The translations under genes and the position numbers were made by a program. Below the pieces are notes generated by a model. It saw only the letters and a list, made by a program, of their open reading frames with translations. It did no database searches and had not been told where the DNA came from. A DNA stretch of 64,000 nucleotides from Nitrospira sp. BO4 (GTDB lineage Bacteria > Nitrospirota > Nitrospiria > Nitrospirales > Nitrospiraceae), in contig JAMPUU010000017.1 in the NCBI GenBank assembly GCA_030144965.1, forward strand, positions 310,001 to 374,000, in the 5' to 3' direction. This document shows positions 1 through 64,000 of the stretch, one piece after another (the stretch's first letter is position 1; each line of letters opens with the position of its first letter).

Positions 1-1327
1 TTTCGGTGAGGCAACGCGACGGCTCCGTATAGTTTTCGGGTTGCGGGAGGGAAGAGGTAGGCCTGTCGAGGTGAAAAAATCGGCGTGCGGCCTCCACGAA
101 TGCGGGCCCGTTCGAAGAATTCACTTCGGTCTTGAGCGTCACCATCGTGCGATGGATCAATTTGTTCACGATCGACGAGGCCAAACCTTCGACCAGTTCG
201 CGGTCTTGGGGCGAGAGATGACCCAACCGGCCCAGCGCCTTTTCAACTTCCACCCGCTTGATATCCTCGACCCGATTCCGGAGCGCGACGATCGTCGGCG
301 TGACCTCCAAGGATTTCATCCAGTCAAGCATGGTGGTCACTTCTTCGAGCACCATTCGCTCGGCCTTCTCGGCCTCCTTGACCCGTTCGGATCGGTTCTG
401 TTCCACTCGATGTTTGAGGTCGTCGATGTCGAAGAGAAACGCATTGTCGACATGGCGAACGGACGGATCGATGTTCCGAGGGACTGAAATATCGATCAGA
501 AACATGGGCCGGTTCATTCGTTCGTTGACCGCCCGTTGAACGTCCTCGGCGCCGACAATATAGTGCGCCGCGCCGGTTGAGACCAAGACGATGTCGGCCG
601 AAGCCATGTCGTCCTTGAACTGATCAAACGGAACCGGCGTTCCGCCGAATTTGGCGGCGAGATCGACGGCATGTTGCGCGGTCCTCGTCGTGATGCGTAC
701 ATGCCCCACTCCATTGGCGATCAAATGCCGAGCCGCCAATTTGGCCATTTCACCCGCGCCGACCAGCAACACCGTCTTCTCGTGAAGGTCCGAGAAAATT
801 TTCTTCGCCAACTCGACTGCCGCATAGCTGACTGAAACCGCCATTTCAGAAATCTTGGTCTCGGTCCGCACACGCTTGGCGACCGAGATGGCCTTCTTGA
901 CGACCTTATTCATGATCACGCCGGTCGTCTTGTGCGCCAGCGCGACTTCAAATGCATCCTTGAGTTGTCCCAAGATTTGTGACTCTCCGATAATCATCGA
1001 ATCGAGACTGGCGGCCACCCTGAACATATGGGCAATCGCCCGGTCTCCGGTGTGCCAGTACAGATGGGGCGTCAGTTGTTCGGATGAAAGAGAGAGATGC
1101 GTGTCGGCAAGAAACTCTTGGATGCGCCCATATCCGGCTTCGATGTCGTCGACAACCGAATAGACCTCCACTCGATTGCAGGTCGAGAGCAGGACGCCCT
1201 CTTTTATCCCGGGATACGAACAGAGTCTGGTGAGGGCTTCGCCGAGACGACTTTCTGGAACAGCCAGTCGCTCGCGAATCTCGACCGGGGCCGTCTTGTG
1301 GCTCAACCCAACGACGATCAGATGCAT
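1..1327 (-). CDS. hemA: Glutamyl-tRNA reductase (3' end beyond window)
   Basis: This enzyme reduces glutamyl-tRNA to glutamate-1-semialdehyde with NADPH, the first committed step of C5 tetrapyrrole (heme, siroheme, cobalamin) synthesis in the cytosol. From the ATG at 1327 the frame stays open for about 442 codons to the left edge, so only the last few residues are missing. The N-terminus reads MHLIVVGLSHKTAP, the catalytic Cys signature LSTCNR lies near residue 50, and a Rossmann stretch VLLVGAGEMAKLAARHL follows. Family proteins are about 420-460 residues. It starts 18 bp after the HemX/CcsA-like gene on the same strand, a common pairing in bacteria that suggests one operon. Confidence 0.95.
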   Translation of the reverse strand, partial: MHLIVVGLSHKTAPVEIRERLAVPESRLGEALTRLCSYPGIKEGVLLSTCNRVEVYSVVDDIEAGYGRIQEFLADTHLSLSSEQLTPHLYWHTGDRAIAHMFRVAASLDSMIIGESQILGQLKDAFEVALAHKTTGVIMNKVVKKAISVAKRVRTETKISEMAVSVSYAAVELAKKIFSDLHEKTVLLVGAGEMAKLAARHLIANGVGHVRITTRTAQHAVDLAAKFGGTPVPFDQFKDDMASADIVLVSTGAAHYIVGAEDVQRAVNERMNRPMFLIDISVPRNIDPSVRHVDNAFLFDIDDLKHRVEQNRSERVKEAEKAERMVLEEVTTMLDWMKSLEVTPTIVALRNRVEDIKRVEVEKALGRLGHLSPQDRELVEGLASSIVNKLIHRTMVTLKTEVNSSNGPAFVEAARRFFHLDRPTSSLPQPENYTEPSRCLTE

Positions 1328-1345
1328 AGGACCATCAACCGCATG

Positions 1346-2149
1346 TTACGACAAGGCACCATGCCCCTTCAGCACCACACCCACCAATGTGAGAATTACG
1401 CAGGCAAATCCGATGACCGTGAGATAGGCCGCGCGTTTGGCTCTCCACCCTATCGTCAACCGCCCCAGCAACACGACAAAATAAAAGAGCCATGTGACGA
1501 GCGCCCAGGTTTGTTCAGGATTCCAACTGACGTAGGACCCACGCGCAAAGTCGGCTGAGATCGCTCCCGTCACGATGCCCAATGTGAGTAGCGGAAAGCC
1601 CAATACAATGGACTGTTGATTGAGATGATCGAGAAAATCGAGCGCAGGGAGCTTGCTGTAGAGGACATTGAACCGTTTCGACTTGAGGAGCCGATCCTGA
1701 ATCAGGTACATCACACCCGCAACAAATGCGACGGTAAAGCCCACCGTGCCCAACATGCTGAGCGTGACATGGAACCATAAGGTTTTGAGTACAGGCTGAA
1801 GCGTGGGCACCGATTCAGGAAGAGCCGCGGCGGAAATCAAGGAGACGAGGGCAAAGGGCACCATGAAGGACCCAAGTACATGAATTTGATGTCGAAACTC
1901 GACGACCAACAATACAAGAATGATCATCCAAGAGAAGAAAGAAAGGGCGTCCGAGAAGCTAGGGGGCGACGATGATGAGACGCCCACCATTCGAATGATG
2001 AGGGCGATCGTATGGAAACCGAAACCGGCGGCCGTCACACTCAACGACACTTTTGACAACGCTTCTGAGCGCCGCAACGAATAAGAAAGAAACGACACCG
2101 TGCCCACGATGTACAGGACGATGGTGATCATGAAGCAAACGGCTGCCAT
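1346..2149 (-). CDS. CcsA/HemX-like cytochrome c assembly membrane protein
   Basis: A 267-residue polytopic membrane protein of the cytochrome c assembly (CcsA/CcmC/HemX) family. It shows about eight hydrophobic helices. The conserved region near residues 203-220 contains SYVSWNPEQTWALVTWLFY, similar to the Trp-rich segment of the family. It lies directly upstream of hemA, the usual position of HemX-type proteins, which are linked to glutamyl-tRNA reductase level or heme handling. From sequence alone I cannot separate true CcsA heme export to cytochromes from a HemX regulatory role. The position favours the latter. Its start faces the RsmI-like gene across about 100 bp that must hold both promoters. 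Confidence 0.82.
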   Translation of the reverse strand: MAAVCFMITIVLYIVGTVSFLSYSLRRSEALSKVSLSVTAAGFGFHTIALIIRMVGVSSSSPPSFSDALSFFSWMIILVLLVVEFRHQIHVLGSFMVPFALVSLISAAALPESVPTLQPVLKTLWFHVTLSMLGTVGFTVAFVAGVMYLIQDRLLKSKRFNVLYSKLPALDFLDHLNQQSIVLGFPLLTLGIVTGAISADFARGSYVSWNPEQTWALVTWLFYFVVLLGRLTIGWRAKRAAYLTVIGFACVILTLVGVVLKGHGALS

Positions 2150-2250
2150 CGGGGATTTCCCTATGGGACGCGGAATGTGACTGCCAACGAGATAAGTTTG
2201 AAATTATATCGATGCAGACCAAACGGAGTCAACAAAACGTAGGAGCTGCA

Positions 2251-2964
2251 ATGACTTCGGATGCTCAGCCGCAACGGCGTGGCACGCTCTATGTCGTGGC
2301 CGTCCCCATCGGACATCCCGATGATGTGACCGTGCGTGCCATTCAGATTCTTGGAGAGGTAGACGTGATCGCGTCTGAAGACCCGAAAACAACACAACGA
2401 TTCCTCACGCATCACGATATTCAGGCCACTGTGACCAGCTACGGACCCAGCAATCTCAAAGAGAAAGTGGGGGTTCTTCTGCAACGATTACAAGGAGGTA
2501 TGGATATTGCCATTGTCTCGGATTGTGGATCTCCCATCATTGCTGACCCTGGACATCTCCTTGTGGCGGCGGCGCATGCACATCGAATCCCTGTGGTCCC
2601 CGTTCCCGGTCCTTCCGTCATTGTTGCGGCACTCACGATCGCAGGCTTCCCCTGCGACTCATTTCATTTCCTCGGGCATTTTCCTAGGACAGCCTCACAT
2701 ATTCGTCAATGCCTCATCGATTCCTTGAAGAGAAAGGTTCCCATGGTCGCGTTCGGTACCGTGACGTCGGTCGCACGTGCACTGGAGACACTGAACACCA
2801 TCGCTCCTCGACGCCTGGTGGTTGTCGCATGCGACTTGACGAGACCGAGCGAGCTCATCATTCGCGGCACGGCGCTTCAGGTTCATCGGGAGCTGCGCCG
2901 GATCAGCGGGAGAGAGATCACGCTCGTGCTTGCCGGAAGCGGTGGGAGAAAACCGAATGACTGA
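2251..2964 (+). CDS. RsmI-like SAM-dependent methyltransferase, divergent
   Basis: A 237-residue tetrapyrrole-methylase-fold protein closest to RsmI, which 2'-O-methylates C1402 of 16S rRNA. The frame is open from 2212, but the ATG at 2251 follows an AGGAG at 2241, so I start there. The order of motifs matches RsmI (LYVVAVPIG, then SED, then SDCGSP..ADPG, then VPVPGPS), but key positions differ. Usual RsmI has GNLDD, AEDTR and SDAGTPGISDPG; here there are GHPDD, SEDPK and SDCGSPIIADPG. The YESPHR motif is replaced by FGTVTSVAR. It is shorter than the roughly 280 residues of RsmI. It could be an RsmI paralogue with another substrate. Its neighbours (hemA, HemX) are tetrapyrrole genes, but it is on the opposite strand. 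Confidence 0.72.
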   Translation: MTSDAQPQRRGTLYVVAVPIGHPDDVTVRAIQILGEVDVIASEDPKTTQRFLTHHDIQATVTSYGPSNLKEKVGVLLQRLQGGMDIAIVSDCGSPIIADPGHLLVAAAHAHRIPVVPVPGPSVIVAALTIAGFPCDSFHFLGHFPRTASHIRQCLIDSLKRKVPMVAFGTVTSVARALETLNTIAPRRLVVVACDLTRPSELIIRGTALQVHRELRRISGREITLVLAGSGGRKPND

Positions 2965-2978
2965 CGCCTGTCGTGAAT

Positions 2979-3239
2979 TCAGTCGTTATCTTCTCGACGG
3001 ATCAACACTCGATACGCCTGGTCGACTCGTTCTTTCGATAAGACGGTATGGCCTTCATTCTCGACGCTACGAGGCACGTTGCGGATAGGGTCTCCATCGT
3101 CGAGAAGAACCGACAGCACCTGCCCTTCCTTCATGGTCTCAAGTTTGAGCTTCGTCTTCACAAAATTATAGGGACAAATCACCCCGCGAAGATCCAGGTC
3201 AACGTCGGAGCTCTCGGACGGAGGCTGATGCTCGGTCAT
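2979..3239 (-). CDS. TusA-family sulfur carrier
   Basis: An 86-residue TusA/SirA-fold protein, presumed to carry persulfide sulfur on its single conserved Cys in cytosolic sulfur relay. The motif DLRGVICPYNFVKTKL holds that Cys near residue 23. The usual CPxP is CPYN here, a variant also known in other TusA-like proteins with the NFVKTKL helix. The second half, LDDGDPIRNVPRSVENEG, matches the family's strand-helix pattern. It is convergent with the RsmI-like gene, and the terminator at 3321-3349 isolates it from the exported-protein gene upstream. The specific sulfur acceptor cannot be told. Confidence 0.85.
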   Translation of the reverse strand: MTEHQPPSESSDVDLDLRGVICPYNFVKTKLKLETMKEGQVLSVLLDDGDPIRNVPRSVENEGHTVLSKERVDQAYRVLIRREDND

Positions 3240-3320
3240 ATGTATTTCAACTCCGTGTTATCAGGTTCACGTACATTCGCATGGCCATCAGGAGTGAAAT
3301 TCTAGCACACGGCGAAGTTC

Positions 3321-3349
3321 AAAAAAAAAGGGGCAGCCTTGGCTGCCCC
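3321..3349 (-). terminator. Rho-independent terminator
   Basis: The arms GGGGCAGCC (3330-3338) and GGCTGCCCC (3341-3349) form a strong GC hairpin. Reading on the minus strand it is followed by a run of nine T (3329-3321). It ends transcription of the exported-protein gene at 3375-4139. Confidence 0.9.
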
Positions 3350-3374
3350 TTTCGCAAAATCGAATCTTAAAACC

Positions 3375-4139
3375 TCAGTTGAATCCCTTCACCAAATTCG
3401 GCTTGGCCGCATCCGTCCCGTAATCGGACTTGTTCGGGACCTTGGTTTCCGGCGCCACGGTCTGATATCCCCATCCCGGTTGGGGTTCGCAATTCCAACA
3501 AGGAGCCGAACCGGTGAACTCGCCGATCGTGGTGTCTATGGTTCCGGTGATCTTGCCGGGCAACACGGATCCCGCCACTCCACCGGTCGTACTGCCGCTG
3601 CTGGTCTCGATCCCCCGTTCAGTCGAAGGATTCGGGCGCTGACCCAATCCGCCGAATCCTGCGAGCTTTTCATTACCACGCAGCAAGTAGACCTCGCGGA
3701 CGATCTTTCGGCCGATGCCATACTGCTGATTGGGCGTGACCGCTTCTACTACCTGGAGAGAGATATCATCGCCGCTGTTCAAGACCTTGAGCTGGTCCAT
3801 GCTGGTTCTCTCATCGAAGTACACCGTCATGGAGCTCATGGTTCCTGACCCGGCACGGCCTTCGTCATGAGAGCTTCCGCCGGTTTCCAGGAGCAGTTTC
3901 CCTGAAGGAAAATCAACGGCCAGGACGCGTCCGTAGATCGTCTCTGGGAGAGACAGGCGATCGAGGAATGCATTGCGATCATAGGCCTGGACACGATTGG
4001 CGTTTCCGGACACATCGCCAACCCCGGTACCCACACCCATTGCAGACCCACCGGATTGCTGTAGTCGCTCTTGAGCCACTGCAACATTCATAGAGCCGAC
4101 ACAAAGTATCGCGGCCCCTAGTGCCAACACTTTACGCAT
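3375..4139 (-). CDS. Exported protein of unknown function
   Basis: A 254-residue protein with a clear Sec signal peptide (MRKVLALGAAILCVGS.. with likely cleavage after AVAQ near residue 22). I recognise no family. The middle (about 60-160) alternates strands and helices, with phrases such as YGRVLAVDFPSGKLLLET and MTVYFDERTSM, like a small beta-rich domain that may bind or sense something in the periplasm. The C-terminal third is Gly/Ser/Thr-rich and low in complexity, with a CWNC pair near residue 215 that could form a disulfide or bind metal. The start is supported by AAGGAGG just upstream. It has its own promoter at 4278-4306 and its own terminator, so it is a single-gene unit. Confidence 0.75.
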   Translation of the reverse strand: MRKVLALGAAILCVGSMNVAVAQERLQQSGGSAMGVGTGVGDVSGNANRVQAYDRNAFLDRLSLPETIYGRVLAVDFPSGKLLLETGGSSHDEGRAGSGTMSSMTVYFDERTSMDQLKVLNSGDDISLQVVEAVTPNQQYGIGRKIVREVYLLRGNEKLAGFGGLGQRPNPSTERGIETSSGSTTGGVAGSVLPGKITGTIDTTIGEFTGSAPCWNCEPQPGWGYQTVAPETKVPNKSDYGTDAAKPNLVKGFN

Positions 4140-4277
4140 GTGCTGCCTCCTTAATGATTTGGACAGGTGACGCTGTTGGAAGATTTCGAACGATCATGTT
4201 TTAGAATTTGGACATATCTTGGCTGATCGCGGTCTAGCACTTCTGGTTCAGTTATACACCATTGAGAAATATAGGAG

Positions 4278-4306
4278 AAATTAGGCTAATAGCGCGGCGC
4301 TGTCAA
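4278..4306 (-). promoter_or_regulatory. Sigma-70 type promoter for the exported-protein gene
   Basis: On the minus strand TTGACA (4306-4301), a 17-bp spacer and TAATTT (4283-4278) fit a housekeeping promoter. It points at the gene starting at 4139 and implies a leader of about 130 nt. Confidence 0.55.
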
Positions 4307-4407
4307 GGGGTGTTTGCATCGTAAAGTTTGAAGCTCGACCACTGCCTCGCCGATCAAGACCCGATGGCATCGTTCAAGCCATGGGCCACGTCGGCTTGAC
4401 GTGGAAT

Positions 4408-4494
4408 TGGTGCCCAGAGGGAGGGTCGAACTCCCACTCTCTTGCGAGAACCGGATTTTGAGTCCGGCGCGTCTGCCAGTTCCGCCATCCGGGC
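4408..4494 (-). tRNA. tRNA-Leu (anticodon CAA)
   Basis: A long-variable-arm class II tRNA of 87 nt including an encoded CCA. The acceptor arms GCCCGGA and TCTGGGC pair with one G-T wobble. The anticodon stem CCGGA/TCCGG closes the loop CTCAAAA, giving anticodon CAA. The T arm GGGAG-TTCGACC-CTCCC is intact. It stands alone between protein genes. Confidence 0.95.
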
Positions 4495-4654
4495 AAAGCC
4501 ATCCACGGGTCGGCTTGTGGAGCGCATTTCTAGCATGTCGTCAGGACAGGGTCAATTGCGTGACCCTGTCTTTCTTTGGTTCGAACATTTCTGTTAGAAT
4601 AAAAATTCGCTTAGTGATGGTTGAATCGTAATTTGACAAAGGAGTACGGTAGTT

Positions 4655-4936
4655 ATGGCAGAGTTATCGTGTGTGACTTGCGGGCAAACCGGCGAGGCGA
4701 TTACGGCTCCCCTATTTCTCGGCAAGCTTGAGTCAGAGGTGAAGAGCAAGGTCTGCGTGAACTGCTGGAAAAAGTGGGAAGGCATGCGCGTGATGGTCAT
4801 CAATGAATATCAAGTCAACCTCGGTGATGAGAGTGGTCGTGAGCTCGTTCGCAAGCAGATGAAAGCCTTCTTGAAGCTGGGGGAGCAGGTAGACTCATCA
4901 AAGGTCGCAGAGAATTATCGCCCGCCAAGTAACTGA
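4655..4936 (+). CDS. YggX-like Fe(2+)-trafficking protein with CxxC pairs
   Basis: A 93-residue protein whose second half (KKWEGMRVMVINEYQVNL..ESRELV-type helix..MKAFL) matches the Fe(2+)-trafficking/YggX family, small proteins that protect Fe-S clusters or move iron in the cytosol. Unlike E. coli YggX it carries two CxxC pairs, C6/C9 (CVTC) and C34/C37 (CVNC), which could make a zinc- or iron-binding ribbon before the YggX core. An AAGGAG lies upstream of the ATG. Family assignment is by recognised pattern only; the metal it binds is unknown. Confidence 0.72.
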   Translation: MAELSCVTCGQTGEAITAPLFLGKLESEVKSKVCVNCWKKWEGMRVMVINEYQVNLGDESGRELVRKQMKAFLKLGEQVDSSKVAENYRPPSN

Positions 4937-5007
4937 GTAGACGATCCTCTCAAGAAGCGAGCTGGGAGACTAACCTGGAAGTTTCCTCTGCATTGTCGCT
5001 GAGTTCG

Positions 5008-5037
5008 TTGACATCCTGAATTCGAAAGTGTTACGGT
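5008..5037 (+). promoter_or_regulatory. Possible promoter of the bifunctional-nuclease pair
   Basis: TTGACA at 5008-5013 is followed after 18 bp by TACGGT at 5032-5037. The -10 is poor, so this is tentative. It lies 48 bp before the first gene of the pair. Confidence 0.35.
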
Positions 5038-5084
5038 GGGCTGCTATCCGTTAAGTAGAAATGTGTGGTGAAGCAGGTGGGCAG

Positions 5085-5540
5085 ATGATTACGCAGATGC
5101 AGGTCAAGGGGCTCATGTTTGACCCCTACAATAATGCGTATATCGTCATTCTTCGGGACGATGAGCAAGCGGAAATGCTTCCTATCTGGGTTGGAAAATC
5201 GGAGGCCAGTTCGATCAGCCTGGCGCTTGAAAATGTCGCTCCGCCTCGCCCGATGACCCATGACTTCATGAAGTCGTATCTGGACGCATTTAACGCCAAG
5301 ATCATCAGTGTGGTCATTACGGATCTGAGCGAGAACACGTACTTTGCCAAAGTGCATTTGACCTATGCGGATTCCGAATATACCGTCGATTCCCGTCCAA
5401 GTGACGCCATCGCCCTTGCGCTCAGGACCCAAGCTCCCATTTTTGCGAGCGAGTCCGTGATTCGAAAACAGAGTTCGGAAGAACTCGATCAGTGGTTGGA
5501 GAATCTAAAACCTGAGGACTTTGGAAAGCTGGATTCTTGA
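5085..5540 (+). CDS. Bifunctional nuclease family (DUF151) protein, copy 1
   Basis: A 151-residue DUF151/BFN-domain protein. The frame is open from 5061, but the ATG at 5085 follows AGGTGG and fits the family start (MITQMQVKGLMFDP). The family hallmarks are visible: PIWVGKSEASSI in the first half, APPRPMTHDFMKS in the middle, and VDSRPSDAIALALRTQAPIF near the end. Plant and archaeal members have RNase and DNase activity. Bacterial members are mostly uncharacterised. A second DUF151 gene follows 16 bp later, so the two are probably cotranscribed and perhaps form a heteromer. Confidence 0.85.
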   Translation: MITQMQVKGLMFDPYNNAYIVILRDDEQAEMLPIWVGKSEASSISLALENVAPPRPMTHDFMKSYLDAFNAKIISVVITDLSENTYFAKVHLTYADSEYTVDSRPSDAIALALRTQAPIFASESVIRKQSSEELDQWLENLKPEDFGKLDS

Positions 5541-5556
5541 CGGATTGTCTGGTTTT

Positions 5557-6045
5557 ATGGAAGAACAATCGCCTCAATCGCCGGAACCGTTAATTCAGCT
5601 CACCGTCAATCGCGTCGTTGAAGACTCGAATACGGACACGAGGATCGTCGTGTTGGCCCGAACGGACGGTGGATCGGAACAGTTCATGGTGTGGGTCGGA
5701 GCATCCGAGGGTGAAGCGATCAGACGCGCCTTGGATACGTCGATGACCCCACGACCCATGAGCCACGATTTAATCAAGAGTTTCGGAGAACATCTGGGCA
5801 TCAAGACGGAGCGAGTGGTTCTGACGGATGTGAAGAGTAGCACCTACTATGCGACCGTCTTCCTCGAAAACAAAGGAGTGGCACGAACGATCGACTCTCG
5901 GCCGAGTGATGCCATCGCCTTGGCTCTTCGATGCCAAGCACCTATTTATGTCACTCAGGATGTGTGGAAACGGCGAAGCGGCCAAAATCTCGATGCCTGG
6001 TTGTCGAGGCTGGAAACGAAGAATATCGGTGCTGGGGAAGTCTAA
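5557..6045 (+). CDS. Bifunctional nuclease family (DUF151) protein, copy 2
   Basis: A 162-residue paralogue of the preceding gene. It keeps the same signatures (VWVGASEGEAI, TPRPMSHDLIKSF, IDSRPSDAIALALRCQAPIY) but has diverged elsewhere and has an acidic N-terminal extension. The ATG at 5557 is chosen because its neighbour's stop is at 5540. A TTG further up would overlap. No clear ribosome site is seen, which suggests translation coupled to copy 1. A tandem DUF151 pair directly before the rplM-rpsI operon may link it to RNA metabolism, but that is inference. Confidence 0.82.
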   Translation: MEEQSPQSPEPLIQLTVNRVVEDSNTDTRIVVLARTDGGSEQFMVWVGASEGEAIRRALDTSMTPRPMSHDLIKSFGEHLGIKTERVVLTDVKSSTYYATVFLENKGVARTIDSRPSDAIALALRCQAPIYVTQDVWKRRSGQNLDAWLSRLETKNIGAGEV

Positions 6046-6089
6046 CTCCTTCTTAATGTTGCAACGTTAACGCAGTGGAGAAGAAAACG

Positions 6090-6518
6090 ATGATGACGTA
6101 CTTGGAAAAACCGACAGAGGTGAAAGAAACGTGGCATCTTGTGGATGCCGACGGGAAAACCCTGGGCCGGCTGGCCGCAAGGGTGGCGAGTGTCTTACGG
6201 GGGAAGCATCGGCCGACATTCACCCCGAATGTCGATCTGGGTGATCATGTGGTCATCGTGAATGCGGAGAAGATCCAGTTGACCGGCGGAAAGATGGAAA
6301 CCAAACTCTACCGGCGTCACACGGGATATCCGGGGGGTCTTAAGACGGCTTCCGCCGAGCACCTGTTTCGTAAAGACCCTACACAACTCCTGACCAAAGC
6401 GATCAAGGGTATGCTTCCCAAAACGCCGCTTGGCAATGGTATGGCGCGAAAACTCCGTGTCTATGTCGGACCTGACCATCCGCATCAGGCGCAGCGTCCT
6501 GAGCCTATTGCTCTCTAG
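6090..6518 (+). CDS. rplM: 50S ribosomal protein L13
   Basis: Binds 23S rRNA early in large-subunit assembly. The protein shows WHLVDADGKTLGRLAARVAS at the start, then the central YRRHTGYPGGLK and MLPKTPLGNGMARKLRVY, all diagnostic. The frame is open from a GTG at 6075, but the ATG at 6090 is preferred: it has GGAG at 6077-6080 and gives the usual short N-terminus. Length is about 142 residues, normal for the family. rpsI follows after 33 bp, the standard bacterial pairing. Confidence 0.96.
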   Translation: MMTYLEKPTEVKETWHLVDADGKTLGRLAARVASVLRGKHRPTFTPNVDLGDHVVIVNAEKIQLTGGKMETKLYRRHTGYPGGLKTASAEHLFRKDPTQLLTKAIKGMLPKTPLGNGMARKLRVYVGPDHPHQAQRPEPIAL

Positions 6519-6551
6519 AGATTCATTTCATAACAGAAGGAGACGAGTCGT

Positions 6552-6944
6552 ATGGCAGTGGTGACACAGTACGCAACAGGACGGAGAAAATGCGCAATCG
6601 CCAGAGCCTGGGTAACGGGAACCGCGGGCGACATCACCGTGAACGAGAAGCCGTTGGAAAAGGCGTTTCCTCGTCTTACCCTTCGGCAAATCATCCAGCT
6701 GCCGCTTGAAATGGCCGGTCTCATGGGCAAATACTCGATCAGCGCCACAGTCTATGGAGGCGGACCGACCGGACAAGCCGGTGCGCTCCGTCATGCCATC
6801 GCGCGAGCACTCGTTGCGATGACCCCCTCGACACGCAGCCCATTGAAAAAGGAAGGGCTGCTCACTCGTGACTCACGGGTGAAGGAACGCAAGAAGTACG
6901 GGCAGAAAGGCGCCCGAAAGCGATTCCAGTACTCCAAGCGCTAG
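6552..6944 (+). CDS. rpsI: 30S ribosomal protein S9
   Basis: A 130-residue S9 protein whose basic tail reaches the decoding centre and contacts P-site tRNA. It shows ATGRRKCAIARAW at the start, GGGPTGQAGALRHAIARAL in the middle and the characteristic KKYGQKGARKRFQYSKR end. AAGGAG precedes the ATG. It is the second gene of the rplM operon and is followed by a strong terminator. Confidence 0.97.
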   Translation: MAVVTQYATGRRKCAIARAWVTGTAGDITVNEKPLEKAFPRLTLRQIIQLPLEMAGLMGKYSISATVYGGGPTGQAGALRHAIARALVAMTPSTRSPLKKEGLLTRDSRVKERKKYGQKGARKRFQYSKR

Positions 6945-6967
6945 GCACAGGAGCCAACGTTCCAAAA

Positions 6968-6996
6968 GGGGAAGGCTCCATGCCTTCCCCTTTTTT
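6968..6996 (+). terminator. Rho-independent terminator of rplM-rpsI
   Basis: GGGGAAGGC (6968-6976) pairs with GCCTTCCCC (6982-6990) around a 5-nt loop and is followed by six T. A matching run of A before the stem could also let it work leftwards. Confidence 0.92.
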
Positions 6997-7044
6997 GTGT
7001 CTTCGTCAGATGGGTGGGCGTCGGTTCTCGCTGGATTCTAACTG

Positions 7045-8097
7045 ATGACCAAGAAATTCCGAATCGCCATTGCGGGTGCCAGTGGATATGCCGGCGCAGA
7101 GCTTGTTCGGCTCGCTGCAGGCCATCCCTATTTTACGATCACCGCAGTAACCTCTGAAAAGTCGGCGGGACAGTTGATCTCCTCGGTATTCCCCAGCCTG
7201 AAGGGAATCGTGGAGCATCGATTCGAAGCCATGGAGCCGGCAGCGTTGGCGGAGCGAGCGGACGCCATTTTTCTGGCGCTTCCGCATACCAAATCTCAGG
7301 ACGCCGTGGCGATCTGTCTCAAGGCCGACAAACTGGTCGTTGACCTCAGCGCGGACTATCGGCTGAAGGACGTCGGCACCTATGAAAAATGGTATCAGGC
7401 TTCGCATGCGCATCCGCAGCTGTTGCAAGAAGCAGTGTATGGCTTGCCGGAACTCCATCGCGCCGCAATCGCCAAGGCGAAGTTGGTCGCCTCACCGGGA
7501 TGTTATCCCACGGCGGCGGTCCTACAATTGGCCCCTCTCTTTGCTAAAGGACTCGTACAGCCCGGGACGGTTGTGATCGATGCAAAGTCCGGCGTGTCGG
7601 GCGCCGGTCGGAGTCCAGCTCTTGCCTATCATTTCCCCGAAGCGCATGAATCCTTGGAACCCTATAAAATTGGGCAACATCGTCATATTCCTGAAATCGA
7701 ACAAGAACTTTCCGGATTCATGGATACAGCCGAACCCGTAACCGTGACATTCACGCCTCATCTTGTGCCGATGAATCGAGGCATCCTGAGTACGGCCTAT
7801 TGCAAGTTGACGGAGCCGGTCGACCTTTCAGATCTTCGGAATCTGTACCGAGAGTTTTATAAGGGCGAACGGTTCGTCCGGTTCTACGAAGAGGGTGTTC
7901 CCAATCCTCGCTATATCAAGGGGACGAACTACTGCGACCTCGGTGTCTACACGGACGTGCGGACCGGACGGGTCGTAACCGTCGCTGCCGTCGACAATCT
8001 GGTTAAAGGAGCCGCCGGTCAAGCTATTCAAGCCATGAATCTGATGCTGGGTATTCCTGAAGATACCGGCCTTACGGCGCCGGGCAGTTATCCCTAG
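7045..8097 (+). CDS. argC: N-acetyl-gamma-glutamyl-phosphate reductase
   Basis: Catalyses the NADPH-dependent reduction of N-acetylglutamyl phosphate to the semialdehyde, third step of arginine synthesis. The 350-residue protein opens with a Rossmann motif (IAGASGYAGAELVRL) and contains the active-site Cys in KLVASPGCYPTA near residue 153. The C-terminal part has HRHIPEIEQEL and the conserved PHLVPMNRGIL, as in long-form ArgC. argJ follows 53 bp later in the same direction, consistent with an arg operon. Confidence 0.96.
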   Translation: MTKKFRIAIAGASGYAGAELVRLAAGHPYFTITAVTSEKSAGQLISSVFPSLKGIVEHRFEAMEPAALAERADAIFLALPHTKSQDAVAICLKADKLVVDLSADYRLKDVGTYEKWYQASHAHPQLLQEAVYGLPELHRAAIAKAKLVASPGCYPTAAVLQLAPLFAKGLVQPGTVVIDAKSGVSGAGRSPALAYHFPEAHESLEPYKIGQHRHIPEIEQELSGFMDTAEPVTVTFTPHLVPMNRGILSTAYCKLTEPVDLSDLRNLYREFYKGERFVRFYEEGVPNPRYIKGTNYCDLGVYTDVRTGRVVTVAAVDNLVKGAAGQAIQAMNLMLGIPEDTGLTAPGSYP

Positions 8098-8150
8098 TCA
8101 CAAGGCCCCGACGATCGCCGCCCTTAGCCCGCAACTCTAACCAAGAAATT

Positions 8151-9359
8151 ATGATGAGACAAAAGCGCGTGGGTGTTACAGCACCGCTGGGATTCCGAGC
8201 AGCCGGTATGCATTGCGGGATCAAAAAGCCGGAGCTTCTCGATCTCGCCCTGTGCGTGTCCGATGTCAGCGGACCGATCGCCGGAGTCTTTACGAAGAAT
8301 CGAGTCGCTGCCGCCCCGGTTCTCGTGGACCGACGCCATCTTCGGTCTCATCATGGACGGGCTATCATCGTCAACAGCGGCAATGCCAATGCTTGCACAG
8401 GAGAACAAGGACTGGTCGCGGCACAAGCCATGGCCGCAGCGGTGGCGCAGCAGCTTCGCACTCCGATTCAGCAGGTGTTTGTGGGGTCAACCGGCGTCAT
8501 CGGTCGAGCGCTGCCGATTGATCGCATCACGGCGGCTATTCCGACCCTGATTTCACGCCTCAGTGTTCAGGGAGGCGGCCAAGCAGCTCAAGCGATTCTG
8601 ACCACGGACCTGCGACCGAAAACGGTCGCTCTCCAATCCAAAATAGGCGGTCGCGTGATCACCATCGGGGGCATGGCCAAAGGTTCTGGAATGATCCATC
8701 CGAATATGGCGACCATGCTCGCGTATCTGACAACCGATGCAGCCATTGCTCCGCTCGCACTCCAGCGGGTGCTGAAATCCGCCGTCGATCAATCGTTCAA
8801 CTGCATTACCGTGGACGGTGATACCAGCACGAACGACACCGTCCTCTGTCTAGCGAACGGTCTCGCCGAGAATCGGGCTCTCCAACAAGGCACCCGACCC
8901 TATCGCGACTTCGAACGCCTCTTAACCGAAGCTGCACAGACGTTGGCTCTCATGATTTGCCGTGATGGAGAAGGGGTCACCAAAGTCGTGAAGATTCTGG
9001 TCGAAGGGGCCTCGACGGCGGCGGCGGCGAAACGGGTGGCCGAAACCGTCGCGACATCCAATCTGGTCAAAACGGCCATGTTCGGCGAGGACGCGAATTG
9101 GGGAAGAGTCATGGCGGCCCTCGGCCGATCCGGTATTGCAATCGATCCGGGCAAAGTCACGGTACGCTTTGACGATGTCGTGATGGTGAAACGAGGGGTC
9201 GGACTGGGGCTTGAAGCCGAGAGCAAGATCGCTCAAGTCTTCAAGCGGAAAGAGTTTACCGTCGCCGTCCATCTCGGGCAGGGCGCGGCCTGCGCGCACA
9301 TGTGGACCACGGATCTCTCGTATGATTATGTCCGCATTAATGCAAGTTATCGATCGTAG
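8151..9359 (+). CDS. argJ: Bifunctional glutamate N-acetyltransferase/ornithine acetyltransferase
   Basis: Recycles the acetyl group from N-acetylornithine to glutamate in the cyclic arginine pathway. Some members also use acetyl-CoA. The 402-residue precursor cleaves itself before a Thr in the motif KGSGMIHPNMATMLAYLTTD (split here across near residue 190), which becomes the nucleophile. The C-terminal block FGEDANWGRVMAALGRSG is also typical. Presence of ArgJ implies that no separate ArgE deacetylase is needed. It is the last arg gene seen here; a translation operon follows after 210 bp. Confidence 0.95.
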   Translation: MMRQKRVGVTAPLGFRAAGMHCGIKKPELLDLALCVSDVSGPIAGVFTKNRVAAAPVLVDRRHLRSHHGRAIIVNSGNANACTGEQGLVAAQAMAAAVAQQLRTPIQQVFVGSTGVIGRALPIDRITAAIPTLISRLSVQGGGQAAQAILTTDLRPKTVALQSKIGGRVITIGGMAKGSGMIHPNMATMLAYLTTDAAIAPLALQRVLKSAVDQSFNCITVDGDTSTNDTVLCLANGLAENRALQQGTRPYRDFERLLTEAAQTLALMICRDGEGVTKVVKILVEGASTAAAAKRVAETVATSNLVKTAMFGEDANWGRVMAALGRSGIAIDPGKVTVRFDDVVMVKRGVGLGLEAESKIAQVFKRKEFTVAVHLGQGAACAHMWTTDLSYDYVRINASYRS

Positions 9360-9368
9360 GTCGCAAGC

Positions 9369-9557
9369 CGCTTTGCAGCTTGAATCCTCCGCGGGACTAT
9401 GGTAGCGTTCCCGGTCTGGGTCTGACAGGGGCCGATTCGCGGTAAATGGAACCGGTCCATTTCAATAAAATCACTATCAGCGTTAGGCACGCTGCACAGC
9501 TTGAGAATAAGGGAAGCGATTCCCTCGCCCTGATATTGGGCGCTCTGCAAGCTTGAA
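9369..9557 (+). repeat. Three imperfect short repeats in the rpsB leader
   Basis: The 210-bp gap before rpsB contains three related words: CGCTTTGCAGCTTGAA (9369-9384), CGCTGCACAGCTTGAG (9491-9506) and CGCTCTGCAAGCTTGAA (9541-9557). A small hairpin, AGGGAA-GCG-ATTCCCT near 9510-9525, lies between the last two. They may be part of a leader that controls rpsB, or simply leftovers of duplication. Confidence 0.35.
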
Positions 9558-9570
9558 GGGAGGTGAAGGC

Positions 9571-10344
9571 ATGGGAGTGGTGGCAATCAAAGAATTGTTG
9601 GAAGCCGGCGTTCATTTCGGGCACCAGACGAACCGCTGGAATCCCAAGATGAAAAAGTTTCTGTTCGGCGAGCGGAACGGGATCTATATCATCGACCTGC
9701 AACAAACCCTCGCACGGATGGAGCAAACCTATGCCTTCGTTCGAGATCTTGTCACAGCCGGAGAATCGATCCTGTTCGTCGGGACGAAGCGGCAGGCGGC
9801 GGAAATACTCGAAGAAGAAGCCAAGCGAGCCAATATGTTTTTCGTCAACCAGCGATGGCTGGGTGGGATGTTGACCAACTTCCAGACCATTCGACGCAGT
9901 ATCGATAAGATGAAGAAGATGGAGACCACCCTCCTCAACCCCAGCGAGCACGGTCTCAAGAAGAAAGAGATCCTTCTTATGCAGAAGGATATCGCCAAGC
10001 TCCAAAAGTACTTGTCCGGCATCAAGAACATGCGCGGCCTTCCGGGAGCGGTGTTCATTCTCGATACGAGAATCGAGAAAATTGCCGTTCAGGAAGCGAA
10101 ACGGCTCGATATCCCGGTCATCGCCATCTTGGACAGCAATTGCGACCCTGATGACATTACCTACCCGATTCCCGGAAATGACGACGCTATTCGCTCGATC
10201 AAGCTGATTACGTCCAAGATCGCGGATGCGTGCATTGAAGGCGCGCATGTGAGAGTCCAGCGTGAAGAAGCCGAGTTTCAATCGGCTCCCGCCGGCGGGG
10301 AAAAGAAACCAGGGATGCGCGTCGAAAGCGTTCCGGTTTCGTAA
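9571..10344 (+). CDS. rpsB: 30S ribosomal protein S2
   Basis: A 257-residue S2 protein that joins the small subunit late and bridges head and body. The start at 9571 follows GGGAGGTG and gives the classical [20 protein letters not shown]. Other hallmarks are [29 protein letters not shown] and [10 protein letters not shown]. It heads a translation operon with tsf, pyrH and frr, the usual bacterial order. Confidence 0.96.
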
Positions 10345-10406
10345 GGTAGTACGATCGATTCCATCAATGGCCCATCCTCATCGAACGTGTGAAGGAATAA
10401 CGAATC

Positions 10407-11003
10407 ATGGCAGGATCCAGTCAGCTCGTGAAAGAACTTCGGGAAAAGACAGGGGCAGGCATTCTGGATTGTCAGAAGGCCCTCACGGAGAACGGTGATG
10501 ACGTCGAAAAAGCGGTCGACTATCTGCGGCAGAAAGGACTCGCGGCGGCGGCCAAGAAAGCCGGGCGCGAAACCAATCAAGGGCTGATTCATTCCTACAT
10601 TCACATGGGTGGAAAGATCGGCGTCTTGGTCGAGGTCAATTGTGAGACCGACTTCGTCGCGCGCAACGAAGAGTTCAAAGCCTTCGTCAACGATCTCGCT
10701 CTTCAGATCGCCGCCGCAAAGCCTTCATTCGTCAAGCGCGAAGATGTTTCGCCTGCGGTCGTCGAGAAGGAGAAATCGATCTACGAGGGGCAGGCTAAGG
10801 AAATGGGCAAGCCTCCCGCCGCATGGCCCAAAATCATCGAAGGGAAACTCGAAAAGTTCTACCAGGAAAACTGCCTGCTGGAGCAGTCGTTCATCAAGGA
10901 TCCGGCCGTCACCATCAAGGATTTGCTCGCCCAAAAGATCGCCAAGATCGGCGAGAACATGATTATCCGTCGGTTCACCCGCTATCAGTTAGGCGAAGCA
11001 TGA
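10407..11003 (+). CDS. tsf: Elongation factor Ts (short form)
   Basis: Nucleotide exchange factor that strips GDP from EF-Tu. It shows the UBA-like N-terminus ([16 protein letters not shown]) and the EF-Tu contact motif [12 protein letters not shown]. At 198 residues it is the short form found in many phyla, missing one of the two core subdomains of the 283-residue E. coli protein. The end overlaps pyrH by 4 nt (ATGA), so the two are translationally coupled. Confidence 0.96.
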
Positions 11004-11725
11004 GCTCAGCGAAATACCGCCGCCTCCTTCTGAAGGTCAGTGGGGAGATGTTGGCCGGTGAGCAGGGCTACGGCATCCAACCGTCTATTCTTGAAAACCT
11101 TGCCGAAGAAATCGCCTCCGTAGTCGCCCTTGAAATTCAAGTCGCCATCGTCATCGGCGGCGGCAATATTTTTCGAGGGATCGCAGCAAGCGCCGCCGGG
11201 ATGGAACGGGCGTCTGCCGACTATATGGGAATGCTGGCGACCGTGCTCAACGCCCTGGCCCTCCAAAATGCGCTGGAACGGGCCGGGATCATAACCCGTG
11301 TTCAATCCGCCATCGAGATGCGCCAACTGGCCGAGGGGTACATCCGCCGAAGAGCCATCCGTCATCTTGAAAAGGACCGTGTGGTCATCTTTGCCGGCGG
11401 GACGGGAAACCCCTATTTTTCAACCGACACCGCCGCCGTGCTGCGCGCCATGGAGATCAGCGCTCAAGTGATCATGAAGGGCACGAAGGTGGATGGGATC
11501 TATGACGCCGATCCCGTCAACAACCCGTCGGCGAAGAAGTATGAGAAGATTTCTTTCTTGTCCATCCTGAATCAGAATCTCAAGGTCATGGATTCTACCG
11601 CCATCAGTCTGTGTATGGATAATAAATTGCCTCTTACCGTGTTCAATTTGAAAGTGAAAGGCAACTTTAAACGTGTGGCTATGGGCGAGCCGATCGGCAC
11701 GTTGGTGACGCTCGGCGATCACTGA
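11000..11725 (+). CDS. pyrH: UMP kinase
   Basis: Phosphorylates UMP to UDP in pyrimidine nucleotide synthesis. It belongs to the amino-acid-kinase fold, hexameric and usually GTP-activated and UTP-inhibited. The start at 11000 overlaps the tsf stop. Upstream open frame is a tsf shadow. The 241 residues contain [54 protein letters not shown] and the [13 protein letters not shown] motif. It is in its conserved place between tsf and frr. Confidence 0.97.
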
Positions 11726-11745
11726 CCCTAACACGAGGTGCTCTC

Positions 11746-12309
11746 ATGTCCAATGCAGCCCCGGTTCGACAATCATTCATCGCCCGCATGGATCAGGCTC
11801 TCGAGCACCTGCGCAGAGATTTATCCGGCCTTCGCACCGGAAGAGCTTCCGTGGCCCTCTTCGACGGAGTCCGCGTCGACTATTATGGAACCATGACCCC
11901 GCTGAAGCAGGTTGCCAACATCGCCACCCCGGAAGCACGGCTGGTCACCATTCAACCCTGGGAACCGAAACTGATCAAAGAAATCGAGAAGGCCATATCC
12001 TCTTCCGGATTGGGTGTCACGCCGTCAAACGACGGGAAGTTGATTCGCGTCCCACTCCCACCGCTGACGGAAGAGCGCCGCAAAGAGTTGACCAAGGTGT
12101 GCAAGAAGCACGGCGAAGAAACGAAGGTACAGATTCGGAGCTTCCGGCGGGAAGCGAACGAAGAGTTGAAGAAACTCCAAAAGGATGCGAAGCTTACCGA
12201 GGATGAACTGCGCAAAGCCGAGCAGGACACTCAAAAGCTGATCGAGCAATACGGGCAAAAGATCGACGACGTGATCAAGAAAAAGGAACAGGAAATCATG
12301 GAAGTCTGA
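11746..12309 (+). CDS. frr: Ribosome recycling factor
   Basis: Splits post-termination ribosomes together with EF-G. The 187-residue protein mimics tRNA in shape, with a three-helix bundle and a small beta domain. Seen here are LRRDLSGLRTGRAS, the YYGTMTPLKQVANI segment, and the long C-terminal helix rich in Lys/Glu that starts at RRKELTKVCKKHGE. It lies 20 bp after pyrH and 29 bp before alr. Confidence 0.97.
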   Translation: MSNAAPVRQSFIARMDQALEHLRRDLSGLRTGRASVALFDGVRVDYYGTMTPLKQVANIATPEARLVTIQPWEPKLIKEIEKAISSSGLGVTPSNDGKLIRVPLPPLTEERRKELTKVCKKHGEETKVQIRSFRREANEELKKLQKDAKLTEDELRKAEQDTQKLIEQYGQKIDDVIKKKEQEIMEV

Positions 12310-12338
12310 GTCCGGCTTCCTGATTCTCTCTTCATCGC

Positions 12339-13472
12339 GTGCCGATTCCTTCCACTTTCCAACCGACCGTTGCCACCATCGATCTGACGGCACTGGCCTA
12401 TAACCTTTCTCAATTTCGGCGGATTCTTTCTCCTGGATGCAATGTCCTGGCGGTCGTCAAGGCTAACGCCTATGGCCATGGGGCGATTGAAGCGGCACAC
12501 ACGTTGATTCGGCATGGTGTCACTCGCCTTGCGGTCTTCTCGACCGACGAGGGAATCGAGCTTCGGCAGGCCGGCATCAATGTGTCGATTGTCGTTCTAG
12601 GCCCGGTTTTTAAAGAGCAATTTGGGGATCTCTTTACCCATCAACTCACTCCGGTGGTGAGCGATCTTTCCATGCTCTTGGCATTAGGCCAAGCTGCGGC
12701 TGCACGTGCCGTCCCCTACCCGATCCATCTCAAGATCGAGACCGGCATGGGTCGGTTGGGGCTGACGCAGGACGAACTGGAGACACTGGTCAACGCCCGT
12801 CAGTTCCCCGCTGCTCTACAGTTGGAAGGACTGATGTCTCATCTGGCCGATAGCGACGGTCTCGCCCCGGATGCGACCGAGGAACAGATCAACCGCTTCA
12901 GCCGAGCTCTGAAGGTCGTGGTTGGGGCAGGGTTCCGCGTTCCCCTCATTCACGTCTCCAATAGCTGTGGAGCCGTCCGTTTTCCTTCCGCCCACTTCAC
13001 CCTCGTTCGTCCCGGTATCATGCTCTATGGATACCATACTCTTCCCCGTTCCGTTCAAGCTCCCGACCTCAAACCCGTTCTCTCACTCAGAACATGTATC
13101 GCGCAGATCCGAACCGTCCAGCCGGGAGGAACGGTCAGTTACAATCGGACCTTCACTGCAAAGAGCGTCACTCGAGTGGCCGTCCTTCCCATTGGGTACG
13201 CCGACGGGATCAGCCGACATCTCTCGAATCGAGGCCATGTGCTTATCCGAGGACAGCGGGCGCCCATCGTGGGATTGGTCTGCATGGATATGGTGATGGT
13301 GGATGTCACGACCATTCCGAGCGCCGCCGTCGGGGATGAAGTGGTGCTGATCGGGCAACAGGAGAACGAGCGGATCACAGCCAGTGATATTGCGGAATGG
13401 ACCGGAACCATCTCTTACGAAGTGCTGTGCGCGATGAGTCCGAAGATTCCCAGACTCTACCTTTCCTCGTAA
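12339..13472 (+). CDS. alr: Alanine racemase
   Basis: PLP enzyme that makes D-alanine for peptidoglycan. The start is a GTG at 12339. The PLP lysine is K41 in VVKANAYGHG, and the second catalytic base, Tyr near residue 268, is in GGTVSYNRTF. The fold-type III barrel is followed by the C-terminal beta domain with VGLVCMDMVMVDVT. Length of 377 residues is normal. It is placed at the end of the rpsB-frr operon, 29 bp after frr, so it may be cotranscribed. Confidence 0.95.
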   Translation: MPIPSTFQPTVATIDLTALAYNLSQFRRILSPGCNVLAVVKANAYGHGAIEAAHTLIRHGVTRLAVFSTDEGIELRQAGINVSIVVLGPVFKEQFGDLFTHQLTPVVSDLSMLLALGQAAAARAVPYPIHLKIETGMGRLGLTQDELETLVNARQFPAALQLEGLMSHLADSDGLAPDATEEQINRFSRALKVVVGAGFRVPLIHVSNSCGAVRFPSAHFTLVRPGIMLYGYHTLPRSVQAPDLKPVLSLRTCIAQIRTVQPGGTVSYNRTFTAKSVTRVAVLPIGYADGISRHLSNRGHVLIRGQRAPIVGLVCMDMVMVDVTTIPSAAVGDEVVLIGQQENERITASDIAEWTGTISYEVLCAMSPKIPRLYLSS

Positions 13473-13548
13473 ATACTTTTCTCACAACTCTTACGGTGTT
13501 TCGCGAAAACAAGTAGGAATTTAAGCGCGTAGGTTGGAAGCGTCACGG

Positions 13549-15006
13549 CTAGAAACTGACGCGGACGGAGAACCCGCCGGCGTGCAGCGTCGTATTGTAC
13601 AGTCCGTTCACCGCAGCGCGAAGCCCCGTATTCCCTGAAATCGTCCGCGGCTCATAGAGGAACGCCTGATACGAGAGGTCCACGCCGATAAGTTTTGCTT
13701 TGACCGATCCTATTCCCAAACCACCACAGGAGAATAATCCCAAGAACGACCCATTGCCTTTGCACTGCAGTCCAATGCCTGTTGAAATAACATGGAGATC
13801 GGCCGATGGCACTCCCGGATTGAAATTGAGATCCGGCACCTGTGCTTGCTGATTCGTATAGCCGCCCCGCACGGCTATCTCCCAGCCGGGCAACCGATCG
13901 ACTTTGAGCCACCGATACTCGGTCCCGGCCAAAATGGCATACGTGCTTTTCCAGTTTTGCGGCTGAGGGATGATCATTCCGTTGGCCAGTCGGATATCCA
14001 GGTTTCGCACCGACTTCCAACCGACGTAATCCACATTCAACTCGAGCTTCCATTCGCGTTCCGTATTTCGAATCGGCCACAAGGCGATCCCGCCGGTAAT
14101 GACCTGCGGCAACACCAGCGTTGTGGTGGCATCTTGGATTTTGACGCCATTGGCCATCAACGCTCCATCCAAATGAAGTGTCGCCTGGCTTCTATACACC
14201 ACGGCCAGATTCGCAACCGGTTGTCCATCTCCATTTCGCAATGCCGTATACAAAGCGCTGACGTTGAACCCGGGAGCCGTGTCTTTGCCGTGAAATTCCA
14301 GCTTACTCCCGGCGGGTGCCAATCCACCGGGTGAGACGGACTGCAATTCAGCATGACCCTCTCCAAAGAAACTCGCAAAGGTGTAGATGTCCGCTCCCGC
14401 TCCAATGGAGAAATCCGGATGGAGCTGGTATGCGAGCGTCGGCTTGATGTCGAACAACGGCAATGCGCTGAATGTGGAGATGGCCCGAAATGGACTGTCG
14501 TCAGGCCATCGCATGATCGACCCGAATGGAGTCGTGACTCCAATCCCTACCGTCAGCTTGCCAAACAGGGAGACACCAAGGTCCTGGAGATTCGCCGTGA
14601 TATACCCATGACCCGGACCGGGCCATGCGAACGCACCATCATGATCTCCAACTGTCGTGACTCCACTCGGACTTCTGAAATCGGTTGTCCCTCCGACAAG
14701 GATTCCCCCCGCCATCATTTCCACACCGCGAAGCTGCGTCATGCCGGCTGGGTTGTAATGGAGGGCGGATGCATTGTCGGCCTGGGCCGCGAAGGCATTG
14801 CCCATCCCCGACGCAGCCGCTCCCTGTCCATAGACACGGGGAACCTGGGCCGATACAGGGGAAGAACTACACACGATGATGACACAGGTGAGAAGGGCGA
14901 GCGCCCAACTCGGGTGAATTCGGACATCACTGAGGGTGAAGCGGCTTCGACACCCTTCAGGTCGTGTCCGATGACCGAGAGCGCGTGTCGTCTGCGGGTC
15001 ACGCAC
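13549..15006 (-). CDS. OmpP1/FadL-family outer-membrane transport protein
   Basis: An outer-membrane beta-barrel of the FadL/TodX family, which takes up hydrophobic compounds such as long-chain fatty acids or aromatics. After a signal peptide ending near VSAQ, the family start VYGQGAAASGMGNAFAAQAD and then SALHYNPAGMTQL are plain, and the last residue is Phe (SVRVSF), as expected for barrel insertion. The frame is open up to 15108 inside the kinase gene. I prefer the GTG at 15006, which overlaps the kinase stop by 8 nt, but a later start is possible because no good ribosome site is seen. It may be coexpressed with the kinase. Confidence 0.85.
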   Translation of the reverse strand: MRDPQTTRALGHRTRPEGCRSRFTLSDVRIHPSWALALLTCVIIVCSSSPVSAQVPRVYGQGAAASGMGNAFAAQADNASALHYNPAGMTQLRGVEMMAGGILVGGTTDFRSPSGVTTVGDHDGAFAWPGPGHGYITANLQDLGVSLFGKLTVGIGVTTPFGSIMRWPDDSPFRAISTFSALPLFDIKPTLAYQLHPDFSIGAGADIYTFASFFGEGHAELQSVSPGGLAPAGSKLEFHGKDTAPGFNVSALYTALRNGDGQPVANLAVVYRSQATLHLDGALMANGVKIQDATTTLVLPQVITGGIALWPIRNTEREWKLELNVDYVGWKSVRNLDIRLANGMIIPQPQNWKSTYAILAGTEYRWLKVDRLPGWEIAVRGGYTNQQAQVPDLNFNPGVPSADLHVISTGIGLQCKGNGSFLGLFSCGGLGIGSVKAKLIGVDLSYQAFLYEPRTISGNTGLRAAVNGLYNTTLHAGGFSVRVSF

Positions 15007-17857
15007 GTTGGAACCAACGATCCATGGCCTGCTGAAGTTCGCCGGCATCGAACGGCTTGAGCAAGTAGGCTTGCGCCCCCATTCCAATCGCCTTGACCGC
15101 CAGTTCAAGGGATCCGGATGCCGTGATCATGATGATGGGGAGTTCCTGATTTGTCATGCGGACTCGTCGCAACACTTCCAAACCGTCGATCTGGCCGATC
15201 CCGATGTCAAGAATCATCCCATCGAATTTCTGCGTTTGCAGGGTGTCCAACGCCTGACGACCGTCGTACGCGGAATAGGTCAGGTATCCCCCTGCCCTCA
15301 ACCGGTCATGAAGCAGTTGCTGAATGTCGGTGTCGTCGTCCACGACCAGGATCTGCCGGCCGACGAGATGCGATTCGAGCACAAGCGGCGTCTGAACCGC
15401 GTAGATCGGAATGGTGAAGGACAGTTCTGCGCCGCCGGTTGGGCGGTTGCGGGCCGTCACGTCCCCTCCTTGCAATTCCACCAACGTTTTCACGATGGAA
15501 AGTCCCAGTCCCAATCCCTTGGGTCCGGTGCGTTGGCCCTCCTGAATGCGGAAGAACGGGTCAAAAATCTTGTCAAGGTGCACGGGAGGGATGCCAGGGC
15601 CTGTATCGCGAACCAGCACGGTCGCTCTTCGGTGATTGGTCAGTTCGCAAGTAACCATGACGCTTCCACCGGCTGGAGTGAATTTGATGGCGTTTTGCAC
15701 CAGATTCACCACGGTCTGAATCAAACGGTCCCGATCCGCCCAGACGACGATGTCGGAGTCGGTGCAACAGAATTCCAATGTTTGCTGTTTCACATGGGCG
15801 AGCGGTTTCAACTGTTCGATCACGTCGGCGAGGCAAGGTTCCAGGTCGACATTGGCGGGATGGATTTCCAAACGCCCGGTTTCGATCCGGGTGCGATCGA
15901 GGAGATCTTCTATCATACGCACCAGCCGATCCGAGTTCTCCGACATCCGCACGAGATAACGCTGCTGTTTCTCATTCAACGGCCCGGTCAGTCCGTCCAG
16001 CAAATTCTGGATGAATCCTTTGATGGACGTAAGCGGTGTTCTCAGTTCGTGTGACACGTGGGAGAGGAACTGCGCGCGCAGACGATCGGCTCGTTCCAGC
16101 GCTTCCGTGCGCTCCCGCACTTTGAGCTCCAAGCCCGCATTCCACTCTTCGATCTGCTGGTAGGCTGAGGCGTTGTCCAGTGCGATGGAGACCTGACTCG
16201 CGACCGTCGTCATCAGCTCCAAATCGTCCTCAGTCACGCTTTGATTGTGGGAGCGATCGACCGTCAACATGCCCCACATGCGGTCTTTGGTCTTGATGGG
16301 CACCACGACCAGAGCCTTGGTTTTACTCAATTCGGCCAATCGCTGATTGAGCGGATGGAGACTGTGCCGTATCGATTCGATATCCTTGACCAGGAGCGGC
16401 CGTCCTTGCAAGACCACCATCCCCTCGGGACTCTCGGGATCATTGATTGGGATGCGGCAGGATCGAGCGAATGCTTCAACCTCCGGCGGCGCGCCGATGA
16501 CACGGATGTGTTGAACGGTATTCTCTATGGGATCGAACATGGAGACCATGGCGCTGTTGTAGCTCAGTTCGTGCGTGAGCGCTTCCAATACTTGATGCAG
16601 CAACGCGTCTCGTTCAAAAGTCGAGTTGAACGAGAGTCCCGCTCGATGAAGCGCCGTGAGCTGGGCCACCTTTCGGCGTAACTCCACCCGCATCTGTTCT
16701 TGCTCCAAATAGGCCGCGCGCAATTCTTCATGGCGGGATTCGACGAAAGAGATCTGTTCCTGAATCAGGGCCTCGCGACGCTCGCTCTCACGGAGGAGCC
16801 GGCGGTTGACGATGATGCCGACCGCGAGGATAGGGCATACTCCCACCAGCAATACCTCGCCGAGGCTGACGTTCGGGTTGAAGATGCCGACCCCCGCCAT
16901 AAGGGCGATCCCCGACAGACCTCCCCACAGGAACCACGTGAAATGCCGAGGCGCGTGAGTGGGGGGAATGACACGCCCGGTTGTCGCCGGATGGGCACTG
17001 TGCTCACTCGTTATTTCGGCCGGGGCCGGCTCGCTCGGGAGAGTCGGTCGCGGTTGTTCCAGCGGCGACGTGGTCCGCCAGAATCGTTTTCGATGCCCCT
17101 TATCTTCCTGCCACCGAATGGTCCACTGGCACCACTCATCATCATTGCCGATGCAGGAGGTCTCCATCGCTTCCGCCTGAGAAAGGCCATGGATGCGATC
17201 AGCCATCGCGACCATGATACCTTGCGCGGATTGACACACCAGACAGGCACACCGTCTCCGGTAGGGCCCGAATTGGCGAAGCGTACGCTCGGTGAACTGC
17301 ATCGCCACCACAGCGGTGCTGCTCGTGACTTCCACCACTCGGAATTCAACGGAGCCGGAGGTAAACTTATTCCCGAAGTAGGGAAACATCGTGTAGATCT
17401 GTGACAGGGAAAATGGCCGGGTCAGCGCCAACATGATTGGGGACACCTTTTCCGCCCCTGCCTTAAACGCGAAGCGCCGGTCTCCGGAGATCCGCTCGCA
17501 AAACTCATACAGGTAGGAGGTGAATTCGTACGAGTAGCTGTTCCAGGGATTCTTCAAAAATTCCGGCGTGACATGATAGACGGGATCTTTGATGCGATCA
17601 TTCAAGAGACGGCACAACTCCTCCACGGCCTCTTTCCCCGCCGGTGCTCCCCGCTCAGACGCTACCAGCTTCTCCAGAAAGACGGTGACCGCTCGAATGC
17701 TGACCCCGCTGAGGTCTCTGATCGTCTGACCGTGTTCATCCAGCCCGAACGGGCGAAACACCATCGCGCCCTGCTCAAGAATCGTGTGATCCTTGGGCAA
17801 GAGCTCCATCGCCGGTAGGGATTTGGTCTCGACGCTCTCCGTCGCGCTGCTTGTCAT
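14999..17857 (-). CDS. Hybrid sensor histidine kinase with N-terminal sensor, GAF and REC domains
   Basis: A 952-residue membrane sensor. Residues about 40-255 form a soluble Cys-rich input domain (CACLVC near 203-208, later C235 and C243) resembling the V4R/heme-NO-type sensor fold; this match is tentative. Two hydrophobic helices follow (about 307-325 and 333-350), then a coiled coil, a GAF domain (405-565), the HisKA box with phospho-accepting H603 (SHVSHELRTPLT), an HATPase domain and a C-terminal receiver (about 835-950; QILVVDDDTDIQ..LDIGIG..KPF). The kinase phosphorylates its own receiver or a separate partner. FadL follows at once, so uptake of a hydrophobic substrate could be part of the response. 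Confidence 0.88.
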   Translation of the reverse strand: MTSSATESVETKSLPAMELLPKDHTILEQGAMVFRPFGLDEHGQTIRDLSGVSIRAVTVFLEKLVASERGAPAGKEAVEELCRLLNDRIKDPVYHVTPEFLKNPWNSYSYEFTSYLYEFCERISGDRRFAFKAGAEKVSPIMLALTRPFSLSQIYTMFPYFGNKFTSGSVEFRVVEVTSSTAVVAMQFTERTLRQFGPYRRRCACLVCQSAQGIMVAMADRIHGLSQAEAMETSCIGNDDEWCQWTIRWQEDKGHRKRFWRTTSPLEQPRPTLPSEPAPAEITSEHSAHPATTGRVIPPTHAPRHFTWFLWGGLSGIALMAGVGIFNPNVSLGEVLLVGVCPILAVGIIVNRRLLRESERREALIQEQISFVESRHEELRAAYLEQEQMRVELRRKVAQLTALHRAGLSFNSTFERDALLHQVLEALTHELSYNSAMVSMFDPIENTVQHIRVIGAPPEVEAFARSCRIPINDPESPEGMVVLQGRPLLVKDIESIRHSLHPLNQRLAELSKTKALVVVPIKTKDRMWGMLTVDRSHNQSVTEDDLELMTTVASQVSIALDNASAYQQIEEWNAGLELKVRERTEALERADRLRAQFLSHVSHELRTPLTSIKGFIQNLLDGLTGPLNEKQQRYLVRMSENSDRLVRMIEDLLDRTRIETGRLEIHPANVDLEPCLADVIEQLKPLAHVKQQTLEFCCTDSDIVVWADRDRLIQTVVNLVQNAIKFTPAGGSVMVTCELTNHRRATVLVRDTGPGIPPVHLDKIFDPFFRIQEGQRTGPKGLGLGLSIVKTLVELQGGDVTARNRPTGGAELSFTIPIYAVQTPLVLESHLVGRQILVVDDDTDIQQLLHDRLRAGGYLTYSAYDGRQALDTLQTQKFDGMILDIGIGQIDGLEVLRRVRMTNQELPIIMITASGSLELAVKAIGMGAQAYLLKPFDAGELQQAMDRWFQRA

Positions 17858-18142
17858 GCCATTATTCTCTGAAACAACATGAACATCGGAAGAAGGGCGG
17901 CTGGTTCGGAATGCGACCTATCTCAATGCCCGCCGAGAGACTGCGCATTTCACCCATAGTAATACCTCGTACGGGTTGCAGTATATAGACGAAGGAGAAA
18001 GTTTTCAACACAACGGCTCGCCTGCTTGTGACGGAGGAAGCGAGCACGCCTAAAGATGGGACAGAGATCTCAACATGCAGACCTTGCCCGAACGAGTCGG
18101 CCTTCTCGGCTTGCCTGAACGACGATGAGGCCTCACATCGCC

Positions 18143-18451
18143 CTATTGTTTGACCGGTCGTTTCAACGTCTTTTCGATGCTGGCGACTTTACTCTGGAGC
18201 CGACCGGAATGGCCCTTTCGATAGTCGACTTTGATCGTGCAGGAGATACGGTTACAATCCTTCTTCATCCGCTCGTAGCATTGCTGCACGACGCCGAAGA
18301 CCTCTTCCCATTCTCCCTCCAGGACCGTCCCCATCGGGTTCAAGCGATACGGCACTCCGCTCTTATCGATGATGTCGAGGGAACGGGCCACATATTTTCC
18401 GACACTTTCAGTCTTTCCCAACGGGGACATGCTGAATTCCAGTAGAACCAT
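18143..18451 (-). CDS. MTH1187-family thiamine-binding-fold protein
   Basis: A 102-residue protein of the MTH1187/YkoF-like (DUF77) family, dimeric ferredoxin-like folds of which some bind thiamine. It reads MVLLEFSMSPLGKTESVGKY at the start, then YRLNPMGTVLEGEWEEVF, the family's best-conserved stretch. AGGAG precedes the ATG. It begins 11 bp after the precorrin-2 dehydrogenase gene and on the same strand, so the two are likely cotranscribed; a joint role is not evident. Confidence 0.82.
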   Translation of the reverse strand: MVLLEFSMSPLGKTESVGKYVARSLDIIDKSGVPYRLNPMGTVLEGEWEEVFGVVQQCYERMKKDCNRISCTIKVDYRKGHSGRLQSKVASIEKTLKRPVKQ

Positions 18452-18462
18452 CGTTGCTCCTA

Positions 18463-19122
18463 TTATTTTTCCATATCCGGTTGCGCGCTCGTGACCGCTT
18501 GAGATCGTCGTTCCAACCAGACTTTGGGGTACTGCACGCGGCCAAGCAAACGGAAACCGTCCAACGCGTCATGGAGAAGTGCGCGCCGTTTCTCGACATC
18601 CGGCTCGTTCGCTTTGGCCTGTTCCCGCAATTGCCCGACCCACTCGACGAACTCGATGAACTGGGTATCGAGGACATGTTCCAGATCTTCCTTGATGAAT
18701 CCGGAGAGGGCCGGCGCCACTCCGCTTGTACTGATCGCCACACGGACGTGTCCCGCCGCCACCACCGCCGGCATCGTGACACTGCTCGCTTCCGGATAGT
18801 CGACCGACCAGAGCAGCACGCGCTTCTCCCTGGCTTTGGCCGACAGCATCTGCGCGAAATCGCGCTCCCCTCGGAGCGTGTTGAGAATGAGAATGGCGTG
18901 TTCAAGGTCCGCGTCTCGAAAATGGCGGCCGCGATGGATGATCTTGCCCGAAGCCGCCAACTGACGCAGCGATTCGTTCAGCGTAGGGCTGATCACAGTC
19001 ACACGCGCGCCGGAATCGAGCAGGCGTTGGGATTTTTCCGCCGCCTCCTCATCGCCGCCGATCACCAGGACCAGCCAGCCTTTTACGTCCAGGACAAGAG
19101 GAAAGCCAGGATTCGCAGCCAT
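18463..19122 (-). CDS. Precorrin-2 dehydrogenase / sirohydrochlorin ferrochelatase
   Basis: A CysG N-domain/Met8p-type protein that oxidises precorrin-2 to sirohydrochlorin with NAD and may insert iron to give siroheme, the cofactor of nitrite and sulfite reductases. The start MAANPGFPLVLDVKGW at 19122 fits the family; the open frame continues upstream without support. Motifs visible: LVIGGDEEAAEKSQRLLDSG (NAD fold), and the dimer/chelatase region STSGVAPALSGFIKEDLE. Length 219 is normal for stand-alone members. It should work with HemA upstream in the siroheme branch. Confidence 0.88.
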   Translation of the reverse strand: MAANPGFPLVLDVKGWLVLVIGGDEEAAEKSQRLLDSGARVTVISPTLNESLRQLAASGKIIHRGRHFRDADLEHAILILNTLRGERDFAQMLSAKAREKRVLLWSVDYPEASSVTMPAVVAAGHVRVAISTSGVAPALSGFIKEDLEHVLDTQFIEFVEWVGQLREQAKANEPDVEKRRALLHDALDGFRLLGRVQYPKVWLERRSQAVTSAQPDMEK

Positions 19123-19343
19123 GATGGTACTCCCGTTTCGACTGAGGGGGCCAGTATCCGAGAATGTGCCTCGGCATGCAAGAGGCTTTTGGACGGAATG
19201 TCCCGACTCCACTTTTGATCGAGGCCTGGTTATAATGCGGCGCTCTCGATCGGGCGGGAGAGGTGAGGGGGAAGCTTCAAACTAGCAGGACGTGTGTGAA
19301 GACACGGGATGTGAAGCACAGATGATTCAGCCGGGAACGACCC

Positions 19344-19889
19344 TCACGTGTCGGCGGGATCCGCATCCAACTCCATGTTCCAGTACAGATAGTCACGCCA
19401 GCTTTCCGGCGTGTTGCGAATGCCGATGGTGATGGTAATGACGGGGCTCCACCGGGGTTTCACCGGCCGCTTTTTCAACCGCATGCCGGCTTCTTCCGGA
19501 GTCCGCCCGCTCTTACGATTGTTGCAGCGCCAGCAGGCGGTCACGATATTTTCCCATGTCTTTTTTCCGCCTTTGGCGATGGGCACGACATGGTCGAACG
19601 TCAGTTCTTCGGTTCGGAATCTGTGATTGCAGTATTGGCAACAGTAGCCGTCTCGCGTAAAAATATTGATACGGGAAAACTTGACCGCGCGATGACTGTC
19701 CTTCAACTTCACCAGCTTCAAGAGCCGCATCACGGCCGGAAGTTTGATCGACAGAGAGATTCCGTGGATCTCGCGGTCGTAGACCTCCAACACTTCGACT
19801 TTTCCTTGCCAGAGAAGCGCGATCGCTTTTTGCCAATGCACGACCCGCAGGGGTTCATAGGTCGCGTTCAGCAGGAGGGTCATTTCCAT
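19344..19889 (-). CDS. HNH endonuclease family protein
   Basis: A 181-residue protein common in bacteria, with an N-terminal PUA-like segment (LNATYEPLRVVHWQKAIALL) and a C-terminal HNH domain. The zinc Cys pairs are CQYC and CWRC, and the catalytic part reads FDHVVPIAKGGKKTWENIV, with the Asn in CWRCNNRKS. The start has GAGG upstream. Despite the nuclease motif, members of this conserved group are widespread housekeeping proteins of unknown role, and nothing here marks it as mobile or as part of a restriction system. Confidence 0.85.
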   Translation of the reverse strand: MEMTLLLNATYEPLRVVHWQKAIALLWQGKVEVLEVYDREIHGISLSIKLPAVMRLLKLVKLKDSHRAVKFSRINIFTRDGYCCQYCNHRFRTEELTFDHVVPIAKGGKKTWENIVTACWRCNNRKSGRTPEEAGMRLKKRPVKPRWSPVITITIGIRNTPESWRDYLYWNMELDADPADT

Positions 19890-20038
19890 GCAGAAACCTC
19901 ATCCCCATTCGGGCCTCCAAGAGGGTCGTGGAGCGTGTCCGCGGGGCAGGACTACTTGGTGATAGTTCTATGCCATAAGGTGGCTGTTAAATCAAGCAAG
20001 CGCCCATCTGATGCCGCATACGGCGGACCCCCGGAACG

Positions 20039-20377
20039 ATGACCATGACGAACGATTTCGTCAAAGCAGCCTTCACGCACGAGATTCCACCCGGCACGGG
20101 ACGAACCGTCGAAATCGACGGGATTTGGATTGCGCTCTTCAACGTGGACGGAATGTTTTATGCGGTCGACAACACCTGCCCCCACGCGGGCGGTCCGCTT
20201 GGGGAAGGAAAGCTCTGCGGACCCGTCGTCGAATGTCCCTGGCACGGCTGGAAATTCAGCCTCATGTCAGGCGAACGAGTCGGGAACTCCAACTTCCAAA
20301 TCACCCGTTGTGAGGTGCGCATTCAAGGGAATGAAGTTCAGATCGCCATACCACCGGCGCTCAGAGAGCCGGCTTGA
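20039..20377 (+). CDS. Rieske [2Fe-2S] ferredoxin, NirD-like
   Basis: A 112-residue stand-alone Rieske protein. The cluster ligands are in CPHAGGPL (Cys and His) and CPWHGWKF (Cys and His). Such small proteins pass electrons to oxygenases or are the small subunit of nitrite reductase (NirD). No large subunit is adjacent, so the partner is unknown. An in-frame ATG two codons later (20045) is an equal choice of start. Confidence 0.88.
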   Translation: MTMTNDFVKAAFTHEIPPGTGRTVEIDGIWIALFNVDGMFYAVDNTCPHAGGPLGEGKLCGPVVECPWHGWKFSLMSGERVGNSNFQITRCEVRIQGNEVQIAIPPALREPA

Positions 20378-20428
20378 GACAGCTGCCGCACCGTCGATCG
20401 GAGAACATCGCTTTCCAGCACCGACAAT

Positions 20429-20911
20429 CTAACTCTGTGACGGACCCGGTGGCGATGGAACAGGTCGCTCATCGGCATCGGCCGCTTTCGGGGTCACGCC
20501 GTCCGCCGGCAACGAGGCGGCGTTGACCTTCTTGAGTTGAAGATGGGCATGCCAGATGAACTCCCGCTCGAACCATTGACCATGTACACCTTGATCGCGA
20601 AGTTGCACGCGGATTTCGTAGATATCTCCATCGACGTGCTTGACGCGCCATTCTCCGAGCCGAACCCCCTGCCCGCGTTCCTTCATCATACGGACATGTT
20701 CAGTCATGGCTTGCAAGATCGTGGGATGTCCGATCGCAGGATGGTTCTGCACCAAGGTCAAGGCTTCAGCCTCTTGCTGCCCTCTCGGTGGAGTCGCCGA
20801 CGGCAACGTGGTCCACGCATAGTACAGTCCGGCCAGCAGCAGAAGAAGGACGACCGCATAGTTGACGACACGCGCGCCGAGCGATCGGGAGATGGTGGCA
20901 CTCTCAGTCAT
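20429..20911 (-). CDS. Single-pass membrane protein of unknown function
   Basis: A 160-residue protein with one transmembrane helix (VVNYAVVLLLLLAGLYYAW) near residues 18-36 and a periplasmic domain of about 100 residues. That part reads like a small mixed fold (VRLGEWRVKHVDGDIYEIRV and then REFIWHAHLQ), similar in style to proteins that handle charged or amphipathic ligands, but I do not recognise a family. The tail is Pro-rich. It converges with the Rieske gene at 50 bp. Confidence 0.6.
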   Translation of the reverse strand: MTESATISRSLGARVVNYAVVLLLLLAGLYYAWTTLPSATPPRGQQEAEALTLVQNHPAIGHPTILQAMTEHVRMMKERGQGVRLGEWRVKHVDGDIYEIRVQLRDQGVHGQWFEREFIWHAHLQLKKVNAASLPADGVTPKAADADERPVPSPPGPSQS

Positions 20912-21099
20912 GACGGGCATTGTCTCCGTCGAAATGATTCATGTTCGGAAGCGCTCAGGTTGAAGCATCTTAGGAAGGCTCGGACATCATGTCAATGCGC
21001 GCCCGACGCACGGGACGAAGGCCGCTTGTTTGGTGAAAAGCCGGTGTGTTACAAGTACCAACACACGTTGTCACAGTCGGCGGCAGATGAGTCGAATGC

Positions 21100-21543
21100 A
21101 TGAAGTTCTTCTTGTACGGCGATCTCCTCAATCCCTCACAACTTAAACGGCGGGCCCCGGAACACAGATTTCTGGGCCTCGCGACTCTGCCGGACCATAC
21201 CGTCAAATTTTGCCGCTGGTCGGCGCAATGGCGGTGTGGGCTCGTCAGCATCGTGCCGTCCCAAGGTGAAAAGACCTGGGGTGGGCTGTTCGAACTGACG
21301 GATGAAGACGTGAAGATCATGGATCAGTTTGAACAGGATGTTCCGCAAGGCGCCTACCGGCACCTGCAAGTCACCGTCGCAACGGAGACCGGGGAAAAAG
21401 AACTGGTCACCACCTATGCGGCGAATCCGATCGGCAAGTTCAAACCGAAAGATCACTATCTGGACTGGGTGATCAAGGGCCTCAAACAGTGGAAGTTTCC
21501 GGAGGAAGTGATCCAGCAATGGGAGTGCTATCGGCCACGGTGA
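21100..21543 (+). CDS. Gamma-glutamylcyclotransferase-fold protein
   Basis: A 147-residue protein of the AIG2/GGCT fold. It shows FLYGDLLNPSQLKRR (the YG(T/D)L substrate loop) and the Glu region FEQDVPQGAYRHL. In characterised members this fold cleaves gamma-glutamyl amines with pyroglutamate release; substrates vary. It stands alone, with an adjacent ferredoxin gene 111 bp further on. Confidence 0.8.
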   Translation: MKFFLYGDLLNPSQLKRRAPEHRFLGLATLPDHTVKFCRWSAQWRCGLVSIVPSQGEKTWGGLFELTDEDVKIMDQFEQDVPQGAYRHLQVTVATETGEKELVTTYAANPIGKFKPKDHYLDWVIKGLKQWKFPEEVIQQWECYRPR

Positions 21544-21653
21544 TGCGCGATCACACGGCCGACAGCGTTCAGTGATGACTCGCGAACCAATTTCACGTGT
21601 GAGCCGACGGCTGATGCTGACAGCCGATCGCTCGATTGACTGAAGGAGACCTC

Positions 21654-21980
21654 ATGCCAAAACCCCAATATCATATTCTCGTCTGCACCAATTCCCGTCC
21701 ACCGGGCCATCCCAAACCATCATGCGGATCGGCGGGTGCCGCGCAGCTGCTCATGGCCTTCAATATGGGGCTGATGCAGCGGTCGGTTCCACCGGGCCAA
21801 GTGTTGGTGAGCGCGACAGGCTGCCTCGGCCCCTGCGAACAAGGCCCGACGGTCGTCGTATACCCGGACAACACCTGGTACTCCAAGGTGACCGAAGCCG
21901 ACGTCGCCGCGATCCTCGATGAACATGTGGCGAAAGGAACCCCGGTCGCTCGACTGAATCCCGACGCAGCGTGGAAGTAA
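21654..21980 (+). CDS. Thioredoxin-like [2Fe-2S] ferredoxin
   Basis: A 108-residue thioredoxin-fold ferredoxin. The four ligands are probably C11 (LVCTNSRPPG), C24 (PSCGSAGA) and two in ATGCLGPCEQGPT. The conserved VVVYPDNTWYSKV closes the fold. AAGGAG at 21642 fixes the start at 21654. This family moves electrons in anaerobes and nitrogen-fixing or CO2-fixing bacteria. The partner is not indicated by its neighbours (GGCT, MoaB). Confidence 0.88.
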   Translation: MPKPQYHILVCTNSRPPGHPKPSCGSAGAAQLLMAFNMGLMQRSVPPGQVLVSATGCLGPCEQGPTVVVYPDNTWYSKVTEADVAAILDEHVAKGTPVARLNPDAAWK

Positions 21981-22105
21981 TCAGCACATGACGGACGAGT
22001 CACGCCTTACATCCGACAGCGTGCGCAGAGGAGACTATTTGTTCGTGGAATTGACGGTTGATTTATCACCCGGCATTCCTGCATGTTCATCATAGCGCAC
22101 ACGAT

Positions 22106-22618
22106 ATGAGTGATCCCACCCATCACGAACACAAAGCCCAAGCACCTGGATCCATCGGGGCCATGGTGATCACGAGCAGCGATACCCGCACGCCGGACAC
22201 CGACACCAGCGGCCGGCTGATTCACAAACTGCTCGAAGGACACGGCCATACCGTCGTCGCCTATCACATCGTCAAGGACGAGCCGGGACAGATTCAGTTT
22301 CGAATCGCCCAAGGGACGGTGAATGATGCAGTCCAGGCGATCATCATCAACGGCGGCACGGGAATCTCACGGCGTGATTCGACCTATGAAGCGGCCGCCG
22401 AAATGTTGGAGAAGCGGTTGGATGGATTCGGTGAAATCTTCCGCTATCTGACGTATCAGGAGATCGGTTCGCCGGCGATCATGACCCGCGCACTCGCCGG
22501 CATCGTCAAGGGCCGCGTGCTCTTCTCCATCCCCGGCTCGGAGAATGCCGTCCGCCTGGCGATGGAAAAGCTCATTCTTCCAGAGCTGGGCCACCTGCTG
22601 CAGCAGCTCGCGAAATAG
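22106..22618 (+). CDS. moaB: MoaB/MogA-type molybdopterin protein
   Basis: A 170-residue protein of the MoaB/Mog fold, which adenylylates molybdopterin before molybdenum insertion. Visible motifs: AMVITSSDTRTPDTDTSG, then INGGTGISRRDSTYEA and FSIPGSENAV. The open frame begins at 22058 but the ATG at 22106 gives the usual start, with a His-rich tail of MSDPTHHEHKAQ. Molybdoenzymes such as nitrite oxidoreductase would depend on the pathway, if the host is Nitrospira (inference). Confidence 0.9.
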   Translation: MSDPTHHEHKAQAPGSIGAMVITSSDTRTPDTDTSGRLIHKLLEGHGHTVVAYHIVKDEPGQIQFRIAQGTVNDAVQAIIINGGTGISRRDSTYEAAAEMLEKRLDGFGEIFRYLTYQEIGSPAIMTRALAGIVKGRVLFSIPGSENAVRLAMEKLILPELGHLLQQLAK

Positions 22619-22829
22619 CCTGACAATCAACAGCTGCCCGTTTGAAACGCACCTTAGCGAGGAAGGACGCTCAAAACGGTTATCCACCGAGGCCGCAAGG
22701 AGTGTGAAGACTGAGGCGTATTCTTCTCACCCTCCCGCCCCGAGCTGCCAGATCAGCTCTCTCCCGGTAGGGTACGTCGCAAGGACACACACGACTGAGA
22801 ACAAAGTTGGTGGCCGTTTTCAGCGTCGG

Positions 22830-23264
22830 TTAGTCCTGAGTAATCTTCGGTTCGTCGTACGTCACGTCCGTCGAAATCTTCGATTGCGCGTAGCGCTTAT
22901 AGTGCAGCAGCAGGTCGCGCACGGAGACGACGCCGGAGATCTCGCCGTTCTTGGTGACGCCGAGATGGCGCACGCCCAAGTCCGCCATCATGTCCTGCGC
23001 GTCATCGACCGATTGACTCCCCTCGATCGTGCAAATCGGAGCCGTCATGATCTTCTCGACGGTAAGTTTTCCCAGCGGCTTCCCGGTTGCCACGGCCCTC
23101 CGCACGATATCGGTATCCGTCACGATTCCCACCAATTTCTTGCCCTTTTTGACCAGCAGCGATCCTAGACGCGCCCGTAGCATCGTCTTGGCCGCGCTGG
23201 CGATCGAGGTCTTCGGCCCGATGGACTTTGGACGCTTGTTCGCAATCTGACTCACGGTAGCCAT
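22830..23264 (-). CDS. Two-CBS-domain protein
   Basis: A 144-residue protein made almost only of a CBS pair (about 14-68 and 78-135), which usually binds adenine nucleotides and acts as an energy sensor. Each half shows the expected hydrophobic pattern with VGIVTDTDIVRR and ISGVVSVRDLLLHY. GGAGG precedes the ATG. With no enzyme domain of its own it probably regulates another protein. The 210 bp between it and moaB hold nothing I can recognise. Confidence 0.85.
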   Translation of the reverse strand: MATVSQIANKRPKSIGPKTSIASAAKTMLRARLGSLLVKKGKKLVGIVTDTDIVRRAVATGKPLGKLTVEKIMTAPICTIEGSQSVDDAQDMMADLGVRHLGVTKNGEISGVVSVRDLLLHYKRYAQSKISTDVTYDEPKITQD

Positions 23265-23454
23265 TCATTCCTCCCTATTAGATTCATCGTATCGCGATGG
23301 ATTGCCGACATTCGCACTCCGGTATCGTTCAATCGAGCGTAGATTATCACGAATGGTCAGACACGTGCGAGGCTGTTTACACTCATGGCAGAATGTTCGT
23401 CACAAGATTCTGGTTGGCATAGCGAGACAGGTGCCGTGACCCGACAATCGAAAC

Positions 23455-24483
23455 TTAGCAGACAAGCACGATCTTGCCGAAAAACTTCCGGCTGGCCATC
23501 AGCTCTTGCGCGGCACGGGCCTCCGGGAGCGGAAACGTACGATCGATCACGGAAATCAACCGCCCTTGCCCCATGAGCTCCGCGGCTTTCACCAGCTCCG
23601 CCCGCGTTCCCATATAGGAGCCCTTGATGGTCAACTGGCGAGAATAGACGTAGCGCAGATTCAACGTAACCTCGCCACCGGTCGTTGCGCCACACGTGAC
23701 CAATCGCCCGCCTTTGGCGAGGGATTCGACACAGGTGTTCCATACCTCCGGTCCGATGTGTTCGACGACGACATCGACGCCCCGGCCTTCCGTCAGCAGC
23801 CGGACTCGTTCCGCCACATTCTCCTTGCCATGATGAATCACAGCATCGGCTCCCAAAATCACGGCCTTGGGAATCTTGTCATCGCTCCCGACCGTCGTCA
23901 GCACTCGCGCTCCGGCCAGCTTCGCCAGCTGCACGGCCATCATGCCGACACCGCTCCCCGCTCCCATCACGAGAATGGTTTCCCCATGCTGAAGTCCCGC
24001 TAATGCGAACAGCATATGCGAGGCCGTCACCGAGACCAGCGGGAACGCGGCGGCTTGCTGAAACGACAGATTCTCGGGTATCGGCAGCACATTCTGGAAC
24101 GGAACCGCGACATACTCGGCATACCCGCCGTGCCTCATGGCTCCAAGAAGCCCATAAGTCCGGCACATATTGTCGCGGCCTGCCAGGCAATACTCGCATC
24201 TCCAGCAACTCATGCCGGGCCACACAAAGACCCGTGCCCCACGAGCGACCCCTTCGACTTGGGCTCCTATTTCTTCGACCGTTCCGGAGACATCGGAACC
24301 AAGGACATGTGGGAAGGGAACGGTATAGGCAGGGCTTCCCTGTCTCACCCAGATGTCGAGATGATTCAGCGCGCAGGCCTGTACCCGAACCAAAACTTCT
24401 TGCGGCCCGACCTGCGGCATCGGCAGCTCGTCATACGCAAGCTTGTCCGCTCCACCATGCTCGCGAAACACCACAGCCTTCAT
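23455..24483 (-). CDS. Zinc-dependent alcohol dehydrogenase family oxidoreductase
   Basis: A 342-residue medium-chain dehydrogenase. The start MKAVVFREHGGADKLAY at 24483 follows a GGAGAG; upstream open frame is unsupported. The structural zinc motif CWRCEYCLAGRDNMC is near residues 95-109, the NAD(P) fold reads VMGAGSGVGMMAVQLAK, and the end KFFGKIVLV is typical of the quinone-oxidoreductase-like branch. The substrate is not predictable. It is a single gene. Confidence 0.88.
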   Translation of the reverse strand: MKAVVFREHGGADKLAYDELPMPQVGPQEVLVRVQACALNHLDIWVRQGSPAYTVPFPHVLGSDVSGTVEEIGAQVEGVARGARVFVWPGMSCWRCEYCLAGRDNMCRTYGLLGAMRHGGYAEYVAVPFQNVLPIPENLSFQQAAAFPLVSVTASHMLFALAGLQHGETILVMGAGSGVGMMAVQLAKLAGARVLTTVGSDDKIPKAVILGADAVIHHGKENVAERVRLLTEGRGVDVVVEHIGPEVWNTCVESLAKGGRLVTCGATTGGEVTLNLRYVYSRQLTIKGSYMGTRAELVKAAELMGQGRLISVIDRTFPLPEARAAQELMASRKFFGKIVLVC

Positions 24484-24683
24484 CTCTCCACACCCTCCTC
24501 TTACATGAAGTTTTGAAACCACGGGACGGTCGAACGCACCGAGGACGGTATGATTGATCCTCGATTGCGCGCGTTGAACGAGCACCGCCCTTGACTTACA
24601 TATATAAATGGAACTTGTGTGCCGCGTTCGGCGAGCAGGAGGACAACCATACCGGCCTCTCTAAATAGGCTCGGCCTGCCGTT

Positions 24684-25613
24684 TCAAAACTTCAATGTCC
24701 CCTCCACCACCATCACACACTGACCGCCGACCGTCACGCCTTGGATGACCTCGTCATCCGACTTCACCTGCACAAGAATCCTGGAGGGCCGATCGATCTC
24801 ATACCCTTGCTCGATGAGCACGTCCGTGGTGGGTCCGACTTCCACCACGCCGTTCTGAACCAGATAGGCGCCCAACGCCCCGCCGGCGCTCCCGGTGGCG
24901 GGGTCCTCCAGGATTCCGATCTTCGGCGCAAACATTCTCGCGTGGACGGAGGCGAACGATTCCACCGTCACCGTCGTGAAGACCAGGATGCCGTTGGCGC
25001 CGAAACGCTCGCAGATGTTGATGATGGCCGACGCATCGGGATTGATCGACCGTACGGCCGTCAACGTACGCACCGGCACGATCAAGACCGGCAACCCGGT
25101 CGATACGACTTGGATCGGCCATTTGGTGTCGACAATCACGTGCTTCGGCAAGCCGAGGGCACTTCCGACCAGATACACGTCGTCGATCGCATCGATGGGG
25201 TCGAGAAATTCAGGCTTGGGTTGCGACATGATGACTCGCACCACGCGGCCTTGCTCCGAGTGCAATTCCAGGGGAAACAGCCCGATGTTACATTCCTGCA
25301 TCACGCGCGTGATGCCGTCTTGCATTGGGATTCGCTTCAAATGGGCCAATACGTAAAACGTGCCCAACACCGGATGACCGGCAAACGGAATTTCCTGCGT
25401 CGGGGTGAAAATGCGCAACCGCGCAACCGCGGCCGGGTCGGTCGGCGGGAAGACGAACACCGTCTCAGACAGATTCATCTCTCGCGCGATCTGTTGCAGC
25501 TCATCGTCGGTCAGACCGTCCGCATCGGGAAACACGGCGACAGGATTACCCCCAAACGGCTGAGCGGTGAAGACGTCTGCCTGATAGAATTTGAGAGACC
25601 GCTCTTCAGCCAT
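24684..25613 (-). CDS. PhzF-family isomerase
   Basis: A 309-residue member of the PhzF/diaminopimelate-epimerase fold. In phenazine producers PhzF isomerises DHHA. Here no phenazine genes are near, so the substrate is unknown. It shows FYQADVFTAQPFGGNPVAVF at the start, the catalytic Glu in MNLSETVFVF and the phrase FAGHPVLGT. The C-terminal half repeats the fold with DPATGSAGGALGAYL. Two in-frame ATG codons (25619 and 25613) are possible starts, and neither has a strong ribosome site. Confidence 0.88.
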   Translation of the reverse strand: MAEERSLKFYQADVFTAQPFGGNPVAVFPDADGLTDDELQQIAREMNLSETVFVFPPTDPAAVARLRIFTPTQEIPFAGHPVLGTFYVLAHLKRIPMQDGITRVMQECNIGLFPLELHSEQGRVVRVIMSQPKPEFLDPIDAIDDVYLVGSALGLPKHVIVDTKWPIQVVSTGLPVLIVPVRTLTAVRSINPDASAIINICERFGANGILVFTTVTVESFASVHARMFAPKIGILEDPATGSAGGALGAYLVQNGVVEVGPTTDVLIEQGYEIDRPSRILVQVKSDDEVIQGVTVGGQCVMVVEGTLKF

Positions 25614-25744
25614 GATCATTTCGGGAGCCGTTCACTGTTTCCCCTCCTTGGTGTTCATTTCGGATATCCTGACGACACAAAAAAACTATCGGCCTGATTT
25701 GACAGGTCGAATCCAATTTTGTCAGACTCGGCCCCGTGGACCAC

Positions 25745-25999
25745 ATGACCGAACAAGACATCGCCCACGCCCTGGAGGTTCTGGAACTCACCTTCCCCAT
25801 CACCTCCGAAGACCTGGAGCGGGCGAGACGTGTGCAGCTGTATACCTGGAATCCTTCGCGCTATGCCGGCCTCACCAACAATCCTAAGACCTACATGCAG
25901 ATGTTTCAGAAAGCCGAAGCCATGACTCGGACAATTGAAGCCGCCTACGCGTTGCTCTCGGCTGTCCTCGTCCCGGATGACGAACCCACCGCCCAGTAG
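25745..25999 (+). CDS. Small helical protein, possibly J-domain-like
   Basis: An 84-residue, largely helical protein (MTEQDIAHALEVLELTFPIT..). The pattern ALEVLEL..ITSEDLERARR followed by a second helix ending IEAAYALLSA recalls a J-domain helix II/III arrangement, but the HPD motif is absent (YAGLTNN is in its place), so it would not stimulate Hsp70 in the usual way. It ends 4 bp before the convergent radical SAM gene. Function unknown. Confidence 0.55.
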   Translation: MTEQDIAHALEVLELTFPITSEDLERARRVQLYTWNPSRYAGLTNNPKTYMQMFQKAEAMTRTIEAAYALLSAVLVPDDEPTAQ

Positions 26000-26002
26000 C
26001 CT

Positions 26003-27952
26003 TCAGCCGCCGACCTCGTGACTTGTGACGCGCGACATCCCTTCGTCCCCTTGCGAATGGGCCACCGGCCAAGTAATCAACCCTGACACCCCTTCGGGCG
26101 AACCGACCGGTTGTGCCTGCCGCGCATAGATTTGCGGCAACCGGTTCGTCCCGAACTTCGAGATATAGAGAAACACGTGCTCGCGCGAGTTCACGCGTAC
26201 GGCCCAGGGATGAAAATCGTGCTTATAAAATTCCCCACAGAGCTGCATCGCGTCGAGACACGACAGCGTGCTCGGGTCATTCAACGTATAGTAGTAGTCC
26301 AACGGGAGATCGTACTCTTCCTGCTTGTGAATCGTCATGCCGAATTGTTCCGGGCGCCGCACCATCGGCGTGTGGCGATAGGCGACGAAGTAAAACAGTT
26401 CCAGGGAGTGGATCACCGGCTGGTTCTCTAGGACGAACCCGCGGGTTTCCATCGCCTCCTCGAGCGTTTCACCAGGGAATCCGTAGAAGGCCATCACATG
26501 GTTCCAAATTCCGGCCTGCGCCGCCATCACGAGATTACGCTGGATGACACTCTTCTTGGCATGCTTGTCCATGAGGTTCAAGACCCGCTCGTTCGCCGAC
26601 TCCATCCCATAATAGAGCGTGCAGCAACCGGCCTTGGCCGCGAGGTCCCAGGTCGCTTGATCTTGAAGTGTTTCTTCAAAGCGAATGAGCGTCGTCCACT
26701 TGATCCCGACGTCTTGGTCGACTAATAGCTGCGAGACCTTCTTGAACAAGGCGGGCGGATAGGACTCATCGCTGAACAAAAAGTGCCGGCAATGGTACTT
26801 GTCGCGCAGCGCCTTGATCTGATCGATCACCAGTTGGGCCGGCATTCCGCGGTACTGATCGAAATACCCCTGGCCATGGTCGCAGAACGTACAGCGGCCC
26901 CAGTAGCAGCCGCGTGTCGCCAAGTAGGGAATGATGAGTTCCGGAACGAAGTAGCGATCCAGCGGCATCCCATCAAAATCCGGCAAGGGCAGCGCAGCCG
27001 TCTTCTCGGTGTAGATCTCCGGATTGCGGTGAAGACCTGACGCATCGCGATAGATCAAGTTGGGGACGGAAGCGAGCAGCCGCTGACCGTTCAACGCTTC
27101 GATGAGCCACAACAATGCATGCTCACCTTCATAAAGAATGGCTGAATCAAAGACTTCAGTGAAAAATCTCTCGTGATTGACGAGATCTTCGTGCAGCCGG
27201 GTGATGATGTTGCCGCCGACCACCACGTGCACGTGCGGGAAGGTTTCTTTGATCATCTTGCCGAAGGTCAGACCGGCCAACAGCTGCATCTGTGTTCCGA
27301 TGGAAATCCCGACCACATCCGGCTGCTCCCTCGCCACGTCCGGCATGACCAGCTGATTGCAGAGATCCCGATAGACGTTCACCTGCTCGTCTTCCAAACA
27401 GGCAAACACTTCCTTCGAGACACCGGGGCGATATCCGAGATTGCTTTCCATCGGATAAAACACGAGCGAAGCGGGATAGTAGGCCGCGGAGATATAGGCC
27501 ATCGTCTCGCGAAACGTATTGAGTGCCCCTTCCAGCGTCTCGGCCTCATAGAAACGCTCGCCGCGTACGATCCGCTTGGCATCCTCGGCTCGATCCGCCA
27601 GATCGAAAACGTCGAGGGTATAGGCCTGCTCGATGACCGCCATCTGACTCATGTCCCGCTCGGTCAGAGCTCCCGCCTTCTCTTTCTCTTGCAGGGCCTT
27701 CAACTGCATGCCCAATCGAGCCTTCACCCAAATCAGAAACTCCATGCTGAAAAAGTGATCCCACATCCCGATGTTGATATCGCGCTGGATGACCGTATGA
27801 CCGGCCTCGCGCAAGACAGCGGTGAGCGACGGCAGGGCGAGATATGGCGCCGTCGGCACCCACTCGGGCGGAAAAATGAGCATGACCTTGGAGGTCTTGC
27901 GCTCTTCTTGCTTGATTGGAGTTAATCCGCTGATTTGAACAAGTCCGCTCAT
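26003..27952 (-). CDS. Cobalamin-binding-fold radical SAM enzyme, copy 2
   Basis: A 649-residue B12-binding-domain radical SAM protein. The N-terminal half (about 20-300) has the Rossmann-like B12 fold (PDVVGISIGTQMQ and VVVGGNIITR), though the DxHxxG cobalamin-ligand motif is not seen. The cluster motif CYWGRCTFC at C349, C354 and C357 spaces the cysteines as CX4CX2C, not the usual CX3CX2C. After it come DHGQGYFDQYRGMP and the barrel motifs (SDESYPPALF, YYGMESANERVL, FYGFPGETLEEAM). The gene starts 19 bp after its paralogue, and they surely form one operon. Products of such enzymes range from methylations to ring formation; this one is unassigned. Confidence 0.85.
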   Translation of the reverse strand: MSGLVQISGLTPIKQEERKTSKVMLIFPPEWVPTAPYLALPSLTAVLREAGHTVIQRDINIGMWDHFFSMEFLIWVKARLGMQLKALQEKEKAGALTERDMSQMAVIEQAYTLDVFDLADRAEDAKRIVRGERFYEAETLEGALNTFRETMAYISAAYYPASLVFYPMESNLGYRPGVSKEVFACLEDEQVNVYRDLCNQLVMPDVAREQPDVVGISIGTQMQLLAGLTFGKMIKETFPHVHVVVGGNIITRLHEDLVNHERFFTEVFDSAILYEGEHALLWLIEALNGQRLLASVPNLIYRDASGLHRNPEIYTEKTAALPLPDFDGMPLDRYFVPELIIPYLATRGCYWGRCTFCDHGQGYFDQYRGMPAQLVIDQIKALRDKYHCRHFLFSDESYPPALFKKVSQLLVDQDVGIKWTTLIRFEETLQDQATWDLAAKAGCCTLYYGMESANERVLNLMDKHAKKSVIQRNLVMAAQAGIWNHVMAFYGFPGETLEEAMETRGFVLENQPVIHSLELFYFVAYRHTPMVRRPEQFGMTIHKQEEYDLPLDYYYTLNDPSTLSCLDAMQLCGEFYKHDFHPWAVRVNSREHVFLYISKFGTNRLPQIYARQAQPVGSPEGVSGLITWPVAHSQGDEGMSRVTSHEVGG

Positions 27953-27971
27953 GACTCAGCTTTCATTCTGC

Positions 27972-29870
27972 TCACATTTTTCCGGCGAGCGTCGGCGTCA
28001 CGCCAACCGTCTTCACCGATCGATACTGCAGATCGTGAAGCTTTCCTAAACCAAATCTTGAGATATAGAGAAAGATGTACTCCCGAATATAAAGGCGCAA
28101 ATCCCAGCCGGGATTATGGTTGCGTTCGAACTGCTCGAACACCCGCTCCGCCTCTTCGATGCTCATCCCGTTCTTCACCGTATAGTAGTAATCCAGCGCG
28201 AGATCCCAATCCGGATTTTTGTACGCCGTCACGCCCCACTTCTCCGGGTGTTTGGCCACTGGATTATGCCGGCCCAAATCGAATGTCCCGAACCCCAGCG
28301 AATGGACATGGTCCTTGTTCTGTTCGAGGAATTGCACCGACTGCCAGGCTTCCTCCTTCGTCTCGCCGGGAAACCCGAAGAAGCCCATGCAGTGATTCCA
28401 GATCCCCGCCTCCGCCGTGAGCTTGAGGTGCTTCGTCATGACCTCCGCCGTCGTCGCCTTGTCCATCAGCTGCAAGACCCGCTCGACTCCCGACTCGTAA
28501 CCGAAATGCAGATAGCGGCAGCCCGACTCCTTCGCATCCTGCCAAACGGCGTCCTCCAACAGACTCTTCTCGAACCGCATGTGCGTCGTCCAGAAGATGT
28601 CCATGTTGCTCTCGACCAATCCTCGCGAGAGCTTGCGAAACAGCGCGGGCGGATAGGACTCGTCGGTGAAATGGAAATGTTTGACGCCGTACTTGTCGCG
28701 CAGATAGGTGATGTCGGCGAGTATGTCCTGGATCTTCTTCGAGCGATAGCCTGCGGTGTAGCCCTCGCCATGGTCGCAGAACTCGCATCGGCCCCAGTAA
28801 CACCCCCGCGTCGCCAGATAGGGCAACACACGGGTGGGAACGAAATACTTTTCGAGCGGCAATCCGTCGAAGTCCGGCGGCGGCAGCGCGGCCATATCTT
28901 CCGCATAACTCATCGCGGACACATGAACGCCCGTCTCGTCCTTATAGATCGTGTTCGGCACATCGGCCAAACTCTGCTTGGCGCCGACCGCTTCCACCAG
29001 TTGGGTGAACGCCGTCTCCCCTTCATAGACCACGGCGCTGTCGAAGTAGTGAAAGAGAGGTGACTGAGGCAGCACGTCGCGCAGGCGCGTCACCGTATTG
29101 CCGCCGATCGTGATGTGGATGTGAGGGAAGTGCTGTTTGATGAGAGCGCAGAAGGTCATCGACGAAAACATCTGCTGCTGCAGCACGATCGAGATGCCGA
29201 CCACGTCCGGCTGCTCGGCCTGGATCACCGGCTTGACCAAATGGTCGAACACGTCCCGGTACACGTTAACCTGTTCATCCCGCACCGCATCCATCACCTC
29301 GGCCGAGACGTACGGCTTGTACGACAGATCCGTCTCCATCGGCGGCATGCAGATCCGCGCCGGAGCATAGACTAAAGAGGCGATCGATGTGACCTCCCGA
29401 AAGACTTGAAGTGCCCATTCTAACTTATCGATATCGTAGAACTTCTCATTTCTTACAATATGCTTCGCTTCCGCCGCATCACGGATCAATTTTTCCATCC
29501 GCGGGCGCGTCACATCGCAGAGCGCGAGCTGCACATCCATCTCCCACTCAGCGAGATCGCGCTTCTTCGCCAGCTTGCGGAGCCGATCCAATTGCTGTGG
29601 CACCTTGCGCAGAATCTTCTTTAGAAAATCCTCGCTGAAGTACCAGTCCCACATCTCACAATTGATGTCTTTTTGGATGACCGTGTGGCCGGCTTGGCGG
29701 AGGACGGAGGTGAGCGAGGGAAGGCTGAGATAGGGTTCGGAAGGATACCAGTCCGGCGGGAAGATCAGCATGACCTTCATCTTCCGGCCGCTGGCCTCGA
29801 AAGAGCTCCTGCGGTGGAGCTGAATCAGCTCCTTCGACGCCCGGTTCCCCTTGGAATACTCGACTTTCAT
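27972..29870 (-). CDS. Cobalamin-binding-fold radical SAM enzyme, copy 1
   Basis: A 632-residue paralogue of the following gene and first in the operon. It has the same domain order: a B12-fold segment (VGISIVLQQQMFSS, ITIGGNTVTRLRDV), the CX4CX2C cluster CYWGRCEFC, then FHFTDESYPPALFRKL, YESGVERVLQLMDK and FFGFPGETKEEAW. N-terminal LIFPPDWYPSEPYLSLPSL is shared closely with copy 2. Two such enzymes in tandem often act on one substrate in sequence or are specialised duplicates. No carrier peptide or other product gene is adjacent. An inverted repeat lies upstream (29981-30094). Confidence 0.85.
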   Translation of the reverse strand: MKVEYSKGNRASKELIQLHRRSSFEASGRKMKVMLIFPPDWYPSEPYLSLPSLTSVLRQAGHTVIQKDINCEMWDWYFSEDFLKKILRKVPQQLDRLRKLAKKRDLAEWEMDVQLALCDVTRPRMEKLIRDAAEAKHIVRNEKFYDIDKLEWALQVFREVTSIASLVYAPARICMPPMETDLSYKPYVSAEVMDAVRDEQVNVYRDVFDHLVKPVIQAEQPDVVGISIVLQQQMFSSMTFCALIKQHFPHIHITIGGNTVTRLRDVLPQSPLFHYFDSAVVYEGETAFTQLVEAVGAKQSLADVPNTIYKDETGVHVSAMSYAEDMAALPPPDFDGLPLEKYFVPTRVLPYLATRGCYWGRCEFCDHGEGYTAGYRSKKIQDILADITYLRDKYGVKHFHFTDESYPPALFRKLSRGLVESNMDIFWTTHMRFEKSLLEDAVWQDAKESGCRYLHFGYESGVERVLQLMDKATTAEVMTKHLKLTAEAGIWNHCMGFFGFPGETKEEAWQSVQFLEQNKDHVHSLGFGTFDLGRHNPVAKHPEKWGVTAYKNPDWDLALDYYYTVKNGMSIEEAERVFEQFERNHNPGWDLRLYIREYIFLYISRFGLGKLHDLQYRSVKTVGVTPTLAGKM

Positions 29871-30692
29871 CCCGGCCTATCTGTCCTCGTCAAATTGCTC
29901 AAACGACTGGAAAGCCAATGAGTTAGGCCCGAAAACGATATTGTACGGGGGCTCGAGTTTGATATGCAAGGGTGGGAGTGGCGCTTTTGGGTCCTGTCGC
30001 CGATCCAGCCCGTTCGTCCTCGCTCCACCCATCCCCCAATGGGTCCCTTACGCTACGGCGAACAGGCACCCGGATCGGCACCACCCAAAAGCGCTGAGAG
30101 AAAAGGAGGTGGAGAAGGGACCATCTGACCACTCCTTAAAGAGAAAGGAAGATTTGCGGAATCAGATTGGCTTTGCAAATCTAGCTGCGTGGTCGCGCAC
30201 GGGGCGGTCAGGTACTTTCCTCCGCTCGCTGACCGCGCACACAAGAGCGGGTCAGACTTTTAGATTTCGGGAGGTGCTCGGTCAATGCGCGCAACAAGGA
30301 AAGCACCGGACTACCACGTATAGAAAAAGAGAGCGGAGAAGAAATTCGCCCGAATCGGCACCACCCAAATTGTCAATATCCTGGCTGCCTCCGGGAGGTT
30401 TCTCTCTTTACTTCTCGAGCCAACAGTGGCAATGTGCGCCCCATCTCCAGCTTTTTGGCGATGCTGTCGTATCAACACATATTAGGGCGCAACTGTTGAA
30501 CGAGTCTATGTCACAGTTGCCCGTTGCCGCACCCTTCGGAAGCATCGACCTCCTCCTGTGCCATAGCTACCGCCGACATCATCCCCCTCTCATGGCGACG
30601 AACAACTACTCCAGCGCCACGAGGACGGCTCGTGTCTGAAGGAAAGCTCGTCGCTTGCCCATGTGAAGCACATCACCACAGCGAGGGTAAGC
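29871..30692. other. 820-bp non-coding spacer
   Basis: Lies between the divergent radical SAM operon and the second hybrid kinase. An open frame of 262 codons (29851-30639) crosses it, but its composition (Ser/Arg/Pro-rich, no family pattern) and lack of a ribosome site argue against a gene. Inverted repeats and a third partial copy are listed separately. Otherwise I see nothing. Confidence 0.5.
29981..30094. repeat. Inverted repeat with 65-bp spacer
   Basis: GCGCTTTTGGGT (29981-29992) with GCCGATCC (29999-30006) faces GGATCGGC (30072-30079) with ACCCAAAAGCGC (30083-30094). A related copy of the right arm (CGAATCGGCACCACCCAAA) is at 30351-30369. This has the look of a small non-autonomous element or a REP/MITE-like structure. 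Confidence 0.55.
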
Positions 30693-33206
30693 ATGTTTAG
30701 CCTGACCAACTTCACGCTATCGGAACTGACGGACAATCTCACCATGCTGCGCAAAATCGGCGGCGGGGCCACAAGCATGGAAGAAGCCGCAGGTCGAATG
30801 GTTCGCCACTTCTACGACCGCTTTCTGATCAAAGGAACCGCGCAGCGTTCTTGCGCACTGGTGCGGTTGTTCATCACGCAGCCGTTCGGCAGGCTGGATA
30901 CTGACTTGCAAATGCGCGCACGGCGGATGCTCGGGAACATCCAGGAATCTGCTGCGCATAAGTGCCTCGTCCTGTTGGGAACCGTCGGGGACGAACCGGA
31001 GTGGAATGCGAGACACCTGTCGAGAGGCCATCAAGTCATTCCGCTGCCGAGCGAACAGGTTCTCACCACTATTCCCATGATCTCGCAGCTCATCAATCAG
31101 CTGGGAGTCGATGTGAACTGTGTCCTCCGGCCGACGCCGAGCATGCTCCTCGCGGCTGAGCAGAAAACGTACAACGTCTTCCATGTGTCCGATGCGGCCG
31201 GAAGTCCCTACATTCCGGCGAAGGACAATTTTGTCATTCCGTTCGGTATTCAATCTGTGCTCGGGTTTGGGGGGCTGCTGCCTTCGGGAGAGTTGTTTGC
31301 CCTGATTCTGTTCAGCAGAAGCTGCATCCCTGAGGAAACCGCGGGGCTGTTCAAGCCTTGCGCGCTGGCCGCGAAGGTGGCCTTGCTTCCGTTTGATCGG
31401 CCGGGAGCCATTTTTTCCCACCCCTCTCCGGCGGCGAGGCTTCCGCATCCCCCGGCCGCACCGACCGCCGATCAGCTGCGCTCGGAAACACTGGTGCTCG
31501 ACCAGTTGATCGATGTCTATGAGCGCACCGTTCGTGAGCAGTCGGCGCGCCTTGACAAGGCATTGCTCGATGCCCAGGCGGCCGCGCGAGCCAAGTCGGC
31601 GTTCCTGGCCGTCATCAGCCATGAAATCCGCACGCCCCTGAACGGCATCATCGGAATGACCGGACTCTTGCTCGATACGGATTTGACGACTCAGCAACAC
31701 GACTACGCCGAGACCGTGCGGCGATCCAGTGATTCTCTGCTCGATATCATCAATGACATCCTGGATTTTTCAAAATTCGAAGCGGGCAAGTTGACCTTGG
31801 AGATGATCGATTTTGATCTGCGAACCATGATCGAAGAAGCCTTAGACCTCTTTGCCAGACCGGCGCAGAGTAAAGGATTGGAGTTTGGGTGCCTGGTTCA
31901 TGCGGATGTGCCCACGGCGCTTCGCGGAGATCCAGGCCGGTTACGCCAAGTGCTCGTCAATCTAATCTCCAATGCGCTGAAGTTTACGCAGCAGGGAGAG
32001 GTCATGATTCACGTGACCCGTGGCACAGAGACCGCGCAGCAAGCCATGATACAGTTCGCCGTGTCCGACACAGGAATCGGCATAGCTCCGGAGATCCGGA
32101 CGATGCTGTTCAAGCCGTTCTCCCAGGCAGATACTTCGACCACTCGCAAGTTCGGCGGTACCGGCCTGGGTCTGGCCATCTGCGAACAGCTCGTGGAACA
32201 AATGTGCGGGACGATCGGATTCGACAGCCAACCCGGCCATGGCAGCACCTTCCGTTTTACCGTGAGATTGGACAAACAACCGGCACAGCCTCTGCACCGG
32301 CCGATGCTCAAGGGTTCCCTCCTGGGACGACGCCTGTGTATCGTCGACGACAATGCCGCCGCCCGGCGTATCCTCGAACACTATGCCCTGGAATGGGGGC
32401 TACAGAGCGTCAGCGCTTCGGACGGTGCTCAAGCCTTGGCGATCCTTAGAGACGCTGCGGCGAAAGGAGAGGCCTTCGAGATCGCAGTCCTCGACCTGTT
32501 CATGCCGGGCATGGATGGGTTCGAACTCGCGCGCGCGATCAACGCCGACCCGGCCCTGGCCTCGACCCGTCTCGTGCTATTGACCTCGATCGGCATGCGA
32601 GGGCAGGCGGAACGCGCCAAGGAAGCTGGGATCGTCGCCTACCTGACGAAGCCGGTGCATCGCGCACATCTCTACGAGTGCCTGTCCGCCATCATCGACC
32701 TGCCGGTCAACTCGGCCCCCGATGGAGGAGAGGACGGCACACGAAGCCGGTCCCACGATGTGCTGCTGACGCGGCATGTGCTCAAGGAAGCGGAGGTGGC
32801 CGAGAAAGCACGGATTCTGGTGGCGGACGATAATATCGTGAACCAGAAAGTGGCGGCCTGCCAATTGGAAAAACTCGGATATCGAACCGACGTGGTGGCC
32901 AACGGGCTCGAAGCCGTCGAGGCGGTGTCCCGGATCGACTACGCGCTGATCTTAATGGATTGCCAAATGCCTGAGCTGGATGGATTTGAAGCGACGGCGG
33001 TGATTCGTAAGGAGGAACGAGACCGCAAACGCCGGAGAGTTCCGATCGTGGCCCTCACCGCAAATGCCATGAAGGAAGATCACCAAAAGTGTTTAGACGC
33101 CGACATGGACGACTTTCTGAGCAAGCCCGTCAAAAAAGAAGATCTCACCGCAACCATCAAAAAATGGGTGCCGGATAACTCCGGCCCAAAGACATCCGGA
33201 AAATAG
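30693..33206 (+). CDS. Hybrid histidine kinase with two receiver domains
   Basis: About 837 residues from the ATG at 30693 (another in-frame ATG is at 30663). The N-terminal 240 residues are a soluble input domain of unknown type with Cys-containing segments. Next come a helical linker, the HisKA box near residue 310 ([16 protein letters not shown]), the ATPase ([15 protein letters not shown]) and two receivers: one with [16 protein letters not shown] and one with [17 protein letters not shown]; both keep Asp and the KP motif. It lacks transmembrane helices, so it is cytosolic, and no Hpt domain is present. The GAF gene 144 bp later may be its partner. Confidence 0.88.
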
Positions 33207-33350
33207 ATAGCCCCGTTGCCTGTCCGGCACTCCGATGACGGGCGATGAGAGGCGTATGATCGAGAAGAGCCCAACCCTTACCATTGCGGACGCGGAGGCC
33301 ACGCGGTAGAATGATGCCCGTGTCCGCTCAGGGTTGATGGAAGGCAGTCG

Positions 33351-33914
33351 ATGCACACACAAGAATCATCTACCGTTTCTCCCCTCCCCGAAACGCAAAA
33401 TAATGCATTCATCTTGGCGGCAACTACCCATGTGCAGCAGATGTTGGAGGCCGGCACGCCGAGCCAGGAGATACTGACCCGTCTCGCGAAGGCCGGAGAA
33501 GTCTTGGCTGGTCCCGGATCGTCGGTGTCGATTTTGGTGATTGATAAGGACGGCTTGCTCAGAAACGGCGCGTCACCCAGCCTTCCGGCAGATTATCTCA
33601 CCGCAATCGATCGCTTGAAACCTGACATCGGAGTCGGCACGTGCGCGGCTGCAGCGGCAACGGGAAGCGTCATCGAAACCCCGGACTTCCTGGCCGACGA
33701 TAAGTGGGCCGAACTGCGTCACCTGCCGATGGAGCTGGGATTCATGGGCGCCTGGAGCATGCCGATCAAATCCGTGGCCGGAACCATCCTCGGCACCTTT
33801 GGCACCTATTTCCGCGACCACCGCACCCCTACCGCAGAAGAAAAAACTGGAGTTGAACATCTCGCCGCAGCAGCGGCACTCGTCCTGGCCAAAGCCTGGC
33901 CGAGCCTGCTTTAG
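33351..33914 (+). CDS. GAF-domain protein
   Basis: A 187-residue stand-alone GAF domain (about 40-185). It reads SSVSILVIDKDGLLRNGASPSL and IGVGTCAAAAATGSVIETPDF, the G-x-C-A motif that is common to GAF domains of sensor kinases. Next are MELGFMGAWSMPIKSVAGTILGTFG and a final helix. With no output domain it probably binds a ligand and talks to the preceding kinase, 144 bp upstream on the same strand. Confidence 0.85.
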   Translation: MHTQESSTVSPLPETQNNAFILAATTHVQQMLEAGTPSQEILTRLAKAGEVLAGPGSSVSILVIDKDGLLRNGASPSLPADYLTAIDRLKPDIGVGTCAAAAATGSVIETPDFLADDKWAELRHLPMELGFMGAWSMPIKSVAGTILGTFGTYFRDHRTPTAEEKTGVEHLAAAAALVLAKAWPSLL

Positions 33915-33940
33915 GAACACCATCCTGCAATAGCATCGTG

Positions 33941-34230
33941 CTTTTCTGATCCTGAACAATGCGCCAAAGGCAAGGCGATCAGAGCTTCGGCGACTGTGAA
34001 CGCAGATTCTTTTCACGCAAACGCCTTTGCATTCCGTGAATAAGACTCCCGACCCCTTTTATTTTCTCTCCCTTTCCTTTGTATAGATTCTTGAGATAGC
34101 GTTGCTCGTTTCTGGTTATGAACAAGCTCGGCAAGGACAAATTGATCAGAGCTTGCGCGGTCATGGAAGAATACTCTTTTCACGTAACCGCTCCTGGATT
34201 CCGTGAATAAGACTCCCGACCTTTTTGTTT
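33941..34230. repeat. Two 115-bp direct repeats before the TIR operon
   Basis: Copy 1 is about 33941-34062 and copy 2 about 34107-34228. They share long stretches such as GATCAGAGCTT, CTTTTCACG and GATTCCGTGAATAAGACTCCCGACC in two parts. Both end with the REP-like word GACTCCCGACC (34044-34060; 34211-34226). They fill the 346-bp gap before the TIR operon, which therefore has no other recognisable promoter element. Confidence 0.7.
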
Positions 34231-34260
34231 TGCCTCCAAGGCCTATGAAATAGACATTAG

Positions 34261-35475
34261 ATGTCCACGCCAGCACCACTTCAAATTCTGCTCTTCCGAC
34301 ACATGGAAGACGAAGCTGTTAAGCCTTATGAAGAGGCCATCCTGCGCGCCTTCCAAGGCGGAAAGGAACCCCGCAATTACCTGGCAACGGGCGAGGATTT
34401 AGGTATCCAATTAGAGGTATTCTCGGTCGCACCGGTGCTCGACGTGACAAAGACGCTTGACACATTTTGCCACACCGTGACGGTGGTGCTCGTGGATCAT
34501 GCATTACTTGATAAAACCAACGACGCTCTGTGGGATTGGCTTGCCGAGTGCTGGGTTTCCACAAGTGCATCGAAAGGCCGAAACGCAATGCTGGCTGTTC
34601 CGATGGACGAACGGGTTGGACATCGCTTCTCGGCTAAACGGTCGGCACTGGCGAGCCATCAGCTACTGTCGCTTCATGATCTTGGTGAGAGCGCTATACG
34701 TCCTGCCATGCTTTCGCTTCGTATTTTGCATGAGTGCAGAATACGCCTTGCTGAGGCACTCACGAACGTTCCAAGCCACAGTGCAGGGCATCTCCGGCTC
34801 TTCATCAGTCATGCGAAGATGGACGGGTTGCCGCTTGCACATGCATTGAAGCACCAAATCGATGCGGTGGGATGGTTGAAATCTTTTTACGATGCAGCCG
34901 ATCTCCCGTCCGGATGTGATTGGCAAAAGGAGCTAGAGCAGGGAGTTGGATCATCCCTCATTGTTATGCTCCGTACCGAGGTGTACGAAAGCCGACATTG
35001 GTGCCAGCAAGAAGTCCTCTGGGCCGACGAATACGCAACACCAGCAGTCCTAGTCGAAGCACGCACCGGTCTGAATCATCCAGCCGGGGCGCTCCCTTTT
35101 GATCGAATTCCGACCGTTCGAATTCCAGATGGAAATCTTGTACGGATTCTCTTCCTCGCATTAAGGGAGGGGCTCCGATTCCTTCTTTTTATGCGTCGTG
35201 TCGAGCAGATGAAACGGAACGGTGATTTGCCATCGCCCGTGGAGATTCGCGTTTTTTCTTTTCCACCAAGCATGTCGGCCCTACTGCGGGCCTGCCGTTC
35301 TCTGGCGGATTCAAAGGAGCCATCTACTACTCCGCGCCTCATCCTCTACCCCGATCCGCCGCTCCGGGCTGGCACTTATGAAGCTGCCTACGCCCTAGTC
35401 GCCATGAACGCACCATCGGACACACGCTTAGTGACGCCAAACACGCTTGCCGCTACGAGAGGAGCGACGTCGTGA
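34261..35475 (+). CDS. TIR-domain protein with unusual N-terminal region (first gene of TIR-SLOG operon)
   Basis: A 404-residue protein, first of a four-gene operon. Residues 178-300 are a TIR domain: LRLFISHAKMDGLPLA, a strand-helix pair, then SSLIVMLRTEVYESRHWC and E251 in WCQQEVLW, the candidate catalytic Glu of NAD-cleaving TIRs. Residues 1-170 look like another alpha/beta domain (LQILLFRHMEDEAVKPYEEA, VTVVLVDHALL), perhaps a degenerate TIR. The C-terminal 100 residues are unassigned. Its TGA overlaps the next GTG by 4 nt. Composition is lower in GC than the flanks. By family knowledge a TIR here cleaves NAD or makes a cyclic-ADPR-type signal; which one cannot be told. Confidence 0.75.
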   Translation: MSTPAPLQILLFRHMEDEAVKPYEEAILRAFQGGKEPRNYLATGEDLGIQLEVFSVAPVLDVTKTLDTFCHTVTVVLVDHALLDKTNDALWDWLAECWVSTSASKGRNAMLAVPMDERVGHRFSAKRSALASHQLLSLHDLGESAIRPAMLSLRILHECRIRLAEALTNVPSHSAGHLRLFISHAKMDGLPLAHALKHQIDAVGWLKSFYDAADLPSGCDWQKELEQGVGSSLIVMLRTEVYESRHWCQQEVLWADEYATPAVLVEARTGLNHPAGALPFDRIPTVRIPDGNLVRILFLALREGLRFLLFMRRVEQMKRNGDLPSPVEIRVFSFPPSMSALLRACRSLADSKEPSTTPRLILYPDPPLRAGTYEAAYALVAMNAPSDTRLVTPNTLAATRGATS

Positions 35476-36404
35476 CCGTTGCTTACCGTCCGCTCTCGGG
35501 ATGCATCGTAAATCTGTCCATCTCGGAAAGCGACGATAGTGAGCGCCGGGGGTTTCCGTCCTGGCAGGTGAACCGCGTCATTGTACAAGTTGTTGCCGCA
35601 CTCTTCGGTCAGGGTGCAAGTGTAGTTTTCGGTCATGATTGGCGTGAGGACGGAGTTATGGAAGCGGTTTATGGCTTCGCCCGGAGCGTCCAAGCACCAT
35701 TACCTCTATCGCCCGCGCAATCTGCAGCTGAGGCGCAGCCATTGCTCAAGAATTTGCTCCCTTGGCCTGACAAACCACTCCTTGCTGAGCAGGATCTTAA
35801 ACAGCTAAGTGCAACTTTACGCGTAGAGTCAGCAGGCCTGCCAAGGGAGCTGCGGGCTTTTGACGAACAGGCCCGACACACTGGACCTAACAGTCCGCTC
35901 TATCGGTACATTCGAGCTAGGGGCCTCACTTTTCTTCGCCACCGCCTCAATGATGATTGTCATGTTCGACTATGTCTCGGTGGCCGAAAATCGGGTTTTG
36001 CCGGACGGTATCCCGGCGTTGTCGAGGAAGCATTGCTGGCAGTGACTGACGCGAAGCCACTGTATCTGGCCGGCCTCCTTGGAGGCGCGACGGAACAAGT
36101 AGTTGACGCCATCGCGGGGAAGACAATAACGGATGATTTCTGCCATCTTACAAGTCTCCAGGATTTGTACAAAACCCCGCCAATCAAAGAATACGATGCA
36201 GCGACTTATGAGGACCGCTCGATCGATAGAGTCGTCGTCTGGACAAAGTTTGCCAGAACCAGCCGGGAGGGGCTTGCAGCCGCAAACGGTCTAACGGTTG
36301 AAGAAAATAATGAGCTTTTTTATACGCCGATTATTGATCGTGTGATCGAGTTGGTACTCATTGGCCTATCTCGCCTTCGGCCAGGTTGGACTCGACGTAG
36401 CTGA
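35472..36404 (+). CDS. SLOG-fold nucleotide-sensor protein (second gene of TIR-SLOG operon)
   Basis: A 310-residue protein with a Rossmannoid SLOG-like fold. Seen are an N-terminal strand and loop (GCIVNLSISESDDS..), a G-rich turn GASVVFGHDW near residues 48-56, and the motif CLGGRKSGFAGRYPGVVEEALLA (split at residue 178) which matches the GG...G.YPG..EEA pattern of SLOG families. SLOG domains bind nucleotides and in Thoeris ThsA sense the TIR-made signal. It has no fused effector. It begins with GTG, overlapping the TIR gene by 4 nt. This SLOG subfamily I cannot name with certainty. Confidence 0.65.
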   Translation: MTVAYRPLSGCIVNLSISESDDSERRGFPSWQVNRVIVQVVAALFGQGASVVFGHDWREDGVMEAVYGFARSVQAPLPLSPAQSAAEAQPLLKNLLPWPDKPLLAEQDLKQLSATLRVESAGLPRELRAFDEQARHTGPNSPLYRYIRARGLTFLRHRLNDDCHVRLCLGGRKSGFAGRYPGVVEEALLAVTDAKPLYLAGLLGGATEQVVDAIAGKTITDDFCHLTSLQDLYKTPPIKEYDAATYEDRSIDRVVVWTKFARTSREGLAAANGLTVEENNELFYTPIIDRVIELVLIGLSRLRPGWTRRS

Positions 36405-36425
36405 CTTGAAAAGAAGAAATGTAGA

Positions 36426-36890
36426 ATGCCAGCTAATGTTTTCATAAGTTTTGATCATGATGATCAGCAGCAAGTCGCGGGTTTCAAGCTTCTAAAGAAT
36501 AATCCGAACCATCCGCTGGATTTTCAGGATCATTCATTGAAAGATGCGGTCCGGGACCGAAGCGGAAAACCAATAAAGTACTCACCATCCGACGTACGAT
36601 CGAAACCCGTTCGAGATGAGATCATAAGGAAATTTGACCGCGCATCTAAGCTGGTGGTATTGATCGGCGACAATACGCATAACAGTGAGTGGGTAGATTG
36701 GGAGATCAAAACCTTTTACGAGATAAAGGAGAAGCTGTCTGGAGAAAATACATGGAAGCGCATTCGAGGCATGACACTCAAGGGTTGTGAGCACGCCACT
36801 ATCCCGAACGCTTTATATAACGGTCGATCTACACAATGGTTGGCGTGGGACTCTGAAGCTTTGGACAAGTGGTTAGACAGCGTCCCATAA
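36426..36890 (+). CDS. ThsB-like TIR protein (third gene of TIR-SLOG operon)
   Basis: A 154-residue protein of the TIR-like DUF1863/ThsB type. It opens with NVFISFDHDDQQQVAGFKLL, has HPLDFQDHSLKDAV, then LVVLIGDNTHNSEWVDWEI with the presumed catalytic E93. In Thoeris, ThsB proteins of this form recognise phage and make a cyclic ADP-ribose isomer. It follows the SLOG gene by 21 bp. The coding sequence is clearly AT-richer than the core genome. This is the best match to a known defence family in the operon. Confidence 0.8.
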   Translation: MPANVFISFDHDDQQQVAGFKLLKNNPNHPLDFQDHSLKDAVRDRSGKPIKYSPSDVRSKPVRDEIIRKFDRASKLVVLIGDNTHNSEWVDWEIKTFYEIKEKLSGENTWKRIRGMTLKGCEHATIPNALYNGRSTQWLAWDSEALDKWLDSVP

Positions 36891-36918
36891 TACCTATGTC
36901 TGGCTGCGAGATAGAGTC

Positions 36919-37476
36919 ATGGCAGGTATCAATAGAGCGCAGTACGAGAACCGACAGCTTGCCAAAGCAAAGGCATTATTGCGCAAACCGTGTATCTTTC
37001 TCTCTCATATATCTGTCGACAAAAAGGCAGCAACAGCGATCGGCGATTACATAACGAGGCATGGCGACATCGACATTTATTTGGATATTAATGACCAGAA
37101 GTTGCAAGAAGCCATCAGAAGAGGCGATCCAACTGGTATTACGCAATTCATCGAGCAAGGCCTAGCGTATTCAACGCATATCATGTGCCTGGTTTCTGCC
37201 GATACCGTAAGCTCGTGGTGGGTTCCTTATGAGCTAGGATTTGGGAAGAGCAGTGGGAAATATTTATCGACTTTAAAGTTCAAGGGTGATGTCGATCTAC
37301 CGGCATATTTGCAAATAAGCGAAGTTCTTTGGGGCACAAAGAGCCTCAACCAATATTTGAAGGACGTGGGGCGTGGTTTCCAGAAGGCGACAGAAATTGA
37401 GCACCTCACAGAAAGTCTCATCACACATACTACGCAGAGGCATCCCTTGGACGAATACCTGGATTGGAAGGTTTAG
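36919..37476 (+). CDS. TIR-domain protein (fourth gene of TIR-SLOG operon)
   Basis: A 185-residue TIR protein. The fold is seen in CIFLSHISVDKKAATAIGDY, DIDIYLDIND, QFIEQGLAYSTHIMCLVS and WWVPYELGFGKSSG with E105 as candidate active-site Glu. It is closer to ordinary bacterial TIR proteins than to ThsB. The tail TTQRHPLDEYLDWKV is unlike any motif I know. It lies 28 bp after the ThsB-like gene. Three different TIR proteins with one SLOG protein is an unusual mix. Confidence 0.78.
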   Translation: MAGINRAQYENRQLAKAKALLRKPCIFLSHISVDKKAATAIGDYITRHGDIDIYLDINDQKLQEAIRRGDPTGITQFIEQGLAYSTHIMCLVSADTVSSWWVPYELGFGKSSGKYLSTLKFKGDVDLPAYLQISEVLWGTKSLNQYLKDVGRGFQKATEIEHLTESLITHTTQRHPLDEYLDWKV

Positions 37477-38057
37477 AGAATCGAACCTAGGAAAATGGGC
37501 TCGGAAGTCTTTTCTTGGCAGAATAGTCGATCCTCCATGCCTCGCCGTCTTTGATTGGCTACTGTAACCCTCGCCGATCACGTCCTGAAACAGTGGAAAA
37601 CAGGCTCCCGACCCCTTTTATTCCGCTCAATGATTTTCTATTTCGGATTGCGATTCCAACCCTGTTGGTACAAAGCTTTGTGGTTGGCCAGCGAAATGCC
37701 TAACCATCCCCACGGCGTTGCACGAATGCGTCCCGTTCCCCAGGAGAATACATCCAAACATCATACCGCCATCTCAATTCTCGTTGAGCGTCCGCATCTC
37801 CGCCGGCGGCCGCCTTTATTAAACATGGGGTCAGGTCTTGTAATTTAGCACCTCGTGACAGGTGCAGGAACAAGAGCCCTCACGAAATCCAAAAGCACAA
37901 AGGCTCCCTCACTGCAGCAGCGGTCAGCAGGCCAGGACTTGGCCGTAGAGGTAGTCTCAATTTCAAGGGCAGCAGGAAGGTCTTCATCTGAGGAAATCCA
38001 AAAGCCCGGCTTTTGTCCTGTCAGATCGCGATACTATAATCACCTGTTCGCAATCGC
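37477..38057. other. 580-bp spacer with REP-like motif and repeat A
   Basis: Contains the REP-like word GGCTCCCGACCCCTTTTA (37603-37620), the 77-bp repeat A (37829-37905), and no supported gene. An open frame at 37555-37848 has no ribosome site and no family pattern. Confidence 0.5.
37829..37905. repeat. 77-bp direct repeat, copy A
   Basis: Starts GGTCAGGTCTTGTAATTTAG and is nearly identical to copy B at 39257-39332 (a handful of differences). The two flank the outer-membrane protein gene 38058-38765. Confidence 0.8.
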
Positions 38058-38765
38058 CTAAAAATGCCAGCCGAGGCCGCCGACTGCGATGTGTGATCCG
38101 TAACGTCCATCTCCCCCCGAGGAGGCTGAACCGAGGAGGAACTGGTCATAACTGAAACTGAATTGATTGTATTTCCACTCCCCGAACACGGCAAGATGCT
38201 CCGTCACCCTCCATCGCAGCCCTGCCTTCCCAATAAAGCCCACGTTCGCGTTGCTGGATGTCGTTGTATCAGTGGCGGCGTCATGGAAGTGGAGAAAAGA
38301 GAGTGACAATCCCACGCCAAAATACGGCTCTACAGGACCGATCTGGTATCGAACCATCATACTAATCGGAGCCCAGGTGGTGACTCGGCCGGTTTTATCA
38401 GAGATCACCTGGGAGGAAGGGGGAACTCCTCGTTGAGTAACCTCAAGACCCTGCTGCTTAATATGCTGGGTCGATGTGTACGCCTCCATCTCGAATCCCA
38501 GCCATCGCCACGCCGGGTCGTCGAAATAATATCCGACCTTGCCTCCGTACAGAGGCGATGCATGAAGCGCGAGATTTGAGTACTGAACGGCTCCTGCGCC
38601 AGAGGCCGGCACCTCGTCAAGCTGTTTCAAGTTGCCTCCAAAGGCAACTCCCCCCTGCCCAGCTAGATACCACTCAGCTTGGGCGGGGTGGCTGAAGAGC
38701 GCAAACACAGACATCGCAATCGTAAACGAATAGGCACCAATGACAACATGCAACCGACTCATCAT
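38058..38765 (-). CDS. Outer-membrane beta-barrel protein
   Basis: A 235-residue precursor with a signal peptide ending near AQAE (residue 31) and then an eight-stranded barrel pattern of alternating residues (YLAGQGGVAFGG, GGKVGYYFDDP, VEPYFGVGLSLSFLHFH, FGEWKYNQFSFSY) with the terminal GLGWHF ending in Phe. It looks like an OmpX/OmpW-type or opacity-family adhesin. AAGGAG precedes the ATG. It sits between the two 77-bp repeats in the accessory region. Confidence 0.8.
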   Translation of the reverse strand: MMSRLHVVIGAYSFTIAMSVFALFSHPAQAEWYLAGQGGVAFGGNLKQLDEVPASGAGAVQYSNLALHASPLYGGKVGYYFDDPAWRWLGFEMEAYTSTQHIKQQGLEVTQRGVPPSSQVISDKTGRVTTWAPISMMVRYQIGPVEPYFGVGLSLSFLHFHDAATDTTTSSNANVGFIGKAGLRWRVTEHLAVFGEWKYNQFSFSYDQFLLGSASSGGDGRYGSHIAVGGLGWHF

Positions 38766-39435
38766 GGTTCTCTCCTTTCACCCGCGGTTCCACTGGCGAG
38801 AACTCCCCTGACCACTCAGTCATCGAAGGAAGGCACTGTGTCTGGTCTGCCTTGAGTAGCTTGCTTGCCAGGGGGTGGGTCTGAGACATGTCCTCTACAG
38901 AGGAAGAACAGGCTGGAAAGGCATACGTCCACCCAATTAACACAGCCTAGGTATCATTACACCATGGGATATGTGCTACCGAGACAGACATCTGAGCGCA
39001 GATGACAGGGAGAGCAAACCAAATGCCATCCACGAGGACACCGATGGTGCGTTTCAGCAATCGGAAGAAACACAATGCACTATACGTAATTACTGGCTAT
39101 TTCATAGGTCATCAGTAATTGGAACCTTGTCTCTTGGCGTGCATTGTGCGGGAACACACAACGCGACCGGTGCAGCATCGCACGCTGCTCAGATCGTCGG
39201 TGCAGTGCCGACACGCGATAGGACACGGTGATGTTGATACAGCGAATTAACCGTGAGGTCAGGTCTTGTAATTTAGCACCTCGCGACAGGTGCAGGAACA
39301 AGAACCCTCACAAATCCAAAAGCACAAAGGCTTCGGATCTTTGATCAAACATTGTCCTTCTTGCGGAGAGCCTCGAACCCACCATTCCACGAGACGGCAA
39401 TATAGACGATGACAACTTGACGATCATCGCTGATC
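38766..39435. other. 670-bp spacer with repeat B
   Basis: No supported gene. It ends at the decayed tRNA pieces. The only structured element I find is the 77-bp repeat B. Confidence 0.5.
39257..39332. repeat. 77-bp direct repeat, copy B
   Basis: Same sequence family as copy A (37829-37905), same orientation; one base shorter (CTCACAAATCC against CTCACGAAATCC). Confidence 0.8.
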
Positions 39436-39507
39436 CCCGGAGCGGCATTTGCACCTGTAACCCCCTAGATCTGTAGCCTAGTCCTCTATCAATTGGGCTA
39501 TGGGTGC
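39436..39507 (-). pseudogene. Decayed tRNA (Arg-like)
   Basis: On the minus strand the piece begins GCACCCATAGCCCAATTGAT, as in tRNA-Arg genes, and the anticodon arm CTAGG-CTACAGA-TCTAG still folds, but the loop triplet (ACA) does not fit arginine, the T arm (ACAGG/GCCGC) no longer pairs and there is no matching 3' acceptor strand. It should not be functional. Confidence 0.55.
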
Positions 39508-39540
39508 ATGGGGCTAGGCGGAAACTCCAGAGGTAACGCT

Positions 39541-39600
39541 GCCCGGTAGCACGCCTGCTTTGGGCGCAGGATGTCGGGGGTTCAAATCCCCCGCCCCGCA
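39541..39600 (+). pseudogene. tRNA-Pro 3' part (anticodon TGG), 5' end lost
   Basis: CCTGC-TTTGGGC-GCAGG is an intact anticodon arm with TGG, and the T arm CGGGG-GTTCAAAT-CCCCG and 3' acceptor strand CGCCCCG follow. The 5' acceptor strand is absent: the bases before GCCCGGTAGC do not pair with CGCCCCG. No CCA follows. It resembles a 3' tRNA remnant left at an integration site. Confidence 0.6.
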
Positions 39601-39702
39601 GTTGTGGGGTAGAGATACGCTTAGGATCGGCTCCTTTCCCGATTGTAGCCCTGCATTTCAACAGCAATTCTTCTTGCAGCCACCGATGGACTGTAACCTA
39701 CC

Positions 39703-40251
39703 TTAGCCTTCGTCACAGAAGGTTTCTTCTGCCCGAACGGTTTTCGATGGCATGTCTCCATATGGAAACCTCTGAAGTTCAGCTTGATTAATACTCCAGA
39801 TGTGCAGACATTGCGCATTGAGGTGTGGCAGAACGGTCGGAACTCCGGCGATCATTTCTGTGCTGGCTTTGTCTGTCGTTCCGACCACGACGAGTTTATT
39901 ACCTGTCCGCAACATCGAGGCCTCTGGGAAGCCTTTGAAGGCAATCGCATAGATGAATGAGTCTACCGGTTCAGCACTCACGGGGCCATACGCACGATAT
40001 TTCTCGAAAGGCTCTTCCATGACCAGAAGGACCACACCATCTGCTTTCGGAATGATCCTCATAATTTGCCCTCCCAATTCTACTTTGTGAGCAACGGGGT
40101 TGGCGCTGGATAGGGATGACGCCTGGTTTTTCCAAGCCTTGACGTCGAAGGTATTCATTTCGACATCCTTCATAATCTCTGGAGGAAAGACTGGTGGGGT
40201 CGTGCAGGCCGCTACCCATACCCCTATCGCAAAAAGTACGATGAGACGCAT
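39703..40251 (-). CDS. Slp-family outer-membrane lipoprotein
   Basis: A 182-residue lipoprotein of the Slp (starvation-inducible) family. The lipobox VAAC places the mature Cys at residue 16. Family features: PEIMKDVEMNTFDVKAWK, ELGGQIMRIIPKADGVVLLV and then FKGFPEASMLRTGNKLVVVG. It should be anchored to the outer membrane; Slp in enterobacteria responds to starvation and acid. AAGGAG precedes the ATG. It lies between the decayed tRNA pieces and a gene-poor stretch. Confidence 0.82.
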   Translation of the reverse strand: MRLIVLFAIGVWVAACTTPPVFPPEIMKDVEMNTFDVKAWKNQASSLSSANPVAHKVELGGQIMRIIPKADGVVLLVMEEPFEKYRAYGPVSAEPVDSFIYAIAFKGFPEASMLRTGNKLVVVGTTDKASTEMIAGVPTVLPHLNAQCLHIWSINQAELQRFPYGDMPSKTVRAEETFCDEG

Positions 40252-41356
40252 GGTGAATCTCCTTCTTTGTGTAAGGCTTGAAGAAATCTACACCACACAT
40301 AAAATTCGCATAGGAAAGACGGACAGCGCATCCATATGATTAGCGGTTGGAAAGCATGTTAAGTGCCATGCTGTAGGAAGCCGAGGCACTTCCTCTGCAG
40401 TTCGGAATCACTTAGATAGGAAAATGTGCGCAATACGTAAGAGTTGTATCAATGTTCATCTGGCCGACGCTCGGGAAGAATTGGACCTTGATGTTGCGTT
40501 TTGAACGGCTCTGCGCGGAAATATAGATGCGGGGCTGTTCACCAGCGCACCTTCTGTACTGAGGATGTTGTGTCGCGGCAACCAGGCATCCAGCGCTTGG
40601 CTCAGCCCAACCGATGTCTCCGTATACGCTGGTTCGAGCACGATGCTAATCACAAACAGATCCACCTTGCGCAAGGTTTGAATACCTCTCACAGAACGTT
40701 ACGCCGCGATGTGTCAAGAACTCCTCGCAGAAACCTGTGAGGACCAACCACACGACGAAATCATGAATCCGGCATTCGGGCTGGCCATAATAGAGCCGTT
40801 TTCCTGGCCCAAAGCCCTTGACAGAAACAAAACCAGCTGTTCATGCGGTATGTCATAATCCACAGATAAGTCTTAATCCTGTGGAGAGCCTTTGGAATGG
40901 TTGCAGCACTAAGGCCACGGGGGATGGGTCATCAATTCATGTCAAGGGAAATATGTCTAGGAATATGCAAAAAGGAACGAAATCCTATCTCGAAACCTCT
41001 ATTCCTTGGGGTTCTGTCTGGCGAGGGCATATGCCTAAAAAATGAGCAATCTGATAAATACGCACGCTATAGGCCTTGTTCGATGCCGAATCCAGTAACT
41101 TGTTCACATGGTTATCCACAGAAGATGGGGAAGGAATCCGGTAATAAATCATCCTGCTTGGGAAGCAGGATGTCGGGGGTTCAAATCCTGTCGCCGAACT
41201 ACCAGACACTAATAAATGGACATGGGCCGCCCGCGCCCGAGACGTAAAAGCGCATGGCGACACGGTTTGGATGGAATCCACGTTACGGCCACGTGGACGA
41301 CCGAAGGGCTCCTAAGCAAAGACTCGGGACCATTTGTTATTTCGCCTGGTGATGGC
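40252..41356. other. 1.1-kb gene-poor stretch
   Basis: I find no supported gene, only short open frames without family pattern (for instance a minus-strand frame at 40456-40692, which might be part of a decayed gene). The stretch contains a tRNA-Pro remnant at 41153-41200. It reads like degraded mobile DNA. Confidence 0.45.
41153..41200 (+). pseudogene. tRNA-Pro 3' part (anticodon GGG)
   Basis: CCTGC-TTGGGAA-GCAGG forms an anticodon arm reading GGG, followed by GATGTCGGGGGTTCAAATCC as in the other remnant. The D arm and acceptor stem upstream are not recognisable. Shares 24 identical bases with the remnant at 39541-39600. Confidence 0.55.
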
Positions 41357-41521
41357 TTAGTTTGAGCAATCGCAGGGAATGAATCTCCTGGCACCATAGA
41401 TGAAATGCCATTTATGACCATTTGCGCACTCGAAATGTTTTATATGATGTTCCTTATCGGACATCCTTACTGCATGGCTTTTCGAAGCCACGTCTTCTTC
41501 GTTACAGATGTCGCATTTCAT
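41357..41521 (-). CDS. 54-residue zinc-finger-like small protein
   Basis: A short gene of 54 codons on the minus strand. It begins MKCDICNEEDVASKSHAV, has the second metal cluster ECANGHKWHF (Cys, His, His) and ends FIPCDCSN. The paired CxxC, CxxxH.H and CxC suggest one or two zinc sites. GAAGGA stands 8 bp before the ATG, in support of translation. I know no family. It is in the accessory region next to the tRNA-Pro remnant. Confidence 0.55.
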   Translation of the reverse strand: MKCDICNEEDVASKSHAVRMSDKEHHIKHFECANGHKWHFIYGARRFIPCDCSN

Positions 41522-41554
41522 GGAGACTGTCCTTCAGTAGCATCTAGCTTCTAG

Positions 41555-41950
41555 TCATGAAATTCTCAGATGGCCGTCTCTCCACTCGCCGATCGTGCGG
41601 TGATTTATCCATTCGAGTATGGGAAAATTTACGTAACCGCGTCTTCCCTTCACCACATAACAGTTGACTGTCTCCACTAGTTCTTTCTTTGCCTCGAACG
41701 GAATCCTAAAGAATTCCCTCCCAACGACGACCTTCGGAGTTCTGGGGGGCTTCCACTCAAAATCGGCGAGGAGCCCGAGGTGTCGTGCCTGGGCCAATTT
41801 GTCACGGCACTGTTCGAAGAGACTGCTGGCCGAGGCCTCACTCAGGTTGACAAGAAGTATTGACGCGGTGAGCAGAAAAAGGATGGCATTGTGGGTCGCT
41901 ATCGGACGCCTGCTACGGAGGAGACGGAGAACGAAGATGCGCCTTCCCAT
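41555..41950 (-). CDS. Exported protein of unknown function
   Basis: A 131-residue protein from the ATG at 41950, which has AGGAGG 4-10 bp upstream; the open frame extends further with a weaker TTG start. It has a long basic leader and a hydrophobic segment (AILFLLTASILLVNL) ending before ASASS, so it is exported or anchored. The mature part (about 90 residues) has two Cys and phrases such as LFEQCRDKLAQARHLGLLAD and then FPILEWINHRTIGEWRDG. Family unknown. It is in the accessory region. Confidence 0.55.
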   Translation of the reverse strand: MGRRIFVLRLLRSRRPIATHNAILFLLTASILLVNLSEASASSLFEQCRDKLAQARHLGLLADFEWKPPRTPKVVVGREFFRIPFEAKKELVETVNCYVVKGRRGYVNFPILEWINHRTIGEWRDGHLRIS

Positions 41951-42031
41951 CGAGCCTCCTGAGCGACTCACACACCTTCTGTTGGTCTTCAAACCACCAC
42001 AGATGCAGCTGTTGTTACCAGTCGATAATGA

Positions 42032-42214
42032 TTACTGCCCTTTGATGATCACCTTCAGCTTTTTATCGTGTTGTCCAACCGTATCTGTTATTGATTCCTT
42101 ACCGTGACCGCGTACGTCGATGATAACCCTATCTGCCGCAGTAAGGGCACCTGGCATTTGCGACAAAGCTACAGCAGGGAGTATCCGTAATCAAGCGGTC
42201 ATCCTCAGACTCAT
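42032..42214 (-). pseudogene. Possible exported small protein gene broken by TGA
   Basis: From an ATG at 42214 the minus strand reads MSLRMTA, a TGA (42193-42191), then LRILPAVALSQMPGALTAAD and a charged coding-like tail ending VIIKGQ before TAA at 42034-42032. Together this looks like a signal peptide interrupted at codon 8, followed by a mature domain of about 32 residues. No ribosome site is obvious. I treat it as a probable pseudogene. Translation from the internal ATG would give only the mature part. Confidence 0.35.
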
Positions 42215-42292
42215 ACTATCGTCTGCTATGTAGTCCACTGGGACCCAGAACAGACCAAAATGGAAATTGATGAGATTTTGTAGACTTATGAG

Positions 42293-42309
42293 AAGGGGTC
42301 GGGAGTCTT
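42293..42309 (-). repeat. REP-like motif
   Basis: GAAGGGGTCGGGAGTC is the reverse of the word GACTCCCGACCCCTT found at 34044, 34211 and 37603. Confidence 0.5.
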
Positions 42310-42535
42310 TTCTTAACAGCGATGCATCGACTTCGTGAGAAGCTCCGGCATGCCTCGTCCTTATTTCGTTCGAAGGGCTGTTGCCGGTGGACACCCCGAC
42401 GCGGGATAATGTGTCCCTGAACGAACAACGCGCACGGGATCAATCAGGGTGCAAGAACAAATACCCTCCCCCCTATCTCTTTCTGAGGGGTGAGTGACGG
42501 GTCCTAGTGATGAGAAGACGGAGGGCCGATTAGTC

Positions 42536-43480
42536 ATGAATCTGAAGGCAGAGGATCAGCGGACTGCGCCCAGAATTTGTGTGCAATTGCGCGCCATGGT
42601 GTCGGGCTCCGTACAGTCCGAAGGGAAAGGCACCATTCTCGATCTCTCCACGAGCGGGTGCCGGCTGGAGAGCCAGCTCCTTATGTTGCCCGGCCTCTCG
42701 TTGGAGCTGCGCATCGCGGTCCCCGGCTTGGAGTGGGCGCTGATGATCGATGGGGCTGATGTGCAGTGGGCGAACGAGGACACCGCCGGGCTGGCGTTTG
42801 TTCGCATGAGAGAGACCGAACGGCAGCGACTCGACGACGTGATGACCGCTCGGTTCGCGAGGACGTCTGAGGACGGCGACGGCGAACAGGTCGGGCCGGT
42901 GCCGTTTGAGTTCCAAGGGCTGGAAGCCGTGCTGTCCAAAGATCCTGAACTCGCCGTCAGCAAGGGACTGGCGTGGTTCGCTCAAGACCGGGCGGAATTC
43001 CGCTTTCGAGGCGGGAGCCTGCTCAACAGAGCGTTCCCCACCTGCACGCCCGAGTTCGCGGCTGCGCTCGGCGAGTTGGTCAACGCCGGCGGCGACACGG
43101 AGGCAGAGTTCGCTTTGGCGCTTCTCCAGAACTATCTTGGTTCGACATCCACCGACGGTGTCTTGAAAGAAATTGTGTCGCGATTTCCACATGACGATCG
43201 CACAATGGGCGGAGTCCGGAATTGCATCAATAGCCCCGGCGTGGTCTCCGGTGAATTCGGACTGGCGGAAGCCTGGCGGGTTAGGAAGGAGTCGCTGACG
43301 CGCTGGCTCACAGACGAACGACAGACTGTCCAAGCGTTCGCCGAGCAGCACATTGCCGAGCTCGACCGAATGATTGTGGCGGAGCGGCGCCGTGTGGAGG
43401 CCGAACGGGAACTGCGCGAGCGGAGTCGCCATGCGGACGAGTCAGGCCACGATCACGGGTACAGGCCGAAACCCTTCTGA
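42536..43480 (+). CDS. PilZ-domain protein with C-terminal domain
   Basis: A 314-residue protein from the ATG at 42536, which has GGAGGG about 12 bp upstream. The N-terminal 105 residues form a PilZ domain, the c-di-GMP receptor fold: RTAPR (the RxxxR) and LDLSTSGCRLES (the D/NxSxxG). The rest is helical and unassigned (FEFQGLEAVLSKDPELAVS, RFPHDDRTMGGVRNC) with an Arg/Glu-rich C-terminal coil. It is likely a soluble c-di-GMP effector for motility, attachment or export. Confidence 0.78.
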   Translation: MNLKAEDQRTAPRICVQLRAMVSGSVQSEGKGTILDLSTSGCRLESQLLMLPGLSLELRIAVPGLEWALMIDGADVQWANEDTAGLAFVRMRETERQRLDDVMTARFARTSEDGDGEQVGPVPFEFQGLEAVLSKDPELAVSKGLAWFAQDRAEFRFRGGSLLNRAFPTCTPEFAAALGELVNAGGDTEAEFALALLQNYLGSTSTDGVLKEIVSRFPHDDRTMGGVRNCINSPGVVSGEFGLAEAWRVRKESLTRWLTDERQTVQAFAEQHIAELDRMIVAERRRVEAERELRERSRHADESGHDHGYRPKPF

Positions 43481-43529
43481 TCGCAGAAAAGGATGTGGGG
43501 TCGGCGCCGTTCACGCGTAAGCCCCTACG

Positions 43530-44018
43530 TTATCCGCGCCGGGCGACCTCGATCTGAGCGATGTCGATCTTGACCATCTCCATCATCGCCTCCATCACGC
43601 GCTTGGCTGAGGCCTTGTCCGCGCCAGTCATGGCCTCTATTAGTACGCGCGGTACGATTTGCCAGCTGAGCCCAAATTTGTCTTTGCACCAGCTGCAGGC
43701 GATGGCTTGTCCGTCGTTGTTGACGATCGCGTCCCAGTAGCGGTCCGTCTCCTCCTGGGTGTCAGTAAATACCTGAAACGACACGGCCTGATTAAAGGCA
43801 CAGTCGGGACCACCGTTCAAGCCGACGAACGGCTGACCCAATACGGTGAACTCCACCGTCAGTACATCGCCCGCCTTGCCGTTGTGGTAGTCGGCTGGGG
43901 ACTTGTTGACTGCGGTGACGTGGCTGTTGGGGAAGGTCGTGGCGTAGAACTTCGCCGCCTCTTCGGCATTCTTGTCGAACCAGAGACACGTGGCCATCGG
44001 AATCTTCGGGATCGGCAT
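43530..44018 (-). CDS. VOC-family (PhnB-like) protein
   Basis: A 162-residue vicinal-oxygen-chelate protein of the PhnB/3-demethylubiquinone-methyltransferase-like group. It shows TCLWFDKNAEEAAKFYATTF, then FVGLNGGPDCAFNQAVSFQV and WCKDKFGLSWQIVPRVLIE, all usual for this group. The start at 44018 (MPIPKIPMATCLWF) is preferred to the upstream frame start. Substrate unknown. It is convergent with the PilZ gene. Confidence 0.85.
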   Translation of the reverse strand: MPIPKIPMATCLWFDKNAEEAAKFYATTFPNSHVTAVNKSPADYHNGKAGDVLTVEFTVLGQPFVGLNGGPDCAFNQAVSFQVFTDTQEETDRYWDAIVNNDGQAIACSWCKDKFGLSWQIVPRVLIEAMTGADKASAKRVMEAMMEMVKIDIAQIEVARRG

Positions 44019-44311
44019 ATCGGGGTCGGTCTCCTTTCCGTGGGGTTTGCTGTACAACAAGTATGCGTGGGACTACCGCAACACTTACCGGCTTTTTTGA
44101 GCGATTGCAAATTACCCGCTGTGCTGTCTCTTGGTTTTCGTGTCAGGGCGTAGGAACCCACAGGACGTTGCCGGCGCGAAGCAACGTGCGGGCTCAACTA
44201 TTCCTTTTACCGGAACTTTTACTGACATTTTCGGTTTGTCCTGTTGATTTTCCGTTGCGCTCGGCGTAGGAATTGGCACCGACGTGCAACTCTAAAGGAG
44301 AGGAGATACGT

Positions 44312-44764
44312 ATGGCGATTTTGCGCGATCGTCCCTATGGCCAGTTCAACTTTCTGATCGACCTTGGCAACGGAAACACCCAGGGGCCGCAGGCAGGCTT
44401 CCAGGAGGTGAGCAACATCGGCATGGAAGCCGTGGTGGTCGAATACCGCAACGGCAACTCCAAGGAAAACAATGTGATGAAGCTGACAGGCATGAACAAG
44501 ACCAGCGATGTCACACTGAAACGCGGGATCATCGGCTCGCTGGATCTCTATGCATGGCTCGACCAGATCCGCAACGGCGACCAGAACGCCGTGAGAACCG
44601 TGACCATCCAGCTGCAGAATGAAAATCGCACCGACGTGGTACAGACCTGGAAGCTCTTACGCGCGCGCATCATCAAGCATACGAGCGGTCCACTCAACGC
44701 AAAGGGGACCGACGTCGCGATGGAAGAACTGGTGTTAGCCTACGAGCGCCTGGAAATGGAGTAG
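44312..44764 (+). CDS. Phage tail-tube (gp19-like) protein, copy 1
   Basis: A 150-residue protein of the T4-gp19-like tail-tube family seen in phage tails and contractile injection systems (PVC/Afp). Typical: YGQFNFLIDLGNG, FQEVSNIGMEAVVVEYRNG and MKLTGMNKTSDVTLKRGII, then YAWLDQIRNG and VAMEELVLAYERLEME. It forms stacked hexamer rings. AAAGGAGAGG precedes the ATG. It is followed after 31 bp by a paralogue, but no sheath, baseplate or terminase gene is near. Confidence 0.85.
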   Translation: MAILRDRPYGQFNFLIDLGNGNTQGPQAGFQEVSNIGMEAVVVEYRNGNSKENNVMKLTGMNKTSDVTLKRGIIGSLDLYAWLDQIRNGDQNAVRTVTIQLQNENRTDVVQTWKLLRARIIKHTSGPLNAKGTDVAMEELVLAYERLEME

Positions 44765-44795
44765 TGCCCAGGTTTTTCTCTGGAGTGAAGACATT

Positions 44796-45248
44796 ATGGC
44801 TGTCGTCAGTGAACGACCTTACAGAAATTCGAATTTTCTCGTGGATTTTGGGCGAGGAGACAGCGCTTCGAAGCTTGCAGGCTTTGCCGAGGTGATCTTC
44901 CCGGATTTCATCATCGACCAGCCCGAGGGCCATCCGCGTCCTCACACGGTGCCGCAGCCTGTGGAACAGGCTCAAGTTGCTGCTGCCAATCGTCTTGTCC
45001 TCAAGCGAGGAGTCATGGGGTCTATGGATCTCTATGCCTGGTGGGATGAGACTCGGAAGGGAAGAGCGCCTCGACCGCGCACCGTAAAAGTTGAACTTCT
45101 GGGAGAGGACCAGTCAACCGTGGTGCTGACCTGGCGCTTCGACAATGTTCGTCCGGTGAGTCTTTCGTACTCGCCCTTGCGTGCCATGGACAGCGGCATC
45201 CTCATGGAGACGCTCATCTTGGAATTTGGCAGGATGGAGATGCTGTGA
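44796..45248 (+). CDS. Phage tail-tube (gp19-like) protein, copy 2
   Basis: A 150-residue paralogue. It shows YRNSNFLVDFGRGDSASKLAGF, VLKRGVMGSMDLYAWWDETRKG and LMETLILEFGRMEML. In contractile injection systems one such copy often caps or starts the tube. Here it has diverged in the middle, which suits such division of labour. With copy 1 it forms a two-gene unit. Confidence 0.82.
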   Translation: MAVVSERPYRNSNFLVDFGRGDSASKLAGFAEVIFPDFIIDQPEGHPRPHTVPQPVEQAQVAAANRLVLKRGVMGSMDLYAWWDETRKGRAPRPRTVKVELLGEDQSTVVLTWRFDNVRPVSLSYSPLRAMDSGILMETLILEFGRMEML

Positions 45249-45320
45249 AGAGCGGAATCCCGGGTCACTACAATCACCCAGACCTCTTTGTACCATCCGA
45301 CTCTTTTTAGACCTCCGTAA

Positions 45321-46136
45321 GTGATATTGACCTCGGGCGATCCGTCGTGCTCTATTCAGCCGAGCCCATACCAGTCCCGGGGCAGTCTCGTGGATCCTTT
45401 TTCATCAGCCATCCAGTCACAGTTCAGCCCCATCGGGGTTCTCGGGGGGTCTGGGCCGGACGCCGCTCTCAATATCTGCGCATCCATTGTCGATCAGGCG
45501 CGGAAAGTTCTCCCGGAAACGCTGCGCGGTGACCAGACGGCGCCGTTGATTCTCTTGCGCTCCGACCCCCGGCTCGGGGCATCCATGAATCTCTCGTACA
45601 ACAGACCCTATGTTCTGAATGCCTTGATCGAAGGGCTCGATGCCCTTTCAACCAATTGCGAGCATATTGCCATCGCATGCAACACCCTGAACCTCTTCGG
45701 TATGGACACGACTATACGGGGCAAGTATCCCAAGGTGTTGTGGTTTCAAGACGTGCTTTCTGAACAAATGGCGTTATTTCCGGGAAAACAATTTGATATT
45801 TACGGAGTCCGCTCAGTGGTGTCCGCTCCGTATCAGTATTCACCGTACAGAGACATTTTCTTGAGAGCGCCTGATCGCGTACGAGGCGTTGACGTCTCCG
45901 ACATGATTACGGAAATTAAACAGGGCTATGTCCAATGTGCGCAGGAACGATTCCGAGAGTTGTTGGCCCTGAGCGCCGATCGCATTGCGGTGTTGGCATG
46001 CACTGAACTGGCCTTGATGAATGTAAATGGTGACCGCAAAGCCGACAATGTCATTGATATGAATGTGTGTGTGGCCGAAGCGATTGTGCAGGCTGCGCGC
46101 AAGCGATTTAGTGCGCTCTCCCCTTCAATCCCCTGA
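45321..46136 (+). CDS. Aspartate/glutamate racemase family protein
   Basis: A 271-residue PLP-independent racemase. The two catalytic cysteines are in AIACNTLN (first) and AVLACTELAL (second). The N-terminal GVLGGSGPDAALNICASIVD is the family substrate-binding loop. The start is a GTG at 45321 with no strong ribosome site, and the first 35 residues do not fit the family, so a later start is possible. Substrate (Asp, Glu or hydantoin-type) is not decided. Confidence 0.8.
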   Translation: MILTSGDPSCSIQPSPYQSRGSLVDPFSSAIQSQFSPIGVLGGSGPDAALNICASIVDQARKVLPETLRGDQTAPLILLRSDPRLGASMNLSYNRPYVLNALIEGLDALSTNCEHIAIACNTLNLFGMDTTIRGKYPKVLWFQDVLSEQMALFPGKQFDIYGVRSVVSAPYQYSPYRDIFLRAPDRVRGVDVSDMITEIKQGYVQCAQERFRELLALSADRIAVLACTELALMNVNGDRKADNVIDMNVCVAEAIVQAARKRFSALSPSIP

Positions 46137-46232
46137 GACCTCCGTGCCGGCAGTCAGACGCCCTTGCGTTGCGCCTATTCCGACCTATACCTTACCTATA
46201 GTGCAGCCCACCTAGAACGGGAGAAAACGTAA

Positions 46233-46700
46233 ATGAAGACACACATATTGGCGACCATGTTGCTCTGTTGCTCGATGATCGTTTCAGCCAGTTATGCCGA
46301 GGAAATTGGGAGTGTCGACACGGAATTCAAAGTGCTGGGGCCGGATCACAAAATTGTGGTTGAAGCGTTTGACGACCCAAAGATTGAAGGCATCACCTGT
46401 TATCTGAGTCGATCCAAAAAAGGCGGCTTGAAAGGGATGGTCGGATTGGCAGAGGAAACCTCGGATGCCTCCTTGGCCTGTCGTCAAGTCGCTCCTATTC
46501 GCGTGGTGGGTGAGCCGAAGGAAGGGGAAAGGGTCTTCAGTGAGAGCCGGTCCTTGATTTTCAAGAAGCTCCAAGTTGTCCGATTTTTCGACAAGAAACG
46601 CCAGACCTACGTGTATCTCGCCTATAGCGATCGAGTGATCGAGGGTTCACCACAGAATGCCATCTCCACCGTGCCGATCCAATCCTGGTCAAGTCAATAA
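46233..46700 (+). CDS. creA: CreA-family exported protein
   Basis: A 155-residue protein with a signal peptide (likely cleaved after SYAE) and the CreA domain: [20 protein letters not shown], then [20 protein letters not shown] and [20 protein letters not shown]. CreA is of unknown role in E. coli; it is not carbon-catabolite control itself. The symbol is by family; no cre regulators are near. Confidence 0.85.
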
Positions 46701-46800
46701 GGGACAGAGGACAACGTAACTCAACGGATCTCCGATCCCCTTGGTGTTCCTCCGTTCTACACAGGCCAACAGATCAAGCCGGCTCTGAGGCCTGGAGAGC

Positions 46801-47241
46801 TCACATGCTTTTCCCGGGCTGTTGGCTCATGGAGAGACCTGCCTTTTCGGCAAGATCTTCCTTCAATCGTTCAAGCTGTCGTTCCTCTACGGGATTCACG
46901 CGGATACAACGTTCGGCTGGAAGTCCGGACAGGTCTTCCTGAATGTCGTCAATCCAGAACCAGGGTCTACCGTTGAGCTTGGACACCGCTACACGAAGCC
47001 ATGTTTCTTTATTCGCATAATTTGTCCAGTTCCCATACGTTGAGGATTTCATAATATCCTCAAGATACAGGGATCGAAGCAAACCGTGGACACGATCCAT
47101 TTCCCAGGCGGTGAGCCATACCAGGTCAAAGTGCTCAGAAACCCATCGTAACCAGGAGCTCACCCCTGGTCGAAGTTGATATTCACCCGCGTACGCTCCA
47201 AACAAGACCCCATCGATGTCATGAAAGAGGATCGGCTTCAT
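46801..47241 (-). CDS. HAD-superfamily hydrolase
   Basis: A 146-residue small HAD protein. Motif I is ILFHDIDGVLF (nucleophile and acid Asp), motif II is LVWLTAWEMD, and motif IV region reads RPWFWIDDIQEDLSG. It lacks a large cap, so it should act on small or protein-bound phosphates. The ATG at 47241 is chosen for its fit to the HAD start. Substrate unknown. Confidence 0.78.
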   Translation of the reverse strand: MKPILFHDIDGVLFGAYAGEYQLRPGVSSWLRWVSEHFDLVWLTAWEMDRVHGLLRSLYLEDIMKSSTYGNWTNYANKETWLRVAVSKLNGRPWFWIDDIQEDLSGLPAERCIRVNPVEERQLERLKEDLAEKAGLSMSQQPGKSM

Positions 47242-47359
47242 CTTAGTAAGTGTAGCACTCGGCACACCTGCTTCATTTCGAAGGGATCACGCCGGAACGT
47301 AGGTATCGTTACGCTCAGTTACTACCCAACGCGTTTGTCTTGCGCAAGCCGGCAAAACG

Positions 47360-47389
47360 TTGACGGCTTAATCCCACTTTAACCGTCAA
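47360..47389. repeat. Hairpin of zinc-ribbon cassette 1
   Basis: TTGACGG (47360-47366) and CCGTCAA (47383-47389) form a 7-bp stem, the same as in cassette 2 (49286-49329). It lies 131 bp before the zinc-ribbon gene. Confidence 0.6.
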
Positions 47390-47519
47390 TTTGTTGAACA
47401 TTACTGACCAAGGTTAACTACGTATAGCATCAATACTTGCAATACTGGCCTTTCCATTTGGGCGCGGCTCTTGCTTAGGTTCGTCATCAGCTGTGAACGT
47501 ACCCACCTGGGAGGGATCA

Positions 47520-47693
47520 ATGAATTGTCCAAAGCGCAAGGGGATGATGATGCTGGAGCGGTTCTCGGATTTCTTTCTCGTGTTTTACGCATGGAAATGC
47601 CTCAATTGCGGCGCCATCATCGACCGCACCATTTCGACTAATCGCCGGAAGAGTCTCGCTGCCCGAGACTCCATGGCTGTTGCCGCGCGCTGA
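47520..47693 (+). CDS. Small zinc-ribbon protein, degenerate copy
   Basis: A 57-residue protein, nearly identical to the one at 49455-49628. The first Cys pair is damaged: CPKR here, CPKC there, while the second pair CLNCG remains. Zinc binding is thus doubtful. The middle, LERFSDFFLVFYAWKC, is fully conserved. GGGAGG precedes the ATG. Family unknown. It is the first of two copies of a cassette. Confidence 0.6.
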   Translation: MNCPKRKGMMMLERFSDFFLVFYAWKCLNCGAIIDRTISTNRRKSLAARDSMAVAAR

Positions 47694-47933
47694 GAAGATC
47701 CTCACTCGGAGATTGAGGCACTCCGGCTCAGCGTGCAACGCGGCCACCCGCTTGGTGATACAGTCTGGGTGAACCGCATGGCAGCGCGGTCCCGTTCCAC
47801 CCCTACCATCGCCTCTCAATAGGCCGCGCTCTTCAAAGCCATAGACCTGCCGGAATCCACAAAGTACAATGATCTGTTTCTCTTCCAAGCCTTGAGGCCA
47901 TACTTTTCTGTTTCGATTGGTCTTGGTGAAAGG

Positions 47934-48455
47934 ATGATGTCGATGCGGCGTTGTGTCTTTGCCATGCTTGTGATCCTGGTCTGCGCGTCAGGGCCGAACC
48001 CAGAGTGTGTTGTTGCAGCACAGTCCACTGAAGAGGCGGAATTTGCGTATGAGCGTGGCGACTATACACAAGCGGGCCGTCTCTTCAGTCCCCTGGCGGA
48101 ACAAGGAGCGGCATCGGCCCAGTTCTATCTGGGCCTGATGTATGAAAAAGGCCGGGGCGTCCGGCAGGACCACGCCACGGCACTGACGTGGTTTCGCAAG
48201 GCAGCGGCGCAGGGGTACGCCGGCCCCCAGAACAATCTGGGTCTGATGTATGAGCGGGGACGAGGCGTCCGGAAAGACGTCGTTCGCGCATTTATGTGGT
48301 ACACCGTGGCCGCCGCCATGTTGACTGCCGATGAGAAGGAGACAGCTCTGAAGCGTCGAGACCATCTGACTTCGCAAATGACCGCCGCGCAGATCGAGGA
48401 GGCGCACGAAATGGCGCGGCGCTGTCAGCAGTCACAGTTTAAAGAGTGCGACTAG
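47934..48455 (+). CDS. Sel1-repeat (TPR-like) exported protein
   Basis: A 173-residue protein with signal peptide and three Sel1-like repeats. The repeats read FAYERGDYTQAGRLFSPLAE, then AQFYLGLMYEKGRGVRQDHA and QNNLGLMYERGRGVRKD. They form an alpha-solenoid that binds proteins. Cys residues near the start belong to the signal peptide. Start at 47934 is preferred to earlier frames because of AAAGG just upstream. Role: probably envelope-protein interaction. Confidence 0.78.
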   Translation: MMSMRRCVFAMLVILVCASGPNPECVVAAQSTEEAEFAYERGDYTQAGRLFSPLAEQGAASAQFYLGLMYEKGRGVRQDHATALTWFRKAAAQGYAGPQNNLGLMYERGRGVRKDVVRAFMWYTVAAAMLTADEKETALKRRDHLTSQMTAAQIEEAHEMARRCQQSQFKECD

Positions 48456-48464
48456 GCGCGCGGT

Positions 48465-48695
48465 ATGAACCACCCGCACTCCATGGCACATCCCCATGAT
48501 CCCTTGCATGGAATCACCTTGGAAACCATTGTCACAACCTTGGTCGCACGGCATGGATGGGCGACACTTGGCGCACGAGTGCCCATCCGCTGCTTTCGCC
48601 ATCACCCGACGATCAAGTCGAGTCTGACGTTTCTGCGCAAGACGCCGTGGGCGCGAAAGCGGGTTGAACAGATGTTTATTGCCGAACTCCCCTAA
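48465..48695 (+). CDS. VF530-type DNA-binding protein
   Basis: A 76-residue protein of the VF530/DUF2132 family. Signature: [42 protein letters not shown] and then [10 protein letters not shown]. It is a small helical protein; family members have been assigned DNA binding by structure. It lies 9 bp after the Sel1 gene and 14 bp before YaeQ, so probably in one operon. Confidence 0.88.
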
Positions 48696-48709
48696 CGCCC
48701 TCTGGCACG

Positions 48710-49249
48710 ATGGCTTCCAACGCGACCATCTATAAAGCCGTGCTGCAGATCGCGGATCTGGATCGCCAGTACTTCCAGGATCATGCACTTACGCTGGCGC
48801 GCCATCCGTCGGAGACCGAAGAGCGCATGATGGTACGAGTGCTTGCCTTCGCGCTCCACGCACACGAGGCCTTGTCATTCGGCCGCGGGGTGAGCACCGA
48901 AGATGAACCGGCCCTGTGGCAACGGGATTTCACCGGCTCGATCGATCTCTGGATCGAGATCGGCCAGCCGGATGAGAAGACTCTTCGGCAGGCGTGCGGC
49001 CGCTCCAAACAGGTCATCGTTTATGTCTATGGAGCCCGCAGCGCGGAGGTATGGTGGGCGAACCAGAGTTCGTCGCTCGACCGGCTGAAGAATCTCGCCG
49101 TGACGCTGCTCCCGGTGGAGGGCATTCGGGTCCTCGGGTCGATGGCGAAACCCAGCATGCAGTTACAATGGACTATCCAAGACGGGCATCTCTGGATCGC
49201 AGATGGTGCCCAGACCCTCCATTTCGAATTACTGCGATTGAAGGGCTGA
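48710..49249 (+). CDS. YaeQ-family protein
   Basis: A 179-residue protein of the YaeQ family, a restriction-endonuclease-like fold. It shows ATIYKAVLQIADLDRQYFQD, then MMVRVLAFALHAHEALSFG and LWIEIGQPDEKTLRQACGRS, the usual signature. In enterobacteria YaeQ was linked to RfaH suppression. Role here unknown. It follows VF530 by 14 bp. Confidence 0.9.
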   Translation: MASNATIYKAVLQIADLDRQYFQDHALTLARHPSETEERMMVRVLAFALHAHEALSFGRGVSTEDEPALWQRDFTGSIDLWIEIGQPDEKTLRQACGRSKQVIVYVYGARSAEVWWANQSSSLDRLKNLAVTLLPVEGIRVLGSMAKPSMQLQWTIQDGHLWIADGAQTLHFELLRLKG

Positions 49250-49285
49250 CGACAAAGACTCCGCCCTTCACTTTACGGATGCCGA

Positions 49286-49329
49286 CAAAACATTGACGGG
49301 TTCATCCCCCTTGCACCGTCAATGTTTTG
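49286..49329. repeat. Perfect 14-bp hairpin of zinc-ribbon cassette 2
   Basis: CAAAACATTGACGG (49286-49299) is the exact reverse complement of CCGTCAATGTTTTG (49316-49329) with a 16-nt loop. It lies 37 bp after the yaeQ stop and 126 bp before the zinc-ribbon gene. It may stop transcription from yaeQ or mark the end of the duplicated cassette. Confidence 0.7.
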
Positions 49330-49454
49330 GACATTCACTACCCACGTGTAACTACGTAACATCAAAATCATTGGCATTCTGCAATTGCACATTTTGGTGC
49401 AACTCTTGCTTCCCTTCGCCATCAGCTGTGAACGCAACCACCTGGGAGGGCTCA

Positions 49455-49628
49455 ATGGATTGTCCAAAGTGCAGGGGGCTGATGCTGCTGGAGCGGTTCT
49501 CGGATTTCTTTCTCGTCTTCTACGCATGGAAATGCCTCAATTGCGGCGCCATCATCGACCGCACCATTTCGAATAATCGCCGGAAGAGCCTGGCTGCCCG
49601 GGAAGCCCAGACGGTTGCCGCGGGGTAA
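49455..49628 (+). CDS. Small zinc-ribbon protein
   Basis: A 57-residue protein with CPKC near the start and CLNCG in the middle, a typical zinc-ribbon pair. The body is RFSDFFLVFYAWKC. GGGAGGG lies upstream of the ATG. It is a near copy of the gene at 47520, with the upstream 170 bp also conserved. Function unknown; such short Cys-ribbons may bind nucleic acids. Confidence 0.68.
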   Translation: MDCPKCRGLMLLERFSDFFLVFYAWKCLNCGAIIDRTISNNRRKSLAAREAQTVAAG

Positions 49629-49685
49629 GACGATCCTAACAGGGCAACACCACATGAATGACGCGGCGATCGCGTGACGCAGTGC

Positions 49686-49950
49686 CTAATGCTTGGGCCC
49701 GTCGAAATCCCAATGATGGTCCCGATCGATGTGCACTTGTTTATGAATTGTTACCGTCCGTGGAGCGTTAGAGTTGCTGTAATTCGTGTTTTGCACGATG
49801 CGACTGTTCGACGAATAGAACTTTCCGAGTTGCTCAATCTGGACAGGAGCTACTCGTAGCGGTTCGGACAAGATATACCAGCTCACCCCTTCGCTGCATG
49901 GCGGCGTGGTTAAAGAGCCTGCATAGATAAACACGTGCTCACTATCCATC
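49686..49950 (-). pseudogene. Alpha-carbonic anhydrase C-terminal fragment
   Basis: The minus strand reads SEHVFIYAGSLTTPPCSEGV followed by SWYILSEPLRV, QIEQLGKFYSSNSRIVQNTN and an end DFDGPKH. This is the C-terminal third of an alpha-carbonic anhydrase. The part with the three zinc-binding His is absent: the DNA upstream belongs to the TetR promoter instead. So it is a remnant of a deleted gene. Confidence 0.7.
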
Positions 49951-50008
49951 GGGATCCGTCTCGTTGGATCTCCCTCCCAACCTCGGTCTGTCGCCACAAA
50001 TATTTTCC

Positions 50009-50037
50009 TTGACAGAATACCTACCTACTAGTAGGAT
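50009..50037 (+). promoter_or_regulatory. tetR promoter overlapped by operator
   Basis: TTGACA (50009-50014), 17-bp spacer, TAGGAT (50032-50037). The 12-bp palindrome CCTACTAGTAGG (50024-50035) lies over the spacer and -10, as expected for self-repression. The same word occurs before the next gene. Confidence 0.75.
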
Positions 50038-50044
50038 TCTCACC

Positions 50045-50623
50045 ATGTCTCGATTGGATACCAAGACCGCGATCATGGACGCCGCGCAGTCACTCATCCA
50101 GCGCGGCGGTGCCAATGCCATGAGTTATCAGGACATCAGTGATGCGGTTGGGATCCGGAAGGCAAGCATCCACCATCACTTCCCCACGAAGGAGCACCTG
50201 ATCGGCGCAGTGATTGAACGATACACGGCGTATTTTCTTGGCGTGGTGGACGGCATCGTCACCTCTGAGCAGGACGCTGCAACGAAGGTTCGCCGGTATG
50301 CCGCGCTGTTCGAGGCGACACTCTGCGATGGCAAGCAAGATAAAGCCTGCCTGTGCGGCATGCTGGGAGCTGAACTTTCGACCTTGGGAAGCCCGTCCGC
50401 GGCGGGTGTGCGACGGTTCTATCGGGAAAACGAGATTCGGCTGGCTCGCGTCCTGGAGGAAGGTCGAGAAAACGGGCAGTTTCACTTCAAAGGGGACGCG
50501 AAGCTGGTGGCGGCGATGGTGTTCTCACTCCTGGAAGGAGGCGCATTGGTCGCGCGGGCAGAGGGTGGGCATAAGAGACTCCACGCCATGGTGGAGCAAA
50601 CCTTGAAGCTGTTGCAGCGATAG
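50045..50623 (+). CDS. TetR/AcrR-family regulator
   Basis: A 192-residue one-component regulator. The N-terminal helix-turn-helix reads AIMDAAQSLIQRGGANAMSY, with the recognition part GIRKASIHHHFPTKEHLIGA. The rest is a helical ligand-binding and dimer domain with Cys residues (DKACLCGMLGAEL), which may sense an electrophile or oxidant (inference). The start at 50045 is 7 bp after the -10, so the transcript is nearly leaderless. Operators sit before this gene and before the reductase gene. Confidence 0.88.
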   Translation: MSRLDTKTAIMDAAQSLIQRGGANAMSYQDISDAVGIRKASIHHHFPTKEHLIGAVIERYTAYFLGVVDGIVTSEQDAATKVRRYAALFEATLCDGKQDKACLCGMLGAELSTLGSPSAAGVRRFYRENEIRLARVLEEGRENGQFHFKGDAKLVAAMVFSLLEGGALVARAEGGHKRLHAMVEQTLKLLQR

Positions 50624-50646
50624 AGCATTTTTTATCAACGAGACCT

Positions 50647-50660
50647 ACCTACTAGTAGGT
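50647..50660. promoter_or_regulatory. Second TetR operator
   Basis: ACCTACTAGTAGGT is a perfect 14-bp palindrome and repeats the operator at 50024-50035. It lies 33 bp before the reductase gene, next to a possible -10 TATTAT (50665-50670). Confidence 0.75.
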
Positions 50661-50692
50661 TTTCTATTATCCATAACAAGGAGGAGATGGTC

Positions 50693-51397
50693 ATGACTAC
50701 AATAGGTATTCTGGGAACGGGCCGAATGGGCGTGCGGTTAGCAGACGCGTTTGCCAAGGCGGGTCATGAGGTTGTGCTGGCATCGCGGGACTTGGGGCGA
50801 GCGCGGCACATAGCAGAGGGATTAGGCCTGCCAGGCATTCGCCCGGGCACGTATGAGCAAGCAGCCGACGCTCCATTTGTCTTGCCTGCCATGTTCCTGA
50901 GAGATGGGCTGGTCGCGACACTGCACGCCTATCGACATCAGATGGCAGGAAAAATCTTGATCGACATTACGAATCCGTTCAATGACGACTACTCCGATTT
51001 TATTCTGCCTTGGGACACGAGCGGTGCAGAGGAACTTCGGCGGCACTTTCCTGAGACGAGACTCGTGGGAGCATTCAAGAATGTCTGGTGGGAAGTCTTT
51101 GATGCTCCGACCTTCGATGGAACCGTGAGCGACGTATTCGTCGTGGGCGACGATCAGGACGCCAAACATGCATTCATGAAAATCGCCGAGCCCATGCCGT
51201 TCCGCTTTATCGATGCCGGCCGTCTGGCCAATGCCCGTATCGTTGAGCGGATGACGTTGCTGAGCGGTGAACTCGGCCAGCGCTATCATTACTTTCCAAG
51301 AATGAATTACCGTTTCGTGGGAGAACCGTGGACTCCAGGGCGCGCCGATCGTCATAATCATCTCATTCAACGTTCACAGGAAGGCATGACTCCATGA
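50693..51397 (+). CDS. NADP-dependent oxidoreductase, F420-reductase-like
   Basis: A 234-residue protein of the NADPH-dependent F420-reductase / NADP-oxidoreductase family. It begins TTIGILGTGRMGVRLADAFA with the NADP fold (the site after GTGRMG). Mid part LIDITNPFNDDYSDFILPWD and GAFKNVWWEVFDAP are seen in this family. Substrate unknown. GGAGG precedes the ATG. Its stop overlaps the RidA gene by 4 nt, and it is controlled by the TetR operator. Confidence 0.82.
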   Translation: MTTIGILGTGRMGVRLADAFAKAGHEVVLASRDLGRARHIAEGLGLPGIRPGTYEQAADAPFVLPAMFLRDGLVATLHAYRHQMAGKILIDITNPFNDDYSDFILPWDTSGAEELRRHFPETRLVGAFKNVWWEVFDAPTFDGTVSDVFVVGDDQDAKHAFMKIAEPMPFRFIDAGRLANARIVERMTLLSGELGQRYHYFPRMNYRFVGEPWTPGRADRHNHLIQRSQEGMTP

Positions 51398-51861
51398 CAC
51401 ACGATGCTGTGCTCAAGGAATTGCATATCGTCTTGCCGGAGCCACCCAAACCTTTGGGCGCCTATGTGCCCGCTGTCGAGGCAGGCGGCTTGCTGTTCAT
51501 CAGTGGTATGCTGCCCGTCAAAGACCAGCGACCATGTTGGACCGGTCGAGTCGGCGCAGAACTGACGGTTGAGGCGGGCCGAGACGCCGCACGACTCGCC
51601 GCGCTTAATGGGTTGGCGGTGGCCCGTGCCTACCTTGGATCGCTGGATCGCATTCATCGTCTCGTACGGCTGACAGTGCATATTGCCGGTTCGCTTGATT
51701 TCGAGGCTCATGCGGCCGTCGCCGATGGAGCATCCGAGGTTCTGGAGGCGCTCTTCAAGCGTGTCGGCGGACACGCTCGCCTGGCGTTGGGGGCCGCGTC
51801 GCTGCCAGGGCACATGCCGGTCGAAGTGGAACTTATCTTCGCGGTCGCACCTGCACGTTGA
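51394..51861 (+). CDS. RidA-family protein
   Basis: A 155-residue RidA/YjgF-type protein that may hydrolyse reactive enamine or imine intermediates. It shows GAYVPAVEAGGLLFISGMLP and RIHRLVRLTVHIAGSLDF, then RVGGHARLALGAASLPGHMP, as in the RidA subfamily with the conserved Arg. It overlaps the reductase gene (ATGA), which suggests translational coupling and one substrate for both. Confidence 0.85.
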   Translation: MTHDAVLKELHIVLPEPPKPLGAYVPAVEAGGLLFISGMLPVKDQRPCWTGRVGAELTVEAGRDAARLAALNGLAVARAYLGSLDRIHRLVRLTVHIAGSLDFEAHAAVADGASEVLEALFKRVGGHARLALGAASLPGHMPVEVELIFAVAPAR

Positions 51862-51915
51862 CAAACGGGTGCTCTCGGACTGGCGAATCGCAAGAGGAGG
51901 TACTGTCGTAATTCT

Positions 51916-52311
51916 ATGAAAAAGAAGATCCGCCTCCCCACTGATGGTGGACCGATCAAATGGACCAGCCCGTTCGCCTCACTGAAGCAGGCGGATCTCC
52001 CCTCGCCTTCACACACACCACCCGGTTCCGATCAGACGAACCCGGTGCCCGTTGCAGCCAAGAAGCATCGTGGCCGGGTGGATATCATTCGCCAGACAGC
52101 GCATCGCGGCGGCAAGACAGTCACGGTGGTCACAGGGTTTGTGGGGATCGGCCAGTCAGAAAAAGAGCAGCTCGCCAAGCAGATGCAGAAAGTCTGTGGA
52201 GCGGGAGGCACGGTTAAGGACGGACGGATCGAGATTCAAGGAGATCAACGCGACGTGGTCGCCCGCATTCTCACCGAGGCAGGATTTCGTCCGGTCTTCG
52301 CCGGAGGCTAA
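51916..52311 (+). CDS. SUI1/YciH-type translation factor homologue
   Basis: A 131-residue protein with the SUI1/eIF1 fold: VDIIRQTAHRGGKTVTVVTG, then CGAGGTVKDGRIEIQGDQRD. E. coli YciH, of the same family, affects initiation fidelity. The first 55 residues are a Lys/Pro-rich leader. The ATG has AGAGGAGG about 20 bp upstream. Role in bacteria not settled. Confidence 0.85.
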   Translation: MKKKIRLPTDGGPIKWTSPFASLKQADLPSPSHTPPGSDQTNPVPVAAKKHRGRVDIIRQTAHRGGKTVTVVTGFVGIGQSEKEQLAKQMQKVCGAGGTVKDGRIEIQGDQRDVVARILTEAGFRPVFAGG

Positions 52312-52460
52312 TGTCCTGACCGATGCGTATGCCCGACACCGGGAAGGACACTCTCACAGACCTGTCAGCCGACGTTCCCTCGCAGCATGGCGTGTGGGGG
52401 CGGACATGAACCAGCTCAGCGCAGACGGTCCATCCTTACCATAGCTATGGAGAACATCTG

Positions 52461-53753
52461 ATGCAGCGGGACAAGAAGGGCATTGCCATTGTAGGAGCGG
52501 GGCTCGCTGGTCTGACCGCTGCCTACTTTATCCGGAAATGGAGAAGGACGCTGCCCATCACTCTATTTGAAGCAACGGAACGCGAGGGTGGCCGACTCTA
52601 TACTGCTCGAAGACCTTCAGGAGAACATGGGGCGAGATATGTTTTGGGCAGTGAGTTATATATCAATCCAGGCGGTGACTATGGGCGAGATTATTCACTC
52701 CCTGACGGGACGACGATCGGTGAACTCCTCGAGGATTCTAGGGTGCCACTCTCTGCATGGGAGAAATGGCCGCATTGCTGCATTCTAAGCACACGCATAT
52801 TTAGGAGGGTGACCCCAACCGGACGTGAACTGCAAAAAGATTTTCCCGGAGCTGCGAAGGTCATTCTGCAGCTTCAGAATTCATCACAGGCCGCGACGGG
52901 CACTTTCCCAGATTGGGTGAAGCAGAACCTTTCGACCGGCACGAATGAGCGTGAAGTTCGAGATTCTCTCAAGATTATTAAGATGGTTCTTGCCGGCGAG
53001 ACCTGTGCTCCATGGACACATCTTTCAGCTCAATATGCGCTTGAGTGCCTGGCGTCCGCGGTGAATGCCGGAGAGAAATGGTACATCATCCGGGATGGCT
53101 CAGAACGTCTCATCACGGCGCTATCGAGGCCTGTCGCCAAGAGTATTCAGCGAAAGCATGATTGCCTGAAGATTTGGAAGAGCCCGCGAAAGAGAGTGGC
53201 CGTACGGTATAGAACGGCTACAGGGGTTCACACGTCATATTTCCAGGGTGCGATTGTGGCCTCCCCGAACGGCGACGCCTTGGTCGGGCGCCGTTCGGCT
53301 AAACGTCATTTTCATTCATACCTCAATATTCTCATTGGCTTTCATACGAAGCCGACGCTGACGGACAACCCTCACGTTGACCTCGGTGATGGGCTTTATA
53401 CCGATGACCCCTTATTGAACTACCTTGAGGTTGAGCGCAAGAAGCACACCTGGGTGCTCCGGATACTGACTCCGGATGCACAACGTTTTGCACAGTGGCG
53501 CGACAGCCAAATTATCGAGCGCTGCAAAAAAGTGTTGACCAACCTTGGCGTTGCGAACAAGTGGGTTGGATCGCCCAGCATCAGACGTTGGGAGTATGGC
53601 CTTCCTTGCGGCGGCATCAGCAAGAAGTTTGATAAGGTTTCAGATGGCATGTACCTCTGCGGAGACCGGTACGGACGCTGGCCCTCGATGGCTGGAGCCA
53701 TTGTCAGCGGCGCGCGCGCGGCCGATGCGCTGCTGAATGATTTAGACCTCTGA
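52461..53753 (+). CDS. FAD-dependent amine oxidoreductase
   Basis: A 430-residue flavin protein of the monoamine-oxidase/NAD(P)-binding family. It has the dinucleotide fold GIAIVGAGLAGLTAAYFIRK, followed by FEATEREGGRLYTAR and the C-terminal FAD motif YLCGDRYGRWPSMAGAI with SGARAADALL. Substrate unknown. It is a single gene with composition like its surroundings. Confidence 0.85.
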   Translation: MQRDKKGIAIVGAGLAGLTAAYFIRKWRRTLPITLFEATEREGGRLYTARRPSGEHGARYVLGSELYINPGGDYGRDYSLPDGTTIGELLEDSRVPLSAWEKWPHCCILSTRIFRRVTPTGRELQKDFPGAAKVILQLQNSSQAATGTFPDWVKQNLSTGTNEREVRDSLKIIKMVLAGETCAPWTHLSAQYALECLASAVNAGEKWYIIRDGSERLITALSRPVAKSIQRKHDCLKIWKSPRKRVAVRYRTATGVHTSYFQGAIVASPNGDALVGRRSAKRHFHSYLNILIGFHTKPTLTDNPHVDLGDGLYTDDPLLNYLEVERKKHTWVLRILTPDAQRFAQWRDSQIIERCKKVLTNLGVANKWVGSPSIRRWEYGLPCGGISKKFDKVSDGMYLCGDRYGRWPSMAGAIVSGARAADALLNDLDL

Positions 53754-53826
53754 GAAATGGACAGTGAACCGCCCTTGTACCTTCCTGTTGACTCTTTGCT
53801 AGAATGCAGCCTTTAACGAGGCGTCT

Positions 53827-54327
53827 ATGCCAAACGTTACCGGCATCAGCCTTTCTTTCTGTGCTCTCCTTCTCCTCCTTGCATCGTGTGCAGATCCCAA
53901 TTATCAGATACAACAACCTCAGGGATATGGAGAGATGCCCCCTGGGGAAACCTGGGTCGCCGCCGATCCGGCGTACCAATCCCCATCACGGGAAACGGTG
54001 TACTACGATCCCAAAACGATTCGCCGGGACGGAGATCGCATAACGCTGTGGCAGTTAACTGACTATAAGTGGATGCAAGGGAATGCGCCGTTTGGAACAT
54101 TCATGATGGGCCCTCACCGGTTTTTGTCGACGAAGACGCATAAGGAATTTGACTGCGCGCGCAACAGTGTTCGGGTGTTGGCGTCCTCTGAATTCTCCCG
54201 GCATATGGGCACTGGAATTCAAAATGCGGTGGCGGTCGAGCAAGGCTATGGGCAGCCCGTGGAACCAGGCAGTATCAACCAGGCGCTATGGGAAGTGGCC
54301 TGCGGGGTGCCCACAACCCCCAGATGA
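53827..54327 (+). CDS. Lipoprotein of surface-adhesin-E type
   Basis: A 166-residue lipoprotein with lipobox LASC (Cys at residue 21). The mature part resembles the surface-adhesin protein E-like domain: VYYDPKTIRRDGDRITLWQL, then KTHKEFDCARNSVRVLASSE with a Cys pair. Proteins of this type are short outer-membrane lipoproteins; adhesin function applies to Haemophilus and is not shown here. Confidence 0.68.
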   Translation: MPNVTGISLSFCALLLLLASCADPNYQIQQPQGYGEMPPGETWVAADPAYQSPSRETVYYDPKTIRRDGDRITLWQLTDYKWMQGNAPFGTFMMGPHRFLSTKTHKEFDCARNSVRVLASSEFSRHMGTGIQNAVAVEQGYGQPVEPGSINQALWEVACGVPTTPR

Positions 54328-54355
54328 GCCTGCCTGCCCTCGCCTCCTGACTCAC

Positions 54356-54817
54356 ATGCTCAATGCTCTGGAACTAAAAGTGCCCCCTCTTGTGCTTGTA
54401 TTCGTGTCCGGCGCGCTGATGTGGCTCGTCTCTGCCAGTCCTACGTTCACCTTCGCACTGCCATGGCGTTCGACGTTTGCACCCATTTTTTATACAGTCG
54501 GATCAGCGATCGTGGTGGCCGGCGTCTTGACGTTTCGCCGAATGAAAACCACCGTCAATCCACTTACGCCGGAAGCAACCACGACGATGGTGACCTCGGG
54601 CATCTACCGCTTCACCCGTAATCCGATGTATCTGGGATTCTTTTTGGTTCTGATTGGATGGGCGATTTATCTCTCTAACTGGCTGGCCTTCGCAGTTCTA
54701 CCGCTTTTCGTATGGTACATGAATCGTTTTCAAATCCTACCCGAGGAACGAGCCTTGAGCTCCAAATTCCCAGAGGCCTTTACAACATACAAGCGCTCAG
54801 TTCGCCGATGGGTATGA
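54356..54817 (+). CDS. Isoprenylcysteine-methyltransferase-like membrane protein
   Basis: A 153-residue protein with four hydrophobic helices. The segment TTTMVTSGIYRFTRNPMYLG followed by FFLVLIG is diagnostic of the ICMT/phospholipid methyltransferase family, and the C-terminal EERALSSKFPEAFTTYKRSV is the family end. It would methylate a lipid or thiol at the membrane with SAM. The ATG at 54356 fits the family. An open frame upstream is a shadow of the lipoprotein gene. Confidence 0.85.
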   Translation: MLNALELKVPPLVLVFVSGALMWLVSASPTFTFALPWRSTFAPIFYTVGSAIVVAGVLTFRRMKTTVNPLTPEATTTMVTSGIYRFTRNPMYLGFFLVLIGWAIYLSNWLAFAVLPLFVWYMNRFQILPEERALSSKFPEAFTTYKRSVRRWV

Positions 54818-54888
54818 TGGCTCAATTCTCAGCCATCCGCGCTTGATGCTCGTGTTCGAGATAAGCAGGTTGCAGGAAAGCTCGATGC

Positions 54889-55527
54889 TCATCTTCTCTT
54901 CAGCAGCCAGACATTCTCCTTGGCCGGTCCTTTCCCCTTCAACCCACCTGGAACGTCGGTGCTGCTCAGGAGGGTGAGGTCATATACCGTAGCATAGTGC
55001 CGGTGGACTTCTTCGTTACTCACGGCAAACGGGGGGCCTGCCATCAGGCTCTGGTCATAGTCGTAGGAAATCAGTAATTGTGGCGCCTTGCCGGTGAGCT
55101 CCGTGAGGTGGGCGGTATAACGCTTTCGCATGTCTTCAGGGAAGGCCACCAACGCCGCTCGGTCATAGACGGCATCGACAGGGCCGAGCATATTTTTAGA
55201 CACCGCAAAGATATCACCGACAAAGATATCGAGGTTGTTCGCGCTCCACTGCTCGACGGTACCGACGGTTGCGATCTCCGGTTGCAGTCCAAGATCAACG
55301 AATAGTTGCTCGATGGCGAGCTGACTCAATTCGGCTCCGGCGACACGGCAGCCACGGGACAGCAGCCATGAGATATCCAGCGTTTTGCCGCACAGGGGGA
55401 CAAAGATCCGGCGGCCTTTGGCTAAAGACAGCTCATGGAAATGTTTGACCAGAAGCGGATTCGCTTTGCCTTCATGGAAGGCGATTTCATTTTTTTCCCA
55501 CCGTTGGTGCCAAAAACTTGGGTCCAT
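54889..55527 (-). CDS. tpm: Thiopurine S-methyltransferase family protein
   Basis: A 212-residue SAM-dependent methyltransferase of the TPMT family. It shows FWHQRWEKNEIAFHEGKANP, then RIFVPLCGKTLDISWLLSRG (SAM fold), and VYDRAALVAFPEDMRKRYTA. In bacteria this family methylates selenium, tellurium or thiols. The start at 55527 is chosen as it lies 6 bp after AAGGGG; the ATG at 55533 would have no spacing. Confidence 0.9.
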   Translation of the reverse strand: MDPSFWHQRWEKNEIAFHEGKANPLLVKHFHELSLAKGRRIFVPLCGKTLDISWLLSRGCRVAGAELSQLAIEQLFVDLGLQPEIATVGTVEQWSANNLDIFVGDIFAVSKNMLGPVDAVYDRAALVAFPEDMRKRYTAHLTELTGKAPQLLISYDYDQSLMAGPPFAVSNEEVHRHYATVYDLTLLSSTDVPGGLKGKGPAKENVWLLKRR

Positions 55528-55688
55528 ATTCATCCCCTTTTCGCATGACAATGGAATAACCGATCGACCTTATACGCACACCGGGGTGAGATATTCGGGG
55601 TTGGTTCATCAATAGTCAAGCATCATGGGGTTCCGCTTCGTCGCTCGCTCACCCTCTACGCTACGCTCCTTTGTTATAATTTCGCTCT

Positions 55689-56051
55689 GTGCGACGGCGA
55701 TACGATCATATGGATGTGCGGGCGCGCAGCCTGACCGAGGTGCGGTAATTTTATATGACCCTCTTGCCGGCGTTGGGATTCACTCGCCAGATCGATAGCA
55801 AAGGTTGGTTGCAATTTGTCGCGCCTGATACCGGTGAATTCTTTGGCGTCACCGAATCCGCACTGCATATGCCGAATGAGTGCCCGATTGCCATCTGGGC
55901 AGAGAGCACCGGAGAGGTCGATCGGCTCGCGAAGATCGCGATCCAGATGGCGGCTCAACATGTCGAAGGGCCGGGGTATTATGCGGTGTTTTTTGAGGAT
56001 CCCAGCGGCAATCGCCTCGAAATCTGCCACCGAGCCGAAGGGGTCACGTAA
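55689..56051 (+). pseudogene. VOC/glyoxalase-family gene with nonsense codon
   Basis: From the GTG at 55689 the frame reads RRYDHMDVRARSLTEVR, a TAA (55746-55748), then FYMTLLPALGFTRQIDS and on to LEICHRAEGVT. Both parts belong to one VOC fold in the same frame: the N-terminal metal His is in YDHM and the end matches SGNRLEI. The stop at codon 20 splits it. Translation could restart at 55755, giving 98 residues without the first strand and its metal ligand. A TATAAT is at 55675-55680. Confidence 0.65.
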
Positions 56052-56112
56052 AAGGTTGGCTCAAATCTGAGCAGGGTCTCGCGCCGGTTAGAAGGGACGG
56101 GTACGCCGACCT

Positions 56113-56925
56113 CTATATTTTCCGTCCTATTATTGCTCCCAACTCCTCCTTGCTGAGAGAACGGTCATACTTGTGGGTGAGATCTTCTAGCAATTCGCCT
56201 CGTATGTCATTCAGTTGTCTTCGAGCGTTGCTCACAAGCTGGGTACGAGTGCTGATCGTACCTCCATCCCTGTTGCTGGAAGACTGAGAAAGTCTGGGAC
56301 GTACACTGAGGATCCATTCCGGGTACGGGAGCGACTGAGCCCCGTTCAACGAACGCTTCAGGGGTGAATCTCGTTCTGAGAAACAATAGGCAGAAACGGT
56401 CCTCAATGTGTCTGCAACCTGGTTGGCATGCCCGAACGATTCAAATCCGAAACTCCAAAACTTTCTGGCGCCCAATTCCAGATTTGTGAGTTCGATATGA
56501 CAGGCAGTCTGAGGGCTGGGGTCATTTCCACGCACTTCACTCAGCTTTCCCTGGTCGAGAGAAAACTTCCTGAGACGGCGTTGCTCACGAACCTTCACCC
56601 ATCGATCATGTTCGAATAGAGCACGGACATCCTCATCCAGCTTCGAGGCTTCATGCGACCATTTCAACCAAAGGCGTATGCGTGCCTGTGTGCACTCGGT
56701 AAAACGATGAGGATCCGACGATTTCTGGAGCGACTCCACATCGAGCGATCCTTCTCGGAGCGCGAAGCCGACCGGGGTCGCGTGATTGAATGCCAAATAT
56801 AAGTAGTCGTGTTTGGAATCCTCAAACATCAATTTGCTTCGCTTGAACCATATCATCAGGCTCTCAGGAATCGGTCCTTCACAAAACCAATGGACTTCGG
56901 CGCTGGTTGTTACAGGGATAAGCAT
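56113..56925 (-). CDS. Hypothetical protein
   Basis: A 270-residue soluble protein with no family I recognise. N-terminal part MLIPVTTSAEVHWFCEGPIP and LMIWFKRSKLMFEDSKHDYL suggests an alpha/beta fold. A region near residues 130-200 is rich in charged and aromatic residues (ARKFWSFGFESFGHANQ). The end is coiled-coil-like. Start at 56925 is preferred as it is an ATG; an alternative TTG lies 12 bp upstream. Confidence 0.6.
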   Translation of the reverse strand: MLIPVTTSAEVHWFCEGPIPESLMIWFKRSKLMFEDSKHDYLYLAFNHATPVGFALREGSLDVESLQKSSDPHRFTECTQARIRLWLKWSHEASKLDEDVRALFEHDRWVKVREQRRLRKFSLDQGKLSEVRGNDPSPQTACHIELTNLELGARKFWSFGFESFGHANQVADTLRTVSAYCFSERDSPLKRSLNGAQSLPYPEWILSVRPRLSQSSSNRDGGTISTRTQLVSNARRQLNDIRGELLEDLTHKYDRSLSKEELGAIIGRKI

Positions 56926-56937
56926 CGGTTCACCCAA

Positions 56938-57527
56938 TAGTTCAGATCAAACGGTCTCATACACTGCTCTCCAAAGAGTCAGGACTCACAAAAATGCTCA
57001 TGTCCGATTTCAATGTGATTTGGTGTAACGCTGCAGAGATGTCTTGACGATGATGACTTCTGTCCCGGCTGGTAGTATCCCAACAGGCGGCCTTCACCCC
57101 GCGGCTTTCATTAGTGAAGTAACTCTCATGGTTTCAGAACGGATCTGAATGCGGATATGGTCCTGACTTTCAGATAGGCAAGTAATGCGCCTGAACGAGA
57201 ATGTAGTATTGTCGCGGAGTTCCATCGGCATCGGCAGAATCAAGTTTGATTCAGTGAATACAAAACAATCCTAGGATGTATCGATCAGATTCATACCGTC
57301 CGGTTGGCCAGAAATGCAGTGAGAGCGACAATACGAATAACCGTCGAGAGCGGGTTTCTCTCGAAACGGATCCTTGTGTCGGAAGAATAAGTCCGATAGC
57401 ATTTGTGTGTCCGAGTGAGGAAAGACAAGGTCAGTACTCAGGTCTACGAGGGCAGTGAGCGATGCCTGCCAGTGGTATTCGTGGCACTCATGGAATTCCT
57501 CTGAGGTGGCATCTCTGCCGCCGAATC
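56938..57527. other. 590-bp spacer
   Basis: No well supported gene. A possible 45-codon frame on the minus strand is given separately. I see no repeat or terminator here. Confidence 0.45.
57094..57231 (-). CDS. Possible 45-residue protein or gene remnant
   Basis: The minus strand from the ATG at 57231 reads MPMELRDNTTFSFRRITCLS and then ESQDHIRIQIRSETMRVTSL, coding-like and ending at TGA. The same frame is open further upstream until a TAG near 57268. There is no ribosome site. It may be a small gene or the end of an older, broken one. Confidence 0.3.
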   Translation of the reverse strand: MPMELRDNTTFSFRRITCLSESQDHIRIQIRSETMRVTSLMKAAG

Positions 57528-57881
57528 ATGAAGCAGTTCTCTGTCAGACGCTTTGGCTGCCTCCTCGCGCTGATGATCGTGAGTCATGCGGGAGTGGTCT
57601 GGGCGCAGGAGAATGCGGAGACCATGGTCTCCCTCAAAGGACCGTCTCCAGTCATGACAGCCGTGGAGCAATGTCCTGAGGGAATGAGCGCGCAACGGCT
57701 TTCCAACGATGGCGTTTTGGTCGCAGAGGACATTCGATGCCGGCAGTGCCGGGGCAAGTGTGCCGCCGATAATCTGAGATGCCGGAGTCAGTGCCTGGGT
57801 AACGACGCTTGTCTGACTCAGTGTGACGAGCAAAAGAGCACGTGCGAAGCGAGCTGCAAGCAGCTTTTCTCCTGTGAGTGA
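57528..57881 (+). CDS. Cys-rich exported small protein
   Basis: A 117-residue precursor with signal peptide (LLALMIVSHAGVVWAQ, cut after WAQ). The mature part has eleven or twelve Cys packed into the last 50 residues: CRQCRGKC, LRCRSQCLGN, CLTQCDEQKSTC, CEASCKQLFSC. They probably form disulfides. I know no family. The start at 57528 gives the signal peptide. Confidence 0.65.
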   Translation: MKQFSVRRFGCLLALMIVSHAGVVWAQENAETMVSLKGPSPVMTAVEQCPEGMSAQRLSNDGVLVAEDIRCRQCRGKCAADNLRCRSQCLGNDACLTQCDEQKSTCEASCKQLFSCE

Positions 57882-58327
57882 CCGCTCTATTCCTTTCCCC
57901 TCACCTGATTCCAAGTTGCCGCACTTTCAATAGCTCGTGCTCTGTCCCTATACCGATATCGATGCCGCTGTAAAAACTCTGCCGGGGTCATTCAGGCGTT
58001 TCGAGAAGTGAGTTCAGACGCCGGAGTAAGTGAAGCAAGCTGGCACACCTGTTAAGAGAACCAGACTCCCGGATAAGACAGCAACGCAAATGCCCCTTAT
58101 AGTGGAGGCTGTCGATGTGCACTGAAGAAGAACGATCAAACATACAAAGGAGATTAGATATGACGACGACCCTGCCATTAACCGACGTGAGTACTTTGAG
58201 GAACCGTGTAAGGCAAATTTCTGCCTTCACCTTCGGTTCTGTCCGCGATAGGATAGCTCACCTTAGCGGTATCATCCGACGGTCCGACCCATTGCATTCC
58301 GCGCATGACAGCGGAAGGAGGCACGTC
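57882..58327. other. 445-bp spacer with upstream start region
   Basis: Most of it has no gene. Near its end an in-frame ATG at 58160, with AAAGGAG about 10 bp upstream, opens a frame that runs into the TPR gene. See the TPR entry. Confidence 0.45.
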
Positions 58328-59971
58328 ATGAAGTCCGCCTACATCATTGGATTCGCCGCGGCAGCTCTGCTGACCAGCGGTGCACCCACCTTAGCCACAG
58401 AGTCGACGGAGGCGCCCGCTCCTCCGAGCCCGTCCGGCACGGTGCCCCTTTATACAGACCTCGGCTCTCATCACAAACGCATTTCCACTCGAGTCCCGGC
58501 CACACAGAAGTATTTCGATCAGGGCCTGCGATTCGTCTATGGGTTCAATCATGCGGAAGCGATCCGCTCGTTCACTCGCGCCGCAGAGCTGGATCCCACC
58601 TGCGCCGTGTGCTACTGGGGGATTGCCCTCGCCTATGGCCCGCACGTCAACGCTCCCATGGATTCGGCAAGCGGACTCGCGGCCTACGCGGCGGTACAGA
58701 AGGCGCTGGCGCTCAAATCTCACGCCACGGCGCCTGAGCGCGCGTACATCGAGGCGCTCGCGCAGCGCTACGAGGCGGACCCACCCGCCGATCGTGTCCG
58801 GTTGGACACCGCATACTCTCGCGCGATGGAGCAGGTCACCAAGACGTACCCTAAAGACCTCGACGCCGCAACCCTGTACGCGGAATCGCTGATGGACCTT
58901 CGCCCATGGAACTACTGGCAACCCGACGGGACTCCCTACCCCGGCACGAAGGAAATCGTCCGCCAACTCGAAAGAGTGATCTCGCGCAATCCCAATCACC
59001 CGGGCGCCTGTCATTACTACATCCACGCAGTTGAAGCCGTGAATCCGAAGGCTGCGGTGCCGTGCGCCGAACGGCTCGCTCGGCTCATGCCGGGTGAAGG
59101 ACACATGGTCCACATGCCCGCGCATATTTATATCCGCGTCGGACGATGGAACGACGCCGTGCAGGCCAATCACCATGCCATCCACAGCGACGAGGTGTTC
59201 ATCGACGGACAGCACCCGATGGGCGTCTATCCGCTCGCCTACTACCCGCATAACATCCACTTCCTCGCCTTCGCCTCCACGATGGCGGGACGAAGTGCGC
59301 AGGCGCTTGAAGCGTCCAATACGCTCACTTCTAAAGTGAACCTCGACGCCGCGCGCCAGGTCGGGATGCTGCAAGAGATGCTGCCGTACCATGCGCTCAC
59401 GCTCACGACGTTCGGAAGATGGGACGAAGTGCTAGCCGCGCCCCTTCCGCCCGAAGACATTCGCTTTTCGTATGCCATGGCCTCCTACGCCCGCGGCGTG
59501 GCGCACGCCGCCAAAGGAGAGTGGCCCGAAGCGCAAGCCGCGCTCGACACGGTGACGGCGGCCGACGCCGCGACGGCCGAAGGAGCCGAAGGCAAGACCG
59601 CACTCTCGATTGCCGTGCATGCGCTGTCCGGCGAGATTGCAACCCGCCGCGGCGACCTCGACGCGGGTATCAACCACTTCCGTGAGGCAGCCAAGATCGA
59701 GGACGGAGGACTGTACTTCGAGCCGCCCAAGTGGTACTACCCAATTCGGCACTCACTCGGCGTCGCGCTGATCAAGGCGGGCCAACATGCCGAGGCCGAA
59801 AAAGTGTATCGCGAGGACCTTCGCCGCTTCCCGGAAAACGGCTGGTCACTGTTCGGCCTCGCGCAGGCGCTCCGTGCGCAGGGGAAGGACACTGAAGCGG
59901 CCGCAGCGGAAGCGCGCTATCGCCGGGCATGGCCGGACACAGACGTGACGCTGACGGCATCGAGGTTCTAG
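58328..59971 (+). CDS. Exported tetratricopeptide-repeat protein
   Basis: A 547-residue protein with signal peptide (MKSAYIIGFAAAALLTSGAP) and many TPR-like helices (FNHAEAIRSFTRAAELDPTC, PGACHYYIHAVEAVNPKA, MVHMPAHIYIRVGRWNDA). It matches TPR proteins with a HxxH-like and PxHIY segment. The ATG at 58328 has GGAAGGAGG and fits the signal peptide; an earlier ATG (58160) is also well placed but would bury the signal. The coding sequence is clearly GC-rich, above its surroundings, which may mean later gain (inference). Role probably protein interaction in the envelope. Confidence 0.8.
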   Translation: MKSAYIIGFAAAALLTSGAPTLATESTEAPAPPSPSGTVPLYTDLGSHHKRISTRVPATQKYFDQGLRFVYGFNHAEAIRSFTRAAELDPTCAVCYWGIALAYGPHVNAPMDSASGLAAYAAVQKALALKSHATAPERAYIEALAQRYEADPPADRVRLDTAYSRAMEQVTKTYPKDLDAATLYAESLMDLRPWNYWQPDGTPYPGTKEIVRQLERVISRNPNHPGACHYYIHAVEAVNPKAAVPCAERLARLMPGEGHMVHMPAHIYIRVGRWNDAVQANHHAIHSDEVFIDGQHPMGVYPLAYYPHNIHFLAFASTMAGRSAQALEASNTLTSKVNLDAARQVGMLQEMLPYHALTLTTFGRWDEVLAAPLPPEDIRFSYAMASYARGVAHAAKGEWPEAQAALDTVTAADAATAEGAEGKTALSIAVHALSGEIATRRGDLDAGINHFREAAKIEDGGLYFEPPKWYYPIRHSLGVALIKAGQHAEAEKVYREDLRRFPENGWSLFGLAQALRAQGKDTEAAAAEARYRRAWPDTDVTLTASRF

Positions 59972-60045
59972 CAGACTCCTCCTCACTTTTTGCTAGAATA
60001 CGTTCTCTGGCCCGGTATCGAACGGACCAAAGGCGGGAGAAAAAA

Positions 60046-60076
60046 AGAGGACAGCTCAGCCTGTCCTCTTTTTTTT
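60046..60076 (+). terminator. Rho-independent terminator
   Basis: AGAGGACAG (60046-60054) pairs with CTGTCCTCT (60061-60069) and is followed by eight T. It ends the TPR gene; the A run before the stem allows leftward use as well. Confidence 0.92.
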
Positions 60077-60158
60077 CTGCTTAGTACAATGCTACATCCA
60101 TGCGTACGCCACCGCGTCTTCTAGACGCCTTGGACTTTCAACACGTGAGGCTCTTACC

Positions 60159-60977
60159 ATGAACGTAGATCCTGCCGACTCCTCGACAACCTTACACGAA
60201 CAGCACGGACGCTGGCCGCGAGCCGAATCCGTGGAAGACTTCCGTCGCAACCTCGCGGCCGTCCATGCACGCATCGCAGCGGCATGCCAGCGGGCCGGGC
60301 GCGATCCTGCGAGTGTGCGTTTGCTGCCCGTGAGCAAGACCGTGGATGAGGAGCGCATTCGCATGTCCTATGCTGCGGGCTGCCGTTTTCTCGGCGAAAA
60401 CAAGGTTCAAGAGGCGCATCGCAAATGGAACGCCATGACCGACCTCACTGACCTGCGCTGGTCGGTGATCGGTCATTTACAGACCAACAAGGCGAAGTTG
60501 GTGGCGCGTTTCGCGGCTGAATTTCAGGCACTCGACAGCCTACGGGTAGCCGAGGCACTAGAGCGGCGCTTGCAGGCCGAAGGCCGCGCACTGGACGTGT
60601 TCGTTCAGATCAATACCTCAGGAGAATCCAGCAAATATGGCTTGCCCCCTGAGGAGGCGGCCGCCTTTCTGCAAGCTCTGCCGACCTTCTCGTCGTTGCG
60701 TGTTCGCGGTTTCATGACGCTGGCGCTGCTGTCCACCGATGCTGTGCGGGTACGCCGATGCTTCGTGCTGTTACGCGAGCTGCGCGACCAACTGCGGCAG
60801 ACGGCGCCAGATGGGGTCTTGCTGGACGAGCTGTCGATGGGTATGTCCGGTGACTACGAGATCGCCATCGAGGAAGGCGCCACGATCGTGCGTGTGGGTC
60901 AGGCCATCTATGGCGCACGGTCTACGCCCGATACCTATTACTGGCCGGCGGCTGAAGATGAAGAACCGCGTTCATGA
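60159..60977 (+). CDS. YggS-family PLP-binding protein
   Basis: A 272-residue PLP protein of the YggS/PROSC family, needed for PLP balance. The PLP Lys is in RLLPVSKTVDEERIR; other markers are FLGENKVQEAHRKW, SVIGHLQTNKAK, FVQINTSGESSKYG and ELSMGMSGDYEIAIEEGAT. It has about 25 additional N-terminal residues. GAGG precedes the ATG. Enzyme activity is not known for the family. Confidence 0.92.
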   Translation: MNVDPADSSTTLHEQHGRWPRAESVEDFRRNLAAVHARIAAACQRAGRDPASVRLLPVSKTVDEERIRMSYAAGCRFLGENKVQEAHRKWNAMTDLTDLRWSVIGHLQTNKAKLVARFAAEFQALDSLRVAEALERRLQAEGRALDVFVQINTSGESSKYGLPPEEAAAFLQALPTFSSLRVRGFMTLALLSTDAVRVRRCFVLLRELRDQLRQTAPDGVLLDELSMGMSGDYEIAIEEGATIVRVGQAIYGARSTPDTYYWPAAEDEEPRS

Positions 60978-61071
60978 GTTTATTTGATATTACGTCTGTC
61001 ACATGCCCACTACCGGTCGATCCACCAAACATGGGGTCAACTGCCGGTACCAGGTAAAAGGAGCTGCAAAC

Positions 61072-61824
61072 ATGGCACCGATTTTCACAGGAAAAGTGGC
61101 GCTCGTGACCGGCGGCAACAGTGGAATCGGTTTGGCCACCGCACTCGCGTTTGCGAATGCAGGCGCACGCGTCGTGATCACGGGACGCGATCAACTGAGC
61201 CTCGACCAAGCCGCGGCTCAGTTGGGGAAGCACGTCATCGCCGTGCGAAGCGATGCCGGGAGCGTCTCTGATGGAAACAAGCTTGCCGCATTACTCCAAC
61301 AGCAGGACGTGAAACTCGATGCCATCTTTCTCAATGCGGGCATCAGTAGATTTACTCCGATCGAAGCCGTTGAAGAACAGACGTGGGATATGACCTTCAA
61401 CATCAACGTCAAAGGTCCCTATTTTCTGATCAAGTCCCTGCTTCCGATCTTGAACTCGGGTGCGGCGATCGTGCTGAACGGCTCGATCAACGCCCACATG
61501 GGGATGCCCAATACAACGGTATACGCCGCGAGCAAGGCGGCGCTGATCTCGTTGGCAAAGACACTGTCTGCTGAACTGTTGCACAGAGGCATTCGCGTCA
61601 ACGTGGTCAGTCCTGGTCCTATCCGCACTCCGCTCTATGACCGCTTGGGACTCCCCGCGGGACAAGTCTCGGAAGTCGCCTCGCACATTCAAGCCCAGGT
61701 TCCGCTCAAGCGATTTGGGACGCCCGAGGAAATCGCGAACGCTGTCCTGTATCTCGCCGGTCCCGAATCCGCATTTGTCGTGGGCACCGAACTGGTGGTT
61801 GACGGGGGCATGAGCCAGCTCTGA
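61072..61824 (+). CDS. Short-chain dehydrogenase/reductase
   Basis: A 250-residue SDR. NAD(P) motif: VALVTGGNSGIGLA; NNAG variant LNAGIS; catalytic YAASK (Tyr and Lys) with Ser in VLNGSINAHM. C-terminal end VVGTELVVDGGMSQL is normal for this class. AAAGGAG precedes the ATG at 61072. Substrate unknown. The serine hydrolase gene starts 8 bp further on, so they may be cotranscribed. Confidence 0.92.
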   Translation: MAPIFTGKVALVTGGNSGIGLATALAFANAGARVVITGRDQLSLDQAAAQLGKHVIAVRSDAGSVSDGNKLAALLQQQDVKLDAIFLNAGISRFTPIEAVEEQTWDMTFNINVKGPYFLIKSLLPILNSGAAIVLNGSINAHMGMPNTTVYAASKAALISLAKTLSAELLHRGIRVNVVSPGPIRTPLYDRLGLPAGQVSEVASHIQAQVPLKRFGTPEEIANAVLYLAGPESAFVVGTELVVDGGMSQL

Positions 61825-61832
61825 AAGACGAA

Positions 61833-63797
61833 ATGGACTTCATCGCCTACCACGACCGCAGCAGTTCGGACCACCAGGCTCAGTTCAACAGGCTGTTCCC
61901 TCAAGGCTACCGGATAATTTCTTTGAGCGTGTACCAGCCGAACAACCCGCTGTATGCCGCAGTGTGGGTGCGGCGCAGCGGACCGGATTGGTCAGCCGTG
62001 CACGGGTTGGACGTGGCGCAGTACCAGACAGCCTTCAATAATGCCGCCGCGGCAGGATTCCATCCGATCATACTCAGCGTCGCGGGTTCCCGCAGCAATC
62101 CGATAGTGGCAGGCGTCTTTGAACAGCGCCCAGGAGGGACGCCGCTCACCCGTCTCGGCCTTGTGAGTGGAAACGCCACCGACCCCGGTACGATCCAGCA
62201 TTGGGACAAGCAAGCCCACGACCAGGGTTGGATCATGGCCGGTGGAGCGATCTACGGCGATCCTGGCACACCCACATACGCGGGTATCTGGCCGGTGAAC
62301 GGCGACCGTGTTCCCTGGAGTGCGGACGGTATCCTGGACGACCACGATGACTATCAGCAGCGCTTCGACGCGCAAATTAGCGGCAACGCCCGCCTCGCTT
62401 ACGCGGCGGTGTCCGGCGACGAACACTATCTCTCGATCTACCGTAGCGACCAGATCGGGCCGTATCTAGCGAGGCACGGACTGACGAGCGCAGGCTACCA
62501 AACGGAGTTCAATCGACTCGTCCCCTTGGGCTACTATCCGATTAGCGTACAAGCCGGCGGCAGCGGCTCTGGGATACGATTCACCGTTATCTTCGCAAAG
62601 CAAGAAGCTCCGTTGCTGCGGCAATGGACGGTCACCGGCGTTGGGCAGTCATCGGCAGCCGCAGTCGACGACACCATGCGTGGGGTGTTACAAGCCGCTG
62701 GCGTACGTAACGCTTCATTGGCTGTGGTCGACAACACCCGTCTCGTCTTTGCACGGGGCTACACCTGGGCCGAACCCGGCTATCCGATAGCCTTGCCGAC
62801 GACTCTGTTCCGCATCGCCAGTGTTTCGAAAACCTTCGCTGCAGTCGCCGCTCACCAGCTCATTGATCAAGGGCTCCTGCACTTACACGACACCGTGCAG
62901 GGCATCCTTGGCCTGACCACTCCGACGGGTTTGCCGCCCACCGACCCAAGCTTTGCCGCGATTACAGTGGAGGACCTTCTGTTTCATCGCAGTCGGCTCA
63001 ACCCGGATTTTTACTGGTCAGATACCGCAGTCGCTGCGGCGTTCGGCGTCTCCCTCCCGGTTACCGAAGCACAGCTCGCCTCCTTCAAATGCAGCGAGAT
63101 GCTGCTGGCCACCGCTCCGCCCTATAACAACTGGGGCTATGCCTTACTCGGCATGGTGGTGGCGCGTGTGCGGGGCGTCGCTTCCTTCTTCGACGCAATT
63201 CGCAGCAGTATTCTCCAGCCCTTGCAAATGACACGCGTGCGTACCGCAACTTCGCTGGCCGGAGCTAACTTCGCCGACGAGGCTCGCTATCACCGCAGTG
63301 GCGAAACCGCGCTTACGCTGGCGGTGGGACGTAGCGTAATGACCGCCGACCAACCGCTGGTAGCCGATGTATACGGCAATCTACACCTCGAAAATGGCGC
63401 GAGCGGTGGCGGCCTGTCCTGCGCTGCCGTCGACCTGGCCCGTTTCGTGGCGGCATTCAATGTCAATCGTGCCAACCCGATGTTGCGCCGATCCTCGATC
63501 GTCGCCATGCTCAATGCAGCGGCCCACTCGGGATTGCCGCGCGCAGGCAACGGGTTCGATGGCGTCGCAGTCACAGGCTCCAGTTTTCGCTGCGACAAAG
63601 GCGGTTACATCTGGACTTCGCAGAATGCCATCAGCTTCGACCTCGATGGCCTGGGCATCGTCGTCTGCTACAACGGCGTCAACGACGCGGCGTTATTCCA
63701 GACCGGATGGCCCGCCATTCGCGCTGCGATCGAGGCCGTGCCTTGGTCAAGCCATGCGAACTACTTTCCTGATTTCGGGATGCCTGCATTCACTTAA
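61833..63797 (+). CDS. Serine hydrolase (class C beta-lactamase fold) with N-terminal tandem repeats
   Basis: A 654-residue protein. Residues about 1-265 are four to five repeats of the type FNRLFPQGYRIISLSVYQ..YAAVWV, like the bacterial tandem repeat domain 1 family. Residues 290-640 form a beta-lactamase-type serine hydrolase: S330-V-S-K333 as SxxK and Y431-N-N433 as YxN. No signal peptide can be seen. Such repeats accompany extracellular polyglycine hydrolase-like proteins. The target here is unknown: a peptide bond, ester or lactam is possible. It starts 8 bp after the SDR gene. Confidence 0.8.
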   Translation: MDFIAYHDRSSSDHQAQFNRLFPQGYRIISLSVYQPNNPLYAAVWVRRSGPDWSAVHGLDVAQYQTAFNNAAAAGFHPIILSVAGSRSNPIVAGVFEQRPGGTPLTRLGLVSGNATDPGTIQHWDKQAHDQGWIMAGGAIYGDPGTPTYAGIWPVNGDRVPWSADGILDDHDDYQQRFDAQISGNARLAYAAVSGDEHYLSIYRSDQIGPYLARHGLTSAGYQTEFNRLVPLGYYPISVQAGGSGSGIRFTVIFAKQEAPLLRQWTVTGVGQSSAAAVDDTMRGVLQAAGVRNASLAVVDNTRLVFARGYTWAEPGYPIALPTTLFRIASVSKTFAAVAAHQLIDQGLLHLHDTVQGILGLTTPTGLPPTDPSFAAITVEDLLFHRSRLNPDFYWSDTAVAAAFGVSLPVTEAQLASFKCSEMLLATAPPYNNWGYALLGMVVARVRGVASFFDAIRSSILQPLQMTRVRTATSLAGANFADEARYHRSGETALTLAVGRSVMTADQPLVADVYGNLHLENGASGGGLSCAAVDLARFVAAFNVNRANPMLRRSSIVAMLNAAAHSGLPRAGNGFDGVAVTGSSFRCDKGGYIWTSQNAISFDLDGLGIVVCYNGVNDAALFQTGWPAIRAAIEAVPWSSHANYFPDFGMPAFT

Positions 63798-63838
63798 GGC
63801 CACTCGCGCCGCAAGGCTCCCCAGTCTCACATGACGTC

Positions 63839-64000
63839 TTAGTCTTCGTTGTCCTCGTCTTCCTCGTCGTTGTCCTCGTCACCGCCATCTTTTTGAATCT
63901 CGAAGATGGTGATGGTGTTACTGACCTCGTGCGAGACTACCAAGAGAGGCCTGTGGGTCGGGCTATCCTTTTTCTTGATGAAGATCATGCCTTCTGAATG
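63839..64000 (-). CDS. Choice-of-anchor-I-like protein, C-terminal end (5' beyond window)
   Basis: The minus strand enters from the right edge reading HSEGMIFIKKKDSPTHRPLL, VVSHEVSNTITIFEI, and ends in an acidic tail of repeated Asp/Glu/Asn with TAA at 63841-63839. The first part fits the end of choice-of-anchor-I (esterase-like/alkaline-phosphatase-associated) proteins, where a phrase like PEGL.F.....P.LLVV..E...T..I is common. The acidic tail of about 15 residues is unusual. Only 53 residues are in the window. Confidence 0.6.
   Translation of the reverse strand, partial: HSEGMIFIKKKDSPTHRPLLVVSHEVSNTITIFEIQKDGGDEDNDEEDEDNED

Follow-up and report, generated by a model that had tools for sequence, protein, structure and literature searches.

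Organization of the tube gene pair

The window analyzed here is a 64,000-nucleotide stretch of the Nitrospira sp. BO4 genome (GCA_030144965.1, contig JAMPUU010000017.1, positions 310,001 to 374,000 of the forward strand). The genome comprises 4.7 Mb on 30 contigs. Two gp19-type tube genes, designated A and B, lie in the window with the following neighboring features.

42494..43480, + strand: PilZ-domain protein (PF07238), the upstream syntenic neighbor of the pair
44296..44311, + strand: putative ribosome-binding stretch before A, GGAGAGGAGATACGT
44312..44764, + strand: protein A (150 aa), inner-tube protein of the gp19 type, belonging to the main tubes of an Acidobacteriota eCIS lineage
44765..44795, + strand: A-B intergenic gap, 31 nt, holding the Shine-Dalgarno-like CTGGAGTG
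44796..45248, + strand: protein B (150 aa), a paralogue of A in which the central beta-hairpin is missing

The tandem of gp19-type tube proteins described in the initial annotation was confirmed. Both open reading frames were found where it had placed them, and both exceeded the PF06841 cut-off of 28.2 bits (A, 116 bits; B, 56.4 bits). With TIGR02241, A scored 96 bits, above the cut-off of 62.4, and B scored 43.9 bits, below it. PF06841 was the sole Pfam match of either protein at an E-value of 0.001; the Hcp family profile of type VI secretion systems (T6SS) gave none. A and B are approximately 34% identical to each other.

The gap between the genes measures 27-32 nt in all seven Nitrospira species compared, and A and B are probably co-transcribed. 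The GGAGAGGAGATACGT stretch before A is mostly conserved at the syntenic Nitrospira loci. A promoter scan yielded no sigma-70-like sites, and two terminator-like sites where 1.7 were expected. The PilZ gene lies directly upstream of the pair, at 60 nt, in G001 and G074. It was rejected as a part of the module because its synteny with the pair is confined to Nitrospira by tblastn and it is absent at the other loci (E-value 1e-3).

Surroundings of the pair and the contractile injection locus of the genome

A tblastn search using tube, sheath, Pvc16, AAA, LysM, spike, gp25 and baseplate-J queries covered the window together with its 20-kb flanks. Beside the pair, the sheath, Pvc16, LysM, spike, gp25 and baseplate-J queries remained unmatched over this whole region; the AAA query gave one generic similarity (30%), located in the flank approximately 52 kb upstream of A. 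The absence of machine genes nearby, as initially proposed, was thus upheld for sheath, baseplate and spike in the window and its 20-kb flanks, and for AAA it has to be qualified by this one generic match. The genes by which an eCIS locus is recognized (sheath, gp25 and Pvc16) do not adjoin the pair within the window and 20 kb of flank and occur on contig C26 only.

On searching the rest of the genome for sheath, gp25 and AAA genes, as the initial annotation had proposed, these were found together in a complete locus on C26. All matches of this genome to PF04984 (sheath), PF04965 (gp25) and PF14065 (Pvc16) are on that contig.

C26:389579-410000 (L005/L006): eCIS-like locus with a 796-aa sheath and a single gp19-family tube gene

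This tube gene, the third gp19 gene of the genome, immediately follows the only sheath gene and is itself followed by open reading frames with Pvc16_N, AAA, gp25 and Baseplate_J domains. C26 therefore holds a complete eCIS-like locus with a tube of its own. Its tube is approximately 26% identical to A and forms a far-off long branch in the tube tree. As seen by eye, response-regulator-like open reading frames lie immediately upstream in this locus.

The initial annotation had also envisaged a complete injection locus elsewhere, with the pair as its silent duplicate. The first part proved correct. The second was ruled out by the identity of 26% and by the purifying selection acting on both genes (see below).

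Occurrence of the pair

A gp19 scan of 79 Nitrospira genomes detected a tandem of one strong and one weak match in eight of them (G000 and G065, which are of the same species, G001, G006, G027, G069, G074 and G077). The locus is syntenic in six of the seven species, with varying completeness, in the order PilZ, VOC, pair, CreA, Sel1. In G069 the pair sits at a different place, and its A and B are 79% and 46% identical to those of the window, respectively.

Approximately 85,000 species genomes were scanned on the basis of the B alignment. At least 17 loci were obtained, four of the Nitrospira genomes included; this number is a lower bound, since two peptide patterns only were used. Both genes are present at 16 of the 17 loci, so that they are inherited jointly, and the remaining one (L066, Anaerolineaceae) carries a single relative. 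Altogether, the arrangement was found in 19 genomes besides this one, giving 20 carriers of which 12 lie outside Nitrospira. Such recurrence is more than expected by chance. The carriers outside Nitrospira are Gammaproteobacteria, several Betaproteobacteria/Burkholderiales, Pelotalea chapellei (in which B precedes A), Holophagaceae and other Acidobacteriota, and one "Klebsiella" bin. Their A proteins are 70-80% and their B proteins 48-63% identical to the window copies. In the last of these, a bin labelled Klebsiella pneumoniae (L067:7569-8435), the pair is damaged, A having no detectable start and B containing a stop. The species label of this bin is probably wrong.

Outside Nitrospira, neighboring gene families recurring at three loci or more are confined to the Holophagaceae group; the second-largest neighbor group in that comparison consists of reverse-strand open reading frames mostly overlapping the pair itself. 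No fixed cargo gene adjoins the pair at any of the loci compared. Other groups were sampled evenly in three draws (369, 395 and 396 genomes), and scores at the level of A (279 bits or more) were reached in four known carriers only. The next-best scores in the first two draws were 180 and 118 bits, and the Acidobacteriota draw contained three complete eCIS loci at 217-267 bits. The scarcity of A-level scores in these draws indicates that the pair is rare but enriched in Nitrospira. It is a two-gene unit under selection, apparently a mobile one, in genomes of which most are without the machine.

A prophage origin was rejected, as tblastn of A against 50,697 phage records returned zero matches and no viral contig carrying B was found. 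Five viral contigs encode relatives of A, which are only 35-49% identical; one of these (L082) has CIS-like genes as seen by eye. A plasmid origin was likewise rejected, the matches in 34 plasmid records all being below 60%. The best of these (47%, Rhodococcus opacus) lies within a sheath-tube locus.

Descent and selection

The tube tree (59 sequences) places every A and B row within the main tubes of contractile injection systems (CIS), with the tubes from complete Acidobacteriota eCIS loci as neighbors (node support 100/96). The A of L062 falls outside the other 17 A rows. A is 73-74% identical to the tubes of the complete loci L157 and L158, and 66-74% when L159 is included. Only one alignment column differs between the orphan A rows and the Acidobacteriota eCIS main tubes. 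Given this and its position in the tree, A is a nearly unaltered eCIS main tube. In L157, L158 and L159 the tube gene stands between two sheath genes, accompanied by a second tube, LysM, spike and other baseplate genes; unlike these tubes, A stands with B alone.

The B rows form a single clade (100/99) with the single gene of L066 as sister, and they stand apart from the second tubes of CIS loci, nine in number, which have their own clade. The tree thus identifies B as a fast-evolving duplicate of the A-type main-tube lineage. Neither the tree nor alignments A5 and A7 include the B of L067, which has an in-frame stop; the A of L067, for which no start was found, was used in alignment A4 and neither in A6 nor in the tree.

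Pairwise omega values among six Nitrospira species indicate purifying selection. They were 0.08-0.21 for A, and of the 15 values for B, 14 fell within 0.16-0.26; the last (G001-G074) exceeded 1 on very few changes. G069 was not part of the omega set, and the alignments were made without G065, which is of the same species and 100% identical.

Structure models and the missing hairpin

The model of A (pLDDT 73.1) shows the tube fold with strands at residues 38-46 and 55-64. In the model of B (pLDDT 73.8), residues 42-62 are disordered; the confidence of both models is intermediate. Residues ~39-66 of B form a linker in place of the conserved beta-hairpin represented by residues 38-64 of A. This linker measures 18-30 residues in all 18 B rows and is rich in proline and alanine in many of them. 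All A rows keep the hairpin region at a fixed length.

The nearest solved sequence relatives of A, at 35-37% identity, are the AlgoCIS tube Alg1 (7adz), which is also its top Foldseek match, and the Anabaena tube All3324 (7b5h). Both belong to full contractile systems, and A does not. The top three Foldseek matches of B are rings from the baseplate end, namely Afp5, Pvc5 and chain Y of 7aeb. When B was aligned using VIA-align, initiator rings tied with main tubes and Hcp; the Foldseek ranking was therefore rejected as proof that B is an initiator. The CIS5 equivalog model scored 30.5 bits on B, its cut-off being 260. The suggested role of B resembles that of these initiator or adaptor rings, that is, a first tube ring. 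B differs from them in coming from the main-tube lineage, not from the second tubes of related CIS loci, and in missing the hairpin.

Residues 38-64 of A would correspond to strand beta2, the loop and strand beta3 of the tube proteins treated in a review (PMC8718954). As described there, removal of the beta2-beta3 loop from the tube protein of phage YSD1 leads to mostly hexameric rings, and the loop is interpreted as both restraining free ring formation and making contact between rings; some tube proteins, such as SPP1 gp17.1, polymerise alone. In AlgoCIS, a ring formed by the tube-like proteins Alg5/Alg7 is reported to be where the tube begins (PMC8894135). If the hairpin of A is equated with the YSD1 loop, B would form rings without a baseplate and with one stacking contact fewer, and could thus act as seed or cap.

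Three lone gp19-type genes were recorded besides the pairs. In G974, such a gene of the A lineage (L163:9883-10275, + strand) encodes 130 aa; approximately 20 residues are missing from its hairpin region, which is also the part lost in B. The Anaerolineaceae gene (L066:8001-8450, + strand), sister to all B, retains the hairpin and has metabolic-looking neighbors. A gene of G1239 (L197:9591-10049, + strand), 32% identical to A, lies away from the eCIS locus of its genome.

Machine genes in the carrier genomes

Sheath, gp25 and Pvc16 genes were sought in all 20 carriers. For the sheath, PF04984 was used along with a custom profile built from seven related sheaths, the L160 sheath being left out. 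By both profiles the sheath is absent from 13 of the 20 (G001, G006, G027, G074, G077, G175, G176, G177, G179, G181, G184, G185 and G187), and all three families are absent from 11, most carriers being draft or metagenome genomes in which such absence carries less weight. G001, which is among these 11, is a single contig and 99% complete. G176 and G184 are without sheath yet have a gp25-family gene, which in G176 (Pelotalea) lies among open reading frames resembling type VI genes as seen by eye.

The other seven carriers have a sheath gene, together with gp25 and Pvc16 in G000, G065, G180 and G183, with gp25 in G178, and without either in G182 and G069. In none of the flanks examined does a sheath adjoin the pair. 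The sheath of G069 (L050:8756-10702, + strand) is an intact, lone gene encoding 649 aa with both sheath domains. Neither a tube nor a baseplate gene was found beside it, nor gp25 or Pvc16 in the genome. With the sheath of the eCIS type ancestral to A it shares 59% identity, and it lies on a different contig from the lone pair.

Proposed function and alternative explanations

That several Nitrospira species and scattered bacteria of other phyla have kept the pair unaccompanied by the other machine genes suggests that it probably builds something of its own. The initial annotation had left a choice between split-off parts of a complex encoded elsewhere and a new tube-only structure. The latter, a putative structure, is favored by the distant C26 tube (26% identity), by purifying selection and by the 13 sheath-less carriers out of 20.

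Our leading reading, held tentatively and with somewhat less than even confidence, is that A and B constitute a two-gene tube module, derived from an eCIS main-tube gene and duplicated, in which rings of B seed or cap a tube of A. The source would be the main inner-tube gene of an Acidobacteriota-type eCIS, and after duplication the module would have come to work without sheath, baseplate or spike. A, retaining every tube interface, is predicted to stack as hexameric rings. In phage tube proteins the hairpin, which B lacks, joins ring to ring and prevents ring closure by free monomers. B may consequently close into rings unaided, short of one stacking contact, and such rings might take over the part of a baseplate in seeding the A tube, might cap the tube, or might do both. 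The cellular role could perhaps be that of an internal or released tube which holds or carries cargo. The fuller proposal, a horizontally spread, baseplate-free two-gene tube system in which A polymerises on the hairpin-less duplicate B as seed and/or cap, is possible but must be regarded as rather doubtful.

Several other explanations were weighed. The fold of A and B is shared with T6SS Hcp, and a mixed A-B ring or short stack might chaperone or carry a protein, whether secreted or internal, in the manner of paralogous Hcp rings, with no long tube. B aligned to several Hcp proteins with Z values of ~10-11.6, and structures identified by title as the Bacteroides fragilis Hcp2-Hcp3 heterohexamer, also with an effector, are among the matches of both models (9vne, 9vnd), which sets a precedent for rings that include a divergent paralogue. 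The lack of a fixed cargo gene at the loci compared would also fit. However, A is hardly altered from a genuine eCIS tube and retains the tube hairpin, which suggests selection for stacking, and gp25/TssE is missing from most carriers. We consider this explanation unlikely. Use of the pair in trans, as spare rings for a CIS or an orphan sheath encoded elsewhere (C26; the G069 sheath), appears improbable. It would be compatible with the full CIS of G000 and G065 and with G069, where an intact sheath related at 59% to that of the source eCIS occurs in a genome devoid of gp25 and Pvc16. Against it stand the 13 carriers without any sheath, the low identity of the C26 tube to A and the absence of an adjoining sheath from every flank examined.

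Decay of a CIS or prophage into a functionless remnant is already disfavored and is given a low probability. Damage is evident in L067, with its stop in B and undetected start of A, and G069 resembles scattered CIS pieces, but both genes are under purifying selection, the same two genes and no others have been retained in four phyla, and the 50,697 phage records were without a match. Interference with phages, whereby surplus tube subunits would poison or block contractile tails, is very improbable. A two-gene unit with changing neighbors and a patchy distribution over phyla might suggest it; however, no PADLOC family matched A or B, phage tubes are distant from A, and the neighbors, judged by eye, are not defense genes.

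Tube proteins are normally studied within contractile machines, in which assembly starts on a baseplate and function depends on a sheath. A selected pair without baseplate or sheath would be a natural minimal system in which to ask what starts a tube, what ends it and how it is put to use without contraction, and a compact two-component tube for protein engineering. Should the seed/cap system exist as proposed, it would represent an injection-tube fold domesticated for a task without contraction. Scans that demand a full eCIS locus miss tube genes that have left the machine. In the literature searched, most subscription papers lying outside it, no paper describing a stand-alone tube pair was found, nor any on the proteomics of Nitrospira phage tail proteins. 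In an Accumulibacter secretome, a gp19-domain protein is reported as the most abundant member of one cluster of proteins that possibly form aggregates (PMC12019908).

A further group of genes was observed in the window at 34261-37476 (+ strand). Four adjacent genes encode a TIR protein (PF13676), a SLOG cluster-2 protein (PF18163) and two more TIR proteins. The last three were unmatched in the same-species locus L047, where 3.3 kb upstream of the first shared gene is covered. The last two TIR proteins have ThsB-type matches, and the four genes look like a TIR/SLOG defense cluster.
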